Source: an uncultured Pseudomonadota bacterium
GTDB lineage: Bacteria > Pseudomonadota > Gammaproteobacteria > Steroidobacterales > Steroidobacteraceae
Direction: 5' to 3'
Assembly (NCBI GenBank): GCA_903898785.1
Contig: CAIUGU010000154.1
Coordinates: 1-59,384, forward strand
Length of the DNA: 59,384 bases
Below, one piece after another: positions 1 through 59,384 of this stretch. Within the stretch, counting starts at the first letter, position 1; each line of letters opens with the position of its first letter. A model generated the notes under the pieces. That model searched no databases, was not told where the DNA came from, and saw only the letters and a list, made by a program, of their open reading frames with translations. The position numbers and the translations under genes are program-made.

Positions 1-820
1 AAGATTCGCCGACGCCGCTCCCTTGGGAGCCGCCCGTGGCGGCAGCCGACCCGGCGCCGGTCGTCGAGCTGACGCCGCCCGCCTCGGAGCCCGCGCCGCC
101 CTGCGCACCCGTGCTGGCAAAAATGCTTTCCTCGCCGCCCCCTGCGCTGGAGGAGCTGGAAGTGGAGGGGGAGGACGGAGACGAACTACCGGACGTGCCC
201 GGTTGACCCGCTTCGCCGCCGGCCGAACTCGCCCCCTCGCCGGGCAACCCCGCGCTCGGCAAACCGCCGGCACCTACGCTCGGAAATCCGGCCGACGCGC
301 TGGCGCTGGCGCCGCCACCCGGTGTCGGCATGCCCGTGGACCCTGCCTGACCCGATTGACCCGACTGACCTGACTGTCCGGCAGCACCACCGGCCTGGGT
401 GCCTGCCTGCGAACCCTGCGCCGTCTGACCGCCAGGCGAACCGGATTGTCCCGACGATTCGCTGCCGGGAACGCCGCCGGCCGAAGACGCGCCGCTCGGA
501 TCGGAGGTCGATGCCGATGTCCCGGACGAACTGGAGGTCTGCGGGCCGCTGCCCGGCGACTGGCTGGGCGTGCCGGTGCTCGTGCTCGGGCGGCTGCCCG
601 ATCCGCTTGAGGTCGATGACGAGGAGGAAGACGGGGAGGACGAGGGCGACGAAGAACCGGAGGACGGGGACCCGCCCGAGGACGGCATGCCGCCGGACGA
701 ACTGCTGGAGGAGGACGACGTGGCGCACCCGGCGGTAACGAGCAGCAGGCCCACTGCCGCCACGGTGGCCGCGCGGTGCAGCTGTGCTGCTACGACGGTG
801 GTTACTCGGTCCATGGCCAT
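1..820 (-). CDS. Ser/Gly-rich low-complexity lipoprotein, C-terminus beyond the window
   Basis: This frame is open from an ATG at 820 to the left edge of the window with no stop, so the 3' end is missing. A second in-frame ATG lies at 814, and a GAAGG sequence just upstream fits either start. The first 30 or so residues form a lipoprotein signal peptide ending in TAGC, with the lipidated Cys followed by ATSS. The rest, over 230 residues, is almost entirely Ser, Gly, Thr, Pro, Ala and Gln, with runs of five to seven serines and an SGQ repeat near the middle. No folded domain is visible. Such stretches usually act as extracellular linkers or stalks, so a surface-tethered protein is my inference. 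The missing C-terminus could hold a functional domain. Confidence 0.7.
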   Translation of the reverse strand, partial: MAMDRVTTVVAAQLHRAATVAAVGLLLVTAGCATSSSSSSSSGGMPSSGGSPSSGSSSPSSSPSSSSSSTSSGSGSRPSTSTGTPSQSPGSGPQTSSSSGTSASTSDPSGASSAGGVPGSESSGQSGSPGGQTAQGSQAGTQAGGAAGQSGQSGQSGQAGSTGMPTPGGGASASASAGFPSVGAGGLPSAGLPGEGASSAGGEAGQPGTSGSSSPSSPSTSSSSSAGGGEESIFASTGAQGGAGSEAGGVSSTTGAGSAAATGGSQGSGVGES

Positions 821-1021
821 CGCACCTTCGGGAACGCAAATGTCCCGTTTCCTGAGATCCAGCAGGTTACCAGTCACGTCCACTGCGCGTGTCGGTCGAG
901 TGTGAACGGTTGAACCTGAACGTTACCTGACTTTCGTTCAGCACCTGCGCGCCGTCTTCATTCCCTGATTACGGATTCGCACGGGACCGGACAGCGGTTT
1001 CCCGGCCCGAGCCGGAACCGG

Positions 1022-1822
1022 TCAGTTCATGGCATCCTCGCCTTCGCCGACGAGGAACGACTTGAGCTGCGCAGCCATCCGGTCGCACGCCGTGTTCTGC
1101 ACCGGCATGATGATGGGGATGGGGGCGATGGCGCCGATGAAGACAGACGTGCCGCTGACGGCCGTGGTGACGTCGCCGACGCCGATCTTGTCCCGCAGGT
1201 CCCAGACCGTGGCCTGGTAGTCGGACTGCTTCTCCCACCAGCCGAGGCCGATGCATCCGGCACCGCCGGGACCTGCGCCGCACGCCACGCTGCCGCCGCC
1301 GTCGGTCTTCTTGGTCGCGCCGTCGATCCAGATGATGTAGCGCACGCCCATGGCATTCACGCGTTCGCCCACGCCCGGCCGGGCCAGCAGGGCGCTCAGC
1401 CCGTCAGCATTGGCCGGGGCCGTGCTGGGCTCGAGCCAAGGGTACAGCGCATCGACGAACTCGCCGTCGGCGTAAATCTGGAAGGGCTTGTTAGCCTGGT
1501 TGCTGCGGGGATCCTTCTTCTTGCCCTCTTCCTGCGCGGTCTCGGCTTCCGCGGAAATCTTGCGGCCGACGAGCTCGCGCTCGAGGCAGTCGAGAAACGC
1601 GTTTTCCGTGCCTGCTCCCTCGAGATGGGGCTTGGCGAGCAGGACCACCGCTTCGCTCGCGGCGATCTTGGTGGCCGCCTGGCGGTTCTCCTCGATCTTG
1701 GCGGTCATGCAACCCGCCAGCGTCGCTGTCGCGGACAGCGCGAGAGCTGCAGGCAGCAGCCTGCTGACTGCGCGCCGCAGGCGGGCGCGACCCGGAAAAT
1801 AAAGCGGTTCGGAGTACGACAT
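1022..1822 (-). CDS. Uncharacterised outer-membrane lipoprotein
   Basis: A 266-residue protein starting at ATG 1822, chosen because GGAG lies six bases upstream and a signal peptide follows directly. The frame stays open further upstream, to 2041, but without signal features. The signal peptide is Arg-rich, then hydrophobic, and ends in a lipobox LAGC followed by Met, which is compatible with outer-membrane sorting. The mature part begins with a charged helix, followed by a mixed alpha/beta region and a glycine-rich hydrophobic stretch (IGAIAPIPIIMP) near the C-terminus. I do not recognise a family. It stands alone between the Ser-rich lipoprotein and the MFS gene, all on the minus strand. 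Confidence 0.75.
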   Translation of the reverse strand: MSYSEPLYFPGRARLRRAVSRLLPAALALSATATLAGCMTAKIEENRQAATKIAASEAVVLLAKPHLEGAGTENAFLDCLERELVGRKISAEAETAQEEGKKKDPRSNQANKPFQIYADGEFVDALYPWLEPSTAPANADGLSALLARPGVGERVNAMGVRYIIWIDGATKKTDGGGSVACGAGPGGAGCIGLGWWEKQSDYQATVWDLRDKIGVGDVTTAVSGTSVFIGAIAPIPIIMPVQNTACDRMAAQLKSFLVGEGEDAMN

Positions 1823-1988
1823 GGGACGCTCCGTCAGGCGTATCCAAGCGGTTTCCAGAGGGGTTGATCGAGTATACGCCAAGGAACCGCAGGGAATGCC
1901 AGTGCGCCGAAAAGGACACCGGAGCGGCGCCGCGCACCGGATCGGCTGCACGGTTGGCTTAAGTGAAACGCACGCCTCGACCCGTCCG

Positions 1989-3221
1989 TCAGGCCGTTTC
2001 GGTCCGCTCCACCGGCTGCGGAAACGTCTGCATGCGCGCAAGGACCGGGAATAGCTTCATCCAGACGCCGGCCACCACCACGCTGGCCATGCCGCCGATG
2101 ACGACGGCCCGGACGACGCCCCACCAGGCTGCCGTCACGCCAGATTCGAACTCGCCGAGCTCGTTCGACGCGCCTATGAACACGGCACTGACTGCACTGA
2201 CCCGGCCGCGAATGGCATCCGGCGTCTCAAGCTGCACGAGCAGGTGCCGGATGTAGACGCTGATCATGTCGGCCGCACCGAGCACCACGAGCGCGCCCAG
2301 GGACAACAGGAACACGGTCGAGGCGCCGAACACGATGGTGGCCACGCCGAACATCGCGACGCTGCCGAACATCCAGCGGCCCACATGCCGGTTGATCGGC
2401 ACGTAGGCGATCACGAGCGCACACAGGGAGGCGCCCACGCCCGGCGCCGTGCGCAGCATTCCGAGGCCGACGGGACCGACATGCAGGATGTCGCTCGCGA
2501 AGGCAGGCAGCAGCGCCGTCGCGCCGCCGAACAGCACGGCGAACAGGTCCAGCGAAATCGCGCCGAGCACCACCGGCTTGGACCGCACGAACCGCAACCC
2601 GGACAGCAATGCATGCAGGTTCACCGGCTCCCGTTCCACCTTGCTCCGCCCGCCGCCGCGGATGCCGAGCGACATGGCGGCCGACATGACCAGCAGCACG
2701 CCGGCAGCACCGTAGACGATCTGCGCACCGCCGAGGAAGAGTACGCCGCCGAGCACCGGCCCGAGCACCATCGCGATGTGCATGGTCGAGGAGCTGAGCG
2801 CGATCGCCTGGTTGAAGTCGGCAGGCGGCACCACGTTCGGCAGCAAAGCCTGGCCGGTCGGCATGGAGAACGCCCGCGCGATCCCGAGCAGGACCATCAC
2901 CGCGAACACGAGCCGGATGGATTGCATGCCGGACAGCGTCAACATCAGCAGGGCAGCCGCTGACAGCGCCTGGATGAGATAGCAGGCAGTGACGATCCGG
3001 CGCCGGTCGAGGTGGTCGGCGGCGTATCCCGCGGGCAGGATCAACAGCACGAAGGGCAGGAACTGCGACAGGCCGATGAGCCCCAGGTCGAGCGGATCGC
3101 GCGTCACCGCGTACACCTGCCAGCCCACGGCGACCGTCATCATCTGCGCAGCCAGGCTCGTCAGGAACCGGCCGCTCAGCAGGAACACGAAATCGCGGTG
3201 CTTGAGCGCGCCGCCCCGCAT
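1989..3221 (-). CDS. Major facilitator superfamily exporter
   Basis: About 410 residues with the alternating hydrophobic pattern of 12 transmembrane helices. The loop after helix 2 reads GYAADHLDRRR, the MFS motif A region (G-x-x-x-D-x-x-G/D-R-R), and the sequence resembles the EntS-like drug/siderophore exporter group (MFS_3). Start at ATG 3221 is preferred because GGGAG sits four bases upstream; an in-frame ATG at 3236 lacks a ribosome site. It likely exports a small molecule across the inner membrane, but the substrate cannot be read from sequence. It lies 92 bases downstream of ilvA on the same strand and could be co-transcribed with it. Confidence 0.85.
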   Translation of the reverse strand: MRGGALKHRDFVFLLSGRFLTSLAAQMMTVAVGWQVYAVTRDPLDLGLIGLSQFLPFVLLILPAGYAADHLDRRRIVTACYLIQALSAAALLMLTLSGMQSIRLVFAVMVLLGIARAFSMPTGQALLPNVVPPADFNQAIALSSSTMHIAMVLGPVLGGVLFLGGAQIVYGAAGVLLVMSAAMSLGIRGGGRSKVEREPVNLHALLSGLRFVRSKPVVLGAISLDLFAVLFGGATALLPAFASDILHVGPVGLGMLRTAPGVGASLCALVIAYVPINRHVGRWMFGSVAMFGVATIVFGASTVFLLSLGALVVLGAADMISVYIRHLLVQLETPDAIRGRVSAVSAVFIGASNELGEFESGVTAAWWGVVRAVVIGGMASVVVAGVWMKLFPVLARMQTFPQPVERTETA

Positions 3222-3313
3222 GCGACTCCCGCTCATGACGGGACGCCCGGCCGGACCTGCACGCTGCTGCAGGCTTGCGCCCTGCGCTCAAGCACGGCTC
3301 ACCGGCAAGACGT

Positions 3314-4834
3314 TCACGAACCGAGGAACAGCCGGTAGACGGGGTTCGCCGTCTCTTCGGTGAAGACGTACTTCAGTTCCTTGAGGTGTTGCGTGAACTC
3401 CTCGTTCTCCTGTGGCGGCACCTGCACGCCGGCCAGCACGCGGCCGTAATCCGAGCCCTGGTTGCGGTAGTGGAAGAGCGTGATGTTCCAGGTGGTGCCT
3501 ATCGCGTGCAGGAACTTGAGCAGCGCCCCCGGGCGCTCGGGGAATTCGAAGCGGAACAGCCGCTCGTGCTCGAGCCCGTGCGAGTGGCCACCCACCATGT
3601 AGCGGACATGCAGCTTCGCCATCTCGTTGTCCGTCATGTCGACGACCGGATAGCCTGCCTCCGTCAACGTGCGCACGAGTGCCTCGCGCTCCTTGCGTCC
3701 CTCGCTCAAGCCGACGCCCACGAAGATGCGCGCGGCGCTCTCGCCGGCGTGCCGGTAATTGAACTCGGTGACGCTGCGCTTGCCGAGGACTTCGCAGAAC
3801 CTGAGGAAGCTCCCCTTCTGTTCCGGAATCTCCACGGCCACGAGCGCTTCGCGCTGTGCGCCGAGCTGGGCGCGCTCGGCGACGTACCGCAGCCGGTCGA
3901 AGTTCATGTTGGCGCCGCAATTGATCGAGATGAACGTCCGGCCCGTGCACCCTTCGCGCGCGATGTACTTCTTGATGCCGGCCACCGCGAGCGCGCCGGC
4001 CGGTTCGACGACGGTGCGGTTGTCCTCGAAGATGTCCTGGATGCCGGCGCACAGCTCGTCGCTCGTGACCAGCAGGATCTCATCGACGTACTGCTGGCAG
4101 AGCTTGAACGTTTCCTCGCCGACGCGGCGCACGGCCACGCCGTCGGCAAAGATGCCGACGCGCTCGAGCGAGACCCGCTTGCCTGCCTTCAGCGACTCGT
4201 ACATGCCCGCGGCGTCCTCGGGCTCGACGCCGATGATGCGGATCTTCGGGAACAGCGACTTCACGTAGGCCGCGACGCCTGCCGCCAGCCCGCCGCCGCC
4301 GATCGGGATGAAGATCGCGTCGATCTCGTCGCCGGCCCGCTGGCGCAGGATCTCCATGCCGATGGTGCCCTGGCCCGCGATGACATCCGGATCGTCGAAC
4401 GGATGGATGAACGTGAGGCTCCTCGCACGGGCCACTTCGAGGGCGTGGTCGTAGGCGTGGTCGTAATCGTCGCCGCTCAGCACCACTTCGCCCCCGAGGT
4501 CGCGGACGGCCTGCACCTTGATCTGCGGCGTCGTCTGCGGCATCACGATCACGGCCGGAATGCCGCGGCGTTTCGCCGCCAACGCCACGCCCTGGGCATG
4601 GTTGCCCGCGGAAGCGCAGATGACACCCCGCGCGGCCACGGTGGCCGACAGGTGGGCGATCCGGTTGTAAGCACCCCGCAGCTTGAACGAGAACACCGGC
4701 TGCAGGTCCTCGCGCTTGAACAGCACGGTGTTGCCGAGGCGGCGGCTGAGGCGCGGGGCGAGTTCGAGGGGCGACTCGATGGCCACGTCGTAGACGCGCG
4801 CCTTGAGGATACGTTCGAGGTAGGGGCTGGACAT
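3314..4834 (-). CDS. ilvA: Threonine ammonia-lyase, biosynthetic (IlvA)
   Basis: Converts L-threonine to 2-oxobutanoate and ammonia, the first step towards isoleucine, in the cytoplasm. The 506-residue length is that of the long biosynthetic form. The N-terminal two-thirds is a fold-type II PLP domain: the PLP lysine lies in SFKLRGAYNR, and the phosphate-binding glycine loop is PIGGGGLAAG. The last roughly 180 residues hold the two ACT-like regulatory repeats that give isoleucine feedback inhibition. ilvB and ilvN lie 4-6 kb away, so the isoleucine branch is loosely clustered. Start ATG 4834 gives a typical N-terminus; no strong ribosome site is visible. Confidence 0.97.
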   Translation of the reverse strand: MSSPYLERILKARVYDVAIESPLELAPRLSRRLGNTVLFKREDLQPVFSFKLRGAYNRIAHLSATVAARGVICASAGNHAQGVALAAKRRGIPAVIVMPQTTPQIKVQAVRDLGGEVVLSGDDYDHAYDHALEVARARSLTFIHPFDDPDVIAGQGTIGMEILRQRAGDEIDAIFIPIGGGGLAAGVAAYVKSLFPKIRIIGVEPEDAAGMYESLKAGKRVSLERVGIFADGVAVRRVGEETFKLCQQYVDEILLVTSDELCAGIQDIFEDNRTVVEPAGALAVAGIKKYIAREGCTGRTFISINCGANMNFDRLRYVAERAQLGAQREALVAVEIPEQKGSFLRFCEVLGKRSVTEFNYRHAGESAARIFVGVGLSEGRKEREALVRTLTEAGYPVVDMTDNEMAKLHVRYMVGGHSHGLEHERLFRFEFPERPGALLKFLHAIGTTWNITLFHYRNQGSDYGRVLAGVQVPPQENEEFTQHLKELKYVFTEETANPVYRLFLGS

Positions 4835-4990
4835 TGGCAGTAGTGTTCTGATTTACATTCGGGACGCGCATTGCGAGTCCTTCAAGTACAGTAACACGGC
4901 CATTTCTCGAGTACACGGCGGTCGCTCGCGCCGGACCCGGGGAAGCCCGATGTTCACAGCCGAGAGGCGACCCTTGCAGAGACACTCTTG

Positions 4991-6325
4991 ATGACCGACA
5001 GCCCCAAGCCGCTCTCCCGCCGCGAAGTCCTCACCACCCTTGGAGTGGCCGCCAGCGCCGCCTCGCTCTGGCCGGCGGCTGCACACGCGGCCGCAGCCGA
5101 CCTGCCACTCTCGTCCCGGGAACTGTGGGAATGGGTGCGGGCACAGCCAGTCCTGCAGACCGGCATCGTTTATCTCGACACTGCGTCGACGGGACCGGCC
5201 CTCCGGACCGCCCTCGTCGCGGAGTACCGCAGCCGCGAGGCGATCAACCTCAACCACGGCGAGTACTCGCGCACGTGGCTCAGCCCGGCTGCGGTCACCC
5301 AGTTCGCGGAACGCATCGCTGCGTTCGCAGGCGCGGGAACGGACGAAGTGACGTTGACGACGGGAGCCACCGAGTCGCTGAACATCGTCGCGAACGGCCT
5401 GCCGCTGGAGGCGGGAGACGAGATCATCGTGACGACCCACGAACATGCTGCGCATCTGCACGCGTGGCTGTTGCAGGCCCGCAGGCGGGGCATCGTCGTG
5501 AAGCAGATCGGCATGCCGGCTCCGCTCGGGGATCCCGTCCAGATCCTCGAAGCCTTCACCGCCGCGATCACTCCCCGTACCCGCGTGCTGGCCATGAGCC
5601 ACGTGCTGTACAGCACGGGCACGGTGCTGCCGGTCCGCGAGATATGCGAACTCGCCCGCTCGCGCAACATCGTCTCGGTGGTCGACGGCGCGCAGGCGTT
5701 CGGCATGCTGAATTTTTCGCTCCGCGATCTCGGCTGCGACTTCTATGCGGCAAGTCTCGCGAAGTGGCTGAACGGCGGCCTTGGAACGGGCCTTCTCTAT
5801 GTCCGCGGCGAGTGGCTTGATCGCCTGTGGCCGATCGCAGCCGACGGCCCGACAGGCTGGAGCGAGGGCGGCAGCTTTGGCCTTGCCGATCCGGCCGATG
5901 CGGAACTGCGCTCCGGCTGGCCGGCGACGTTGCGCAAGTTCGGCACGAACTACCGCTCCTTCGTCCCCCTGTTCCAGGGACTCAATGTCGCCTTCGACCT
6001 GCAGGAGAGAATCGGACGCGCCCGCATCGAGGCCCGCGTTCGCGAACTGGCGATCTATGCGCAACTCAAGCTTCAGGAGGTCCGTGGACTCAGCGTCATC
6101 ACCCCGACCCATCCGTCCTTGTGGGCTGGCATCGTGTCGTTCACGATTCGCGGCCAGGACCTGAAGCCGCTCGCGTCGGCACTGGCGGAAAGGGAATCGA
6201 CCGTGATCCGCCATGTCGCCCACAGCGGCATCGCGTTCGAGGCACTGCGGGTTTCGCCCCATGTCTACAATTCGCACGAAGACATTGATCGACTGATCTT
6301 CGGCCTCAAGCAGCACATGGCCTGA
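4991..6325 (+). CDS. Tat-exported class V aminotransferase (isopenicillin N epimerase-like)
   Basis: A PLP enzyme of the aminotransferase class V fold, 444 residues. The N-terminus carries a twin-arginine signal (SRREVL followed by an Ala-rich stretch ending AHA), so it is predicted to be exported folded, with PLP, to the periplasm. The PLP lysine is in SLAKWLNGG, followed by GTGLLYV, typical of the family. Other family marks are TTGATESLN and VVDGAQAFG. Start ATG 4991 gives the natural Tat N-terminus; a TTG just upstream is less likely. The substrate is unknown; cysteine desulfurase-like and epimerase-like activities both occur in the family. The following membrane protein starts five bases after the stop. 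Confidence 0.85.
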   Translation: MTDSPKPLSRREVLTTLGVAASAASLWPAAAHAAAADLPLSSRELWEWVRAQPVLQTGIVYLDTASTGPALRTALVAEYRSREAINLNHGEYSRTWLSPAAVTQFAERIAAFAGAGTDEVTLTTGATESLNIVANGLPLEAGDEIIVTTHEHAAHLHAWLLQARRRGIVVKQIGMPAPLGDPVQILEAFTAAITPRTRVLAMSHVLYSTGTVLPVREICELARSRNIVSVVDGAQAFGMLNFSLRDLGCDFYAASLAKWLNGGLGTGLLYVRGEWLDRLWPIAADGPTGWSEGGSFGLADPADAELRSGWPATLRKFGTNYRSFVPLFQGLNVAFDLQERIGRARIEARVRELAIYAQLKLQEVRGLSVITPTHPSLWAGIVSFTIRGQDLKPLASALAERESTVIRHVAHSGIAFEALRVSPHVYNSHEDIDRLIFGLKQHMA

Positions 6326-6330
6326 TCGCC

Positions 6331-6759
6331 GTGCCGTTCAGACTCCTGCTGTTGTATGGAGCAATCGGTGGCCTGGCGAGCGTGCTGGCGGCCGCGTTGC
6401 TGCGCTCGCTGCTGTCCGCCGCGAGGCCCGAGGCGACCGAACCGGAAAGCCCCCCAACGTTGCTGCCTTCGTGGCGTGACCTCTTCGAGGCGGCGACACA
6501 CGTCTTCGCCGGCGCCGGGATCGGCTTGGTTTTCTGGCTGAGCTGGGGTTTCGCGGCGATCGTCACCGTGCCCTGGTGGGTTCGCGGCATTGCGTTCGGC
6601 GGCATCTGCGCGCTGGTCGTGGCAGTCCCTGCGCTGGTGGGCACCGCGCTGCGAACAGGGATGCGATCGAAGCAGGCAGCGGGCCTGCTGCTCGAATGGA
6701 CCTACACGTGCGTGATGGCCGGTCTCGCGTGCGCCTGGATCGCAGAAGCCACGCAGTAG
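6331..6759 (+). CDS. Small inner-membrane protein with four predicted helices
   Basis: A 142-residue protein starting at GTG 6331, five bases after the aminotransferase stop, so probably translated with it. Hydrophobic segments lie at about residues 4-25, 50-72, 80-105 and 120-138. No charged or metal-binding signature is apparent between them and I recognise no family. Its position suggests a role linked to the exported aminotransferase, but this is inference from spacing alone. Confidence 0.65.
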   Translation: MPFRLLLLYGAIGGLASVLAAALLRSLLSAARPEATEPESPPTLLPSWRDLFEAATHVFAGAGIGLVFWLSWGFAAIVTVPWWVRGIAFGGICALVVAVPALVGTALRTGMRSKQAAGLLLEWTYTCVMAGLACAWIAEATQ

Positions 6760-6777
6760 GCTGCCGGCGCCGGTGGA

Positions 6778-7476
6778 TCAGCGGTCGAGGAACGTCCGCA
6801 GGAGGCGAGCCAGCTCCGGCGCCGCGGTATCGTACAACTCATCGGTCCGTTGCGAGAGCGAGCTTGCGGCGTGCTGCCCCTGGACCGGCTCGAGACGCTT
6901 GACGCTGGCCGGCGCGTCGGCGGGATAGAGCAACAGTGTCTGCTGCGTGATCGCTGCAAGGCGCGCGGAGGCCGGCTTGGCCACCGTCACGGGACGCGTT
7001 GCCGACGGTGCGGATGCCGGCGCGATATCGGGCATCGACACGAGCACGACGCGCCTGACCTGCTGTGGCCGCTGCACGGCGAGTTCCGCCGCGATCAGCG
7101 CGCCCAGCTGGTGGCCGACCATGTCGACCGCACGCAGTCTCATGCTGTCGAGAAAGTCGCCGATGGCAGCAACATGGTCAGCAAGGCCCAGCGCCGTTCC
7201 CGGTGCCGGATCGGAGTAACCGTGCGCCGGCAGGTCCGGGGCGTACACGCTGCGTTCGCGTCCGAGTTCGGGCAGCAGGGACTCGAACCACGTACCCGTC
7301 GCCGACTCCGGATGCAGGCATACCAGCGGAGTACGCTCGTCGAAGCCGCCGCCTGACGGATACGCCGTCGTGAGATGCAACTGGCCGTTGCGGCCATCGG
7401 AATAGGCACGCCGTGTATGAACCTGGACGACTGCGGGTTGGCTGGCCGACTGCGAACGGCGACGGGCTTGGGTCAC
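6778..7476 (-). CDS. Alpha/beta hydrolase-fold protein lacking the nucleophile serine
   Basis: A 232-residue alpha/beta hydrolase fold: an HP motif for the oxyanion hole in VCLHPESATG, then a canonical core APDLPAHGYSDP, as in MhpC-like hydrolases. The nucleophile elbow after strand 5 reads MVGHQLGA, so Gln (residue 123) stands where G-x-S-x-G enzymes have Ser. A likely acid (YPADAP) and a His (QGQHAA) remain near the C-terminus. Start GTG 7476 has GGAG five bases upstream. It converges on the membrane protein gene (18-base gap) and appears to be a single-gene unit. It may be a non-hydrolytic member of the fold, as known for binding or lyase-type relatives; the substrate is unknown. Confidence 0.8.
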   Translation of the reverse strand: MTQARRRSQSASQPAVVQVHTRRAYSDGRNGQLHLTTAYPSGGGFDERTPLVCLHPESATGTWFESLLPELGRERSVYAPDLPAHGYSDPAPGTALGLADHVAAIGDFLDSMRLRAVDMVGHQLGALIAAELAVQRPQQVRRVVLVSMPDIAPASAPSATRPVTVAKPASARLAAITQQTLLLYPADAPASVKRLEPVQGQHAASSLSQRTDELYDTAAPELARLLRTFLDR

Positions 7477-7740
7477 GATGGCTCCGATAATTCCGTTGAC
7501 CTGGAAACGCGGCGACTCTACCGCCGCAGCGGCGGCGGCAGGATGGAATTGGGTCTCAGCTTGGCCCCGCCGTCTTCAATTCAGGTGCGTACACAGGGAA
7601 AGTCCCAGGCAGCGCCCCCGACGTTGGACACTGCCCGCCTCGACGGGTGATCGAGGTCGGGCGGGAGGATCGGTGATGCACTTCGCAGTTGGCAGTCTAC
7701 TGCATGCCGTTCGGACGCAGGAGTCCCGCCCGGCCGGAAC

Positions 7741-8295
7741 TCAAGGCGCGCGTTGCGGTACCTTCCTGATGAGACTGGCGTCGTACCCAAGGGCTACTGC
7801 CTTGCGCACCAGCGCGGCGTACTGGTCGTCGGGCAGCACCGGCATCCGGGCCATGATCCACAGGTAGTCGCGCTTGTTGCGGCCGATGATCGTCGTCGAA
7901 TAGTCGGGAGCAATATCGAGGATCAGGTACTCGGCCTTGATGGGCCAGATGAACCGCATGCCCCACGTCGCATTCGTCGTGGTGTCGACGATGAAGCCCT
8001 TCGGCGTGTAGCGCTTTTGCGGCCCGTCGAAGCCGCCCTTCCGGAAAGTGAACGTCGTCGCGACGGTCCCGTCGGGGTTGAGGGCATACGACTCGACTGC
8101 CGCATAGGCCTCCTTCTCGATGAAGGTCGGGATGCTGGCAATGATGTACCAATCGCCCATGAAGCGCTGGAGGTCGACGCTGCGAGCGGTTTCAAGCGGG
8201 GCCTTGGCCGGCATCGTGGAGCACCCCGTCAGGAAGCCGGGCAACAGAAGGAGAAGCGCGCCGAAGCGACCGACTCTGCGAATGGGATCCGCCAT
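7741..8295 (-). CDS. blc: Outer-membrane lipocalin (Blc family)
   Basis: A 184-residue bacterial lipocalin. The signal peptide ends in the lipobox LTGC followed by Ser, so it should be an outer-membrane lipoprotein. The mature part carries the lipocalin first-strand signature FMGDWYIIASIP and the conserved YLWIMAR strand late in the barrel. Family members bind lysophospholipids or fatty acids and take part in envelope maintenance. The gene stands alone between the hydrolase and ilvB, on the same strand as both, with about 260 empty bases on its 3' side. Confidence 0.92.
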   Translation of the reverse strand: MADPIRRVGRFGALLLLLPGFLTGCSTMPAKAPLETARSVDLQRFMGDWYIIASIPTFIEKEAYAAVESYALNPDGTVATTFTFRKGGFDGPQKRYTPKGFIVDTTTNATWGMRFIWPIKAEYLILDIAPDYSTTIIGRNKRDYLWIMARMPVLPDDQYAALVRKAVALGYDASLIRKVPQRAP

Positions 8296-8392
8296 AAGGA
8301 TTGCGCCGTGTCCAAGAGACTACCGGGGTTCGAATTCGGTGCGGGCCGGCCGGCAGATTCAGCGCATCGACATGGCCCGTGAAAAAGACCAC

Positions 8393-8416
8393 AAAAGATT
8401 CCGGGCCGTCGCCCGG
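8393..8416 (-). terminator. Rho-independent terminator after ilvB
   Basis: On the minus strand the stem CCGGGC/GCCCGG with a four-base GACG loop (8401-8416) is followed by AATCTTTT. It lies 13 bases beyond the ilvB stop. The U-tract is short and interrupted, so efficiency is uncertain. Confidence 0.55.
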
Positions 8417-8428
8417 AGCCCTTTGGAA

Positions 8429-10276
8429 TCAGAACATCTCGGACGCACCCGGTTCGACTGCGACCGGCTCGGTACGCGACACGATGTGGTCGCCGGTAAT
8501 CATGGCGTCATAGGCCTGGCCGGGGCCGACCATGGGATAGACGCCCGCATCCGGATCGATCACCACTTCAAGGAAGGCGGGACCCTGGAACTCGATGAAT
8601 TCCTTCACGACGCGCGGCACGTCTTCCTTGCGGTCGAGGCGCACTGCAAAGCGGAAGCCGTCGGCCTGTGCGGCCTTCACGAAGTCCTTCTTGTGCAGCG
8701 ACTTGTCGCTGGCGGACATGCGTCCCTTGTAGAAGAGCTTCTGCCACTGCCGGACCATGCCGTCGCCGAAGTTGTTGAGCAGGACCACCTTCACGCCCAG
8801 GTCGTAGGTAGTGACGGTTTCGAGCTCGCCCAGGTTCATGCGGATGCTGCCGTCGCCGTCGATGTCGATGACCAGCCGCTCCGGGTGGGCAAACTTGGCG
8901 CCAATGGCCGCCGGCAGGCCGAAGCCCATCGTGCCCATGCTGCCCGACGTGAGCCACAGCCGCGGGCTCTTGAAGTCGAAGTACTGCGCGGCCCACATCT
9001 GGTGCTGACCGACGCCTGTGGAGATGATCGCCTCGCCTTGCGTCAACTTGTTGATTTCCTCGATGACGTAGTACGGCTGGATCAGCGGGCTCGAGCGATC
9101 GTAGTCCATCGGGTGGGCGACTTTCATGTCGGCGCAATGCTTGAGCCAGGCGGACCAGTCGCGCGCGAAGCGCGTGCGGCGGCCGTGCGAGATCAGCGCC
9201 TGCAGTGCCTCGGGGAGCAGGCCGACGTGGTGCCAGTGCACGTTCTTGACCTTGTTGATCTCGGAGGCATCGATGTCGATCTGTGCGATGTGCCGCGCGT
9301 GCTTCGCGAACTTCGGCGGATTGCCGGCCACGCGATCGTCGAACCGGGCGCCCAAGGCAATCAGGAAGTCGCAGTCGTCCACCGCATAGTTCGCGAACGC
9401 GGTGCCGTGCATGCCCAGCATGCGCATGGACAGCGGATGGGTGGTGTCGTCGACGCCGAGCCCCATGAGAGTCGTGACCACGGGAATGTTGAACTCCCGC
9501 GAGAATTCGCGCAGCGCTTTGGTCGCGCCGCCGTTGATGACGCCGCCGCCGGCATAGATCAGCGGCCGTTCCGACTTGGCCAGCAGGTCGAAGAACTGCG
9601 TTGCCTGGGCCTCGCCCAGGACGTTGCGGGCGAGACGGTTCATGCGCTGACGGTAACCCGCCATCGGCAAGCGGCCCGAGCCCTGGAACACGCCTTGCCA
9701 GTTCTGCACGTCCTTCGGCACGTCGATGACGACGGGGCCGGGGCGGCCTGTGCGGGCAATCTCAAAGGCCGTGCGGACCGTGGCTTCCAGCTTGGCGGGA
9801 TCCGTCACGAGAAACACGTGCTTGGCCACCGAGCCCATGATGGCGGCGACAGGCGCTTCCTGGAATGCGTCGCTGCCGATCGCCGACGTCCCGACCTGGC
9901 CGCAGATCACGACGATGGGAATCGAGTCCGCCATGCAGTCGCGAACGGGGGTAACCGTGTTGGTGGCACCAGGGCCCGAGGTGACGATGCAAACACCCAC
10001 CTTGCCACTGGCGCGGGCATAGCCTGCCGCCATGAAGCCGGCCGCCTGCTCGTTGGCGGGAACGACGAGCGGCATGCGCTGGCCGCCGCCCTGGGACTGG
10101 TTCTGGTTGTAGACGAAGATCGCGTCGTACGTCGGCAGGATGGCGCCACCGCTATAGCCGAAGACCGTCTGGACACCCTCGTCGGCCAGGACCTGGACGA
10201 TGATGCTGGCGCCCGTAAGCGTTTGACCCGCCAAGGGATGTGCCGTCGTGTCTAGGGTGGCGTAACTCTCTTTCAC
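8429..10276 (-). CDS. ilvB: Acetolactate synthase large (catalytic) subunit
   Basis: Catalyses condensation of two pyruvates, or pyruvate with 2-oxobutanoate, in branched-chain amino acid synthesis; uses ThDP, Mg and FAD. The catalytic Glu of the N-terminal ThDP domain lies in PANEQAAGFMAAGYAR, and the C-terminal ThDP motif runs from GDGS to NN about 30 residues later. The frame stays open far upstream through the ilvN region, but homology begins near residue 20. GTG 10276 is the most plausible start and gives 615 residues; its ribosome site is weak, so the start is tentative. The regulatory subunit gene lies next door on the opposite strand, an unusual layout. The NEQAAGF form departs from the HEQ more common in E. 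coli-type enzymes and suggests a separate subfamily. Confidence 0.93.
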   Translation of the reverse strand: MKESYATLDTTAHPLAGQTLTGASIIVQVLADEGVQTVFGYSGGAILPTYDAIFVYNQNQSQGGGQRMPLVVPANEQAAGFMAAGYARASGKVGVCIVTSGPGATNTVTPVRDCMADSIPIVVICGQVGTSAIGSDAFQEAPVAAIMGSVAKHVFLVTDPAKLEATVRTAFEIARTGRPGPVVIDVPKDVQNWQGVFQGSGRLPMAGYRQRMNRLARNVLGEAQATQFFDLLAKSERPLIYAGGGVINGGATKALREFSREFNIPVVTTLMGLGVDDTTHPLSMRMLGMHGTAFANYAVDDCDFLIALGARFDDRVAGNPPKFAKHARHIAQIDIDASEINKVKNVHWHHVGLLPEALQALISHGRRTRFARDWSAWLKHCADMKVAHPMDYDRSSPLIQPYYVIEEINKLTQGEAIISTGVGQHQMWAAQYFDFKSPRLWLTSGSMGTMGFGLPAAIGAKFAHPERLVIDIDGDGSIRMNLGELETVTTYDLGVKVVLLNNFGDGMVRQWQKLFYKGRMSASDKSLHKKDFVKAAQADGFRFAVRLDRKEDVPRVVKEFIEFQGPAFLEVVIDPDAGVYPMVGPGQAYDAMITGDHIVSRTEPVAVEPGASEMF

Positions 10277-10468
10277 CGTGGGTACCGTCAAGTGGATCGC
10301 TGGAATGCGCTTGTGTGCACTGCAAAGTAGCCTAGCAGTAACGCTCCCTCTCAGTCTATTCTGCCCGGCACCGGGGGCATTCGATGCAGGGCAGCGGGCG
10401 GTTTCGTCCCGTCGCGTGTCCGGCGCCCCCCTCCCCGACTTCGCCCCGATGCCAGAAGGACTGTTTCG
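10277..10468. promoter_or_regulatory. Shared divergent control region of ilvB and ilvN
   Basis: This 192-base gap separates ilvB (leftward) from ilvN (rightward) and must hold both promoters. AGAAGGA, nine bases before the ilvN ATG, is its ribosome site. The ilvB GTG lacks a clear one. I see no convincing -35/-10 pair, leader-peptide attenuator or terminator. A less GC-rich patch at about 10318-10360 is the likeliest promoter zone. Confidence 0.5.
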
Positions 10469-10978
10469 ATGACGACCCGCAAGCGCCACATTATCTCCAT
10501 CCTGCTGCAGAACGAAGTGGGCGCCCTGACGCGAGTCGCCGGCCTGTTCTCTACCCGCGGCTACAACATCGAGTCCCTGAACGTGGCCCCAACGGACGAC
10601 CCAACCGTGTCGCGACTGACGCTGGTCACCACCGGCACCGGTGCCGTTGTCAGCCAGATCGTCAACCAGTCCCTGAAACTGGTCGATGTCGTGAACGTCG
10701 ATGACGTTACGCGGGACCAGCACGTGGAGCGCGAACTGCTGCTGCTCAAGCTGCGGCTCGGCACCAGCCAGGTCGGCGCGGTCCGCGCGGCGGTCGAGCG
10801 GGCCGGCGGACGCATCCTTGCGGATGACGTCGAAAGCTTCCTGATCGAACTGACCGACAGCGAATCGCAGATCAGCCGCTTCATCGCGCACATGGCCCAG
10901 TTCGGCGAGGTGCTCGAGGTCGTCCGCAGCGGCGCCCTTGCGGTGCTGCGCGGAACCCAGACGCTGCACGTCGACTGA
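10469..10978 (+). CDS. ilvN: Acetolactate synthase small (regulatory) subunit
   Basis: A 169-residue regulatory subunit of acetohydroxyacid synthase. The N-terminal ACT domain (about residues 5-80) opens with HIISILLQNEVGALTRV and contains GYNIESLNV, the classic valine-binding region. The C-terminal domain activates the large subunit. The length matches IlvH/IlvN of the long type. It is transcribed away from ilvB. The ribosome site AGAAGGA is well placed. Its stop lies seven bases from the stop of the convergent outer-membrane protein gene. Confidence 0.96.
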   Translation: MTTRKRHIISILLQNEVGALTRVAGLFSTRGYNIESLNVAPTDDPTVSRLTLVTTGTGAVVSQIVNQSLKLVDVVNVDDVTRDQHVERELLLLKLRLGTSQVGAVRAAVERAGGRILADDVESFLIELTDSESQISRFIAHMAQFGEVLEVVRSGALAVLRGTQTLHVD

Positions 10979-10985
10979 CGGAAAG

Positions 10986-12734
10986 TCAGAAGCTGCGTTT
11001 GGTCTCGACGAGGAACTGCACGTCGTCGATGGACGAGCCCCCGTCGAACGGGAACGCCAGGTCGACGTGAATGACGTTGCCGAACGACGAGCGGCTGGAC
11101 GCGAAGCGCAGGCCGAAGCCCGCATCGGTCAGCCAGCCCTCGCTCGTGCCGCCGGCGTTGCCTTTGCCCCACGTGCGCCCCGCATCGAAGAAGACGGCGC
11201 CGCCGACGTGGAACAGCCTGAACAGGTAGTAATCGGTATAGACCCGATGCTCCAGCGTCAGCAGCGCCAGCGCCGTCCCATCCTGGTAGCGAAGAGGATA
11301 GCCCCGCAGCGACGTGTCGCTGCCACTGAACAAAGGTTCGGTCGCACTGGGATTGCGCGGCGACCCCGTCGTCTGGCCGGAAGCGTCGCCACCCAGGAGC
11401 AGCTGCCTTTCCGCATCCAGGTCCCGCGTCAGGACGCCGGTCAACGACGCAAAGAACAACTGCCGGTCGCTGGCTCGCCAGTAATACTGGGCGTCGGCAT
11501 TCAACGCAGCGTTCCTGAGTGACCCGCCCTCGAACCTGCCATCGGCCGTGGCGGCCAGCAGGACGGTATGACGCCGCTCGGCCATCTCGAAGCTGCGCCC
11601 GGCTTCGAGCGAGACCAGCGTCGCGGTGCGATCAGCGCCGAACGAAGGCGACGACCACCCCAGCATCGCCCGCAGGAATGTGCCGGTGTACACATCCTCG
11701 GTTCTCGCAATCTGGTTTTCGTTGCGCCGCTCTTCATAGCTGTCCTCGAGCAACTCGAAGCCGATGAGGGGATACGAGAGCGTGCGGTCTTCGGGCACCA
11801 CCGTCGCGGGCAAGAGGCCCGCGCCCTGCGCAAAGCGGTCGCGCTCGTAGGCAAAGCCATAAGTCCAGCGCTGCACCCAACCTGACTGCAGCCCGCGGGA
11901 GAGGCCGAAGTGCGCGCCATAACGCTGCTCGTCATGACGGAACTCATCCACCGCGACCCCATGGGAGTAGCGGCTGTCTGTCCGGGTCCAGTCGAGTCCG
12001 CCGACGCCAGCTGACCAGCGGCTGTCGAGCGAGTAGAACGGCCGGTCGAGTTGCAGCTCCTGCTGCCTGCCGTCGCTGTTGTCCGCATAGCCGGCGCGGA
12101 GGCGATTGCGCGAGCCGAGGAGCAGCGGATCGTAGTAGCCGAGTCGCGTCGACGCGCGATCCACGTCGGACTCGTACTCCAGCTGCACTTCCTTGCCGAG
12201 CCCGAGCAGGTTGGATTCCTCGATCTTGATGCTGGCCGAATTCTCGCCGCCGGCGCGGTCGAAGCTGATGCCGGGATTCAGCGTCCACACATCCTGCGTG
12301 CGAACTTCGAGATCGACCTTGCCGTCGGCAGCTCGCGTGGGCGTGACGCGGGCTTCATACAGATAGCGCTGGTCACGCAGCAACCGTGCGGTCTCCCGCG
12401 CCAGCCGTTCGGAATAGGCCTCGCCCGACTTGAACAGCAACTGCTGCTCGATGATCGCGGGCCGGGTCAGGATGTGGAGCCGGTTTGCAATCCGGAACAG
12501 CTTCTTGTTGTCGGCAGGGTCGTCGAGGTCAAAGACATTGATGGTGACGATGCGGATGTCACCGATCACCGCGCCCGACGCCTCGATCTCTTGAGGCGAC
12601 AAGGCTTCCTGCGCAGTGGCAGGCAGCGAGGAACCGAGGAGTACCGCGATGGCGTATGCACCGAGCCGGCTTCGCGCCGTGCCTGTCAGGCCGTTCGTCT
12701 GGTTCCCGCTCGAACAGGCGGGAACGGCGCTCAA
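10986..12734 (-). CDS. D15/BamA-like outer-membrane beta-barrel protein with POTRA region
   Basis: About 580 residues. A signal peptide (Arg-containing start, hydrophobic core, cleavage after ATAQ) is followed by a POTRA-like segment (about residues 70-150, containing LLFKSGEAYSERLARE) and a C-terminal 16-strand-type barrel rich in alternating aromatic residues. The barrel carries the D15 motif region SLRGYPLRYQDG and VFFDAGRTWG, and ends in Phe (KRSF), the signal recognised by BamA. This points to the surface-antigen (Omp85/TamA-like) superfamily; the cargo is unknown. The frame is open upstream to 13229. The TTG at 12734, overlapping the stop of the upstream quinone oxidoreductase gene, is my best start but has no good ribosome site. 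The two genes probably form one unit. Confidence 0.8.
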   Translation of the reverse strand: MSAVPACSSGNQTNGLTGTARSRLGAYAIAVLLGSSLPATAQEALSPQEIEASGAVIGDIRIVTINVFDLDDPADNKKLFRIANRLHILTRPAIIEQQLLFKSGEAYSERLARETARLLRDQRYLYEARVTPTRAADGKVDLEVRTQDVWTLNPGISFDRAGGENSASIKIEESNLLGLGKEVQLEYESDVDRASTRLGYYDPLLLGSRNRLRAGYADNSDGRQQELQLDRPFYSLDSRWSAGVGGLDWTRTDSRYSHGVAVDEFRHDEQRYGAHFGLSRGLQSGWVQRWTYGFAYERDRFAQGAGLLPATVVPEDRTLSYPLIGFELLEDSYEERRNENQIARTEDVYTGTFLRAMLGWSSPSFGADRTATLVSLEAGRSFEMAERRHTVLLAATADGRFEGGSLRNAALNADAQYYWRASDRQLFFASLTGVLTRDLDAERQLLLGGDASGQTTGSPRNPSATEPLFSGSDTSLRGYPLRYQDGTALALLTLEHRVYTDYYLFRLFHVGGAVFFDAGRTWGKGNAGGTSEGWLTDAGFGLRFASSRSSFGNVIHVDLAFPFDGGSSIDDVQFLVETKRSF

Positions 12735-13702
12735 GGGAGGATGACGGTCGAACCCGTGGTTCTGCGTGCTTCCAGATCCGCGTGAGCGGCTGCAATGTCG
12801 GCCAGCCGGTAGGTCTGCCCGATGTGGACCTTCACGATCCCGGAACCCAGCACTGCGAACAGCTCGGCCGCCGCCTTGCGCAGGTCGGCTGTCTTCTTGA
12901 TGTAGTCGAACAGTATCGGCCGCGTGAGGAACAGCGAGCCTCGCCGGGCGAGCTCGAGCGGCGCGATCGCCGGCACGGGCCCCGAGGCATTGCCGAAGGT
13001 CACCATCACCCCGAGCGGCTGCAGGCAATCGAGGGATGGCATGAACGTGTCCTTGCCCACGGAATCGTAGACCGCCGCCACACCCTTGCCCCTGGTAAGA
13101 GCCCGCACGCGGGCTGCCAGGTCCTCGGCGCCGACCAGCACGTGTTCCGCCCCGAGCTCGCGCACCTGCCCGGCTTTCTGTTCGCTGCCAACGACGCCGA
13201 TCACTCTCGCGCCCAGGTGACGCGCCCACTGCACTAGGATCATGCCGACGCCGCCGGCCGCCGCGTGCACGACGATCCAGTCGCCCTTGCGCACCTTATA
13301 TGTCCGTCGCAGCAGGGCGTGGGCCGTGAGTCCCTTGAGCAGGCTTGTGGCGGCATCGCGATCACTCACCGTGTCCGGCAGCTTGAGCACGCGCTCGGCC
13401 GGCAGCAGCCGCACGTCGGAGTACGCGCCGGAAGTGGCGAGTACATAGGCGACCCGATCGCCGGGAGCAAACCCTTCCACCCTGGGTCCCACCGCTTCGA
13501 CGACCCCCGCCGCTTCGCGGCCAAGCCCGGACGGCAGCGTCGTGGGATACAGGCCGATGCGCTGGTACACATCGATGAAGTTGAGGCCGATGGCGGTCTG
13601 GCGCAGGCGCAGCTCGCCGGGCCCGGGATCGCCGACGGTCACTGCTTCGAGTCGCAGGACCTCCGGGCCGCCATGCTCATGGATTCGGATTGCTTGTGCC
13701 AT
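12731..13702 (-). CDS. qor: NADPH:quinone oxidoreductase, zinc-free MDR family
   Basis: A 323-residue medium-chain dehydrogenase/reductase of the quinone reductase type. The N-terminal GroES-like domain carries LNFIDVYQRIGLYP, diagnostic of Qor. The Rossmann nucleotide site is AAAGGVGMILVQWARHLGA. The Cys residues of the structural and catalytic zinc sites of alcohol dehydrogenases are absent. It reduces quinones by one electron using NADPH in the cytoplasm. It appears to be followed directly by the outer-membrane barrel gene, which begins inside its stop codon. Confidence 0.92.
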   Translation of the reverse strand: MAQAIRIHEHGGPEVLRLEAVTVGDPGPGELRLRQTAIGLNFIDVYQRIGLYPTTLPSGLGREAAGVVEAVGPRVEGFAPGDRVAYVLATSGAYSDVRLLPAERVLKLPDTVSDRDAATSLLKGLTAHALLRRTYKVRKGDWIVVHAAAGGVGMILVQWARHLGARVIGVVGSEQKAGQVRELGAEHVLVGAEDLAARVRALTRGKGVAAVYDSVGKDTFMPSLDCLQPLGVMVTFGNASGPVPAIAPLELARRGSLFLTRPILFDYIKKTADLRKAAAELFAVLGSGIVKVHIGQTYRLADIAAAHADLEARRTTGSTVILP

Positions 13703-13802
13703 AGACGCGGTTGTCGCGGACTGCCCCAGGGCGCGGTGCTTCGTGAGGACAACGAGTCTAGCGGACGGGTCGGGGGACGGCCACGGCGTGGCTTCCCGAT
13801 TG

Positions 13803-13828
13803 TAAAAAGAGGGCAGCAGGCTCTGCCC
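13803..13828 (-). terminator. Rho-independent terminator downstream of the PII gene
   Basis: On the minus strand a six-pair stem GGGCAG/CTGCCC with an AGCCTG loop (13811-13828) is followed by TCTTTTTAC. It lies about 120 bases past the PII stop and 100 bases before qor, so it would separate the two transcripts. Nothing else is apparent in the 13703-13951 gap. Confidence 0.75.
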
Positions 13829-13951
13829 TACCGGGGACTTCCCGCGCGGACTGCAGGCACCATCAAGCTCGATGGGATGCCGCGCCCGGAAGCGGAATGC
13901 CCCGGGCGCGGGTGGTCCCTTCCTGGACCTGACGCATGGATCGAAGCGAGG

Positions 13952-14718
<767 letters not shown>

Positions 14719-16515
14719 ATGACCGAGTCGACCCGTTCCCCGCAGCCTGCCCCCGAGGCCCTGCCCGCGTCCGGCCATGCGATTCCAGGTCCGGACCCGA
14801 CGGCAGAATGGACGCGGCAGTATCTCGCAGCCCTCGCGCAGGTGACAGGCGGGCTCTCGCCACTGCCGTTCGGCGGTGCGTGGGTCGACTGGTGGACCCG
14901 TCTCGCGCAGGCCCCGGCCAGGCAGGCGGAACTCGCACAGAGCGCCGTCGAGAAGACGCTGGAACTCTGGGGCTTCGCATCACAGGCAGCGGACGGCAAG
15001 CCCCGTCCTCCGGTCGCCGGCAACCCCGCGGAGGCGCAGCGCTTCAAGGCAGAAGCCTGGGGCCGCTGGCCCTACAACGTACTCGCACAATCCTACCTGC
15101 ACACGCAGGCCTGGTGGGACCAGGCTGCCGACGCCGCGCCGGGCATGGACAAGGACAAGGCGGAGCTCGCGCGCTTCTCGATCAAGCAGGCGCTCGAAGC
15201 CGTCTCGCCGCAGAACTTCCTGCTCACCAACCCTGAACTGCTCGACCAGACCGCGGAAGAGAACGGGCAGAACCTTCAGCGCGGGTTCGAGCACTGGATT
15301 GAAGACCTGAGGCGCACGGTCGACCCCGGCAACGAGGGCGACACGGGCTCCTTCAAGGTCGGCGAGCAGGTCGCCATCTCGCCGGGCAAGGTGGTATTCC
15401 GCAACAGCCTCATCGAGTTGATCCAGTATTCGCCGGCCACGCCGGATGTCTACGCGGAACCGATCCTGATCGTGCCGGCGTGGATCATGAAGTACTACAT
15501 CCTCGACCTGTCGCCCGCCAACTCGCTGGTGCGGTACCTCGTCGAGCAGGGCCATACCGTGTTCATGATCTCGTGGAAGAACCCGGACGCCACGGACCGC
15601 GAGCTGTCGATGGACGACTATGTTTCCCTCGGCGTCAGCGACTCGCTCGACGTCGTCGCCGCGGTCTGCCCGGACAGGAAGGTGCACACGGTCGGGTACT
15701 GCATCGGCGGCACGCTGCTGTCGATCACTGCGGCACGACTGGCCAGTGCCGGCGACCAGCGGATCGGCAGCGTGACGCTGCTGGCGGCGCAAACCGATTT
15801 CAGCGAGCCGGGAGAGCTGTCGCTCTTCATCAACCCGGACCAGCTGGCCATGCTGGAGGCGAAGATGTCGCAGTCGGGCGTGCTCGACAGCAAGAACATG
15901 TCGGGTGCCTTTGCCCTGCTGCGTTCCCGCGACCTGATCTGGAATCCGGTCGTATCGACCTACCTGCAGGGCCAGCGCTCCAAGGCCAACGACCTCATGT
16001 CATGGAATGCAGACGGGACGCGCATGGCGCATCGCATGCACACGGACTACCTGTACCAGCTTTACCTCAACAACGACCTCGCGAGCGGGCGCTATCGCTC
16101 CCACGGCGACATCGTCGACCTGAAGGCCATCACGGCACCGATGTTCGTCGTCGGCACGGAGACGGACCACGTGGCTCCGTGGAAGTCGGTCTACAAGGTG
16201 CACGACCTCACCCGCTCGGGCGACTACTCGTTCCTGCTGACGAGCGGCGGCCACAACGCCGGCATCATCAGCGGTCCGGTGCACCCGCGCAGGCATTATC
16301 GGCTGCATCGTTTCTCCGGCGACGAGGCCCACCTGGCAGCGGATGACTTCGTTGCCCGCACCGAGAAGAAGCCCGGTTCGTGGTGGCCCGTGTGGCAGCA
16401 GTGGCTGGTGGCGCGTTCGAGCGCCGAGCGCGTGGACCCGCCCGAGATGGGAGCACCTGAAGAAGGCTTCTTCCCGGTGGCCGACGCGCCGGGATCCTAC
16501 GTGCTGCAGCGCTGA
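14719..16515 (+). CDS. phaC: Class I poly(3-hydroxyalkanoate) synthase
   Basis: Polymerises (R)-3-hydroxyacyl-CoA to PHA granules. The 598-residue length and single-gene arrangement match class I synthases. The N-terminal PhaC_N domain is followed by the alpha/beta hydrolase core. The lipase-box-like motif is GYCIGG, with the nucleophile Cys near residue 328; the catalytic Asp lies in TETDHVAPW and the His in SGGHNAGI. WKNPD is also typical. Start ATG 14719 has AGGTG nearby; the frame is open further upstream without homology. phaA/phaB are not adjacent, though a thiolase lies 25 kb away. Confidence 0.96.
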   Translation: MTESTRSPQPAPEALPASGHAIPGPDPTAEWTRQYLAALAQVTGGLSPLPFGGAWVDWWTRLAQAPARQAELAQSAVEKTLELWGFASQAADGKPRPPVAGNPAEAQRFKAEAWGRWPYNVLAQSYLHTQAWWDQAADAAPGMDKDKAELARFSIKQALEAVSPQNFLLTNPELLDQTAEENGQNLQRGFEHWIEDLRRTVDPGNEGDTGSFKVGEQVAISPGKVVFRNSLIELIQYSPATPDVYAEPILIVPAWIMKYYILDLSPANSLVRYLVEQGHTVFMISWKNPDATDRELSMDDYVSLGVSDSLDVVAAVCPDRKVHTVGYCIGGTLLSITAARLASAGDQRIGSVTLLAAQTDFSEPGELSLFINPDQLAMLEAKMSQSGVLDSKNMSGAFALLRSRDLIWNPVVSTYLQGQRSKANDLMSWNADGTRMAHRMHTDYLYQLYLNNDLASGRYRSHGDIVDLKAITAPMFVVGTETDHVAPWKSVYKVHDLTRSGDYSFLLTSGGHNAGIISGPVHPRRHYRLHRFSGDEAHLAADDFVARTEKKPGSWWPVWQQWLVARSSAERVDPPEMGAPEEGFFPVADAPGSYVLQR

Positions 16516-16530
16516 CCTCGCGCGGGCGTC

Positions 16531-17160
16531 ATGCTCAACTTCCTGCGGAAGCAATTCGACCGGCAACGACGCAAGCGCGAGTCGGCGCGCGCGGTCCGCA
16601 TCAAGCTGGCGGACTTCGGCGACATCGACACGTTCTGCTCCGCTTACGCGGCCAGCACGCGCAGCGGTGCGACGACGCGAACCCTCGACATCGGCTGCGG
16701 CACGACCCCGCGCAATCCCTTCAAGGCGGACGAGGTGTCCGGCATCGACATCCGCGAGGACCCGGTCCGCAACATCCGGTACGCGGACCTCGCCGTGGAG
16801 CCGATTCCGTACGGCGACAACGAATTCGACTACCTGACCGCGTATGAATTCCTGGAACACGTGCCGCGCGTGCTGTACGCCCCGGCGCGGCGCTTCCCGT
16901 TCGTCGAACTGATGAACGAAATCCACCGGGTCCTGAAACCCGGCGGAGTCCTGCTGTCGCACACGCCCGCCTTTCCCTACGCACAGGCGTTCCAGGACCC
17001 GACCCACGTCAACATCATCACCGAAGCCACGTTCGCGAATTACTTCGACGACCAGAAGACCTGGGCGCGGATGTACGGCTTCAGGGGCTCCTTCACGGTG
17101 CTGCGCCAAGGCTGGAACAAGCCGCACCTGATCTCGCTTCTGCGCAAGCTCCCCACTTAG
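16531..17160 (+). CDS. Class I SAM-dependent methyltransferase
   Basis: A 209-residue protein with a basic N-terminal helix and a methyltransferase core. Motif I is LDIGCGTTP, the acidic residue binding the SAM ribose lies in GIDIRED, and the post-I region has FDYLTAYEFLEHVPR, as in Methyltransf_11 proteins. HRVLKPGGVLLSHTP is the usual motif III region. The DPTHVNIIT stretch occurs in methyltransferases linked to polysaccharide or lipid modification, but the substrate cannot be called. It starts 15 bases after phaC and may share its transcript. Confidence 0.85.
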   Translation: MLNFLRKQFDRQRRKRESARAVRIKLADFGDIDTFCSAYAASTRSGATTRTLDIGCGTTPRNPFKADEVSGIDIREDPVRNIRYADLAVEPIPYGDNEFDYLTAYEFLEHVPRVLYAPARRFPFVELMNEIHRVLKPGGVLLSHTPAFPYAQAFQDPTHVNIITEATFANYFDDQKTWARMYGFRGSFTVLRQGWNKPHLISLLRKLPT

Positions 17161-17297
17161 AATAGGTTGCCGGATTCAGGCACAGGGGGCGATGTCGCGC
17201 GGGGAATGTGATTCACGTCCCCGACCCAGGCGGGGATCCTTGTACGACTGCGATGGTTATGCGAGAAAGCCGTGCTGCTCGCGTTCAAGGATCCATG

Positions 17298-19028
17298 ATG
17301 CAAGTGTTGGCGGGGCTCTTCGGCAGGCTGGTGCGGAACGCAACCCTGCTGCTCGCCTCGCTGCTCGCCGCCCCGCTAGCCCAGGCTGCGAACGGGCAGG
17401 ACGACTTCCGCATCCTCTATGCAGAGGCCTTCATGCCGTTTCCGGTCCTTGCACAGGCAACGGCAGCACTGAAGGCGGCGGATGACCCGCTGCTGGCCGG
17501 TTTGCGCTTCGATGCCTTCGGCCGCCGTTTCGAGCTGTCCCTGGAACGCAATACCAGGATCATGCGCGATGCGAAGAGCGCAGGCGTCGCATACCGGGGT
17601 TCGATTGCGCCGCTACCCGGCTCCTGGGTCCGGCTGACCCGCACCGGCAACGACCTGCACGGACTGATCTGGGACGGCTCCGAACTGTATGTCATCGAGC
17701 CGGCCCGCGAAGCCCGCGCGTTCCTGGTGAACCCTGCCGAGTACGCCAAGGGCACCAACGTGATCTACCGGTTGAGCAACACCCTGGTGGATCTCGGTCC
17801 CGGGTTCTGCAGTGCCGTGCCGCCCGCCACACAGGACGACGCGGACACCGGCACCGGCCTGTCGACCTTCAAGGCCCTGACCCGCGACCTCAAGTCCCAT
17901 CTGGTCCTGCAGCAGGCAGCGGGTGCCACGCTGACATTGAGCCTGTCAGCGCTGGGCGATGCCAGCTTCCGGCAAAACTACCCGTCAGAAGCCGAAGCAC
18001 ACGATGCCATACTTATCCGTCTCAACAATGTGGACGGGATTTACAGCGCACAGCTCGGCGTCGAGATCAGTATCAGTAGCGTCGAGGTCTACGACGTTGG
18101 TACCGATCCGTTTAGCTCCACCCTCGTGCCGCGCGACTTGCTGGAGGAACTCGGCAGCCACCGCAGCAACAGTGACACCCTGCAAGGCGACGGACTCACG
18201 CACTTATTCACCGGGCGTGACCTCGGCGGCCCGACTGTCGAGACTGTCGGCATCGCCTTCATCGACACGCTGTGCCAACGGCAATATGGCGTCGGTCTCA
18301 CGGAATCGAGCGGCCGCGGCTCGGTCATCGAGTCGCTCATTGCCGCCCACGAAATCGGGCACAACTTCGGCGCATACCATGATGGTAGTCCTGAATGTGC
18401 ATCGACTCTGCCCGACCAGTACATCATGGGCCCCAAGTCCGCAATTGGACGCGATACCTTCTCCCAGTGCAGCATTGAAGCGATGTCTCGGGCGATCGCT
18501 GCAGCAGCATGCATCAACCCGCTGCCGCCAGCCGACGCGGGCGTGCAATTCGCCGCTGCACCGTCCGGCTTGTCACTCGGGCAGACTTTCAGTTGGGCAC
18601 TCACCGTCACGAACTGGGGAGGCCAGCAGGCCGCTGCGGCGAACCTGGAGGTGACTCTGCCGGGGGAAATTTCATTGGTCAGCGCCTCGGTCCCGGGCGG
18701 CATCTGCACCAACGGGGCGGGCACGGTCCAATGTTCGCTAGGAGCCCTCGCGGGCGGCCAAAGCAGGCTTGTCTCCCTCTCGCTCACGGCGGGGGCAACG
18801 GGACTGTTCTCGGTTACCGCGGTGGCATCCGCGACCAACGACATCAATAGCACCAACGACACGGCGACAGCGACGCTGGCGGTAGACACTGCGATGCCCG
18901 GCGCACCTGCAACAGCCAGCGCCACCAGCAACAGCGGGGGCGGCGGTGGGGGTTCGATGGGCCTGCTGATGCTGTCCCTGATCGGACTGCTGGCCCACGC
19001 GCGCCGGCGCCATTTCCGGCCTGCCTGA
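17298..19028 (+). CDS. Secreted M12-type metalloprotease with DUF11-like domain and GlyGly-CTERM tail
   Basis: About 576 residues. A Sec signal peptide ends AAPLAQA. A propeptide-like region (to about residue 190) precedes a reprolysin-type catalytic domain with the zinc site HEIGHNFGAYHD and a Met-turn (YIMG) about 30 residues later. An immunoglobulin-like DUF11-type repeat (about residues 410-540) follows. The C-terminus is a Gly-Ser run, a hydrophobic helix and an Arg cluster (AHARRR), the GlyGly-CTERM signal cut by rhombosortase before type II secretion or surface anchoring. Start ATG 17298 is favoured by AAGGA six bases upstream; ATG 17295 and 17259 are alternatives. The enzyme is likely extracellular or cell-surface. 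Confidence 0.85.
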   Translation: MQVLAGLFGRLVRNATLLLASLLAAPLAQAANGQDDFRILYAEAFMPFPVLAQATAALKAADDPLLAGLRFDAFGRRFELSLERNTRIMRDAKSAGVAYRGSIAPLPGSWVRLTRTGNDLHGLIWDGSELYVIEPAREARAFLVNPAEYAKGTNVIYRLSNTLVDLGPGFCSAVPPATQDDADTGTGLSTFKALTRDLKSHLVLQQAAGATLTLSLSALGDASFRQNYPSEAEAHDAILIRLNNVDGIYSAQLGVEISISSVEVYDVGTDPFSSTLVPRDLLEELGSHRSNSDTLQGDGLTHLFTGRDLGGPTVETVGIAFIDTLCQRQYGVGLTESSGRGSVIESLIAAHEIGHNFGAYHDGSPECASTLPDQYIMGPKSAIGRDTFSQCSIEAMSRAIAAAACINPLPPADAGVQFAAAPSGLSLGQTFSWALTVTNWGGQQAAAANLEVTLPGEISLVSASVPGGICTNGAGTVQCSLGALAGGQSRLVSLSLTAGATGLFSVTAVASATNDINSTNDTATATLAVDTAMPGAPATASATSNSGGGGGGSMGLLMLSLIGLLAHARRRHFRPA

Positions 19029-19191
19029 CATCGGGCGGCCAGGGCGGCGGCGGGTCCGCCGTCTTTTCCCTTGAATCCCTGCGATCCCGACTACACTTAC
19101 AAGGTGCGAAACCCGAATCGAGCGGTCCGACGTGCGTCGCCGCCGCTTGGGGTCGGGCGCAGGGCACACTCCGAAGAAACGCAATCGAGGC

Positions 19192-20130
19192 ATGGACTAC
19201 AAGGACTACTACGAGACGATGGGCGTCCCTCGCAACGCGAGTGCGGACGACATCAAGCGCGCCTACCGGAAACTCGCCCGCAAGTACCACCCCGACGTCA
19301 GCAAGGAAAAGGGGGCAGAGGAAAAGTTCAAGGCGATGCAGGAAGCGTATGAAGTGCTCAAGGATCCGGAGAAGCGCGCCGCCTACGATCGGCTGGGCGC
19401 CAACTGGAAGTCCGGCCAGGAATTCAGGCCACCCCCGGACTGGCAGCGCGAGTACGAATTTTCCTCGGGCCGGCGCGGCGCGGAGGATGCGGGGTTCAGC
19501 GACTTCTTTTCTTCCCTGTTTGGCGAGGGCGGCTTCGGGTCGGCCGGAGGCCGGGCTCGCGGCCGGAGCGGCTTCAGCGCGCCGGGACAGGACCAGACGG
19601 CAGCCATCGACATCAGCCTCGAAGAGGCCTACGCGGGCAGCACGCGGAACATCGAGCTCAGTTCGCCTGAGCGTGGCGGCGAAGCCCCGACACGCACGCT
19701 GAAGGTCACGATCCCCGCAGGCGTCACGGCCGGACAACGCATCCGGCTGGCGGGCCAGGGGGGCCGCGGGATGGGCGGCGGACGTGCCGGCGATCTCTAT
19801 CTCGAGATCGGGCTGCAGAAGCATCCGCATTTCACGCCCGACGGAAAGGACATCCACTTGGTCCTGCCGATCGCGCCGTGGGAGGCTGTATTCGGGGCGA
19901 CGGTCCCGGTACCGACGTTGGGTGGGCGCGTGGAAATGCGCATCCCGAAGGGCGCTCGCGCGGGGCAGCGTCTGCGCCTGAAAGGCAGGGGCCTGCCCGG
20001 CAAGCCGCCGGGAGACCAGTTCATCGAACTCAGGGTCGTGCTGCCACCCGCGGAGTCGCCGCAGGCCATCGCACTGTACGAGCAGATGCAGCGCGAACTG
20101 CCGTTCGATCCCCGCGCTGACCTCGGCTAG
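19192..20130 (+). CDS. cbpA: DnaJ-family co-chaperone CbpA
   Basis: A 312-residue Hsp40 without zinc finger. The J-domain occupies residues 1-70 with the HPD motif in KYHPDVSKE. A Gly/Phe-rich linker with FSDFFSSLFGEGGFG follows, then the two C-terminal substrate-binding domains ending in LKGRGLPGKPPGDQ. This domain order fits CbpA rather than DnaJ. It stimulates DnaK and binds curved DNA in E. coli. Start ATG 19192 begins MDYKDYYE, the normal N-terminus. It converges with the fixJ-like gene, with three bases between the stops. Confidence 0.93.
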   Translation: MDYKDYYETMGVPRNASADDIKRAYRKLARKYHPDVSKEKGAEEKFKAMQEAYEVLKDPEKRAAYDRLGANWKSGQEFRPPPDWQREYEFSSGRRGAEDAGFSDFFSSLFGEGGFGSAGGRARGRSGFSAPGQDQTAAIDISLEEAYAGSTRNIELSSPERGGEAPTRTLKVTIPAGVTAGQRIRLAGQGGRGMGGGRAGDLYLEIGLQKHPHFTPDGKDIHLVLPIAPWEAVFGATVPVPTLGGRVEMRIPKGARAGQRLRLKGRGLPGKPPGDQFIELRVVLPPAESPQAIALYEQMQRELPFDPRADLG

Positions 20131-20133
20131 CGG

Positions 20134-20859
20134 CTAGCCCGCTTCCACGTCGAGCACCATGCGGACCAGGTGGGCGAGCGAGGTCGCGCCCATTTTGTCC
20201 ATGACCCGCGCACGATGAATCTCGACGGTTCGCTGGCTGAGCTTGAGGTCGGTGGCGATCACTTTGTTCGCCCTGCCTTGCACCACGAGTTGCATGACTT
20301 CCAGTTCGCGCGGCGTCAGGCATGCAATCCGCTCACGGATCGCCGCGAGTTCGCTGCGCTCTGCCTGGTTGGCCGCATCCATCGCCAGCGCCTGGCTGAC
20401 GCGGTCCAGGAGGTCGGTGTCCTGGAACGGCTTCAGCAGGAAATCGACGGCGCCTGACCGCATCGCCTCGACCGCCATCGGCACATCACCGTGGCTGGTG
20501 ATGAAGATCACCGGCAGCAGGGCGTCGCGCTCCTTGAGCCGTGCCTGCAGTTCGAGTCCGGACATTTCGGTCATGCGGATATCGAGCACCAAGCACCCCG
20601 GCTGGTCCTGCCGGTAGGCCTCGAGGAATGCGGGCGCCGAGGCAAAGCTCACGACGTTGTGCCCGGCTGCCTTGAGCAGCACCTCCAGCCACTCGCGGAT
20701 GGCGCTGTCGTCGTCGACGACGAAGACCTGGGGAACGGGCGGAGCCGGTTGCGGTTGCGTCACCGGCTCGATTGTAGACTGAATCCCCTCGGACTCCTGA
20801 AGGCGGCCCTCTTCCCCGGGCTCCGGCGCCCCCGACGATGCTTCGTGGCCTGTTCCCAT
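20134..20859 (-). CDS. FixJ-type LuxR-family response regulator, last gene of the cbb3 operon
   Basis: A 241-residue regulator. A 45-residue Pro/Gln/Glu-rich extension precedes the receiver domain: acidic pocket VVDDD, phospho-Asp in LVLDIRMTEM, Lys in LLKPF. The C-terminal LuxR-type HTH contains LTPRELEVMQLVVQG and LSQRTVEIHRARVM. The ribosome site AAGGAAG precedes ATG 20859. It follows the SafE-like gene by 14 bases and so ends the cco cluster. FixJ relatives activate cbb3 genes under low oxygen, normally with a FixL kinase. No kinase is seen beside it, so it is an orphan here, or its partner is elsewhere. Confidence 0.88.
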   Translation of the reverse strand: MGTGHEASSGAPEPGEEGRLQESEGIQSTIEPVTQPQPAPPVPQVFVVDDDSAIREWLEVLLKAAGHNVVSFASAPAFLEAYRQDQPGCLVLDIRMTEMSGLELQARLKERDALLPVIFITSHGDVPMAVEAMRSGAVDFLLKPFQDTDLLDRVSQALAMDAANQAERSELAAIRERIACLTPRELEVMQLVVQGRANKVIATDLKLSQRTVEIHRARVMDKMGATSLAHLVRMVLDVEAG

Positions 20860-20873
20860 GACAGAGGCTTCCT

Positions 20874-21647
20874 TTACGGTGAGGAGTGCACGTGGGCGCT
20901 GCCTGCCGGTGCGTGCGGGGTGACTGCCGAATGGGAGTGGCCCTGCGAGGCGAGCGCCGTCCACACGCCGCAGGCGACGAGGGCCAGTCCCGCGACCGGG
21001 CGTGCCCGCGGGTTCTTGAGCAAACGCGACAGTTGCGACGCCATGAGGCCACTCGTCAGCATGGCGGGCAACGTACCGATGCCAAACGCGAGCAGGGTGG
21101 CGCCGCCCGACACGGGCGTCGCTTGGGCAGCTGCCAGTGCGAGCATGGAGTAGACGAGGCCGCAGGGCAGCCAGCCCCAAAGGAGCCCCGCCCCGAGCGC
21201 AGCAGCTGCGCCGTTGCCGGCAGCCAGCCGACGTGCCGTGGGAGCGAGATACCGCCAGAGCCTGGCGCCGCCCCTTTCGAGGAAGCCGAGGCCGCCTAGA
21301 CCCACCAGCAGGCGCAATCCCATCGCAACGATCACTGCGCCCGTCAGCAGACGCAGCAGCGTCGCGATGCGCAACAGGTCGGGCGCACCGAGCAGCAGGC
21401 TTCCCGCGCCGCCTGCGACGGCTCCCAGCAGCGCATACCCTCCAAGCCGGCCGACGTGATAAAGCGCGACCTGCATGAACGCCCGCGCCGCCGGACTTCG
21501 CGCACCCTCGACGTCGCGACGCGCCTTGCCTCCGTATGCAGCCGCCATGCCGCCGCACATGCCGAAACAGTGCCCGCTCCCGGCGATGCCGGTCGCAAAG
21601 GCAGCCGCAAGCGAAATCACATGCAGCGTTTCCGGGGCCGCATTCAT
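20874..21647 (-). CDS. SafE/TauE-like (UreH-domain) membrane protein of the cbb3 cluster
   Basis: A 257-residue membrane protein with about six helices. Two conserved cysteine motifs, SGHCFGMCGGM in the first helix and WGWLPCGLVYS in the middle, mark the cbb3-associated branch thought to handle copper or assist oxidase assembly. The C-terminus is His-rich (GHSHS and HVHSS), suitable for metal binding. Its start overlaps the ccoS stop by four bases. A true sulfite export role is unlikely in this context; a copper-related role is inference. Confidence 0.87.
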   Translation of the reverse strand: MNAAPETLHVISLAAAFATGIAGSGHCFGMCGGMAAAYGGKARRDVEGARSPAARAFMQVALYHVGRLGGYALLGAVAGGAGSLLLGAPDLLRIATLLRLLTGAVIVAMGLRLLVGLGGLGFLERGGARLWRYLAPTARRLAAGNGAAAALGAGLLWGWLPCGLVYSMLALAAAQATPVSGGATLLAFGIGTLPAMLTSGLMASQLSRLLKNPRARPVAGLALVACGVWTALASQGHSHSAVTPHAPAGSAHVHSSP

Positions 21648-21856
21648 GGCGACGATCCGTGCCTGTCAGCGACAGCCTGTGCATCGGGAATCGTCGCGGC
21701 CGGCACTGCGCAGGGCGCAGCCTCGTCCACCAGCACATCCCAGCCCGGCGAGTCGAGATCGTCGAACTGCCCGGACTCCACGGCCCAGAAAAACCCCCAG
21801 CCGGCGACCAGCACCAGCACCAGCGTCAGCGGAATGAGCATCAGGATGATGTTCAT
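21644..21856 (-). CDS. ccoS: Cytochrome cbb3 oxidase maturation protein CcoS
   Basis: A 70-residue protein with one N-terminal transmembrane helix followed by the family signature FFWAVESGQFDDLDSPGW. CcoS is required for incorporation of cofactors into CcoN. The start overlaps the ccoI stop by four bases (ATGA) and the stop overlaps the next start likewise, showing tight translational coupling. The tail after the signature is slightly longer than usual and Ala-rich. Confidence 0.95.
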   Translation of the reverse strand: MNIILMLIPLTLVLVLVAGWGFFWAVESGQFDDLDSPGWDVLVDEAAPCAVPAATIPDAQAVADRHGSSP

Positions 21857-24381
21857 GAGGCGAACCCGCCGGCTGGCGCGGGCACCGCGTCGGCCTGTAT
21901 GGGCTGCGTCGCTGCAGGCTGTCCCCGATCAGCGTGGACTGGAGCGAGTCGCAAGGCGTTCAGGACCACGAAAATCGAACTCAGCGACATACCGATGGAA
22001 GCGGCCCAGGGCGGCACCATCCCGAGCGCAGCCAGCGGCAGCGCGAGGAAGTTGTAGGCCGCCGCCCACGCGAGATTCTGCCGCATGATCCGGAGCGTGC
22101 GCCGCGCCGTCTCGATGGCCTGAGGCACGGCACCGAGGTCGTCGTTCACGAGCACGAGATCGGCGCTGGCCTGCGCGAGAGCGGATCCGCGTCCCATGGC
22201 AATGGCGACGGCGGCCCCCCTCAGCACGGGCGCGTCATTGATTCCGTCGCCGATCATCAGGACCTTGCGCCCCGCGGCTGCCATGTCACGGCTGCGCTCG
22301 AGCTTGCCGGCCGGCGTCTGCCGTGCAAACCAGTCGTCGATGCGGCAACGCCCGGCAATCGTCGCCACCTTGGCCGCCGCATCACCCGACAGCAGTGCAA
22401 CCGACAGGCCCTGTGCGCGCAAGGCGGCAACCGCATTCGGTGCCTCTGGACGCAGAGCATCCTCAACGTGGAACTCCGCGAGGACGCCGCGCTCGCTGCC
22501 GAGCAGCACGACATCGTCCACCACGCCCGATTCCGTGGAGCCGGGAGACTGCTCGCCCTGCAAGGCCACCACATAGTCGGGCCGACCGATGCGATAGCGC
22601 TGCCCCGACACGAGTCCCTCGACACCGGATCCCGGTTCGACGTGGAGGTCCGTCACGTCCGTCGATGTCGCAGCCGTCATGAACGCGCGAGCCAGCGGAT
22701 GTTCAGAGCCGCGCTCGAGTGCCGCCGCGATGTCGCGACAGGTTGCTTCGTCGATCTCGGCAAGCGTCGTGCAACGCTCGAGCCGCACCACGCCTCGCGT
22801 CAGCGTACCCGTCTTGTCGAAGACCACCGTGTCCGCGCTGGCCAGCGCCTCGATCGCATCCGGCCTGGTCACCAGAATGCCGCGCCGGGCCAGCGCGGCT
22901 GTCGCCGCGCTGATGGCAGCCGGCGTGGCCAGCGACAACGCGCAGGGGCACGTCACGACAAGCACCGCGAGCGTGGCCGCCAGCGCCCGATCCGGATCGA
23001 TCCATAACCAGAGCAGGCCCACGAGCGCGGCGCCGATCAGGATCCGGCTCAGGAACCAGGTCGCCGTACGATCGGCCGCCCTCGCGAGGCGCGGCTTCGC
23101 CGTCTGCGCGCGATCGAGAAGCCGCACGATACCCGAGAGGACGGTTGCCTCGCCGACGGCCGTTACGCGGACTTCGATGGAAGAGTCGAGCAGCAACGCG
23201 CCTGCGATGACGGCGTCGCCCGCGCGACGCATGACCGGCTGCGACTCGCCTGTCAGCAGCGATTCATCGCAGCGGCTGGTCCCGGCGAGCACCTCGCCGT
23301 CGGCAGGCACGCTCTCGCCCGAACGCACCAGGATCCGGTCGCCGACGGCAAGCACCGCCGTCGACACGTCGTCGATGCCGGCTGCGCTGACGCGGTGGGC
23401 AGTGAACGGAGTGAGCCTTGCGAGCGCGTCCGTCACGCTGCTGGTGCGATGACGGGCCACCATCTCGATGTAGCGGCCGAGCGTCAGGAAAAAGATGAAC
23501 ATGGTGACCGAGTCGAAGTACACCTCCCCGTCGCTGCGCAGCGAGTTCACGACGCTCGCCGCAAACGCCAGGACCAGCGCGATGCTCACGGGGACATCCA
23601 TGTTGATGGTGCGCGCACGCAACGCAGCCCGGGCGCTTTGCAGGAAGGGCCAGCCGGCATAGAGAACCACCGGCACCGTCACGAGCATGCTGGCGAGGCG
23701 CAGGTAGGTCTCAAGCGTCGGGTCCATTCCCCGGTAGGCGCCGTAGTAGAGCGCTACGGCGAACATCATGACCTGCATCATGCCGAAGCCGGATACCGCC
23801 AGGCGCTTCAGGCCGGTCCGCCGTTCGTCGCGCACTGCATCCGCTGCCCCTGCCGCACCGACGGGATGGGGCTGGTAGCCGAGCCGCGCGATGCGCTCCA
23901 GCACCGCCGACAGCGGTGTTCTGGCGGTATCGATGACCACCCGCGCTCGCGCAGTGGCCGTATTGACGCGGCAATCAAGCACGCCTGGCAATTGCTGCAC
24001 GGCTCGCTCGATCAGCCAGGAGCAGGCTGCGCATCGCATGCCCGCCAGCGCCAGCATGACGGACTGGCCTTCGCCGTCACGATCCGTATGCCAACGCAGC
24101 AGCGAGGCGGCAACGTCGGGACGATCATAGACGGTCCAGTCAGTACTGCCCGCACGTGGGGTCGCGGTTGCAGCAGCGTCCATGGACGCCGAGGGACCCG
24201 AACGGAAGCGATAGAAATCGGAGAGCCCCGCGCCCGCGATCATTTCCGCGACGGCCTGGCAGCCGGCACAACACACCGACTCCGTCCCGTGCTGCAGGCG
24301 GGCAACGAACACGGCCCCCGGCTGCAACGGCTGCCCGCAGTGGTAGCACTCGCCGGCTGCGGGATGAAGCGGCGCATTCAT
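21853..24381 (-). CDS. ccoI: Copper-exporting P1B-type ATPase for cbb3 assembly (CcoI/FixI)
   Basis: An 842-residue P-type ATPase that delivers copper for the CcoN active site. The N-terminus has a Cys-rich metal-binding region (YHCG at 13-16, CCAGC near 37-41), then an HMA domain with MRCAACS (117-120). Eight helices follow, with the CPCALS metal site. Catalytic motifs are DKTGTLT (phosphorylated Asp), the HP motif in SEHPLARA, and GDGINDAPVL. The long N-terminal extension is typical of FixI/CcoI and distinguishes it from housekeeping CopA. It is coupled to ccoS and lies three bases after ccoH. Confidence 0.95.
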   Translation of the reverse strand: MNAPLHPAAGECYHCGQPLQPGAVFVARLQHGTESVCCAGCQAVAEMIAGAGLSDFYRFRSGPSASMDAAATATPRAGSTDWTVYDRPDVAASLLRWHTDRDGEGQSVMLALAGMRCAACSWLIERAVQQLPGVLDCRVNTATARARVVIDTARTPLSAVLERIARLGYQPHPVGAAGAADAVRDERRTGLKRLAVSGFGMMQVMMFAVALYYGAYRGMDPTLETYLRLASMLVTVPVVLYAGWPFLQSARAALRARTINMDVPVSIALVLAFAASVVNSLRSDGEVYFDSVTMFIFFLTLGRYIEMVARHRTSSVTDALARLTPFTAHRVSAAGIDDVSTAVLAVGDRILVRSGESVPADGEVLAGTSRCDESLLTGESQPVMRRAGDAVIAGALLLDSSIEVRVTAVGEATVLSGIVRLLDRAQTAKPRLARAADRTATWFLSRILIGAALVGLLWLWIDPDRALAATLAVLVVTCPCALSLATPAAISAATAALARRGILVTRPDAIEALASADTVVFDKTGTLTRGVVRLERCTTLAEIDEATCRDIAAALERGSEHPLARAFMTAATSTDVTDLHVEPGSGVEGLVSGQRYRIGRPDYVVALQGEQSPGSTESGVVDDVVLLGSERGVLAEFHVEDALRPEAPNAVAALRAQGLSVALLSGDAAAKVATIAGRCRIDDWFARQTPAGKLERSRDMAAAGRKVLMIGDGINDAPVLRGAAVAIAMGRGSALAQASADLVLVNDDLGAVPQAIETARRTLRIMRQNLAWAAAYNFLALPLAALGMVPPWAASIGMSLSSIFVVLNALRLAPVHADRGQPAATQPIQADAVPAPAGGFAS

Positions 24382-24384
24382 GGG

Positions 24385-24603
24385 CTACTGACCGCAGCCC
24401 GCCCGCCGCGTCGCCAGGGACTCGGCGTCATCGCGCGCCGCAAAGGCATCACGCACATAGTGGCCGCACACTTCGGGATCGGCATGGCGGAAGGCGACGT
24501 AGACGGTTGCGACGCCGCCAATCACCGCAACCGCAGGCGGCAGCATGACGAGCCACGGCCAGACCTGGCGATACCAGGGAATCACTCGGGAGTTCTGCTG
24601 CAT
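24385..24603 (-). CDS. ccoH: Short FixH/CcoH-type assembly protein
   Basis: A 72-residue protein with the FixH-like N-terminal signature PWYRQVWPWLVM, one transmembrane helix, and the DPEVCGHYV region that corresponds to the DPLVVDDYY region of longer family members. It occupies the expected ccoH position between ccoG and ccoI. It is short compared with FixH proteins of about 150 residues, lacks the periplasmic Ig-like domain, and carries two Cys after the helix. The assignment rests on position and the short N-terminal match. Confidence 0.7.
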   Translation of the reverse strand: MQQNSRVIPWYRQVWPWLVMLPPAVAVIGGVATVYVAFRHADPEVCGHYVRDAFAARDDAESLATRRAGCGQ

Positions 24604-24621
24604 GACTTCTCCTGCTCCTGC

Positions 24622-25998
24622 CTACGGAGCGATGAACCGGCTCTCGCCACTCGCCAGCTTCTTGCCGGTCTCGCGGCTCGTAGCCTCGATCTCGATCTCA
24701 TGCCCGCCGCGCAAGGCGTCCGCCTGCATGCGGATGCGCACCGGAAAGCCCTTCACTTCGCCGCCTTCGAGCTGCAGCTCGGTGGTCTCCACCTCCAGCG
24801 ACAGCTCCTCGGGCCCCTCGAGGGTCAGCAGCAAGCGCTGCGGACCGGCATCCTTGTTCAGGATACGGACGGTGTAGACGTTCTCGATCCAGCCGTCGCC
24901 CGTATCGCGATAGAGGGCGTTCCGGTCGCGCAGCACTTCCATCCCGATGGGCGCGCGTGTGGCCACCGCAACGACGAAACCGGCCATGAGGCCGAGCAAC
25001 AGCAATCCGTACACGACGCTACGTGGTCGCAGGATGCGGGTCGGTTTGCCCTCGAGCGCTGCCTGCGTCGAATAGCGGATGAGGCCCTGCGGATAATTCA
25101 TCTTCGCCATCACATCGTCGCAGGCATCGATGCAGGCGGCGCAGGCAATGCACTCGTACTGCAGCCCCTTGCGGATGTCGATCCCCGTCGGGCACACCTG
25201 GACGCACAGCGTGCAATCGATGCAGTCGCCGAGGCCCTTGGCCTTGTAGTCGCTGTCCCGGCCGCGGGCACCGCGCGGCTCGCCGCGTGCGGTGTCGTAG
25301 GAGATGATCAGTGTCTGCCTGTCGAACATCGCGCTCTGGAAGCGGGCGTAAGGACACATGTACTTGCACACCTGCTCCCGCAGGTAGCCGGCGTTGCCGT
25401 AGGTGGCGAAGCCGTAGAAGAGGATCCAGAACGTCTCCCAGGGCCCGAGGGACAGCGTGAACGTCGACGTCACGAGGCCCCTGATCGGCGAGAAGAAGCC
25501 GACGAACGTGAGGCCCGTGAAGAGCGCGAAGCTCACCCAGAGCACTTGCTTCGCCGACTTCCTGGCCAGCTTGTGCAGCGACCAGGGCGCCTTGTCGAGC
25601 TTCATGCGCTGGGAGCGATTGCCTTCCGTCACCCGTTCCATCCACACGAAGACCTCTGTCCACACCGTCTGCGGGCAGGCGAATCCACACCACAGGCGGC
25701 CGGCGACAGCCGTGAAGAAGAAGAGGGAAAGCGCGGCCATGATGAGCAGCCACGTCAGGAAGAAGAAGTCCTGCGGGAAGAACGTCAGGCCGAAGATGTA
25801 AAAGCGCCGGGCCGGCAAGTCGAACAGCACCGCCTGGCGGCCGGACCACTGGATCCACGGCACGATGTAGAACAGGCCGAGCAACACGAAGATCGAGGCC
25901 GTCCGCAACGTGCGAAATCGTCCCTTCACTTCACGCGGATAGACCTTCTGCTGGGCCGCGTACAGGCCGACTCCGGTCTCTCCGGACGGTGCGTTCAT
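24622..25998 (-). CDS. ccoG: Cytochrome c oxidase accessory protein CcoG (RdxA/FixG), polyferredoxin
   Basis: A 458-residue membrane iron-sulfur protein proposed to reduce Cu(II) for the oxidase. After MNAPSGETG come about five helices, the motif WCGFACPQTVWTE, then two ferredoxin-type clusters CIDCTLCVQVCP and CIACAACIDAC, a further helix, and a C-terminal Ig-like domain (TVRILNKD). Start ATG 25998 shares one base with the stop of the upstream 98-residue gene; the frame is open further upstream without homology. Confidence 0.96.
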   Translation of the reverse strand: MNAPSGETGVGLYAAQQKVYPREVKGRFRTLRTASIFVLLGLFYIVPWIQWSGRQAVLFDLPARRFYIFGLTFFPQDFFFLTWLLIMAALSLFFFTAVAGRLWCGFACPQTVWTEVFVWMERVTEGNRSQRMKLDKAPWSLHKLARKSAKQVLWVSFALFTGLTFVGFFSPIRGLVTSTFTLSLGPWETFWILFYGFATYGNAGYLREQVCKYMCPYARFQSAMFDRQTLIISYDTARGEPRGARGRDSDYKAKGLGDCIDCTLCVQVCPTGIDIRKGLQYECIACAACIDACDDVMAKMNYPQGLIRYSTQAALEGKPTRILRPRSVVYGLLLLGLMAGFVVAVATRAPIGMEVLRDRNALYRDTGDGWIENVYTVRILNKDAGPQRLLLTLEGPEELSLEVETTELQLEGGEVKGFPVRIRMQADALRGGHEIEIEATSRETGKKLASGESRFIAP

Positions 25999-26294
25999 CA
26001 GTCGCCCTGCCGTTCGGTGCCGGAGGCTGACGCCGAATGCAGCAGCGCGCTGGTCAGGAAGCCGGCAACCGCGCAGACAAACCAGAAGAAGAAGAATCCG
26101 ATGCCGTAGCCGGTCATGCGGCTTTCCAGCCACCATGGGGGATTGTCGTCGCTCGCGAGCAGGAGCGGATCGAAGGCGGCAAAGAACAGCATTGTCGCAA
26201 GACACGCCGCCAGGAAGGACGACCAGACCACCGCGCCCACATCCTGGCGCAAGCGCGACCAGGGCGCCGGGCGGTCCTCGTCACTCGCGTTCAT
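25998..26294 (-). CDS. 98-residue two-helix membrane protein between ccoP and ccoG
   Basis: Start ATG 26294 lies inside the end of ccoP (14-base overlap) and the stop shares a base with the ccoG start, so translation is tightly coupled within the oxidase operon. The protein has a charged N-terminus, a hydrophobic segment at about 20-40, a loop with DDNPPWWLESRMTGYG, and a second very aromatic helix (FFFFWFVC). I recognise no family. Its position suggests a role in cbb3 assembly or stability. Confidence 0.8.
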   Translation of the reverse strand: MNASDEDRPAPWSRLRQDVGAVVWSSFLAACLATMLFFAAFDPLLLASDDNPPWWLESRMTGYGIGFFFFWFVCAVAGFLTSALLHSASASGTERQGD

Positions 26295-27228
26295 GGCCGC
26301 GCTCTTGCTTGTCGTCGTCTTCCCTCTCGTCATGGCCTTCATCCCGAGAGAGACGGTACACGTAGGCCGCGAGCAGTCGAACCTTGGTTTCACCCAGCAG
26401 CGGCAGGTGCGCCGGCATCGCGTTGTTGCGCCCGAGGGTCACGGTCTCGCGGAGGCTGGCTGGCGTGCTGCCGTACAGCCATACGTTGTCCGTGAGGTTC
26501 GGAGCGCCGAGGAGCGGATTGCCCTTGCCATCCGGACCGTGGCAGGCAGCGCAGACGGTCGCGAAGCGCTGCTTGCCCTGCTCGATCCAGTCGGCCGGAG
26601 CGTTGCGGCCACTCAAGCTGAGCACATAGGCGATCACCTGCTCGGTGCCGTCGTTGCCAAGCGCAGCGCCCAGCGCCGGCATCACGCCGATGCGCCCGTT
26701 CTGGATGGTCTGCTCGATGGTCTCAGGTGTGCCGCCCCACAACCAGTCGTCGTCGGTCAGGTTGGGAAAGCCGCGCGCGCCGCGCGCGTCCGAACCATGG
26801 CAGGTCGAGCAGTTGTTGGCGAAGAGATTGCGGGCGGCCGCCATTGCCTGGGGATGGTCCGCGAGCTCGGTCACCGAGAGATTCGCCAGCGGCGCATACA
26901 ACGCATTGGTACGGGCATCGGCCTGGCGCACTTCCTCCTCGTACTGGGAGATCTGCGACCAGCCGTTGACGCCGGCGAAGGAACCCAGCCCGGGGTACAG
27001 CGCGAGGTAGAGGAAGCCGAAAAGAATCGTCAGCAGAAACAGGCCGAGCCACCAGCGTGGCATGGGGTTGTTGTACTCGCTGAGGTCTCCATCCCATACA
27101 TGCCCGGTGGTGTTGCTTCCCGAAGCGTCATGCGGGTTGCGACGCGACGTCCACCAGATCAACCACAGGCAGCCTGCGATGTTGGCGATCGTGACGACGA
27201 TGACGAAAAGACTGGTGCCGTTGCCCAT
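26281..27228 (-). CDS. ccoP: Cytochrome cbb3 oxidase subunit III, diheme CcoP
   Basis: A 315-residue membrane-anchored diheme cytochrome c. Two N-terminal helices are joined by a cytoplasmic loop with HVWDGDLSEYNNPMPRWW, the CcoP signature. The two heme c sites are CSTCH (about residue 140) and CAACH (about residue 230). It passes electrons to CcoO and CcoN. The C-terminus is unusually charged (DEREDDDKQERGHERE). It overlaps the next gene by 14 bases and follows ccoQ by three. Confidence 0.97.
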   Translation of the reverse strand: MGNGTSLFVIVVTIANIAGCLWLIWWTSRRNPHDASGSNTTGHVWDGDLSEYNNPMPRWWLGLFLLTILFGFLYLALYPGLGSFAGVNGWSQISQYEEEVRQADARTNALYAPLANLSVTELADHPQAMAAARNLFANNCSTCHGSDARGARGFPNLTDDDWLWGGTPETIEQTIQNGRIGVMPALGAALGNDGTEQVIAYVLSLSGRNAPADWIEQGKQRFATVCAACHGPDGKGNPLLGAPNLTDNVWLYGSTPASLRETVTLGRNNAMPAHLPLLGETKVRLLAAYVYRLSRDEGHDEREDDDKQERGHERE

Positions 27229-27231
27229 GAC

Positions 27232-27405
27232 CTACTCTCTACCGGATTGGGCAGACCGACCCTGCGGAGGAAGATCCTCCAGCGGCATCCGGGCTGCAGA
27301 TTCGAACTCCGCCGAACGACGTCGGCTCCAGACGATGACGACCATGGCCACGAACGCCACCAGCAGCGCCAGGGTGATCAAACCGCGAATGACTCCGATG
27401 TCCAC
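27232..27405 (-). CDS. ccoQ: cbb3 oxidase subunit IV CcoQ
   Basis: A 57-residue single-helix protein. GTG 27405 is chosen as start because AAGGAG lies eight bases upstream; the longer open frame has no ribosome site. The helix (about residues 6-24) is followed by WSRRRSAEFESAA and a Pro-rich end, as in CcoQ. It sits in the standard place between ccoO and ccoP. Confidence 0.9.
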   Translation of the reverse strand: MDIGVIRGLITLALLVAFVAMVVIVWSRRRSAEFESAARMPLEDLPPQGRSAQSGRE

Positions 27406-27421
27406 GCTCTGGCTCCTTGCA

Positions 27422-28048
27422 TCAAGGCTGGCCCGCAGGAGCGGGCGAGGCCGGTACGATGTATCTCTTGCTCTGCAGGTACGCGATGAGCGCATCCATC
27501 TTCGAGCGCCCCTTCACCTGGTCGGCCGCACCCGCGAGGTCGGCATCCGAGTACGGCACCCCGATCTTCCTGAGCGCCCGCATCTTGGCCACGGTCGACT
27601 CAGGATCGATCTGCTGTTTCGCGAGCCAGGGGAAACCCGGCATGTTTGACTCGGGAACGACGTCTCGTGGATTCATCAGGTGAATCCGCTGCCACTCGTC
27701 AGAGTAGCGGCCGCCGACACGGGCCAGGTCAGGGCCTGTCCGTTTGGAGCCGAACTGGAACGGATGGTCGTACACCGATTCGCCGGCGAGCGAGTAGTGC
27801 CCGTAACGCTCTGTCTCGGCCTGCAGCGGCCGCACCATCTGCGAGTGGCAGTTGTAGCAACCCTCGCTGATGTAGGTATCGAATCCCTCCAGCTCGAGCG
27901 GGCCGTACGGCTTCACGCCGGGCGCGGGCTCGGTGACGGTACTCTGGAAGTAGAGCGGGACGATCTCGACCAGGCCGCCGATGCTGATCACCAGCGCGAT
28001 CAGCACGCCCATCAGTCCTATCTTTCTCTCGACAATCTCGTGGCTCAT
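27422..28048 (-). CDS. ccoO: Cytochrome cbb3 oxidase subunit II, monoheme CcoO
   Basis: A 208-residue membrane-anchored cytochrome c. One N-terminal helix after [11 protein letters not shown] is followed by a single heme site CYNCH in [14 protein letters not shown], and the conserved [16 protein letters not shown]. The axial Met is probably in SNMPGFPWL. Standard length and position after ccoN. Confidence 0.97.
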
Positions 28049-28101
28049 TGCTGTTTGCGCTCAGAAGGTGGCTGGATGCGACCGTGGGTAGCGGCCAGTA
28101 T

Positions 28102-29571
28102 TCATGCGGACTGCGGGATTGGCGTGTCGGCCGGGATCGTCGATCCCTGGACCGTACGCACCGTGTTGTAGACCATGATCAGCATGCCGGCGAGGAACAG
28201 CACGCCGCCCAGCAGCCGGACGATGTAGAAGGGCTGGGTCGCCGCCAGCGACTCGACGAACGTGTAGGTCAGCGTGCCGTCCTCGTTCACGGCCCGCCAC
28301 ATCAACCCCTGCATCACTCCCGCGATCCACATGGAGGCGACATAGAGGACCACGCCGATCGTCGCGACCCAGAAGTGGACGTCGATGAGGCGCGAGCTCC
28401 ACATCTGCTCGCGGCCGTACAGCTTCGGCAGCAACGCATACATGGAGCCGATGGTCATGAAGGCCACCCAGCCGAGCGCGCCCGAGTGGACGTGGCCGAT
28501 GGTCCAGTCCGTGTAGTGCGACAGCGCGTTCACGGTCTTGATGGACATCATCGGCCCCTCGAACGTCGACATGCCGTAGAAGGACAGCGACACGATGAGG
28601 AACTTCAGGATGGGATCGGTGCGCAGTTTGTGCCACGCGCCGGACAGCGTCATGATGCCGTTGATCATGCCGCCCCACGACGGCGCGAGCAGGATCAGCG
28701 AGAAGACGACGCCGAGCGACTGCGCCCAGTCCGGCAGCGTCGTGTAGTGCAGGTGGTGCGGACCTGCCCACATGTAGATCGAGATCAGTGCCCAGAAGTG
28801 CACGATCGACAGGCGATACGAGTAGATCGGCCTGCCCGCCTGCTTCGGCACGAAGTAGTACATCATCCCGAGGAAGGCGGCAGTCAGGAAGAAGCCGACG
28901 GCATTGTGGCCGTACCACCATTGCACCATTGCATCGACCACGCCCGAATAGACGATGTACGACTTGGTCGGGCTGACGGGGATCGCGACGTTGTTGACGA
29001 TGTGCAGCACGGCGATCGTCACGATGTACGCCGCGAAGAACCAGTTCGCGACGTAGATGTGCCGTACCTTGCGCAGCGCGATGGTGCCGAAGAACACCAC
29101 GGCATAGGCCACCCACACCACGGCGATCAGCAGGTCGATCGGCCATTCGAGCTCCGCGTATTCCTTGCTCTGCGTGATACCGAGCGGCAGCGTGATCGCC
29201 GCGAGCACGATGACGAGCTGCCAGCCCCAGAACGTGAAGGCCGCGAGGCGGTCCGAGAAGAGGCGCACGTGGCAGGTCCGCTGCACGATGTGGTACGACG
29301 TGGCGAACAGCGCCGAGCCGCCGAAGGCGAAGATCACCGCGTTGGTGTGCAGCGGGCGCAACCGGCTGTAGGTCAGCCAGGGAATGTCGAAGTTGAGCGC
29401 AGGCCACGCGAGCTGGGCCGCGATGAACGCGCCGACCAGCATGCCCACGACTCCCCACACGAGCGTCATGACCACGAACTGGCGGACGATGCCGTCGTTG
29501 TAGCCCGCCTGGACCCGGACGTGCGCCTGGCTTCCAAGGATCGCCGTTGCGTCGCTCGCTACTGTACTCAT
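28102..29571 (-). CDS. ccoN: Cytochrome cbb3 oxidase catalytic subunit I, CcoN
   Basis: A 489-residue heme-copper oxidase subunit with 12 helices, carrying low-spin heme b and the heme b3-CuB site. Conserved marks include [26 protein letters not shown] (CuB ligand and cross-linked Tyr region), [10 protein letters not shown] and [14 protein letters not shown]. It reduces oxygen with high affinity and pumps protons in the inner membrane. Start ATG 29571 has AAAGG upstream; the longer frame is not supported. It is the first gene of an 11-gene minus-strand operon. No perfect TTGAT-N4-ATCAA FNR/ANR box is visible in the 245 bases before it. Confidence 0.97.
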
Positions 29572-29816
29572 CAGCCTTTCAACCTCGATTCGGGCCTGTC
29601 GGGACTTGCTGGCAAGGGCCGGCCATGCGGGTGCGGCATTGCACAAATACCGCAAGGGCATGCTAGATCCGCGCCCCTCGCCGCCCTATACGGGCCGACC
29701 GCGATTCGAGGGGTCGCGGCTAGGTACTGCCCGCAAAGAGGCAGCCGATCGCGGGCGGAATGACGAAGTTCGGCTGCCGGGAACAGGCAATACCCTTCTG
29801 TATACTCAGACGGAAG

Positions 29817-31871
29817 ATGAACGCCGCCCATGTACTGCTGGTCGATGCCCACCGCGATGACGAACAACTCATCCGGGGCGAACTGGGGCAGTTGCGCGGC
29901 GCTCCCTTCAGCGTCGAGGTCGTGCACACCATCGCCGACGCGCTTGCCCGGCTGCGCAAGGGCCGCATCGACGTCATCCTGCTCGACCTCCACCTGCCGG
30001 ACAGCGTTGGCCTGACGACCTTCCTCAGGCTGCAGCCCAAGGTCGCCGACCTGCCCATCCTGGTACTCGTGAGCCAGGCGGACGAGGAGCTCGGCATCGA
30101 GGCCGTCGAGCGCGGCGCGGTGGACTATCTGGTGAAGCAGCAGGTCGTGAGTACGCTGCTCCTCAAGTCGCTGCGCTATGCCACCGAGCGTACGCACACG
30201 CTGAAGGCGCTCAAGGCCTCTGAATCGCGGTACCGCGAGCTCTATGAGAACGTGGTGGCCGGGGTGTTCCAGACGACGCCGGACGGCAAGTTCATGGCAG
30301 CCAATCCCGCGCTCGTCCGGTTGCTGGGATATGACTCCGAGGACGAGCTGCTGGAGCTCGACCTCGCACGCGATGTCTACTATTTTCCGGAAGATCGGGA
30401 CAATTGGGCGCGCAGCATGGCTTCATCCAGAGAGCTGCGTAACGCGGAGCTGACCCTGAGGCGCAAGGACGGTCGCAAGATCGTCGTCCTTGAGAACTCC
30501 CGGGCGGTCACCGGCGACCAGGGTGAGCTTCTCTACTACGAGGGGACGCTGACCGACATCACTGAAGCGCACGAGTTGTCGCGGCAGCTGTCATTCGAAG
30601 CCAGCCACGATGCACTGACCGGCCTGATCAATCGCCGCGAATTCGAGAATCGCCTGCAGCGGGCCATAGAGACGTCGCAGTCGACGGGCGCGAGCCACGC
30701 GGTCTGCTATCTCGACCTCGACCAGTTCAAGATCATCAACGACACCTGCGGCCACATCGCCGGCGACGAACTGCTCAGGCAGCTCGCGCAGGTGCTCTCC
30801 GCGAAGATCCGCAGCAACGATTGCGTCGCCAGGCTCGGCGGCGACGAGTTCGGCATCCTGTTGCACGGCTGCCCGGTCGACGACGCGATCAACATCGCCA
30901 AATCGCTGCTGCGCTCGATCGAGCAATACCAGTTCGTGTGGGGAGCGAATGCCTTCAGCGTGGGCTGCAGCATCGGGCTGGTGGAGCTGACGCCCGCCTA
31001 TCGGCGCCTCACGAAGGTGCTGCAGGCGGCGGATGCCGCGTGCTACGCCGCCAAGGACCAGGGGCGCAACCGTGTCCACGTCTATCACGAGGACGATACC
31101 CTGGTCGCCCAGCGGCATGGCGAGATGCAGTGGGTTGCACGCGTGAAGCGGGCGCTCGCAGAGAACCGCTTCTTCCTCGAAGGCCAGCCGATCTGGCCCG
31201 TCAGCGGCGGCAAAGTCGCGCAATGCGACTATGAATTGCTGGTCCGCATGCGCGACGAATCGGGCCGCGTCGTGCCTCCCGGCGCGTTCCTGCCGGCCGT
31301 AGAGCGTTACAACCTGTCGCAGCGACTCGACCAGTGGGTCATCGGCAATGCACTGGCCTGGCTCGCGACACTGCCGCCCGACAGGCGGGTGTCACGCATC
31401 TTCATCAACCTGTCAGGCGATTCGCTGGGGGATGCGCAGCTGCTGCACTTCGTCGTTGCCCGGCTGCAAGAGACCGGCGTCTCCCCCGCTCGTGTCGGCT
31501 TCGAGATCACCGAGACCGCGGCCATCAACAACCTCACGCGTGCGAACCAGCTGATCAACGAACTCAGGAAGCTCGGATGCAGGTTTGCGCTTGACGATTT
31601 CGGCAGCGGCGTATCGTCGTTCGCGTACCTCAAGGCACTCGCGGTCGACTACCTCAAGATCGACGGCTTGTTCGTCGGCAACATCGCGAACGATCCGATC
31701 GACTACGAGATGGTCCGCTCGATCACGGACATCGGCCATGCGATGGGCAAGAAGGTGATTGCAGAATCCGTCGAGCACGAAACGATCCTGGAACTGCTGG
31801 CAAAGATCGGCTGCGACTTTGCCCAGGGGTTCGCGGTGGGCGCCCCGGTGCCGCTCGGCGAGATCGGCTGA
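29817..31871 (+). CDS. REC-PAS-GGDEF-EAL cyclic-di-GMP response regulator
   Basis: A 684-residue protein. Receiver domain (1-125) with phospho-Asp in ILLDLHLPD and Lys in YLVKQQ; PAS domain (about 135-250) starting ESRYRELYENVVAGV; GGDEF domain (about 260-425) with intact ARLGGDEFG and an I-site RSND five residues before it; EAL domain to the end with YELLVRM, FEITETA, LDDFGSG, LKIDG and AESVE, so catalytic residues look complete although EAL reads ELL. Either or both activities are possible. ATG 29817 is preferred to ATG 29760 because the receiver starts there and TATACT, a good -10 hexamer, lies at 29801-29806, between the two. It diverges from ccoN. Confidence 0.92.
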   Translation: MNAAHVLLVDAHRDDEQLIRGELGQLRGAPFSVEVVHTIADALARLRKGRIDVILLDLHLPDSVGLTTFLRLQPKVADLPILVLVSQADEELGIEAVERGAVDYLVKQQVVSTLLLKSLRYATERTHTLKALKASESRYRELYENVVAGVFQTTPDGKFMAANPALVRLLGYDSEDELLELDLARDVYYFPEDRDNWARSMASSRELRNAELTLRRKDGRKIVVLENSRAVTGDQGELLYYEGTLTDITEAHELSRQLSFEASHDALTGLINRREFENRLQRAIETSQSTGASHAVCYLDLDQFKIINDTCGHIAGDELLRQLAQVLSAKIRSNDCVARLGGDEFGILLHGCPVDDAINIAKSLLRSIEQYQFVWGANAFSVGCSIGLVELTPAYRRLTKVLQAADAACYAAKDQGRNRVHVYHEDDTLVAQRHGEMQWVARVKRALAENRFFLEGQPIWPVSGGKVAQCDYELLVRMRDESGRVVPPGAFLPAVERYNLSQRLDQWVIGNALAWLATLPPDRRVSRIFINLSGDSLGDAQLLHFVVARLQETGVSPARVGFEITETAAINNLTRANQLINELRKLGCRFALDDFGSGVSSFAYLKALAVDYLKIDGLFVGNIANDPIDYEMVRSITDIGHAMGKKVIAESVEHETILELLAKIGCDFAQGFAVGAPVPLGEIG

Positions 31872-31898
31872 AGGGATCGCGCCTTGCCGGCGCGCGAC

Positions 31899-33152
31899 TC
31901 ACGCGCGGCGCGCGAGCTCCGGGCGAACGTCGCTGGAGTAGGTCTTGCGGAACGAGCCCGTCGACATCTGCTCGTATTCCTTGTCCATGATGATGCAGCG
32001 ATTGCGCCCCTGGCCCTTCGCCTCGTATAGCGCCTCGTCGGCCAGCTGCACGAAACCGAAGGGGCTGCGCTCCGGGGCCGGCACGACGCAGGCGGCGCCG
32101 ATGCTCACGGTCAAGTGCTTCGCGATGGGCGACGCCGGATGCTTGAGCGCGAGAGCCTCCATGTTCTGCCGGATGCGTGCGGCCACCTCTTCCACGTATT
32201 CCCGGGTGGCGTAATAGAGGACGACGGCAAACTCCTCGCCGCCGTAGCGTGCCGCGAAGTCGAGCGGCCGCCGGGCCGAGCGGGCGAGCGATTGCGCCAC
32301 GTGCCGGAGCGCCTCGTCTCCGGCCTGGTGGCCGAAGTAGTCGTTGTAGGCCTTGAAGTAGTCGATGTCGACGAGCAGCAGCGCAATGGGCGCCCGCTCG
32401 CGCATGGCCTGTTGCCACACCGTATCGACGTGCTCGTCGAGGATGCGCCGGTTGTAAATGCCGGTAAGCCCGTCCCTGCTGGCCATCTCCTTGAGCAGCC
32501 GGGCTTCCAGGAAGTTCGTGCGATTGACCTTCTCGAGCCGGTAACAGACTGTCGCACCGATGATGTTCGCGGATAGCAGCACAAGGCTGCCGTAGAGCGC
32601 GCGGTCCAGCTCGATGGTAGAGAAGGCGCTGCCCACGACGTACGCGGCGAGCACGATCAGGCCGGAACGTGCGGCAGGGAAGAACGTGAGCCCGGCGAGG
32701 AAATAGATGCTGATGATCGCCAGCACCAGGCCCGGCAGGAACGACGTCTCGAGTCCGCGGACCATCAACGCCAGGAAGACGAGGTTGACGCCGAAGGCCG
32801 GTGCCAGCACCTGCACCATGAGCGAATGCCAGCGCCAGTACAGCGGCGAGTACGCGCCCACGAGGGACAGGAGGACAATGGGGACGAAGATGCCCGCACT
32901 GAACAGCATGACCAGGCGATCCGTGCCCTCGGGCAGGATGGCGCGGGCGATCAGGGCGAACGTGATCACGAGGCTCAAGCACAGCCAGAGGTTCAGCTGC
33001 ACCGCGACGCGGGACTGGGCGCGGTAGGCCTCCCGGAAGTCCTGCTCCAGCGGCCCGCTGAACCTCAGCCATTTGAACCCCTTGCGCAGCTGTTCGGCCG
33101 ACGGGGATTCGAGCGGGGACTGGGAGCCTGGCTGACTCTCGCTTGCTGCCAT
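31899..33152 (-). CDS. Membrane-bound diguanylate cyclase
   Basis: A 417-residue protein: cytoplasmic N-terminus, about six helices (residues 60-230) without a recognised ligand-binding domain, and a GGDEF domain (about 250-405). The active site is AARYGGEEFAVV and the I-site RPLD lies five residues before it, so product inhibition is expected. MASRDGLTGIYNRR starts the domain. Start ATG 33152 is inferred from where a normal N-terminus begins; the frame is open to 33242. It converges on the REC-PAS-GGDEF-EAL gene. Confidence 0.9.
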   Translation of the reverse strand: MAASESQPGSQSPLESPSAEQLRKGFKWLRFSGPLEQDFREAYRAQSRVAVQLNLWLCLSLVITFALIARAILPEGTDRLVMLFSAGIFVPIVLLSLVGAYSPLYWRWHSLMVQVLAPAFGVNLVFLALMVRGLETSFLPGLVLAIISIYFLAGLTFFPAARSGLIVLAAYVVGSAFSTIELDRALYGSLVLLSANIIGATVCYRLEKVNRTNFLEARLLKEMASRDGLTGIYNRRILDEHVDTVWQQAMRERAPIALLLVDIDYFKAYNDYFGHQAGDEALRHVAQSLARSARRPLDFAARYGGEEFAVVLYYATREYVEEVAARIRQNMEALALKHPASPIAKHLTVSIGAACVVPAPERSPFGFVQLADEALYEAKGQGRNRCIIMDKEYEQMSTGSFRKTYSSDVRPELARRA

Positions 33153-33314
33153 GGATTGAGGATCAGCCTGCCTGGGAACGGGGCGAAAAGCACATCGAAA
33201 GGGAACGCGGCAACCGTACAGGGATTCCCCCAACCCGTTCAATAGGACAGTCGACCGAATCCCGGACCGGCTGCCCAGACCATGACGCGTATCACGCTGC
33301 CGGCGGCGCGCCCC

Positions 33315-34916
33315 TCAGGCGAAGTAGCGGGCCAGGTACTCGTCGAACCCGATCGTGTCCGCAGCCTCGATGGCGGCCTGTTGCTTCAGGGACTCGTCGG
33401 CGGCGGCGCGGAACTCCTGCAGGCGCTGCTCGTTCGGGGGGTAGAGCTCCAGGAAATAGGACTTGTGGGCATTCGACATCCGCAACGCGAAGTCGAAGAA
33501 GGAGTCGCCGCTCGATTCCAGCTCAGCGAGCGACCGCGCCGAGGGCGTGAGCGACGGATCGTGCAGCTTGGCTTCCTGCACCTCGAGCGCCGCGATGTAA
33601 GGGCGACGCGGCTGGCCTTCGTCCAGCATCTCGCAGATGCCCCGCATGGAGTCGATGAGCTCGAGGCCCCAGCTGCGCAGCCCGACCGGCCGGCCCTCGC
33701 GCTTCAACTGCAACCCGCGTTCGCGGCCCCGGCGGGCGACGATGGCGTGGTTGGCATCCAGGTCGACCTGCTCCGATGACGAAATGGGCTGGCTGTCCTT
33801 GAGCGCGCACAGCAGCACAAAGGCTTCGAGGAAGCGCAGCTTGTTCTGGTTGACTCCGACGGGATCGAAGGCGCTGACGTCGAGCGCGCGGACCTCCACG
33901 TATTGCACGCCGGCGCGCGCGAGGGCCTGCGACGGACGCTCGCCGGAACGGGCGACCCGCTTGGGGCGGATGAAGCTGTAGTACTCGTTCTCGATCTGCA
34001 GCAGGTTGGCGTTCAGCTGCCTGTACTGCCCATCGACCTTTACACCGATGCGCTCGTACTCGGGATGGGGGATGTTGACTGCCCGGTTCAGGTCGCGCAG
34101 GTATTCCTCCAGGCTGTTCACCGAGATGCTGACGCCCGCCTGGTTCTTGTTGCGATACCCGAGGTCGCTCATCCGCAGCGAGGTGGCGTCGGGCGCATAA
34201 AGCGTGCCGGGCCTGAGTTCCTTGAGGTCGTGGTCGCGCCCTCCGAGGAAGGAACTGCAGAAGGCCGGGGAGTTGCCGAACAGGTACAACACCAGCCAGC
34301 CATAGCGGCGGTAGTTGCGCAGGACGGAGAAGTACTGTTCCGACGAGAAGGCCTGACCGGTCAGCTTCGACTCGAGTACGGACTCGAACACCGGCCAGAA
34401 CTGCTCAGGGAACGAGTAATTGAAGTGCACTCCCGAGATGGCCTGCATCACGCGGCCGTACCGGTGTCCGAGCCCCTCGCGGTACGCCTCCTTCATCTGC
34501 GCGACGTTGGAACGACCGTAGCGGGCGATGGGGATGCTGGCATCGCCCTTGAGCACGCAAGGCATGCTCGTGGCCCACAGCAGCTCGTCGCCCAGATGAC
34601 GATAGACAAACTGGTGGAGGTCGCAGAGGTACTGCAGCAGCTCCCAGGACTCGCGGAACGGCGGCGTGACCAGCTCGATCAGGGCTTCGGAATAGTCGGT
34701 CGTGATGACTTCGTTGGTCAGCGCCGACCCCATGGCCTCGGGGTGCCGGGTCTGCGCGATCTCGCCTTCCGGCGTGACGCGCAGCGATTCCTTTTCAAGC
34801 CCCTTGAGCCCGCCCCGCAGCACGCCCGGCGCACGGGCATTGACGAACCCGGCGAGGCGCTTCTCGAAGACCCTGTCGATGCCCAGTGCCGTCACTGGTG
34901 CGCCTCGGAAGGGCAT
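33315..34916 (-). CDS. gshA: Glutamate-cysteine ligase GshA, type 1
   Basis: Joins L-glutamate and L-cysteine using ATP, the first step of glutathione synthesis. The 533-residue length and motifs match the E. coli-type family: GLEKESLRVTPEG, TNEVITTDYSEALIELVTPP, ISGVHFNYSFP, and YLFGNSPAFCSSF. Start ATG 34916 is chosen because homology begins there; a TTG at about 34958 with AGAGG upstream is an alternative. It lies between two GGDEF genes and is not obviously coupled to either. Confidence 0.96.
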   Translation of the reverse strand: MPFRGAPVTALGIDRVFEKRLAGFVNARAPGVLRGGLKGLEKESLRVTPEGEIAQTRHPEAMGSALTNEVITTDYSEALIELVTPPFRESWELLQYLCDLHQFVYRHLGDELLWATSMPCVLKGDASIPIARYGRSNVAQMKEAYREGLGHRYGRVMQAISGVHFNYSFPEQFWPVFESVLESKLTGQAFSSEQYFSVLRNYRRYGWLVLYLFGNSPAFCSSFLGGRDHDLKELRPGTLYAPDATSLRMSDLGYRNKNQAGVSISVNSLEEYLRDLNRAVNIPHPEYERIGVKVDGQYRQLNANLLQIENEYYSFIRPKRVARSGERPSQALARAGVQYVEVRALDVSAFDPVGVNQNKLRFLEAFVLLCALKDSQPISSSEQVDLDANHAIVARRGRERGLQLKREGRPVGLRSWGLELIDSMRGICEMLDEGQPRRPYIAALEVQEAKLHDPSLTPSARSLAELESSGDSFFDFALRMSNAHKSYFLELYPPNEQRLQEFRAAADESLKQQAAIEAADTIGFDEYLARYFA

Positions 34917-35410
34917 CTCGACACGGCCAGGCGGAATCTTGCGATCAGGGTACTCAAGAAAACCTCTTTCTCTGGCCCGGCGAGGGGACGGCGGTCGCCG
35001 CCTGGAACCTTTTGCGGATTCCGGCGCTTGTGGCCCCCTTGTCGAGCGGGGCGCAAGTGTGTCGAGCGCAGGGAAAGCCGTCAAGCAAGGCCCCAGTACG
35101 GCGCCCGTCATCCGCAGATTGCAGGACAAGCTGGAACCCCTGCCCGCGGATGCACCGTTGGGACGAGCTTCCCAACCCGACAGCTATCGTAAAGTCCGCT
35201 ACACAACCGCAATAAAAGTGTGATCTCATGCTCCCTCGGTGGAAGGCAAGGCGCCTTCCCGTCGGTATCCGCAAACCCTGCACCATGCGCCATGCCCGTC
35301 GGCGGGCCCGTCATGAGCAGCCCCGGCACGGGCGGGGCGGTCGCCGGCCCCCGAGCAGGAGGACAGCGAACGTGTCGGCAAATGACTGGGTGACCTGAGG
35401 CTGGGTCAGC
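34917..35410. other. Gene-free region between gshA and a GGDEF gene
   Basis: About 494 bases separating two divergent genes. It contains a strong hairpin, GGAAGGC/GCCTTCC with a five-base loop (35241-35259), without a U-tract, and a less GC-rich patch near 35185-35225 (CAACCGCAATAAAAGTGTG) that could hold a promoter. GAGG before 35411 serves the GGDEF gene. I see no convincing small gene, tRNA or known riboswitch. Confidence 0.4.
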
Positions 35411-36166
35411 GTGCTCGTCGTTCTCGGCATGGCGGCCGTGTTGTGGGCGATCAGGCACCGGATGCAGCGCCGGGTCGACGAGCTGGAAGGCCGGCTGCAC
35501 GAGCATACGACTGTCCTCGACGCGCGCCAGCTGGAAATCAACCGGCTGGAGATGGAACTTGCGACCTCCACGCAGCGCCTCAGGAAGCTCAAGCGCCTCG
35601 TCGCCATCGATCCGTTGACCGGCATTGCCAATCGCCGCCATTTCGACCGTACGCTGGAACGCGAAGTCAGGCGCGCGCGACGCGAAGCCATCCCGATCTC
35701 CGTCATCTTCTGCGACATCGACGGCTTCAAGCTCTATAACGACACGCAAGGACACGCACAGGGCGACGAAGCCCTGACACTCGTGGCGCAGACGCTGGCG
35801 GAGACGTTCAGGCGCGGCAGCGAACTCGCGGCCCGTTACGGCGGCGAAGAATTCGTGGTAATACTGCCCGGAGTCGATGTCGCGCAGGCGTCGCTCTTTG
35901 CAGAACGCCTGCGGCGGCAGATCTGGCGTCTCGGAATCCCGTTTGCGAGCGCACCGGTCGGCGACCGCCTCACCATCAGCGCCGGCGTCGCCACGCTGAC
36001 TTCCGAGGAGCTCGCTGGCGATCCTTCGCTGCTCGCCAAGGCACCTGAAGCGCTGCTCAACTCCGCTGACGCCGCCCTCTATCGTGCCAAGTGCCTCGGC
36101 AGGAACCGCGTTGCCGTCAAGACTTCCGCAGGACCGGCGATCGTCGCGGTGGACCTCGCGTCCTGA
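35411..36166 (+). CDS. Diguanylate cyclase with N-terminal helix and coiled coil
   Basis: A 251-residue protein starting at GTG 35411; an in-frame TGA 15 bases upstream fixes the limit. One N-terminal hydrophobic segment is followed by a coiled coil (about residues 17-70, MQRRVDELEGRLHEH...) and a GGDEF domain starting AIDPLTGIANRRHFD. The active site AARYGGEEFVVI is intact. The I-site position reads RGSE rather than RxxD, so product inhibition is probably altered. It faces the DUF885 pair (convergent). Confidence 0.9.
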   Translation: MLVVLGMAAVLWAIRHRMQRRVDELEGRLHEHTTVLDARQLEINRLEMELATSTQRLRKLKRLVAIDPLTGIANRRHFDRTLEREVRRARREAIPISVIFCDIDGFKLYNDTQGHAQGDEALTLVAQTLAETFRRGSELAARYGGEEFVVILPGVDVAQASLFAERLRRQIWRLGIPFASAPVGDRLTISAGVATLTSEELAGDPSLLAKAPEALLNSADAALYRAKCLGRNRVAVKTSAGPAIVAVDLAS

Positions 36167-36187
36167 CGCATCGCCCGGCGTGCCGGT

Positions 36188-38050
36188 CTATTTTGCCGGG
36201 GCCGAGTTCGCGTCGATCCAGCGATTGATCTTGCTGTCGAGCACGTCGAGCGGCATCGACCCGTCCATCAGGATCTGCGCGTGAAATGACTTCACGTCGA
36301 AGCGATCCTTGAGGGCGCGCGCGGCCCGATCCCTGAGTTCGCGGATCCTGCGCTGGCCGATCTTGTAGGCGAGCGCCTGTCCCGGCTCCGCGATGTAGCG
36401 CTCCACTTCCGCGACGATGTCCGCCTCCCCCATGGCGGTATTCTGGCGCATGTACTCGATGGCGCGATCGCGCGACCAGCCCTTGGCATGCATGCCGGTA
36501 TCGACGACGAGCCGCACCGCACGCCACATCTCCGCCGTGAGCGAACCGAAGTACTGGTAGGGATCCGCATACAGGCCGAGATCGCGCCCCAGCGACTCCG
36601 CATAGAGTCCCCAGCCCTCGACGTAGGCCGTATCGCCGCCGAAGCGCCGGAAGCGGGGCAAGTCCGCCACTTCCTGCTGCAGCGAGATCTGGAAGTGGTG
36701 CCCGGGAATGGCCTCGTGCAGGAAAATGCTTTCGATCATGTAGTTCGGACGGGACGAGAGGTCGTAGGTGTTCACGTAGAACACGCCCTGGCGCGCGCCG
36801 TCGGGAGTGCCCGGCATGTAGGAAGCCGTCGCCTCGGATTTCTCGCGGAACGGCTCGACCATCCTCACTTCGAAATCGCCCTTCGGCACGACGTTGAACT
36901 GCGCGGGAAGCATGGCGGCGACCTTGTCCTTCAGCGCGCGGTAGGCATCGACCAGCTGCTCGGGAGACTCGAAGCGGAACCTGGGATCCGTGCGCAGGTA
37001 CTCGAAGAACGCCGGCAGGTCGCCGGTGAAGCCCAGCCTTCCCCTCACCTGCTCCATTTCGCCCTTGATGCGCCTGACTTCGTCGAGACCGATCTGGTGA
37101 ATCTCCTCCGGCGTGAGGGAGGTCGTCGTATGCATGCGCACCTGGTGCGCATACCAGGCCGCTCCGTTCGGCAGGGCGGTGGCCGCGATGGTCTCGCGTG
37201 CGGCCGGGAGGTACTCCTTCGCCATGAAATCGTGCAGCCTCCGATACGCGGGCAGCAGCTCTTCCGCAATGGCCTTCGAGTAGGCATCGGCCAGCCGCTT
37301 GCGGTCGGCGGCCGGGATCGAGTCCGGGAATGTCCTGACGGGTGCAGCGAAGAGGCTGGCAGCAGCATCAGCGACCAGAAAGCTCGCCAGCTGCGGGATG
37401 GATTTCTCGACCAGCACCCTGGGCTGGACGACGCCCTGGTCGATGCCCTTCTTCATGTTGGCGACGGCCTGGTCGGCCCACACGACGAATCCCCGCATCC
37501 GCGCCAGGAAGTTGTCGTAGTCCCGAACGGTTGCGAACGGCTGAATGCCATCGCCCGCACCCATCTGGCCGAAGTAGACCGGGAGGCCGTAGAACTGGTT
37601 GAAGGGCAGCAACTCGTCCGGGAAGCGGAAGCCGGCTACAGCCAGCTCGCGACCGTAGCGAAACTGGTCGTAGGTGAGACGGTGCTGCGCATCGAGCGCG
37701 GCAGGATCGACGACCACCACTCGCGCGAGGGCGTCCTGCTCGAGGGCCAGCAGGTCGGCTAGCCACTGCTCGCTCAACGTGTTCGGCAGGCGATCGTTGA
37801 ACCGCATGTCGCCGTTGGCAGTGGCCACCAGCGGATTCAACTCAAGGTACTTCTCGTAGTAATCCTCCACCAGGGCGTCCAGCGCCTGTGTTGGCGTCTG
37901 CTCCGACTCGGCGCCCTTGGCGATATCGGACGGGGGCGACTGACCGCAGGCTGCCACCCCCAACGCGGCTGCGACGAGCAATGCCTTCGCGCCACTGCGT
38001 GCAAGTGAAGCGAAACGGAATCGGCTCGCGGCTGTGCGTGTCATTTGCAT
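36188..38050 (-). CDS. DUF885 lipoprotein, putative metallopeptidase (copy 2)
   Basis: A 620-residue protein of the DUF885 family, which belongs to the zincin-like peptidase group. The signal peptide ends in a lipobox VAAC. The mature chain is mostly helical. The conserved zinc-site region is FLHEAIPGHHFQ, and downstream YVEGWGLYAESLG supplies the second glutamate expected of such sites. Its stop is close to the neighbouring GGDEF gene. It lies six bases downstream of a paralogue of the same length, so they form an operon from tandem duplication. Substrate unknown; a periplasmic or surface peptidase is plausible. Confidence 0.85.
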   Translation of the reverse strand: MQMTRTAASRFRFASLARSGAKALLVAAALGVAACGQSPPSDIAKGAESEQTPTQALDALVEDYYEKYLELNPLVATANGDMRFNDRLPNTLSEQWLADLLALEQDALARVVVVDPAALDAQHRLTYDQFRYGRELAVAGFRFPDELLPFNQFYGLPVYFGQMGAGDGIQPFATVRDYDNFLARMRGFVVWADQAVANMKKGIDQGVVQPRVLVEKSIPQLASFLVADAAASLFAAPVRTFPDSIPAADRKRLADAYSKAIAEELLPAYRRLHDFMAKEYLPAARETIAATALPNGAAWYAHQVRMHTTTSLTPEEIHQIGLDEVRRIKGEMEQVRGRLGFTGDLPAFFEYLRTDPRFRFESPEQLVDAYRALKDKVAAMLPAQFNVVPKGDFEVRMVEPFREKSEATASYMPGTPDGARQGVFYVNTYDLSSRPNYMIESIFLHEAIPGHHFQISLQQEVADLPRFRRFGGDTAYVEGWGLYAESLGRDLGLYADPYQYFGSLTAEMWRAVRLVVDTGMHAKGWSRDRAIEYMRQNTAMGEADIVAEVERYIAEPGQALAYKIGQRRIRELRDRAARALKDRFDVKSFHAQILMDGSMPLDVLDSKINRWIDANSAPAK

Positions 38051-38056
38051 CGGTCT

Positions 38057-39871
38057 TTACGGTTTGCTTTGCCTGTCCGCGGCGGCCAGCCAGCGATCCA
38101 TCTTCGCCTCGAGCACGTCGATGGGCAGGGCGCCGTCCTTCAGGATCTCATTGTGGAACACGCGGACATCGAATCGGTCGCCGAGCGCGCCTTCCGCCCT
38201 GGTGCGCAGCGAGCGGATCCGGATCTCGCCGATCTTGTATCCCAACGCCTGGCCGGGATTCGCAATATATCGATCGACCTCGGCACGTACATCCGAATCG
38301 GCGAGCGACGAGTTGTCCTTCATGTAGCGAATGGCCTGGTCGCGGGTCCAGTTCCGGCTGTGCAGGCCCGTGTCGACCACCAGCCGCATGGCCCGCAGCA
38401 TTTCATCGCTGAGTCGCCCGTAGTACTGATAGGGATCGGCAAACAGGCCGAGCTCGGGACCGAGCGATTCTGCATACAGCGCCCAGCCCTCGACATACGC
38501 CACGTAGTCGCCGCCGAAACGCCGGAAACGCGGCAACGAGGCCAGCCCGAGCTGCATCGACTGCTGGAAGTGGTGGCCGGGAGAGGCCTCGTGCAGCGAC
38601 AGCGTCTCCATGCCGAACTTCGGCTGTGCTCGCAGGTTGAAGGTGTTGATGTAGAAGATACCGGGGCGGGACCCGTCAGGCGATGGCGGCTGGTAGGAGG
38701 CGCCCGCTGCGCCCTCGGCGCGGAAGGCTTCCACCTCGCGAACCTCGTAGTCGAGCGCAGGCGCGCTGGAGAAGAGCCGCGGCAGCAGCGCATCGATCTT
38801 CGTCTTGAGTTCCCGATACCCGGCCAGCAAGGCGGCAGGACGCTGGTAGTAGAAGCCCGGCTCGGATTCGAGGTGCCGGAAGAAGGCCGGGAGATCCCCC
38901 TTGAATCCCACCTGGTCCTTCACCTTTTCCATTTCCGCGCGAATGCGCGCGACTTCCTTGAGTCCGATCTCGTGGATCTCGTCTGGGGCGAGGCTGGTCG
39001 TCGTCATGACTTCGGTGAGGAACCGGTACCATGACGCACCGTCCGGCAACGCACTCCACGCCACGCTGTCCCGGGTCGCGGGCAAGTAGTCCCTGCGAAT
39101 GAAATCGGACAGGCGTCCATAGGCGGGCAGTACCGTCGCGTCGATCGTGCGCCGATATTCCGCCGTCAGTCGTTCCTTGTCGGCGTCGGCAATGCCTGGC
39201 GGCAGGTGCGCAACCGGCTGGTAAAAGAGGCTGTCTTCCACGGTCACGCCACCGAGTTCGTCCAGCTGCTTCAGCGCCGCTTCCATCACGATGCGCGGCT
39301 GCACGACCTGCCGGGCCATCCCCTCCCGCATGTTCAGGATGGCCTGGTCCACCCAGACCGAGAAGTCCCGCATCCTGCCGAGGAAGTTCTCGTAATCCGC
39401 GACAGTCGAAAACGGTTGTGCGCTGGTGCCGGATCCCAACTGCGCGAACATCGAGGGCAGCGAATACAGCTGGTCGATCGGCAGCAGCCGACCGGGAAAC
39501 GACAACCACTTCAGCGCCGTGGTGCGTTCGCGCACGAAAATATCGTAGGTGAGACGGTCCTGCTCGCCGAGGGCGTCGACGGGGATCTCCCCTGCTTGTG
39601 CGAGGAAGCGCTGCTCCAGCTCGCGACGGCGCGCGATGTGCTCGGGAGAGAGGTCGTTCGCCAGGCGATCGTTGTACCGGGGATCGCCGATGAAGGTGGC
39701 GAACAGCGGATCGAGCGGCAGCAGTTCGTCGAAGTACTGTTCGACCAGCACCTCCAGCTCCTTGCCGACGTTCCGCACCTCGGGTGCTTGCGGCTGCGAG
39801 CAACCGCCGATCGCGAGCGACGCCGCACACGTCACGGCGCGCCACCAGCGTTGTCGGATAGGCGGGAACAT
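38057..39871 (-). CDS. DUF885 lipoprotein, putative metallopeptidase (copy 1)
   Basis: A 604-residue DUF885 protein with a lipobox IGGC followed by Ser, indicating an outer-membrane lipoprotein. The metal-site motif reads LHEASPGHHFQ and the second part YVEGWALYAESLG; both align with the downstream copy. Regions such as TTTSL-PEEIH are also shared. The first of the two genes, it probably carries the promoter of the pair. Divergence at many positions indicates an old duplication. Confidence 0.85.
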   Translation of the reverse strand: MFPPIRQRWWRAVTCAASLAIGGCSQPQAPEVRNVGKELEVLVEQYFDELLPLDPLFATFIGDPRYNDRLANDLSPEHIARRRELEQRFLAQAGEIPVDALGEQDRLTYDIFVRERTTALKWLSFPGRLLPIDQLYSLPSMFAQLGSGTSAQPFSTVADYENFLGRMRDFSVWVDQAILNMREGMARQVVQPRIVMEAALKQLDELGGVTVEDSLFYQPVAHLPPGIADADKERLTAEYRRTIDATVLPAYGRLSDFIRRDYLPATRDSVAWSALPDGASWYRFLTEVMTTTSLAPDEIHEIGLKEVARIRAEMEKVKDQVGFKGDLPAFFRHLESEPGFYYQRPAALLAGYRELKTKIDALLPRLFSSAPALDYEVREVEAFRAEGAAGASYQPPSPDGSRPGIFYINTFNLRAQPKFGMETLSLHEASPGHHFQQSMQLGLASLPRFRRFGGDYVAYVEGWALYAESLGPELGLFADPYQYYGRLSDEMLRAMRLVVDTGLHSRNWTRDQAIRYMKDNSSLADSDVRAEVDRYIANPGQALGYKIGEIRIRSLRTRAEGALGDRFDVRVFHNEILKDGALPIDVLEAKMDRWLAAADRQSKP

Positions 39872-40021
39872 GGACTCTCCAGTGGCGGCAACCGCCGCCC
39901 CGCAACATAGCGGAAAGAGTCCGGCAATTCATCCGCCGCCGGCCCCGTCCCTGCCGCCGGCGATCCTGGGCGACGGCTTGCTGGTAAGCTTGAGCCGACG
40001 CTATCAACTGGGGGTCTTCTC

Positions 40022-41305
40022 ATGCTGACCGGCACTGCCAGACGCGTGGCCATCGTGGGTGGCGTACGCATTCCCTTCGCCCGGGCCATGGGGGCATACG
40101 CAGACTGCAGCAACCAGGACATGCTCACCGCTGCCCTCAGGGGCGTGGTGGACAAGTTCGGCCTGGGTGGCCAGGTGCTCGGCGATGTAGGTGCCGGCGC
40201 CGTGATGAAGCATTCGCGGGACTTCAATCTCGTGCGCGAGAGCGTACTCGGCAGCGGCCTCGCCCCCGAGACCCCGGGATTCGACTTGCAGCGCGCGTGC
40301 GGGACGAGCCTCGAGACCGCCATCCTCATCGGACTCAAGATCGCGCATGGCCAGATCGACTCCGGCATCGCAGCCGGCGTCGACTCCTCGAGCGATGTGC
40401 CGATCGTCTACCCTCGCTCGTACCAGCAGCTTCTGTTGCGGAGCGCCCGCGGCCGTACGTTCATGGAACGCCTGGCTCCCTGGGCCGGATTGCGGCCGAA
40501 GCACTTCAAGCCGCAGTTGCCGGGCGTGGTCGAACCTCGTACCGGCCTGTCGATGGGCCAGAGCTGCGAGATCATGGCGAAGACCTGGTCCATCAGTCGC
40601 GCGGACCAGGACCAGCTCGCCTTCGAAAGCCACAGGAAGGCTGCAGCCGCTTACGAGGCCGGCTTCTACAAGGACCTGCTTGTCGAGTTCCGCGGGCTGA
40701 AGGCGGACAACAACGTCCGCAAGGACACGACGCCGGAGAAGCTCGCCAAGCTCAAGCCTGTCTTCGATTCAAGTGGCGCTGGCACGCTGACAGCAGGCAA
40801 CTCGACGCCATTGACCGACGGTGCGGCGGCTGTGTTGCTGGCGTCGGAAGAATGGGCCCGGGCCCGCGGCCTGCCCGTCCTCGCGTACCTGACCTACGGC
40901 AAGGTTGCCGCCGTCGATTTCGTCGACAAGAAGGAAGGCCTGCTGATGGCACCCGCTTATGCCGTCCCGCGAATGCTCGCAGACGCCGGCCTGACGCTGC
41001 AGGAGTTCGACTTCTACGAGATCCACGAGGCGTTTGCCGCGCAGGTGCTGTGCACGCTGAAGGCATGGGAGACACCGGAGTACTGCAGGGAGCGCCTGGG
41101 ACTGCCGGGGCCGCTCGGCTCGATCGACCGCGCCAAACTCAATGTCGTGGGCAGCAGCCTTGCCGTCGGTCATCCGTTCGCGGCAACGGGGGCACGCATC
41201 GTGTCCACGCTGGCGAAGCTGCTCGCCGAGCGGGGCGGCAGGCGCGGCCTGATTTCCGTCTGCACGGCGGGCGGCATGGGCGTCACCGCCATTCTCGAGC
41301 GCTAG
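40022..41305 (+). CDS. Thiolase (acetyl-CoA C-acetyltransferase / FadI-like)
   Basis: A 427-residue thiolase. The acyl-accepting Cys lies in DLQRACGTSLET, the conserved HEAFAAQ supplies the His of the active site, SLAVGHPFAATGAR holds the second His, and the C-terminal Cys is in CTAGGMGV. The enzyme either cleaves 3-oxoacyl-CoA in beta-oxidation or condenses acetyl-CoA, for example for PHA. The sequence style favours the long FadI-like group, but no fadJ partner is adjacent, so no symbol is given. It diverges from the DUF885 pair. Confidence 0.92.
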   Translation: MLTGTARRVAIVGGVRIPFARAMGAYADCSNQDMLTAALRGVVDKFGLGGQVLGDVGAGAVMKHSRDFNLVRESVLGSGLAPETPGFDLQRACGTSLETAILIGLKIAHGQIDSGIAAGVDSSSDVPIVYPRSYQQLLLRSARGRTFMERLAPWAGLRPKHFKPQLPGVVEPRTGLSMGQSCEIMAKTWSISRADQDQLAFESHRKAAAAYEAGFYKDLLVEFRGLKADNNVRKDTTPEKLAKLKPVFDSSGAGTLTAGNSTPLTDGAAAVLLASEEWARARGLPVLAYLTYGKVAAVDFVDKKEGLLMAPAYAVPRMLADAGLTLQEFDFYEIHEAFAAQVLCTLKAWETPEYCRERLGLPGPLGSIDRAKLNVVGSSLAVGHPFAATGARIVSTLAKLLAERGGRRGLISVCTAGGMGVTAILER

Positions 41306-41333
41306 ACCACGCGAGGATCGCGGCGCGGGCTGT

Positions 41334-41804
41334 TCAGATGGGCTCGCTGAACGATCCGTGGGCGCAGCTGCGCAACATGTCCATGTAGTCGCGGGCCCTC
41401 ATGTGCACGAGGTGCTCATGGTCGCCCGCCTCGAAGTACAGGTCGTCGAGGTACATGACGCTGTCGTCCCAGATGGTCTCGACACCGTAGGCCGGGCCGA
41501 GCGCCGGCACGGCACCGGGATCGCAGTCACGGAACACCATCGTGACCTCGTGCTCGGTGGCCATCCCGATGTCCCGGTCCAGGTTGCGTCGCAGCTCCCC
41601 GAGGCGCAGGTGTCTTGCAGCCGGCAATACCGCAAGCAGGTATTGCCCGTCCACTTCAAGCAGGACTCCCTTCACAAGCTGCCTTGGGGGAATAGCTGCC
41701 GCGCGGGCCGCGCGCAGGCTGGTGCAGGCTTTGGCGTGGGCGATCACTTCATAGGGCAAGTGATGCATCCCGAGGTAGCGTTCGACGGTCGTTGCGGTGG
41801 CCAT
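41334..41804 (-). CDS. YbaK/EbsC-type aminoacyl-tRNA deacylase
   Basis: A 155-residue single-domain YbaK protein. Start ATG 41804 has GGAGG five bases upstream. The conserved lysine expected for catalysis lies in PRQLVKGVLLEVDG; the rest has the mixed alpha/beta pattern with AVLPAARHLRLGELRR. Family members hydrolyse mischarged tRNAs such as Ala- or Cys-tRNA(Pro). The exact specificity cannot be read. It stands alone, convergent with the thiolase. Confidence 0.85.
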   Translation of the reverse strand: MATATTVERYLGMHHLPYEVIAHAKACTSLRAARAAAIPPRQLVKGVLLEVDGQYLLAVLPAARHLRLGELRRNLDRDIGMATEHEVTMVFRDCDPGAVPALGPAYGVETIWDDSVMYLDDLYFEAGDHEHLVHMRARDYMDMLRSCAHGSFSEPI

Positions 41805-41960
41805 GGCAACCTCCAGACGTCGTGCATTGGAAGCCGACCTTACTCTCCCGGGCGCCGTTTGCAATCCTGGAATCCGGTTGCGCCAGATACGCCAGAAAGC
41901 GCACGGTATGGCCTATCATGACGACCCTGCCCGGCCCTGCCGGATCGAATTGAACTCCCC

Positions 41961-42239
41961 ATGAACCTCCGCGAACAAGTCGAGCAACTCCTGCCCAACT
42001 GGGAAAGCTGGTATCCGACGCTGTTCGATGCCGCTTGCGACCTGGGCCTGCTGCGCGCCCGCGTGTGCTCGCTGTCGTCCCTGCTTCTGTCCAATCGCCA
42101 CGCCAGTATCCAGGGTGAAGCGTTGCAGGCTTTCAGGGAGCAATGGTCGGTGGAACAGGATCCCGAAATTGACGGACGGCCGGAACGAATTGGGGCGGGT
42201 GCGGAATCGCGCACGTCCGGGAGTGATGACGGTGAGTAA
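41961..42239 (+). CDS. Small hypothetical protein
   Basis: A 92-residue frame beginning MNLREQVEQLLPNWESWYP, with a helical N-terminal 70 residues and a Gly/Ser/Glu-rich tail. No family is recognised and no clear ribosome site precedes the ATG. It ends 12 bases before the GNAT gene, and the spacing suggests co-translation. The opposite-strand frame here has no better claim. Confidence 0.45.
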   Translation: MNLREQVEQLLPNWESWYPTLFDAACDLGLLRARVCSLSSLLLSNRHASIQGEALQAFREQWSVEQDPEIDGRPERIGAGAESRTSGSDDGE

Positions 42240-42251
42240 AGTCCGGCCTCA

Positions 42252-42719
42252 ATGAAAACCACCGTCACACTGGGCCCCGCAAGGATGGGGGAGGCGGCCC
42301 GGATTGCAGGGATGTCGCGAACGCTCATCGAACCCGGGCTGCCATGGTCGTGGACACCCCGCCGCGTGGCCGCACACATGCGCCAGCGCGACAACATGGT
42401 CGTCACAGCCCGAACGGAGAAAGATCTGGTCGGGTTTGCCATGGCCCACTTCGGGGACGACAGCGTGCACGTGACGCTGCTTGCCGTCGCCGAAAGCGCG
42501 CAGCGGCACGGAGTCGGCAGGCAACTCATTGGCTGGATTGAGGAATCTGCCGTGACGGCAGGGGTCTTCACCGTCGAACTGGAACTGCGGGCCGGCAACA
42601 TGGGCGCCAAGCAGTTCTATACTGCCCTCGGCTACCGGGAAACCCTGCGGGTACCCCGCTATTACAGCGGACTCGAAGACGCGATCCGCATGGCCCGCAA
42701 CCTGCGGGTCGGCGGCTGA
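42252..42719 (+). CDS. GNAT-family N-acetyltransferase
   Basis: A 155-residue acetyl-CoA-dependent transferase. The acetyl-CoA pyrophosphate loop is QRHGVGRQLI (Q/R-x-x-G-x-G/A pattern) after the strand VHVTLLAV, followed by the late motif NMGAKQFYTALGYRE typical of RimI-like members. The substrate is unknown. It could share a transcript with the small gene ahead of it. Confidence 0.85.
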   Translation: MKTTVTLGPARMGEAARIAGMSRTLIEPGLPWSWTPRRVAAHMRQRDNMVVTARTEKDLVGFAMAHFGDDSVHVTLLAVAESAQRHGVGRQLIGWIEESAVTAGVFTVELELRAGNMGAKQFYTALGYRETLRVPRYYSGLEDAIRMARNLRVGG

Positions 42720-42908
42720 ATAATCAAAGAGGGCATCCTTGCCCAGTCGCGCGCCTCATCCATAAAGATCCCTGTGGAGACCCCCTTTCCACTCACGCGC
42801 GAATCCTGACTCCATAAAGCGACAACTGCGTCGCAATTCCCTCATTTTGGTTTCACAACCTGATCCGACCGGCCCAGAGTTGTCCCGTCCGGTGGCTACG
42901 GACCGCAA

Positions 42909-42924
42909 CGTGATCCAGGTCACA
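42909..42924. promoter_or_regulatory. CRP/Clp-like palindrome
   Basis: cGTGATCCAGGTCACa contains GTGA-N6-TCAC, the exact core of CRP-family operators. It is centred about 140 bases upstream of the predicted sigma-54 start site. Confidence 0.45.
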
Positions 42925-43032
42925 CTGATCCATTTGTACAGTTGTCGACTCCCTTTACAAGTGGTGGCCAGGTTCCGCTGCTCATCAGTTTCGTGTCTTA
43001 TAGGACTATGTTTTTTATAAGCTTTACTTCCA

Positions 43033-43048
43033 TGGCACACGCTTTGCA
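43033..43048 (+). promoter_or_regulatory. Sigma-54 (-24/-12) promoter of the PEP-CTERM gene
   Basis: TGGCACACGCTTTGCA matches the consensus TGGCACGNNNNTTGCA at all but one specified base, with GG and GC at the exact spacing. The start site would lie near 43059, leaving a leader of about 45 bases before GTG 43104. PEP-CTERM genes are known to be controlled by RpoN with the PrsK/PrsR system in several proteobacteria. Confidence 0.8.
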
Positions 43049-43103
43049 GATCTCTCAAGCATGCCAGACAGGCTGGCCCCGCAAGACTCCGAGGAAGCCC
43101 ATC

Positions 43104-43712
43104 GTGAAGACTGATGTTCTGAGAAAGTTTGTTACCGCCGGTGCCTTGATGATGGGCATGGTCGCGTCGACTGGGGCGCACGCCGTCCCGTTCACGTGGA
43201 CGGATACCGTTGCACAGCGCGCGTACGTCGGGTCTGGTACGACACGCACATATACCCACGACATCGTCGATTCGGGCTTCAATCCAGGGGTCGATGCGGC
43301 CAGCAATTTCGACCTGTGGATCGACCTCTATGACGACCTGGACCTCACGAGGGAGACGGCCAGGATCTCCCTCAATAACGTGGCGGTGGGCACCTCAAGC
43401 TCCACCTTCTTCAACCTGTACCTGCCAGACTTCAGCTCAACCGGTTCGATCGTTGCGAGCGCCCTTGCCCAGTTGAACCAGTTCGGCCTGTTAACCGTAT
43501 CGGTCAGCTCCGTAGCTGGGGATTTCTTTGTCGGCAGATCGGTCCTGGCGGTACACGGTGATGAAAGGTCCGGCGCAGTGGCGGGGGCCGAACCCACATC
43601 CGTTCCCGAGCCCGGCAGCCTCGGGCTGCTGACGATCGGACTGGCCGGCATGGCCTATGCAGCACGCCGCCGGAAGAGCAACGGTGTTCAGGGTCTCCAG
43701 TCCTCAGTCTGA
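43104..43712 (+). CDS. PEP-CTERM sorted exported protein
   Basis: A 202-residue protein. GTG 43104 is chosen because GAGGAAG is seven bases upstream, a sigma-54 promoter lies in front, and a signal peptide (MKTDVLRKF..., ending GAHA) follows at once. The mature part is beta-rich with repeated D/T/S positions and no recognised enzyme motif. The C-terminus reads VPEPGSLGLLTIGL, then a hydrophobic end and ARRRK: the PEP-CTERM signal processed by exosortase. Such proteins are exported and tied to exopolysaccharide or floc formation. It forms a single-gene unit closed by a strong terminator. Confidence 0.88.
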   Translation: MKTDVLRKFVTAGALMMGMVASTGAHAVPFTWTDTVAQRAYVGSGTTRTYTHDIVDSGFNPGVDAASNFDLWIDLYDDLDLTRETARISLNNVAVGTSSSTFFNLYLPDFSSTGSIVASALAQLNQFGLLTVSVSSVAGDFFVGRSVLAVHGDERSGAVAGAEPTSVPEPGSLGLLTIGLAGMAYAARRRKSNGVQGLQSSV

Positions 43713-43735
43713 TCTCACAACCCGTTCGCAGCTCC

Positions 43736-43769
43736 AAAAGAAACCCCGCCTAGTGCGGGGTTTCTTTTT
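43736..43769 (+). terminator. Strong rho-independent terminator after the PEP-CTERM gene
   Basis: The stem AAACCCCGC/GCGGGGTTT with loop CTAGT is flanked by A-rich sequence upstream and TCTTTTT downstream. The flanking A-run would also allow termination from the other strand. Confidence 0.92.
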
Positions 43770-43836
43770 CCCGCTCTGTGTTCACCGATCTTTAGGGTAT
43801 CGTGCCGGGATTCACGGCACCCCTCGAAGACGAGTC

Positions 43837-44961
43837 ATGCAGCAGTATCTGGGAACAACTCCTCCGGGACCGGGCGGCTTCCAGCACGACACACGCGGCC
43901 GTCTGGGGGTCCTTGTCGTCAATCTCGGCACGCCTGGCTCTCCTACTCCCAAGGACGTCCGCAAATTCCTGGCGGAATTCCTGTGGGATCCGCGGGTCAT
44001 CGAAATGTCGCGGCCGCTGTGGTGGCTGATCCTCCACGGCGTGATCCTCCGGATCCGCCCCCGGCGCAGCGCGCATGCCTACGCGCAGGTCTGGACTCCG
44101 GGCGGCTCGCCGTTGATGGTCTATTCCCGGGAACTCGCCGACGCGCTGGCGGGCCAGCTCGCTCGCGAATTCGGTGACGATGTGCCGGTGGCGCTCGGCA
44201 TGACGTACGGCAACCCGTCGATCGAGAGCGCGCTGGCTGCGTTGCAGGCCGCCAACGTCAGGCGGTTGCTCGTACTGCCGCTGTATCCGCAGTACTCGGG
44301 CAGCACCAGCGGATCGGTGTTCGACCTCGTCAGCAAGGCCTTGTCGCGCTGGCGCTGGGTGCCGGAGGTCCGCTTCATCGGCCAGTACCATGATGAGCGC
44401 CCGTATATCGATGCGGTTGCTGCAAGTATCCTTGAGCACTGGCGCAGCCACGGCTCCAAACACCTTGTCTTCTCGTTCCATGGGCTGCCCGAGCGGTATC
44501 TGCTCTCTGGTGACCCCTATTTCTGCCAGTGCCACAAGACAGCACGGCTCGTGGCTGCCAGCCTCGGCCTGCAGAAGGGGGAATGGACCGTCAGTTTCCA
44601 GTCACGCGTCGGACGCGAAGCCTGGCTCAAACCTTATACCGATGTCGTGTTGGCAGAGTACGCGGCGGGCGCGCACAAACGCGTCACCGTTGTCTGCCCC
44701 GGCTTCGCGACGGACTGCCTCGAGACCCTCGAAGAAATCGTGTTGCGCAATCGCGCCGACTTCCTGACCCGGGGGGGCGAAGCGTTCGACTACGTGCCGG
44801 CGCTCAACGCGTCTCCGGCGCACGTCGGCACGCTGACGCAGTTGCTCGTGCGGCATGCGCAAGGCTGGCCTGAAACCAGCGCGAATCGCGACCTCGCGGA
44901 ACTGGCCAGGATGGAAGGCCTGACTGCCGAACGCGCCCGCGCGCTCGGCGCCTTGGGATAG
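43837..44961 (+). CDS. hemH: Ferrochelatase
   Basis: Inserts Fe(II) into protoporphyrin IX, the last step of heme synthesis. The 374-residue protein has the family start LGVLVVNLGTPGSPTP, the metal-binding His in VFSFHGLPERY, and the conserved TVSFQSRVGREAWLKPYT. It starts at ATG 43837, after the terminator of the previous gene. Heme supply fits the cytochrome-rich respiration seen in the window, but the genes are not linked. Confidence 0.96.
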   Translation: MQQYLGTTPPGPGGFQHDTRGRLGVLVVNLGTPGSPTPKDVRKFLAEFLWDPRVIEMSRPLWWLILHGVILRIRPRRSAHAYAQVWTPGGSPLMVYSRELADALAGQLAREFGDDVPVALGMTYGNPSIESALAALQAANVRRLLVLPLYPQYSGSTSGSVFDLVSKALSRWRWVPEVRFIGQYHDERPYIDAVAASILEHWRSHGSKHLVFSFHGLPERYLLSGDPYFCQCHKTARLVAASLGLQKGEWTVSFQSRVGREAWLKPYTDVVLAEYAAGAHKRVTVVCPGFATDCLETLEEIVLRNRADFLTRGGEAFDYVPALNASPAHVGTLTQLLVRHAQGWPETSANRDLAELARMEGLTAERARALGALG

Positions 44962-44983
44962 CGCTCGAGCAGCACCGTCGCCC

Positions 44984-45733
44984 ATGATCGGACGCTTCCT
45001 CGAAATCAGCAGTCCTGTCGACGACATCCTCGAAGCCAGCGCATTCTACGAGAAGCTGGGCTTCGTGCAGGCCGCCACTGGCGAGACCTGGCCTCATCCC
45101 TACGCGGTGCTGACGGACGGGCGCCTCTCGCTCGGTCTGCACCAGTCATCGCTGCCGGCAGCGACCTTGACGTATGTCCAGCCGGAACTTGCCCGCCACG
45201 TGGAGCGGCTCCGTGCCCTCGGGCTGGACTTCGTCGACGCCAGGCTCGATGGCGAATCGTTCAATCAGGCCAGCCTCATCGACCCTACCGGACAACGTAT
45301 CACGCTGATCGAGGCGCGGACGTTCTCGCCGCCGCCACTCGACCAGGGGCATGAATCGCTGCTCGGATACTTCGCGGAGTACGGGCTGCCCGTGCGCGAC
45401 TTCGAGTCTGCGACGTCGTTCTGGGAGTCTCTCGGCTTCATCAGCCTGGATGAATCCCGGGAGCCCTTTCCCCGCAGGACGCTCACCAGCGATCGGCTCA
45501 ACGTGGGGCTGTATCGCACACGCGCGTTTCGCATGCCGGTCCTGACGTTCGAGGACACGGACATGAAACGCCGGCTCGACACCTTGCGACTCAGGGGCGT
45601 CGAGCTCCTCGACGACATGCCCGATTCGCTCGATGCCGCGACCAACGCAGTGGTCAGGGCGCCGGAAGGCACCCGCCTGCTCCTGCTCAGCGCCGAAGCC
45701 GACGGCCTGACCGGCCAGCACGGATTGCAGTAG
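44984..45733 (+). CDS. Two-domain VOC (glyoxalase-like) protein
   Basis: A 249-residue protein composed of two VOC repeats (about 1-115 and 125-240), each with a beta-alpha-beta-beta-beta pattern: VDDILEASAFYEKLGFV in the first and VRDFESATSFWESLGFI in the second. The metal-ligand positions expected for glyoxalase I are not all clear. The activity is unknown. It follows hemH by 22 bases and precedes the CoA-transferase gene by nine, so the three probably form an operon. Confidence 0.8.
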   Translation: MIGRFLEISSPVDDILEASAFYEKLGFVQAATGETWPHPYAVLTDGRLSLGLHQSSLPAATLTYVQPELARHVERLRALGLDFVDARLDGESFNQASLIDPTGQRITLIEARTFSPPPLDQGHESLLGYFAEYGLPVRDFESATSFWESLGFISLDESREPFPRRTLTSDRLNVGLYRTRAFRMPVLTFEDTDMKRRLDTLRLRGVELLDDMPDSLDAATNAVVRAPEGTRLLLLSAEADGLTGQHGLQ

Positions 45734-45742
45734 AGCCTGCCC

Positions 45743-47917
45743 TTGAGCCCGTCTTCACCCCGCCGCTTTGCCGATCCCGAAGCTTGCGTCGATGCGACCC
45801 TCGCGCGCCTCGGCAAGCGGATCGTGCTGGGCCTGCCGGTGGGCCTCGGCAAGCCGATCCCGTTCGTCAACGCAATGGTGCGTCGTGCTTGCCGCGACGC
45901 CAGCATCCACCTGACGATCCTCACGGCACTGTCCTTCAGGGTACCGAGGGGCCGTAGCGATCTCGAACGCCGCCTGGTCGCTCCCCTCGCGCACCGGCTG
46001 TTCGGCGATGCGCCACCTCTCGAGTATGTCTCTCTGCTCGAAGCGGGTACGCTGCCGTCGAACATAGAAGTCACGGAGTTCTTCCTGGAGCCCGGCGCAT
46101 GGGTATCCAACGATCACCTGCAGCAGCATTACCTGAGTGCCAACTACACGCACGTCATTCGTGATGCGCTGGCTCGAGGCTTGAATGTTCTGGCGCAGCT
46201 GGTTGCGCTGCCCGGCCCGGATGATGCCCTGCCCGGCCACCTGAGCCTGAGCTGCAATCCGGACCTGACCGTGGACCTGCTGCCGCACATCGCCGCGATG
46301 CGCGCCAACGGCAAGCCCTTCGCTCTCATCGGCGCTTTGCATCGCGACCTGCCGTTCATGTACGGCGATGCCGTCGTGCCCGAGGACTCGTTCGATTTCC
46401 TGATCGATCCGCCGGAACGGGAGATCCGTCTCTTCTGCCCGCCGAATCCCGCCATCGACGTATCGGACCACATGATCGGCCTCGCAGTGAGTACGCTCGT
46501 GAAGGACGGCGGGACGCTCCAGCTTGGCATCGGCGAGCTCGGGGATGCGGTGGTCCACGGACTGCTGCTGCGGCAACAACGCCCCGCGCTATACCGCGAA
46601 GCGCTGGAACGCACCGGACTGCTGCAGGCATCCGGGACGCTGATCGAGAGGGAGGGCGGTACGACGCCATTCGATCGCGGGCTGTACGCGTGCTCGGAGA
46701 TGCTCGTGGACGGTTTCGTCGATCTCATCGAAGCCGGCATCCTGAAGCGACAGGTTTACCCCAGCGCCCGCATCCAGCAGCTTCTCGATGAAGGCTCGAT
46801 CACGGAGACGCTCGACGCCGGCTGCATCGATGCGTTGCACGAAGCGGGAGTCCGGCGATTGTCGTACGTCGACTTCCAGGAGCTGCGCGATGTCGGTGTA
46901 CTGCGCGATGACATCCGCTTCGAGAACGGCATGCTCGTAACGCCGCAGGGACTCGGCATTCCGGTGAACCTCGACGATCCCGCGAGCCGCGCGGCGATCG
47001 CGACGCACTGCCTCGGCGCGCGGCTGCGCAACGGCAGCGTGCTCGATGCCGCCTTCTTCTTCGGACCGGCTTCCTTCTATGCTCGTCTGCGCGGCATGCC
47101 GGTGTCCCGTCGCAGGCAACTGGCCATGCGCGGCATCAGCTTCATCAACGAGCTGTACGGACCGGAGCTCGAGCTCAAGAGCTCGCAGCGACGCGATGCC
47201 CGCTTCGTTAACACGACCATGATGGTGACCGCGCTCGGGAGCGCCGTGTCCGATGGCCTTGCGGATGGCAGGGTGGTCAGCGGCGTGGGCGGTCAATACA
47301 ACTTCGTCGCCATGGCGCACCTGCTGCCGGGCGCACGTTCAATCTTGTGCCTGCGGAGTACCCGGAAAAAGGCAGGGGCGGTCTCGTCCAACATTCCCTG
47401 GAGCTACGGCCATAGCACCATTCCACGTCATCTTCGCGACCTCGTCGTGACGGAGTACGGCATTGCGGATCTGCGCAGCAAGACGGACTCCGAGGTCATC
47501 CGAGCGCTGCTAGAAATCATGGATTCGCGGTTCCAGGGCGAACTGGTCCGCAGCGCCCGGGCCAGCGGCAAGCTCCCCGGCAGCTACCGGATCCCGGATC
47601 GCGCCCGCAACAACACACCGGAGCGCATCGTCGCGCAGCTGCGGCCATTCAAGGATCAGTCCCTGTTCGCGGAGTACCCCTTCGGCTCCGACCTGACCGC
47701 GGAAGAACAGGCTCTCGGGCGAGCCTTGCGCTGGCTGCAAGTCGAAACATCGACACCTTCTCGGAAGCTTGCAACCCTGGTGAGGGCACTGCGGACGCGC
47801 AGCACGGACGCAACACTGTTGCCGCTGCTCGCTCGAATGCAGCTGGACCGGCCGGCATCGCTCCAGGAACGAATGCAGCAGAAGCTGTTGGCGCTCGCGC
47901 TCTTCGCAACGCGCTGA
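45743..47917 (+). CDS. Acetyl-CoA hydrolase/transferase family protein
   Basis: A 724-residue protein with a CoA-transferase fold and the C-terminal AcetylCoA_hyd_C domain (about residues 440-600), which carries VSGVGGQYNFVAMAH and VVTEYGIADLRSKTDSEV. The N-terminal half contains LQLGIGELGDAVVHGLL, the family's glycine motif. It would transfer or hydrolyse CoA from short acyl-CoA. It starts with TTG 45743 a few bases after an in-frame TAG (45731-45733), so little room exists for another start. The C-terminal 100 residues extend beyond the domain. Confidence 0.8.
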   Translation: MSPSSPRRFADPEACVDATLARLGKRIVLGLPVGLGKPIPFVNAMVRRACRDASIHLTILTALSFRVPRGRSDLERRLVAPLAHRLFGDAPPLEYVSLLEAGTLPSNIEVTEFFLEPGAWVSNDHLQQHYLSANYTHVIRDALARGLNVLAQLVALPGPDDALPGHLSLSCNPDLTVDLLPHIAAMRANGKPFALIGALHRDLPFMYGDAVVPEDSFDFLIDPPEREIRLFCPPNPAIDVSDHMIGLAVSTLVKDGGTLQLGIGELGDAVVHGLLLRQQRPALYREALERTGLLQASGTLIEREGGTTPFDRGLYACSEMLVDGFVDLIEAGILKRQVYPSARIQQLLDEGSITETLDAGCIDALHEAGVRRLSYVDFQELRDVGVLRDDIRFENGMLVTPQGLGIPVNLDDPASRAAIATHCLGARLRNGSVLDAAFFFGPASFYARLRGMPVSRRRQLAMRGISFINELYGPELELKSSQRRDARFVNTTMMVTALGSAVSDGLADGRVVSGVGGQYNFVAMAHLLPGARSILCLRSTRKKAGAVSSNIPWSYGHSTIPRHLRDLVVTEYGIADLRSKTDSEVIRALLEIMDSRFQGELVRSARASGKLPGSYRIPDRARNNTPERIVAQLRPFKDQSLFAEYPFGSDLTAEEQALGRALRWLQVETSTPSRKLATLVRALRTRSTDATLLPLLARMQLDRPASLQERMQQKLLALALFATR

Positions 47918-48181
47918 ACGTCTGCGAATGCAGACAATCCTCCGCTTCGTGTTTAGCACCGATTCAGGTCCCGACCGCTAGTCTGCGCCCGTCTCCACCG
48001 GGAACGGAAACGGCGGTGTTGCGGGGACGATTGTCGGGGTTCGTTGTCGTGCTGTCGGACAGCAGACGTGGCCGACGTCGCGTGATCCTACAGCTGCTCT
48101 GGCGCGAGGCCTCTCGTGCCGGCAGCCCGCTCACCGCATCCTTCCTTCTGGAATCTGACGGGACATACGAAGGAGAGAATG

Positions 48182-48799
48182 ATGACGACATCCAAGCTCA
48201 AGGCATTGAAACTCGCCGGCATCGCCACGGCCCTGTGCGGCGTGTGCGCCGGTCCGGCGATGGCACAAGTCGCTGCGAATCCGGGCGGGCCGTACCTCGG
48301 CGTGGGCTGGGGTCAGTTCAGCGCCGATATCGATAGCCTGAGCGACGCCGGGTCGACGGCAAACCGCATCGTCAATTCGAACGACAACGCGTGGAAGGCC
48401 TTTGCAGGCTGGCGCTTCAACCCGTACATCGGCGTTGAAGTGGCATACATCGACCTGGGCAGTCCGGGCGACCGCTTCGAGGGCTCCGGATCGAGCGGCA
48501 ACTACGCGCTCGATGTCAGCGGCTTCAGCCCGTCATTGATCGGCACGCTGCCGCTCGGCCCGGTCGAGCTGTTTGCCAAGGCCGGTTACTACTTTTATGA
48601 CGTCAAGCTGCGTCTTGACCTCGACGCGCCCGGTCCCGACCTGCGGTCCAAGTCGAGTCGCGACGACTTCATCTACGGCGGCGGCATCGGCGTGACGTTT
48701 GCCGAGCACCTGCATGTCCGTGCGGAGTACGAGGTGATCGATCTCAAGAACGCGAGCAATTCGGACGCACTTTGGCTGAGCGCGGCCTGGCGCTTCTAG
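48182..48799 (+). CDS. Outer-membrane beta-barrel protein, OmpA/OmpW-like
   Basis: A 205-residue protein. AAGGAG lies six bases before ATG 48182. The signal peptide ends PAMAQ. The mature chain alternates polar and aromatic residues and ends in AWRF, a terminal Phe recognised by BamA. The eight-strand pattern (for example PYLGVGWGQFSADI and PYIGVEVAYIDLG) fits the porin-like OMP_b-brl family. Function unknown. The 264 bases before it hold no gene that I can see. Confidence 0.85.
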   Translation: MTTSKLKALKLAGIATALCGVCAGPAMAQVAANPGGPYLGVGWGQFSADIDSLSDAGSTANRIVNSNDNAWKAFAGWRFNPYIGVEVAYIDLGSPGDRFEGSGSSGNYALDVSGFSPSLIGTLPLGPVELFAKAGYYFYDVKLRLDLDAPGPDLRSKSSRDDFIYGGGIGVTFAEHLHVRAEYEVIDLKNASNSDALWLSAAWRF

Positions 48800-48808
48800 A
48801 CGGGACCT

Positions 48809-49702
48809 TCAGGTCCGGGCGGCAATGCGCTCGGCCTGATTCCTGAGCAGGCGGCCAAAGCCGACGCCGTCGTAAAAGCGGTCCAGCAATGCCAGATCCG
48901 GGGGTCGGCGACGCAAGTCGCTGACCTCCGCTTGGATGGGCATATCGCAATAGATCCCGGTCAGCTGGCGCGCGAGGAAAGCCGCTTCCCGATAGTCCTT
49001 CAACTGTCCAGTGACGAACCCCGCATTACGCACCTTCAGCTTGGCTACCCGGTCCAGGTTCGCGTAGAGCTGGTCAAGCGAACTGAAATGCTTGAGCAGG
49101 ATCGACGCTGTCTTGCGGCCGATGCCGGGCACGCCGCGAATGTTGTCGACGGCGTCACCCGTGAGGGCCAGGAAGTCCGCAATGGCCTCCGGGTTGGCTC
49201 CAAAGCGCTCCTCGATGTCGTCGTACGCATAGCGGACATCGGCAACATAGTCCCAGAACTCGTCATCAGGCCCGACCAACTGGGCCAGGTCCTTGTCGCG
49301 CGTGACGATGACCGATGGCCTGCCACTCGCCCGCGCCCGCTTCGCCAGCGTGCCGATCACGTCATCGGCCTCGAACTCGGGACTCGAGTATTCAGCTAGC
49401 CCGAACGCACGGCAGAACTCACGACAGAGGCGAAACTGTTGCTTCAGTTCGAGCGGTGCAGGTTCACGGTGCGCCTTGTAGGGCGGGTAGATCCGGTTGC
49501 GGAATGAAGTCGCCAGGCTCTCGTCGAACGCCACCGCCATGTGCGTCGGGCCGACACTCTCGATGAGATCGCCGATGAACCTGGCGAAGCCATGCAAGGC
49601 ATTGACCGGCCGGCCGTCCAGGTCGGTCAGCGTCACGGGAACGGAGTGATAGGCGCGGAAGATGAAGACGGAAGCGTCGATCAGATAGACCGGGTCCGCC
49701 AC
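48809..49702 (-). CDS. 5'-3' exonuclease of the Pol I N-terminal (FEN/ExoIX) family
   Basis: A 297-residue flap-type nuclease. Acidic metal-binding residues are seen in LIDASVFIFRAYHS, VAFDESLATSFRN, EFEADDVIGTLA, VTRDKDL and LTGDAVDNIRGVPGIGRKTA; the last is the H3TH DNA-binding motif. There is no polymerase domain, so it is a stand-alone exonuclease. GTG 49702 is preferred (GAGAGG upstream); GTG 49750 would add a low-complexity stretch. It follows the HNH gene by 49 bases. Confidence 0.88.
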   Translation of the reverse strand: MADPVYLIDASVFIFRAYHSVPVTLTDLDGRPVNALHGFARFIGDLIESVGPTHMAVAFDESLATSFRNRIYPPYKAHREPAPLELKQQFRLCREFCRAFGLAEYSSPEFEADDVIGTLAKRARASGRPSVIVTRDKDLAQLVGPDDEFWDYVADVRYAYDDIEERFGANPEAIADFLALTGDAVDNIRGVPGIGRKTASILLKHFSSLDQLYANLDRVAKLKVRNAGFVTGQLKDYREAAFLARQLTGIYCDMPIQAEVSDLRRRPPDLALLDRFYDGVGFGRLLRNQAERIAART

Positions 49703-49751
49703 ACTGCCTCTCCCGGGGGCCGGAGGGTCCGACTCCTGCCTTGCAGGCACT

Positions 49752-50354
49752 TCAGACCTGCGCGTTGCGCAGTCGCGCGTGGAGCGGGCTGGTCCGCGGA
49801 AAATGGGCGATCAGGTATTCCATCTGGTCCGCGAGCACGCGCCGGCCCTTGAGATAGATGTATTCAGCATAGGTGGGCTTGAACGGCACGGCGATCAGCT
49901 GCAGACCGGCTTCCTCCGGCGTCTGCGATGCCTTGTGGTTGTTGCAGCGACGGCAGGCCGTCGCGACGTTCGTCCAGGTATCCCGCCCACCCTGGCTCAA
50001 AGGACGAATGTGGTCGCGCGACAGCAGGCTGCTCGGAAAGCGCAGGCCGCAATACAGGCAGAGATACGCATCCCGCTTGAAGAGCGTCTGGTTATTGAGG
50101 GGCGGCGTGTAATCGCCGCGAAGGTTGCCCGGGTTGTAACTGTGACCCGTGGTGGCAATGATGGAACTGACGTTCACCACGGTGCGCAGGCCGGTACGGG
50201 CATTGGTGCCGCCATACAAGCTGTATAGCGGCGTCCCGCATGCATAGGCGACCTGTTCGGTGTGGTAGAGTCTGACCGCGTCGCGATAGTCGATCCACTC
50301 GAGCGGCATGCCCGAGACGTCGGTCCTCAAGATTTCCTGAGAGAGGCTGATCAC
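49752..50354 (-). CDS. HNH endonuclease
   Basis: About 200 residues. The C-terminal half holds the HNH nuclease fold with a zinc-binding pair CLYCG and CRRCNNHKAS and the core SRDHIRPLSQGGRDTWTN. The N-terminal part (PLEWIDYRDAVRLY) resembles the widely conserved chromosomal HNH proteins of proteobacteria. GTG 50354 is the likely start; the frame is open to 50513. It is not linked to phage genes here. Function unproven. Confidence 0.82.
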   Translation of the reverse strand: MISLSQEILRTDVSGMPLEWIDYRDAVRLYHTEQVAYACGTPLYSLYGGTNARTGLRTVVNVSSIIATTGHSYNPGNLRGDYTPPLNNQTLFKRDAYLCLYCGLRFPSSLLSRDHIRPLSQGGRDTWTNVATACRRCNNHKASQTPEEAGLQLIAVPFKPTYAEYIYLKGRRVLADQMEYLIAHFPRTSPLHARLRNAQV

Positions 50355-50701
50355 GTTACACCGTGCCGGCCAGCTGACCGGCGATACTGATCCGATCCAC
50401 CCACCTACATCGCTGCGAAGCGCTATCGATGTCTGCCGTCCCGTGAAAGACGCAGCGGGATCCCCACGGGCCGATGCCCGCGTAAGATACGCGAGCCAGA
50501 TACCATAATTCAACGAGTTCGTTCGACGGCAACGCGCTACGCAACAGCTTGCGGGAAAGCGCGGCCGGTGATGTGGGCGGCTCGATGAAGCCCATCGAGG
50601 CCACGGACGACGCGATGGTGAAGGCCGCCATTCACGCCGCGGCCAGTCGGCCGTAGCGCAGCTGATCCTGTGCGAGAAGGCCGTCCGGCCGGGGTTTCCG
50701 G
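50355..50701. other. Gene-free region between the HNH gene and the DUF3106 gene
   Basis: About 350 bases upstream of the HNH gene. On the plus strand a short open frame ends at TAG 50654-50656 and encodes up to 50 residues (ending AAIHAAASRP), without ribosome site or family match; it may be a gene remnant. No hairpin followed by a U-tract is seen. Confidence 0.35.
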
Positions 50702-51193
50702 TTACTGCCTGCGTGCAGGCGGGCGGCGATTCTGCAGCCGCTCGCGTACCCGCTGGCGCTGTTCCGGCGTCAGCTGCCTGAACCGCTCGCGCAGCTCCTG
50801 CCTGCGTTCGGGCGAGAGGTCGCGGAACCGGCGGAAATTCTCGCGGAGCCGCGCCTGCTCATCCGGAGCCAAGTCCTGGAAATTCTGGTAGCGCTCGCGA
50901 ATCTGTGCGCGCTGCTCGTCCGTGAGAGACTGCCAACGACTGAAACGCTCGCTCGCCCTCTCACGCTGGTCGGGCGTCATGGCCAGCCATCTCTCCGTTC
51001 CCTTCGCCAGCGCCACTTGCCTGCCAGGAGGCAGTTGCTCCCAGTTGTTTTCAAAGCCGGCCAGGATCTGCTGCTGCTCCGCGGTGAGTTGGGACCACGT
51101 GATGCCCGGCGCATCTGCGGCATGTGCGGCACCGATGCAGAGGAGCAGCCCAACGACAGCCGCGTGCAACCAATGATGTAAATGTCGCTTCAT
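50702..51193 (-). CDS. DUF3106 periplasmic protein with repeated helical motifs
   Basis: A 163-residue protein with a signal peptide ending AAHA. The mature part consists of repeating helical units with the pattern W/F-x-x-L-T/S-x-E-Q/R-R-x-x-I/L-R-E-R, such as LTDEQRAQIRERYQNF and LSPERRQELRERFRQL, and an Arg/Gln-rich tail. This is the DUF3106 family. It is the last gene of the ECF sigma operon, and its start overlaps the upstream stop by four bases. Similar repeats resemble CpxP/Spy-like chaperone or stress sensors, but the role here is inference. Confidence 0.85.
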   Translation of the reverse strand: MKRHLHHWLHAAVVGLLLCIGAAHAADAPGITWSQLTAEQQQILAGFENNWEQLPPGRQVALAKGTERWLAMTPDQRERASERFSRWQSLTDEQRAQIRERYQNFQDLAPDEQARLRENFRRFRDLSPERRQELRERFRQLTPEQRQRVRERLQNRRPPARRQ

Positions 51194-51444
51194 TTTGACT
51201 CAACCGCCTTGGCTGCCTTCGGCGCAACCGCCTTGGAATTCGCTGGTGGGGGCTGTGCTTCAGCCACCTCGAAATCGGTCCAGTTGTCATCCGCGCCTTC
51301 CAGCGCGGCGAGATACTCGAGAAAGTCGGCGGGCACCGGCACCTTCGTCCGCGGGGGAGCGCTCTCCGCTGCGCCCGCACCCAACGGGAGCAGCATCGCT
51401 GCCGCAACCAGGGTCACGCCGTGCCTGTGGCGCTGGCTGTTCAA
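51190..51444 (-). CDS. Small exported hypothetical protein of the ECF sigma operon
   Basis: An 84-residue protein with a signal peptide ending GAGA, then PADFLEYLAALEGADDNWTDFE and an Ala/Pro/Lys-rich tail. It overlaps both neighbours by four bases, which supports a real gene. The acidic central segment resembles those of other small proteins between DUF3619 and DUF3106. No defined function. Confidence 0.75.
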   Translation of the reverse strand: MNSQRHRHGVTLVAAAMLLPLGAGAAESAPPRTKVPVPADFLEYLAALEGADDNWTDFEVAEAQPPPANSKAVAPKAAKAVESK

Positions 51445-51902
51445 CCCACGCCTCCGTTCGCGGCGGGCAGGTCCGTCTCCGCTTCGAGCCAGGAGTAGAA
51501 CTCGATCTCTTCAGCCAGCTCCAGGCTTTCGGCATCCGCCATGAGGGCAAGGTCATCGAATGCGGCGCCCGCCTCCGCATGCACGGCTACGCTCTGCGAT
51601 ACGGGAGTAGAGGTTGGCATGCCAACCCAGACGAGCGCGGCAATGACAACGACAGCCAGCCCCCCTGCCGGAGCGAGCCAGCCTCCCATCGGCAAGCCTC
51701 GCGGCTGAGAGGACGGCAGCTGCTCGAGCGCTGCATGACGCGCCCGCGTCAGGCGCGACCGCGTCCTGGCGTCCAGGTGCTCGACGCTGTCGAGCAGCAA
51801 GTCGCGGGCGCGTCCAGCAAAGGCAGTGTCAAGCGCCTCTTCGGTCCCGCTGCTGCCGTGAACGGGTGTGGCCCTTGCGGACCTCTCGTCAGCTGTATTC
51901 AC
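51441..51902 (-). CDS. DUF3619-type membrane protein, likely anti-sigma partner
   Basis: A 153-residue protein with GTG start 51902 overlapping the sigma stop (GTGA). Residues 1-70 are helical and carry LDARTRSRLTRARHAAL, typical of DUF3619; a transmembrane helix follows (GGLAVVVIAALVWVG), then an acidic C-terminus (LALMADAESLELAEEIEFYSWLE). The topology and position directly after an ECF sigma gene suggest an anti-sigma or sigma-modulating role. Confidence 0.75.
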   Translation of the reverse strand: MNTADERSARATPVHGSSGTEEALDTAFAGRARDLLLDSVEHLDARTRSRLTRARHAALEQLPSSQPRGLPMGGWLAPAGGLAVVVIAALVWVGMPTSTPVSQSVAVHAEAGAAFDDLALMADAESLELAEEIEFYSWLEAETDLPAANGGVG

Positions 51903-52525
51903 CAGGCCTCTCCCAGACGGGCACGTAACGTATGCACGGCCCGCGAATAATGCGTCTTCACGCTGCCTTCCGAACAGCCCATCACCGCTGCCGTCGCAGC
52001 GACATCCAGGCCTTCGATGGTCCGCAGCAGGAAAGCCTCGGACTGCCTGGCCGGAAGCTCGGCAACCGCGCTTTCCAGCTCGCGCAAGGCCTCGCCGTTC
52101 GCTACCAGTGCATCCGGCTCGGGCCTCCCGTCCGGCGCATCGATGCCGGGATCCTCCGCCGATTCGCCGTCTCCGGCGCCCGCAGGCCACCACGCAAAGA
52201 GGCGGTTACGCACCGACTTACGTCGCTGCGAATCGCGGATGCGGTTCTGCAGGATCCGGTAGAACAACGGCATCCATTCGGTCTCGGGCCGGTTGCCGTA
52301 ACGTCGCGCCAGCTGCAACATCGCATCCTGCACGACATCGAGCGCTTCCTCGGGATCGCGCAAGGCAATGCTCGCAATCCGGAACGCCCGTCTTTCGACA
52401 TTCGTCAGGAACTGATCCAGGGCGCGGGCAGAATTCAGACTGACATCCTCAGCAGGGGGGCGCCAACCAACGACAGCAGTGCCGTAAGGGCCCGTTTCGG
52501 CCGGAAGCGTAGCAGAGTGACCCAT
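51899..52525 (-). CDS. ECF-type RNA polymerase sigma factor
   Basis: A 208-residue sigma-70 family ECF factor. Region 2 (about residues 35-100) has RRAFRIASIALRDPEEALDVVQDAMLQL, and region 4 (about 150-205) reads ELPARQSEAFLLRTIEGLDVAATAAVMGCSEGSVKTH. A 40-residue acidic, Pro/Gly-rich linker separates them. Start ATG 52525 has AAGG eight bases upstream. It heads a four-gene overlapping operon with DUF3619, a small exported protein and DUF3106, an arrangement recurrent in beta- and gammaproteobacteria. Confidence 0.92.
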   Translation of the reverse strand: MGHSATLPAETGPYGTAVVGWRPPAEDVSLNSARALDQFLTNVERRAFRIASIALRDPEEALDVVQDAMLQLARRYGNRPETEWMPLFYRILQNRIRDSQRRKSVRNRLFAWWPAGAGDGESAEDPGIDAPDGRPEPDALVANGEALRELESAVAELPARQSEAFLLRTIEGLDVAATAAVMGCSEGSVKTHYSRAVHTLRARLGEAW

Positions 52526-52594
52526 GGCTGCTGCCTTGACGCTCTTCCTCGAATCTCCACCGCGACATCAATGCCGACCAGCCGCAACTCTGTG

Positions 52595-52623
52595 TATAAC
52601 GTGCCACACCCGCCGGGGTTGAC
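52595..52623 (-). promoter_or_regulatory. Candidate ECF-type promoter for the sigma operon
   Basis: On the minus strand GTCAACC is followed 15-16 bases later by CGTTATA, resembling the AACC...CGTT architecture of ECF promoters. It ends about 70 bases before the sigma ATG and would allow autoregulation. No SELEX-type evidence is possible here. Confidence 0.3.
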
Positions 52624-52847
52624 GCCGCCTTCAAGGGGGCTTTTGTCCGACCTTTCATCCACCTGCGAGCAGATGTCACGAGACGATGTGAAGAGCCGGC
52701 ACAGCAGCGAGCGGCGTCGGTCCTTTTCGGATAGCATAAGTCGATGTTTTTATTAATTTTATTCTCCTCTTTTTGGCCTGCGATCATTTGTTGAGCAGCC
52801 GGCAAAACCCACAATCGAAATGCCCACTTGGATACTTTTGCCCCAAC

Positions 52848-52882
52848 TCATCCACAGAGTTATCCACAGCTTTTGTGGACAA
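52848..52882 (+). promoter_or_regulatory. Cluster of three DnaA boxes upstream of priA
   Basis: TCATCCACA (52848-52856, one mismatch), TTATCCACA (52860-52868, perfect) and, on the opposite strand, TTGTCCACA (52882-52874, one mismatch). The last two face each other as an inverted pair. Confidence 0.75.
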
Positions 52883-52949
52883 CTTTCCATAATGGGCAAC
52901 CGACGGCGAGGCTTGTGACCCTGCACGCGAACGGGACCGGTTGCTGACG

Positions 52950-55169
52950 ATGGACGGGTACCTGAGCATCGCGATCGATACGCCGTTGCGGCGGTTGTTC
53001 GACTACCGTCCGCCGGAAGGGATGGCTGCCGGGAGCCTGGTTCCAGGGCAACGGCTCTGGGTGCCGTTCGGCAAGCGCCGGACGATCGGGATCCTGGTGG
53101 GACATCAACGGCAGACTTCGCTCGCAGAGCACAAGGTTCGTCGAGCGTTCGAGCTCATCGACACCGACCCGGTGTTCGACAAGGTCCTGCTGGACCTGCT
53201 GCTCTGGTCGGCCGACTACTACAGGCACCCTGTCGGCGAGGTGCTTGCTGCGGCCCTGCCAGGTGCCCTCAGAAAAGGGGCGGGCGTGGAGTCCATCGAA
53301 CGAAGCTGGCTGCTGACACCTGCAGGTCAGCAAGAGGCGGAGTCCTTGATCAGCCCGCGTGCCACCCGTCTGCTCGCGCTCGTGCGGACATTGCGGGAGT
53401 CTGGCTCGGACGCCGGCATGACCGCGGAAGCATTGGACGTCGCGCTGCCTGGCTGGCGGGACGCTGCCCGCAACCTGATCGACCGGGGAATGGTGCAGCA
53501 GGTTGAACGACGACCCAGCAAGAACAGCGCACAGACAGGTGTCAGGCTACAGGGTCCTGAACTGGGCGAGGCACAACGGGCAGCGATCGCAAGCATCGAG
53601 GCTAACCTGAACGGGTTTGCGACTCTGCTGCTGGATGGCGTCACCGGCAGCGGCAAGACCGAGGTCTACCTGAGTGCGATCGAAACCGTCCTCGCCACGG
53701 GGAAGCAGGCACTGGTACTGGTCCCCGAGATTGCACTGACGCCGCAACTGACCCAGCGATTCGCCGATCGCTTCGCTGCACCGCTGGCCGTGCTGCATTC
53801 CTCGCTCACGGATGCGGAGCGGCTTGCCGCCTGGCGCAGCGCGAAGAGCGGAGCGGCAGGAATCGTCATCGGCACTCGCTCCGCCGTCTTCGCGCCGCTC
53901 GCGCGCCCTGGCCTCATCGTCGTCGATGAGGAACATGATGCGTCCTACAAGCAGCAGGAGGGCTTCCGGTATTCCGGGCGCGATCTCGCCATTGCCCGCG
54001 CGCAGCGGCACGGCGTTCCTGTCGTCCTGGGGTCGGCGACGCCGTCGCTGGAAAGCCTCGCAAGGTTGGCGCGCCCTGGTGCTCGCGCCCCGAGCGGACA
54101 TCTTGTGTTGCCACAACGAGCAGGCGCTGCAACGGCGCCGCGAATGGGCGTGATCGACCTGCGCCAGCACGCCGCAAACCAGGGGCTGTCGACACCGGCC
54201 ATGCTGGCCATGCGCCGTCATCTCGATGCCGGCGGGCAGGTGCTGCTGTACCTGAACCGTCGCGGCTACGCGCCCGCGCTGTTCTGCCCGGGCTGCGGTT
54301 GGGCTGCTCCGTGTCCGAGCTGCGATGCGCGGCTGACAGTGCACCGGCAAGACAACAAGCTGGTCTGCCATCACTGTGCGCGGGAACAGCCTATTCCCGC
54401 AGCCTGCCCGGTGTGCCAGGCCCCGACGAAGCCGGTGGGCCAGGGCACCGAACGCATCGAGGAATCCCTCGGCGCCATCTTTCCAGGCGTGCCACTGGTC
54501 CGCATCGATCGCGACAGCACCCGGCGCAAGGGCGAGCTCGACGCCGCGATGGAGCGGATCCACAGCGGCGCCGCGCGTATCCTCGTCGGTACGCAGATGC
54601 TCACGAAAGGCCATCACTTTCCCGACGTCACGCTGGTGATCGTCATGAATGCCGACCAGGGACTGTTCAGCACGGACTTCCGCGCGAGCGAGCGCCTTGC
54701 ACAGAGCATCATCCAGGTTGCAGGACGTGCGGGGCGCGCCTCCCGTCCTGGCGAAGTCCTGATCCAGACGGAGTACCCCGACCATCCTCTCCTGCAGCAA
54801 CTTCTAGCCGGCGGCTACGGCGCATTCGCAACGGCGGCGCTCAAGGAGCGAGAGGCTGCCGGGTGGCCGCCGTTCAGCAGGCTGGCGCTGATTCGCGCAG
54901 AAGCGACCACGGAGGAACCTCCGATGCGATTCCTGGCGGCGGCCCGACGGATCGCATTGCCCGTCGGGCGCAAGGTGTCTCTACTGGGTCCGGCACCGGC
55001 GCCGATGCAACGCCGCGGCGATCGCTACCGTGCGCAGCTGCTGCTGCAGGCAGGAACCCCGTCGCCGTTGCAGATGTTCCTTGCAGCGTGGATCACGCAG
55101 CTCGAGGACCTGCCGGAATCCCGCAAGGTGCGCTGGTCCGTGGATGTGGATCCACTCGAACTGTTCTGA
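52950..55169 (+). CDS. priA: Primosomal replication restart helicase PriA
   Basis: A 739-residue DEAH-type helicase that reloads DnaB at stalled forks. The N-terminal DNA-binding domain begins YLSIAIDTPLRRLFDYRPP. Walker A is GVTGSGKTEVYL, Walker B VVDEEHDASYKQ. Eight Cys of the zinc region are visible: CPGCG, CPSC, CHHC and CPVC. Start ATG 52950 is preferred; TTG 52941 is just upstream. Upstream lies the DnaA-box cluster. argS follows 86 bases later. Confidence 0.96.
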   Translation: MDGYLSIAIDTPLRRLFDYRPPEGMAAGSLVPGQRLWVPFGKRRTIGILVGHQRQTSLAEHKVRRAFELIDTDPVFDKVLLDLLLWSADYYRHPVGEVLAAALPGALRKGAGVESIERSWLLTPAGQQEAESLISPRATRLLALVRTLRESGSDAGMTAEALDVALPGWRDAARNLIDRGMVQQVERRPSKNSAQTGVRLQGPELGEAQRAAIASIEANLNGFATLLLDGVTGSGKTEVYLSAIETVLATGKQALVLVPEIALTPQLTQRFADRFAAPLAVLHSSLTDAERLAAWRSAKSGAAGIVIGTRSAVFAPLARPGLIVVDEEHDASYKQQEGFRYSGRDLAIARAQRHGVPVVLGSATPSLESLARLARPGARAPSGHLVLPQRAGAATAPRMGVIDLRQHAANQGLSTPAMLAMRRHLDAGGQVLLYLNRRGYAPALFCPGCGWAAPCPSCDARLTVHRQDNKLVCHHCAREQPIPAACPVCQAPTKPVGQGTERIEESLGAIFPGVPLVRIDRDSTRRKGELDAAMERIHSGAARILVGTQMLTKGHHFPDVTLVIVMNADQGLFSTDFRASERLAQSIIQVAGRAGRASRPGEVLIQTEYPDHPLLQQLLAGGYGAFATAALKEREAAGWPPFSRLALIRAEATTEEPPMRFLAAARRIALPVGRKVSLLGPAPAPMQRRGDRYRAQLLLQAGTPSPLQMFLAAWITQLEDLPESRKVRWSVDVDPLELF

Positions 55170-55255
55170 CCGCAGCTGCACCGCTCCGCGTATCGCAGCT
55201 GAACCGGGCGTAGCGTAGACTTGCAGGTCGTTGATTTCTTTTCCAAGGCCAGAAC

Positions 55256-56941
55256 TTGAAGCAGCAGATTTCCCGACTTGTCGCCGACGCCGTGGCGTCC
55301 CTGCCTGCAGGCACGTTGCCCGAGGGTTTCGCGGTGCCGGACGTGGACCTGGAGCGGACACGGGATGCCGCCCATGGCGATTTTGCGACCAGCATCTCGC
55401 TCAAGCTGGCGAAGGCCGCGAAGCGCAAACCTCGCGAGCTCGCGGAGCTGCTCGTCAAGAACCTGCCCGTCAGCGCCCTGGTGGATCGTGTCGAGATCGC
55501 GGGCCCCGGATTCATCAACTTCCATCTGTCGCCCGATGCGTATGCACAGGAGCTCTCGCGGATCCTCGAACTGAAATCCGCCTATGGCCGCAGCCATCTG
55601 GGAGGCGGCGCGCGCACCGTGGTCGAGTTCGTCTCCGCCAATCCGACCGGGCCACTGCATGTCGGTCACGGGCGCCAGGCGGCGCTCGGTGATTCGCTGG
55701 CAGCGCTGCTGCAGTCGCAGGGCTACGCGGTCACGCGCGAGTTCTACTACAACGATGCCGGCGTGCAGATCCACAACCTGGCCCTGTCCGTGCAGGCTCG
55801 CGCGATCGGCATCAAACCCGGCGAATCGGGCTGGCCGGAATCCGCTTACAACGGCGAATACATCGAGGACATCGCCGTCGACTTCCTCGCACGCAAGTCG
55901 GTGAGTGCCGACGACACCACGGTCACCGGCAGCGGCGACGTCGAAGACCTCGACGCCATCCGCCGCTTCGCAGTGGCCTACCTCCGCCGCGAACAGGACC
56001 TCGACCTGCAGAAGTTCGGGGTGGCCTTTGACGTCTACTACCTCGAATCCAGCCTGTACGGCGACGGCAAGGTCGACGAGACGGTTCGCGGCCTGGTCGC
56101 GAGCGGGAGGACCTACGAACAGGAAGGCGCGCTGTGGCTCAAGACCACGGACTACGGCGACGACAAGGATCGCGTGATGCGCAAGTCCGACGGGACTTAC
56201 ACGTATTTCGTGCCGGACGTCGCGTACCACGTGACCAAGTGGGAACGCGGCTTCATGAAGGCGATCAACATCCAGGGGACCGATCACCACGGCACGATCG
56301 CGCGGGTCCGCGCGGGACTGCAGGCACTCAACGTCGGCATTCCGACGGGCTATCCAGACTACATCCTGCACAAGATGGTGCGTGTCATGCGCGGCGGCGA
56401 AGAGGTCAAGATCTCCAAGCGCGCAGGCTCCTATGTGACCGTGCGGGACCTGATCGAGTGGGTGGGCCGGGACGCCGTGCGGTTCTTCCTGATCCTGCGC
56501 AAGGCCGACACGGAATTCGTGTTCGACATCGACCTCGCGCTGGCGCAGAGCGAGGAGAACCCCGTGTACTACGTGCAGTACGCCCATGCCCGGGTTCGCA
56601 GCGTGTTTCGCCAGCTGGTCGAGAAGGGGCTGGGGTTCTCGCCCGGTTTCCAGCCGGGGGCGCTGGCGCAGCTTGCCGATCCCCACGAGAAGGCCCTCAT
56701 TCGCCGCCTCACGTTCTTTCCCGAGCTGCTCGAAACGGCGGCGCTGGCGCTCGAGCCGCACCAGGTTGCCCATTACCTGAAGGAACTGGCGGGCGAGTTC
56801 CATACTTACTACAACGCTACGAAGTTCCTCGTGGAGGAGCCGGCCCTGCGCAACGCTCGCCTGAACCTCGTCGAGGCGGCGAGGCAGGTCCTCGAAAACG
56901 GCTTGACGCTACTCGGCGTGACGGCGCCGGATACAATGTAA
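55256..56941 (+). CDS. argS: Arginyl-tRNA synthetase
   Basis: Charges tRNA(Arg) in the cytoplasm. The 561-residue class I synthetase has the N-terminal Arg_tRNA_synt_N domain, the HIGH-like motif HVGHG in [15 protein letters not shown], the KMSKS-like sequence KISKRAG, and a C-terminal anticodon-binding helical domain ([14 protein letters not shown]). TTG 55256 is the likely start, with AAGG about nine bases upstream. The SPOR gene starts two bases after its stop. Confidence 0.96.
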
Positions 56942-56943
56942 CG

Positions 56944-57507
56944 ATGACCAGGGACTACAAGCACGCGCGCGGCAGGCAGGGGGCGCTGGAGTTCTCCGGC
57001 GGTGTCGGGCTTGTCGTAGGCCTGATCCTCGGCCTGGGCGTCGCCGCGGGCATCTATGTGCATGATCGCCGGGAAGGCGTAGTGCCGCCTGCAGCCGTGC
57101 CGATGGCTGCCGATGACGGGCAGCCGGCCGACAAGCCCGCTCCGGCTTCACAGACGGCGGATTCCGAGACGCAACTCGACTTCTACGAGATGCTGCCGAA
57201 GTTCGAAGTGGTCATCCCGGAACGCGAGAAGGATGTCCGCCCGAACGGACCCGCCTTGCCGGTCGACAAGCCTGGCGCCTACATCCTGCAGGCCGGTTCC
57301 TTCCGCAACGCCGGTGATGCCGAGAAGATGCGCGCGGTTCTCGCCCTGCAGGGCATCGAGTCGAAGGTGCAGAAGGTCGCGGTCGACAGCGACACCTGGC
57401 ATCGGGTCCGCATCGGGCCGGTGACCAACCTCAAGTCGCTGGACGAAACGCGGCGCAAGTTGCGCGAGGCCCAGATCGACGCACTGGTCATACGCGTCGG
57501 CGAATAG
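56944..57507 (+). CDS. SPOR-domain cell-division protein, FtsN-like
   Basis: A 187-residue bitopic inner-membrane protein. The short cytoplasmic N-terminus is basic, the helix runs about 17-40 (GGVGLVVGLILGLGVAAGIYV), a Pro/Ala-rich linker follows, and the last 75 residues form the peptidoglycan-binding SPOR repeat (AYILQAGSFRNAGDAEKM ... HRVRIGPVTN). It binds denuded glycan at the septum. Immediate location after argS matches the usual gammaproteobacterial arrangement. Confidence 0.9.
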   Translation: MTRDYKHARGRQGALEFSGGVGLVVGLILGLGVAAGIYVHDRREGVVPPAAVPMAADDGQPADKPAPASQTADSETQLDFYEMLPKFEVVIPEREKDVRPNGPALPVDKPGAYILQAGSFRNAGDAEKMRAVLALQGIESKVQKVAVDSDTWHRVRIGPVTNLKSLDETRRKLREAQIDALVIRVGE

Positions 57508-57524
57508 GGCGCACGCGCGCGAGG

Positions 57525-58892
57525 TCAGTCGTCGGGCGACTGCCTGAAATCCACGCCGAGCAACCGCAGCTTCCGGTAAAGGTGCGTGCGCTCCATGCCG
57601 ACCCGCTTGGCGAGCTGTCCCACCTTGCCGTTGCAGAGAATCAGCTGCTGCTGCAGGTAAGCACGCTCGAACTGTTCGCGGGCTTCCCTCAAGGGCAGTG
57701 CCAGCAGGTCCTGCTTCACGAGTGGCTCGCTGGAAAGAGTCCGGGCCGCCAGTTCCCGCTCCACTTCTTCGAGGCCGATTTCCTCGGGCCCGCCAAGAAT
57801 CAGCAGGCGCTTGACGAGGTTCCTGAGCTCGCTGACGTTTCCCGGCCAGGGATAGTTGCGCAGCCGGTTCTGCGCGGCGACGCCGAAGCGGCGGAACTGC
57901 AGTTGCTCGTCATCGACGAGACGGTCGACGTAGTACCGCAGCAGGTCCGGCACGTCCTCGGAGTAGTCACGCAGCGGCGGGATGTGCAGCTTGATGACAT
58001 TGAGGTGCGAGAGCAGGTCTACGCGCACGGATCCGGAATCGCCTGCCTGGTCGATGCCGGGGCGCGCGGAACAGATCAGCCGCACATCGAGGGGGACCGC
58101 ACGTTGGCCGCCCACCCTGAGGAAGGAACGGGACTCGAGGTCCGCCAGCAACAGGCGCTGCACGGCCGGCGACAGGTCCTCAAGACCGTTGACGAACAGG
58201 ACGCCGCCATTGGCCTGTTCCAGCAACCCGGTGCGCACACCATCGGCATTCTCCGATCCGTGCATCAGGGCAGTGGCGTGTTCGTCACCTACGCCAGCGC
58301 CGATGATCGTGACGAACGGACCGGTGGCCCGCTTCGACAGCGAATGCAGGTAGCGCGCAAACGCCTCGCGTCCCGTCCCGGGTTCGCCGATGATGAGGAC
58401 CGAGGCGTCATGCGGAGCAACCTGGTGGACCTGCTCGCGCAGGGCCTGCATGACCCTGCTCTTGCCCACCGGAGCCACGACCGGTGCCGACAAGGCACGC
58501 GGAACGTGGCGCTTGTACTTGCCGGACTCCAGCGCACGCTCGACGGTTCGCAGCAGCTTCGCCAGCGACAGCGGCTTCTCGATGAAATCGTAGGCTCCGA
58601 GGCGTGTTGCCTCGACCGCCGTTTCGACGCTGCCATGACCCGACATCATCACGACGGGACAGGGCAGGCCCGAGGAGGACTGTGCCCACTCGCGCAACAG
58701 CGTGATGCCGTCGGTATCGGGCATCCAGATATCGAGCAGGATCAGGTCAGGTTCGTGCTTCGCCCGTCGCGATCGCGCTTCTGCAGCGTCCGCCGCCGAT
58801 TCGACGTCGAAGCCTTCGTCCGCCAGGATTTCCTGCAGCAGGCCGCGGATTTCCGATTCGTCGTCCACCACCAGGATTCGTGGCCCACTCAT
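57525..58892 (-). CDS. ntrX: NtrX-like response regulator with a degenerate AAA+ domain
   Basis: A 455-residue NtrC-family regulator. The receiver domain has phospho-Asp54 in ILLDIWMP and Lys in FIEKPLSL. The central AAA+ domain lacks key parts: the Walker A sequence reads GEPGTGRE, with Arg175 for the Lys; Walker B has FVNG in place of a D-E pair (N235-G236); there is no GAFTGA loop; sensor I reads CSARPG rather than ATN. The C-terminal Fis-type HTH ([22 protein letters not shown]) is intact. Start ATG 58892 overlaps the NtrY-like kinase stop by four bases, indicating a TCS operon. It should act as a DNA-binding regulator rather than a sigma-54 ATPase activator. Confidence 0.88.
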
Positions 58893-59384
58893 GCGCGTTC
58901 CCTTCTGGTTTCACTGTAGCGTGGCTCGCGCGCCAGCAAGGCGGCACGCGTGGCTTCGGTCAGAGGCAGCTCGATCCGTACCCGGGCACCGCCTTCGCGG
59001 CGGTTCTCGGCCTCGATGCGGCCGCCGTGTTCCTCGACGATCTTCTTGACGATGGCGAGGCCGAGCCCCGTGCCCCGGGTCTTGCTGGTGACGTACGGAT
59101 CGAACACTTGCCCGATGAGGTCGGGTTGAAAGCCGGGGCCCGTGTCTTCGACGACGATTTCCGCGAGCTCGAGAGGCGGACGCGACAGGCCGTGGGTCCG
59201 GATCGTGATCTCCGCGCCGGCCTGGCCTTCGAGTGCCTCTACTGCGTTCGTCAGCAGGTTGTGCAGGATCTGCCTGACGCGACCGCGATCAGCTTCGATC
59301 TCCGGCAGGGCGGCGTCGAGGTCCAGCAGCAACCGCCGCTGCGAATCCTGCGAGCGATAGAGATCGACGACTTCCGTGACGAGC
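58889..59384 (-). CDS. ntrY: NtrY-like sensor histidine kinase, C-terminal part
   Basis: The frame is open to the right edge of the window, so the N-terminus with the sensor, HAMP and phospho-His parts is missing. The C-terminal ATP-binding domain is complete: N-box [11 protein letters not shown]1 box [10 protein letters not shown]-box [13 protein letters not shown]2 box [12 protein letters not shown]. The [11 protein letters not shown] form is typical of NtrY. Coupled to the NtrX-like gene by a four-base overlap. The kinase probably phosphorylates that regulator. Confidence 0.9.

Follow-up and report, generated by a model that had tools for sequence, protein, structure and literature searches.

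The intergenic region upstream of priA, the gene of the replication restart helicase, raises a simple question: what do three closely spaced DnaA boxes do there, between a minus-strand gene block and the plus-strand genes priA and argS? The boxes lie in a 59,384-nucleotide stretch of bacterial DNA, the whole of which is called the window below. The preliminary description of this DNA placed two readings side by side, namely that DnaA controls priA or that the boxes belong to a fragment of a locus related to replication, and it spoke against the main origin. In our best reading, the element is neither an origin nor mainly a priA operator. With a probability of roughly 0.72, we take it to be a DARS-type DnaA-reactivation site, most like DARS2 of E. 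coli, a reading drawn from anatomy and conservation at the level of sequence, with nucleotide exchange assumed by analogy.

Gene calls and Pfam matches confirm that the minus-strand block meets priA and argS, and both the AT-rich stretch and the three boxes within 35 bases, two of them inverted relative to each other, are present as first described (Table 1). From left to right, the region contains an isolated DnaA box, an AT-rich run that opens with an IHF-like site, a Fis site, and the three boxes. The gaps between the three boxes are 3 and 5 nt, giving start-to-start spacings of 12 nt (52848 to 52860) and 14 nt (52860 to 52874), and the boxes at 52860 and 52874 are convergent. The box at 52860 is the best conserved in the alignment of priA cores (alignment A1). 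The start codon of priA is most likely the ATG at 52950, 67 bp from the core. The IHF-like site of the window lies 13 bp farther out than its usual position, which is near -98 in most relatives. The isolated box is also found in the congener (G001), and several relatives carry, instead of TTATACACA, an opposite-strand box (TTATGCACA, TTATTCACA, or TTACGCACA) that precedes the middle box of the core by about 180-190 bp.

Table 1. Coordinates of the features in and around the intergenic region upstream of priA (window positions).
Feature	Position	Strand	Remarks
Minus-strand block	48809-52525	-	5'-3' exonuclease, HNH endonuclease, DUF3106 protein, sigma-70-family factor
Stand-alone 5'-3' exonuclease	48809-49750	-	Part of the minus-strand block
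Sigma factor	51899-52525	-	Part of the minus-strand block
Intergenic region	52526-52949		Holds the element; sigma-factor gene on one side, priA on the other
Isolated DnaA box TTATACACA	52591-52599	-	Perfect; near the start of the sigma-factor gene
Weak IHF-like site TAAGTCGATGTTT	52737-52749	n/a	2 mismatches to TAANNNNTTGATW; at -111
AT-rich run	52737-52776	n/a	75% A+T vs 35% for the whole window
Fis-consensus site GATCATTTGTTGAGC	52782-52796	n/a	GNNYANNNNNTRNNC with 0 mismatches; at -66 relative to the start of the core
Whole core, putatively of DARS type	52845-52885	+	Match to model R1, 48.3 bits (the window sequence is part of R1)
DnaA box TCATCCACA	52848-52856	+	1 mismatch to TTWTNCACA; equivalent of DARS core box III
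DnaA box TTATCCACA	52860-52868	+	Perfect; equivalent of DARS core box II
DnaA box TTGTCCACA	52874-52882	-	1 mismatch; equivalent of DARS core box I, faces box II
priA, replication restart helicase	52950-55169	+	Pfam PriA_3primeBD, PriA_C, DEAD, Zn_ribbon_PriA

We defined the ordered triple as > N3 > N5 <, with at most one mismatch in each box and on either strand. It occurs once in the window and is absent from 800 kb sampled from the relative G011, whose priA core straddles two of the samples. Comparison of a 241-base region with plasmids gave no match, and a scan of positions 52400-53100 for sigma-70-like promoters found none, which is weak evidence.

DARS elements have been studied in E. 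coli. Two stretches of E. coli K-12, 20,002 bases in total, served as controls: one spanning bioD and uvrB, between which we take DARS1 to lie, and one spanning rppH and mutH, between which DARS2 presumably lies. Primers for mutH are named in PMC8682772. The bioD-uvrB stretch has boxes at 5108 (+), 5122 (-), and 5134 (-), and the rppH-mutH stretch at 2136 (+), 2150 (-), and 2162 (-). Both triples have start-to-start spacings of 14 and 12 nt, which is the window core on the opposite strand; in other words, they are its mirror image. An equal box spacing in DARS1 and DARS2, with box I opposite to boxes II and III, is likewise described in PMC5742627. The triple at 2136, treated here as the DARS2 core, is the only one in the rppH-mutH stretch with at most two mismatches per box; a second possible triple (2466, 2478, and a poor box near 2452) has the same spacing by eye and may be the DARS2 core of the published papers. 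Without gaps, the window core shares 28 of 37 bases with DARS1 and 21 of 37 with the rppH-mutH triple.

The relatives were surveyed in a set of 59 genomes, comprising the source genome and 58 others from its genus, family, and order. All 59 have priA, and the region upstream of it was read in 50. The preliminary description had pointed to conservation of the boxes in relatives as a check, and a triple in DARS geometry was found in 24 of these 50 regions at up to three mismatches per box (18 at up to two, 8 at up to one), with a further triple, in G036, to be added to the 24. Two genomes (G010 and G049) have two boxes only, and 24 regions have neither triple nor pair. Because 26 of the 50 regions are without the triple, the priA copy is dispensable in this group, a point against the DARS reading. 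The first box of the core is the poorest of the three, often with up to three mismatches, and this weighs against the DARS reading. Aligning the priA regions brings out three conserved blocks, namely the core and two others that resemble an IHF site and a Fis site. Of the 26 regions in the alignment, 13 have the full Fis consensus, at offsets of -66 to -68 relative to where the core starts. Some relatives have cores closer to the ATG than the window has, and in G035 the boxes nearly touch the start codon. Upstream of priA in G039 (L069), TTATCCACA, TTTTCCACA, TTATCCACA, and an inverted TTATCCACA lie within about 41 bp, in an arrangement other than DARS geometry.

From 24 of the 26 aligned priA cores we built a sequence-only model, R1, leaving out G010 and G049 with their two intact boxes. 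R1 holds no E. coli sequence, and its best match in the two E. coli stretches is DARS1, with 23.2 bits (E = 7.6e-7 for 20 kb). The rppH-mutH triple comes second with only 11.7 bits, which weighs against the DARS reading. Over the 59 genomes, R1 has a match at E ≤ 0.05 in 57, a few of them weak (0.005 in G053, 1.4e-4 in G046). In 48 of the 59, a core precedes an rpmE gene of the same strand by about 80-250 bp, as judged from tblastn contexts, and hemW was recognised on the other side of it in 46 of these 48 (the exceptions are G040 and G047). Twenty genomes, among them the congener G001, have both an rpmE core and a priA core; a priA core only was found in the source genome itself (G000, a MAG of 77.7% completeness) and in G032, G043, G048, and G056. 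Neighbour names follow Pfam matches of the query proteins: HemN_C/Radical_SAM for hemW, Ribosomal_L31 for rpmE, Citrate_synt for gltA, DNA_pol_A for polA, ParA/FeS_assembly_P for mrp, tRNA-synt_1g for metG, and Secretin for gspD. Eight loci without a recognised neighbour stand outside the context counts (L284 in G005, L286 in G006, L245 in G022, L296 in G038, L291 in G039, L301 in G046, L240 in G052, and L293 in G054), and L302, L303, and L304 are duplicates of L257, L259, and L261.

The surroundings of the rpmE cores provide an independent test of the Fis/IHF layout, because R1 was trained without the rpmE copies and holds no Fis or IHF sites. A Fis consensus lies near -66 (-68 to -64) in 34 of the 48 cores, and an IHF site with at most one mismatch lies near -98 (-101 to -95) in 33; both are present in 24 and neither in 5. 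All other offsets summed gave 9 Fis matches and 1 IHF match. These figures are counts and not probabilities, because related genomes are not independent of one another. The fis gene was found in 57 of the 59 genomes, including the source genome, whose Fis is 59% identical to that of E. coli, and hda scored over the cut-off in 56, again including the source genome. For ihfA (IHF alpha), 54 genomes have a match over the cut-off, including the congener, and the 77.7% complete source MAG gave none; this, like the weakness and the displaced position of the IHF-like site in the window, counts against the DARS reading.

The distance of these sites from dnaA could be obtained in seven relatives. The priA site and the rpmE core lie on opposite sides of dnaA in G011 (211 and 86 kb), in G021 (199 and 95 kb), and in G049, the genome with two boxes at priA (98 and 65 kb). 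In G045, priA is 97 kb from dnaA, and the rpmE core is 212 kb away in G028, 45 kb in G030, and 33 kb in G004.

Set beside the E. coli sites, the element resembles DARS2 in the order and gaps of its three core boxes and in having, on the side of box III, a Fis consensus site and an IHF-like site, the latter weak in the window. It differs in the arrangement of these sites: the Fis site (-66) sits between the core and the IHF-like site (about -98 in most relatives), but the DARS2 stretch of E. coli has its IHF consensus sites, at 2229 and 2245 (one mismatch each), closer to the core than the Fis site at 2281; this counts against the DARS reading. The neighbours also differ, being priA and rpmE here, and so does the chromosomal position: the sites in relatives are 33-212 kb from dnaA, whereas the triple of E. 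coli, located at about 2.97 Mb, is about 0.95 Mb from oriC, which PMC5742627 puts at 3.92 Mb; this difference, too, weighs against the DARS reading. With DARS1, the element shares an identical core geometry and the base identity given above, but DARS1 is described as independent of IHF and Fis, in contrast to DARS2 (PMC8682772), and here the core is accompanied by a Fis site and by an IHF-like one. Because the core geometry is that of the E. coli DARS core and the same element occurs at other genes, the part of the preliminary description that spoke of a replication-related locus is supported; the other part, pure control of priA, is unlikely because the same element stands upstream of rpmE and elsewhere in relatives.

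The element is not restricted to this order. A scan of named genomes with a 31-base core pattern gave at least 118 loci, some of them on contigs of the 58 relatives. Titles are known for 80 loci: most are from gammaproteobacteria or their subgroups, some from betaproteobacteria (Nitrosomonas, Rhodocyclus, Rhodocyclaceae, and Propionivibrio), and one is labelled Clostridia. Among the matches listed, those whose priA loci resemble that of the window are labelled, for example, Steroidobacteraceae, Chromatiales, or Lysobacterales bacterium, which makes a gammaproteobacterium close to these the likely source. By context, 47 of the at least 118 loci immediately precede priA in the same orientation and 2 more are beside a divergent priA, 15 are upstream of rpmE, 9 are at mrp-metG, 8 are near gsp genes or polA, and 37 are unclassified. 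A sigma-70-family gene recurs at 17 of the at least 118 loci, mostly on the minus strand and to the left of the core.

Fis sites were sought at -66 ± 2 and IHF sites at -99 ± 5; four of the 118 loci (two at priA, two other) were set aside because their upstream DNA was too short. Fis sites were found at 26 of 47 and IHF sites at 23 of 47 usable priA loci, at 14 and 10 of 15 rpmE loci, at 5 and 8 of 8 gsp-polA loci, and at 14 and 14 of 35 other loci. The nine mrp-metG cores have no Fis site and no IHF site at the usual offsets, which weighs against the DARS reading; perhaps they represent a DARS1-like form. These nine (L118, L121, L134, L172, L175, L182, L192, L197, and L230) include seven titled Thioalkalivibrio and two with no title shown.

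In a class-wide sample of 369 genomes, five of which are the source genome or related ones, R1 has a match at E ≤ 0.001 in 317, any partial matches included. The 28 new best loci from this sample lie at priA (14), at rpmE (5), near polA (1), or beside an unrecognised neighbour (8). Some genomes have many R1 matches (11 in G098, 10 in G238), part of which may be the same site counted on both strands, and G289 has two cores 380 bp apart (L319, G289:C209).

How does the DARS reading fare against other explanations of the same DNA? One is that the locus lowers free or ATP-bound DnaA, either by titration or by datA-like hydrolysis of DnaA-ATP. Like datA of E. coli, it combines high-affinity DnaA boxes with an IHF-like site and, in the seven relatives, lies close to the origin, as is indicated for datA in PMC5742627. 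According to the same paper, however, the essential boxes of datA all point in one direction and have the IHF site between boxes 2 and 3, whereas here the third box is inverted and the IHF-like site is outside the core. Titration, for its part, requires neither a fixed geometry of 3 and 5 nt nor a fixed Fis offset. We consider this explanation unlikely.

Another possibility is that the boxes form a DnaA-responsive operator, linking transcription of priA to DnaA activity. The proximity of the core to the priA ATG, closer still in some relatives, would fit, and priA is the commonest recognised neighbour in both the pattern scan and the class-wide sample. The occurrence of the same element, with the same Fis and IHF offsets, upstream of rpmE in 48 of the 59 genomes, near polA, and elsewhere argues against it, as do the near contact of the boxes with the start codon in G035 and, more weakly, the negative result of the promoter scan. 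An operator function as the main role thus seems quite unlikely. The element may also influence the transcription of priA as a side effect, but this cannot account for the copies at other genes.

It was also considered that the locus is a main, alternative, or former chromosomal origin, and conservation of the boxes at first favoured an oriC at priA. An AT-rich run, an IHF-like site, DnaA boxes, and divergent genes do occur together here, and the window reaches its minimum of cumulative GC skew at roughly 54-57 kb. The preliminary description had reported no dnaA or dnaN nearby, and indeed the source genome has its single dnaA match on a different contig (C244), followed by dnaN as seen by eye. 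The main oriC is most likely between these two genes. Judged by eye, the dnaA-dnaN regions seen in the source genome and in relatives contain boxes as well as TAA/TAG repeats within an AT-rich tract. This holds equally where a priA core is lacking, and several relatives have an IHF-like TAANNNNTTGAT motif there. At positions 1664-1920 of L001 (G000:C244), a perfect box and a one-mismatch box are followed by an AT-rich tract with TAATAGTAATAAC, and relatives look similar by eye. The present element shares with these regions perfect DnaA boxes and, in several relatives, the TAANNNNTTGAT motif; the dnaA-dnaN region differs in its box spacing and in the TAATAATAGTAATAAC-like repeats of its AT-rich tract next to dnaN, and R1 matches this region of G011 only partially (model positions 5-28).

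The position of dif bears on the same point. In both single-contig relatives, G028 without and G011 with a priA core, dif is opposite dnaA and not opposite priA: dnaA is within 2 kb (G028) and 13 kb (G011) of the dif antipode, and priA is about 152 and 224 kb from it. In 40 sampled 20-kb stretches of G011, GC skew is weak and does not separate priA from dnaA, and neither do the KOPS counts between these two genes, at 6 forward and 8 reverse. Two such elements per genome also suit an origin poorly. An oriC at priA was dropped in view of the origin-like dnaA-dnaN regions, with and without a priA core, and of dif opposite dnaA; an origin of any kind here is very improbable, in agreement with the argument of the preliminary description. 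That description had set against its own proposal a normal oriC elsewhere combined with boxes lacking in relatives; such an oriC appears to exist, and the boxes are clearly conserved. Finally, single boxes (at most one mismatch) are indeed at chance density in the window (9 against 8.68 expected), but a chance cluster can practically be dismissed, because none of 200 simulated first-order Markov windows of the same length contains the ordered triple and the core is conserved over the order and the class.

If the element is a DARS-type site, the following course of events may be envisaged by analogy with E. coli, from which DnaA binding, nucleotide exchange, and cell-cycle gating are all extrapolated. 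ADP-DnaA would bind the three boxes, and the convergent pair would set two DnaA AAA+ domains head to head, so that the resulting strain could make ADP leave; apo-DnaA would then be released and take up ATP. Fis would bind at a distance of 66 bp and IHF at one of about 98-111 bp, both of them bending the DNA and gating the reaction. PMC8682772 describes DnaA as head to head on DARS boxes I and II and DARS2 as needing IHF and Fis. The sites at priA and rpmE, which in relatives lie 33-212 kb from dnaA, may jointly help to time the next initiation.

Among the open-access papers listed by our searches, judged by titles and the beginnings of abstracts, we found no description of a DARS at priA or rpmE. 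One paper on DARS (PMC4245941) reports that gammaproteobacteria akin to E. coli share a conserved DARS2 core. I would speculate, tentatively, that the ancestral DnaA cycle of gammaproteobacteria used an origin-proximal pair of DARS elements gated by Fis and IHF, one at priA and one at rpmE, flanking the dnaA-dnaN origin in some genomes, and that the mid-chromosome DARS1 and DARS2 of E. coli are its relocated and rearranged descendant; this is doubtful enough to be held only as a possibility.

If the elements work alike, reactivation of DnaA at DNA sites would be class-wide (317 of the 369 genomes sampled), often at priA or rpmE, and close to the origin in the relatives measured. If true, this would provide testable sites in many species, and, because the E. 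coli sites are far from oriC, it can be asked whether chromosomal position sets the timing of initiation. The box triple > N3 > N5 <, together with Fis at -66 and IHF at -98, would be a practical DARS finder for unstudied genomes. A DnaA-reactivation site kept at the gene of the restart helicase could couple the recharging of DnaA with the restart of forks or with early gene dosage.

Follow-up and report, generated by a model that had tools for sequence, protein, structure and literature searches.

Among NtrX regulators, the absence of GAFTGA from some members is already known (PMC5744179, PMC10274813), and four NtrX classes are mentioned in a review. In the alphaproteobacteria, structures of Brucella abortus NtrX (PDB 5m7n, 5m7o, and 5m7p) were reported by Fernandez et al. 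2017, as cited in PMC7240162. Among the betaproteobacteria, PlrR/NtrX belongs to the Bordetella PlrSR system (PMC13001219), and NtrX of Herbaspirillum is the subject of Bonato et al. 2016, as cited in that same paper, where beta NtrX are described as devoid of an AAA+ domain (PMC13001219). Elsewhere in the bEBP family, TyrR, DhaR, and HupR lack GAFTGA and act with sigma-70 (PMC3162934), and sigma-70 action has also been reported for the GAFTGA-less NtrC of Rhodobacter capsulatus and Caulobacter (PMC10274813).

The window analyzed here is a whole contig of 59,384 nucleotides from an uncultured member of the Steroidobacteraceae, and it carries near its right end, on the minus strand like all features of the locus described below, a gene for an NtrX-like response regulator of 455 aa (57525..58892). 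The best NCBIfam model for the protein was NF051870 NtrX (389.9 bits, E 1.6e-116), the equivalog cut-off of 600 not being reached. Its domain order is a receiver (residues 4 to 121; 58530..58883; Pfam PF00072, 1e-28), a degenerate AAA+ core (residues 141 to 308; 57969..58472), a lid, and a Fis-type helix-turn-helix (HTH; residues 405 to 447; 57552..57680; PF02954, 3.4e-07, above the Pfam cut-off). The core (PF00158) and the lid (PF25601) also passed their Pfam cut-offs, the former scoring 115.8 bits versus 229 bits for an intact paralogue of the same genome. The ntrY histidine kinase gene lies upstream and overlaps ntrX by 4 nt; its 3′ end, the last 164 codons, is on the contig (58889..59384; HATPase_c, 2.7e-27), with the rest beyond the contig end. 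The coupled NtrY-like kinase proposed in the sequence-only reading is therefore real, and a full-length copy in a congener shows NtrY_N, HAMP, PAS, HisKA, and HATPase domains. In congener G001, the locus reads def, fmt, rsmB, DUF4390 (PlrP), ntrY, and ntrX, followed by convergent SPOR, argS, and priA genes (def, fmt, argS, and priA were named from translations only). DUF4390 (PlrP) and rsmB lie 5′ of ntrY in congener L266 and in most gamma and beta loci; in the contig itself, this region falls past the contig end.

The contig's NtrX resembles alpha NtrX such as that of Brucella in domain order, sequence (38 to 40% identity), lack of GAFTGA, and possession of a cognate NtrY. The alpha proteins differ in that they keep the Walker A Lys and nearly all have DE and both Arg fingers, and their ntrYX locus is mostly without the DUF4390 gene (also PMC13001219). 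With the beta PlrR/NtrX proteins, it shares the rsmB-plrP-ntrY-ntrX locus, the conserved receiver, and the lack of both GAFTGA and the Walker A Lys (PMC13001219), but these are about 420 aa long, mostly carry a hydrophobic residue in place of the Arg, and have much shorter pore loops. TyrR, DhaR, HupR, VpsR, and the R. capsulatus and Caulobacter NtrC proteins (PMC3162934, PMC10274813, PMC9303241) share with the contig's NtrX a bEBP ancestry and the loss of the sigma-54 contact loop; they are DNA-binding regulators at sigma-70 promoters, although they belong to another subfamily and another locus. Moreover, Caulobacter NtrC needs its Walker A and B residues, whereas the contig's NtrX has lost both motifs.

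Motif positions were set by alignment to Brucella NtrX, the closest solved structure, and to other solved relatives. The Walker A segment reads GEPGTGRE (residues 169 to 176; 58365..58388), in which Arg175, encoded by CGC, replaces the lysine. The Walker B segment reads LFVNGLEDL (residues 232 to 240; 58173..58199), in which D-E, whose Asp helps hold Mg2+, is replaced by N235-G236. No GAFTGA is present in the L1 loop (residues 211 to 225; 58218..58262), and the L1 region measures 24 aa versus 29 aa in GAFTGA proteins. Sensor I is canonically ATN/ATH (V/I-I-A-A-T-N/H), but the corresponding region, LICSARPG (58056..58079), carries CSAR. All four of these changes had been called from the letters alone, and each was borne out by the alignment, which revealed two further losses. 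In the arginine-finger helix (57996..58028), the first Arg, R290, is kept and the second is replaced by H296, and at sensor II (57819..57848), Ser354 takes the place of Arg. Of the features of a functional sigma-54 bEBP, GAFTGA, the Walker A Lys, the Walker B Asp-Glu, the second Arg finger, and sensor II are all missing, and R290 is retained. The receiver and HTH, by contrast, are intact, as had been proposed: D10, D11, D54, S84, and K106 are all present and do not vary across a 68-sequence alignment (the codon of the phospho-acceptor Asp54 is at 58731-58733), and the HTH domain is recognized by Pfam as given above. The lesions are not assembly errors, since they are shared with congener G001 (99% complete), whose NtrX is 93% identical and shows the same lesions apart from neighboring changes; lesions of the same class recur in dozens of independent assemblies.

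The spread of the losses was then assessed with orthologues from relatives, from a species-level genome collection, and from 276 genomes drawn across the class, aligned with paralogues to a total of 237 sequences, some of which are duplicated by the presence of the same genome in two collections. Within the contig's order, the Walker A Lys was missing from all 36 NtrX proteins (35 Arg and 1 Pro), the Walker B Asp from 34 of 36, and GAFTGA was found in 0/36. The possibility that orthologues generally keep intact Walker motifs and GAFTGA, which would have made the contig's gene a local exception, thus found no support in the order (0/36 intact). The 15 AAA+ (bEBP) paralogues sampled from the same order all retained Lys, DE, a GAFTGA-type loop, both Arg fingers, and sensor II, which vouches for the alignment and for the genomes. 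Other NtrX proteins drawn from the class kept the Lys in 91/106 cases and had lost the Walker B Asp in 65/106. Among alpha NtrX, the Lys was present in 37/37 (misnamed L088 set aside), with DE and both Arg fingers in nearly all, and the named beta NtrX had lost Lys and Asp in 8/8. By group, nearly all alpha proteins have intact ATPase residues, gamma proteins have lost them patchily, and beta proteins have all lost them. Woeseiaceae-like members combine a Walker A Arg with a Walker B DE or near form. GAFTGA was found in none of the alpha-, beta-, and gammaproteobacterial NtrX sampled in the 237-sequence alignment; it does occur in the NtrX-like proteins from four records whose labels read deltaproteobacterial or Desulfobaccales. 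The record set aside, L088 (JAHEKG010000037.1), is entered as "Rhodospirillales bacterium" and carries an NtrX identical to that of G026, a genome of the contig's order; it is probably misnamed or mis-binned.

When the tree was built with the motif columns left out, the contig's NtrX fell in a 47-row clade that is entirely without Lys (46 Arg and 1 Pro; SH-aLRT 84), nested in a larger group with better support (97) to which the beta proteins also belong. The tree as a whole requires at least 8 Lys/non-Lys changes and at least 14 at the Walker B Asp, indicative of recurrent decay. The P-loop Arg of the contig's clade, however, is not a drifting residue. Arg175 is kept in 45 of 46 members through five codons (CGC, CGG, CGT, AGG, and CGA), and the other positions of the GExGxGR P-loop are similarly conserved (G169, 45/46; G172, 46/46; G174, 44/46), whereas the Walker B Asp position varies among N, S, D, H, G, A, E, and Q. 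Between the contig's ntrX and that of the congener, dN/dS came to 0.039 over the full gene and to 0.051 within the AAA+ core, low values that show purifying selection, although the ratios are rough with dS near 1. With per-domain branch lengths fitted on one topology, the AAA+ core/REC tree-length ratio was 1.91 in the contig's clade, 1.31 in a gamma clade whose members mostly keep the K, 0.77 in the alpha proteins, and 3.18 in the beta proteins; for intact NtrC-like paralogues, represented by 3 rows only, it was 0.30. Within the contig's clade, the HTH evolves slowest and the AAA+ core fastest. A lid segment (57837..57893), found also in other gammaproteobacterial NtrX, is nearly invariant in the clade and forms a candidate contact surface; its QNRLRN part does not occur in the intact paralogues. 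Since the HTH is the slowest domain and this lid segment is nearly invariant, constraint has moved from the catalytic core to the lid and HTH. The expectation of a relaxed ATPase constraint with retained DNA binding is borne out by the per-domain rates and dN/dS, but simple relaxation does not describe a protein in which the Walker A Arg and the lid segment are conserved.

A structure model of the contig's NtrX computed from 68 sequences retained the fold, with a mean pLDDT of 88.5. Its best whole-chain match was Brucella NtrX (Z 30.8), at 14.3 Å over 428 residues because the domains are placed differently, and its AAA+ part superposed on FleQ with a Z of 28.5 and an rmsd of 2.3 Å over 244 residues. 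Four beta NtrX proteins (L087, L102, L113, and L128) scored between 1e-35 and 1e-45 against Pfam PF14532, and the modeled structure of L087 has an AAA+ fold matching NtrC1 at 1.9 Å over 215 residues. The pore loops of beta NtrX are reduced from 29 to 12 residues in L1 and from 25 to 15 in the L2 hairpin. Contrary to their description in the literature, beta NtrX still have a degenerate AAA+ fold, as judged by Pfam and by this model of one of them.

Of 40 relatives, 38 carry rpoN, as does the contig's genome; in G000 and further genomes of the order, NtrX is accompanied by intact bEBPs. Since sigma-54 persists in these genomes, it is the regulator that left sigma-54 and not the reverse, and loss of rpoN was rejected as the driver of motif loss. 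Three near-complete genomes (G074, G114, and G309; L268-L291) encode NtrX and gave no rpoN match, but all three hold GAFTGA-type bEBPs, so that rpoN is probably missing from the assemblies; they were set aside as evidence for rpoN-free NtrX. Genome G199 (L298), which lies outside the contig's order, has an fmt-DUF4390-ntrY-ntrX-trkA-trkH locus, and its NtrX, with a Walker A of GEPGCEFL and no GAFTGA, is the sole PF00158 protein of the genome. Neither RpoN domain family (DBD or CBD) was found in this single draft, which is 98% complete. Although it is one draft genome from another order, G199 is the strongest pointer to sigma-54-independent action, and a sigma-70 reading gains support from its keeping NtrX without detectable rpoN.

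Thus, we consider it likely that the contig's NtrX is a phosphorylation-controlled regulator of the sigma-70 type built on a non-hydrolysing pseudo-ATPase scaffold. It would belong to the beta/gammaproteobacterial NtrYX system (rsmB-DUF4390/PlrP-ntrY-ntrX), in which NtrY would phosphorylate Asp54 of NtrX. Phosphorylation may alter the contacts between receiver and AAA+ domain and, through them, dimerization or oligomer state and DNA binding by the Fis-type HTH, and promoters served by sigma-70-type RNA polymerase would be activated or repressed by NtrX, through simple recruitment or through steric hindrance. The AAA+ domain would neither hydrolyse ATP, a point read from its residues, nor remodel sigma-54 polymerase, and may be kept as a structural scaffold or oligomerization module, with the conserved lid surface as a likely contact site. 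The sigma-70 partnership, the oligomer state, and phosphorylation as the switch are what we infer from these data together. The part that does the work is likely to be DNA binding under phosphorylation control, since the receiver is intact, the kinase and partner genes are conserved, and the HTH is the most constrained domain. The conserved P-loop glycines and the fixed Arg nevertheless argue that the pocket may still do something.

This last point is taken up by a reading that we regard as possible but doubtful, in which a nucleotide (ATP/ADP) or a different ligand, for instance c-di-GMP, is bound by the AAA+ domain but not hydrolysed, and the Arg175 P-loop forms a ligand-locked switch gating oligomerization at sigma-70 promoters. 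The GExGxGR motif is nearly intact with its Arg maintained by selection, Brucella NtrX was crystallized with ATP and ADP (5m7n, 5m7p), R. capsulatus NtrC requires ATP binding but not hydrolysis (PMC10274813), and c-di-GMP is used by VpsR and FleQ (PMC9303241). Binding without hydrolysis is also left room by the Woeseiaceae-like members, because they keep the Walker B DE or a near form. It fits poorly, however, with the loss of the Walker B Asp in 34/36 proteins of the order, the erosion of the second Arg finger and sensor I, and an AAA+ core that is the fastest-evolving domain. Somewhat less likely still, in our estimate, is that the P-loop Arg is an adaptive replacement and not decay, and that throughout the order the Arg-locked, non-hydrolysing AAA+ domain and the nearly invariant lid patch together give NtrX a new interface, gated by phosphorylation, with sigma-70 RNA polymerase or a partner. 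If so, a motor would have turned into a static allosteric platform, with beta NtrX, both pore loops deleted, as the end state.

We think it improbable that NtrX serves as a helper subunit that combines with an intact bEBP or vies with it for sites, modulating sigma-54 promoters without an ATPase of its own. The wide occurrence of rpoN among the relatives, and the intact bEBPs found beside NtrX in the order (G000 among others), would permit this, but G199 keeps its NtrX pseudo-ATPase with no sigma-54 or other PF00158 protein detectable, and the NtrX HTH (ERTHLYRKL) is unlike that of the paralogues, e.g., GRNTLTRKL. Local pseudogenization in the contig's genome, whether it affected the AAA+ domain or the gene as a whole, is suggested by several broken catalytic motifs in one gene but can practically be dismissed, given the uninterrupted frame, a dN/dS of about 0.04, the same kinds of lesion throughout the order, and the conserved locus.

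The label of sigma-54-dependent activator, routine for NtrX, appears wrong in gamma- and betaproteobacteria. The proteins compared here can be ordered in a natural series that starts with GAFTGA-bearing relatives, passes through GAFTGA-less ATP-binding forms and Arg-locked pseudo-ATPases, and ends with proteins that have both pore loops deleted, and this series makes testable what role is left to a bEBP AAA+ domain after ATP hydrolysis and sigma-54 are gone. In the literature we found no description of a Walker A Arg in gammaproteobacterial NtrX or of its spread over the order, and none of the graded series, of a control with paralogues, or of the conserved patch in the lid, though Atack et al. 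2013 and Bonato et al. 2016 may cover part of this.

Two other regions of the contig drew our attention. Two adjacent full-length DUF885 genes of about 600 aa each lie at 36188-39871 on the minus strand, an apparent tandem duplication, and a gene at 17208-19028 on the plus strand encodes a reprolysin-like M12B metallopeptidase domain followed by a DUF11 domain.
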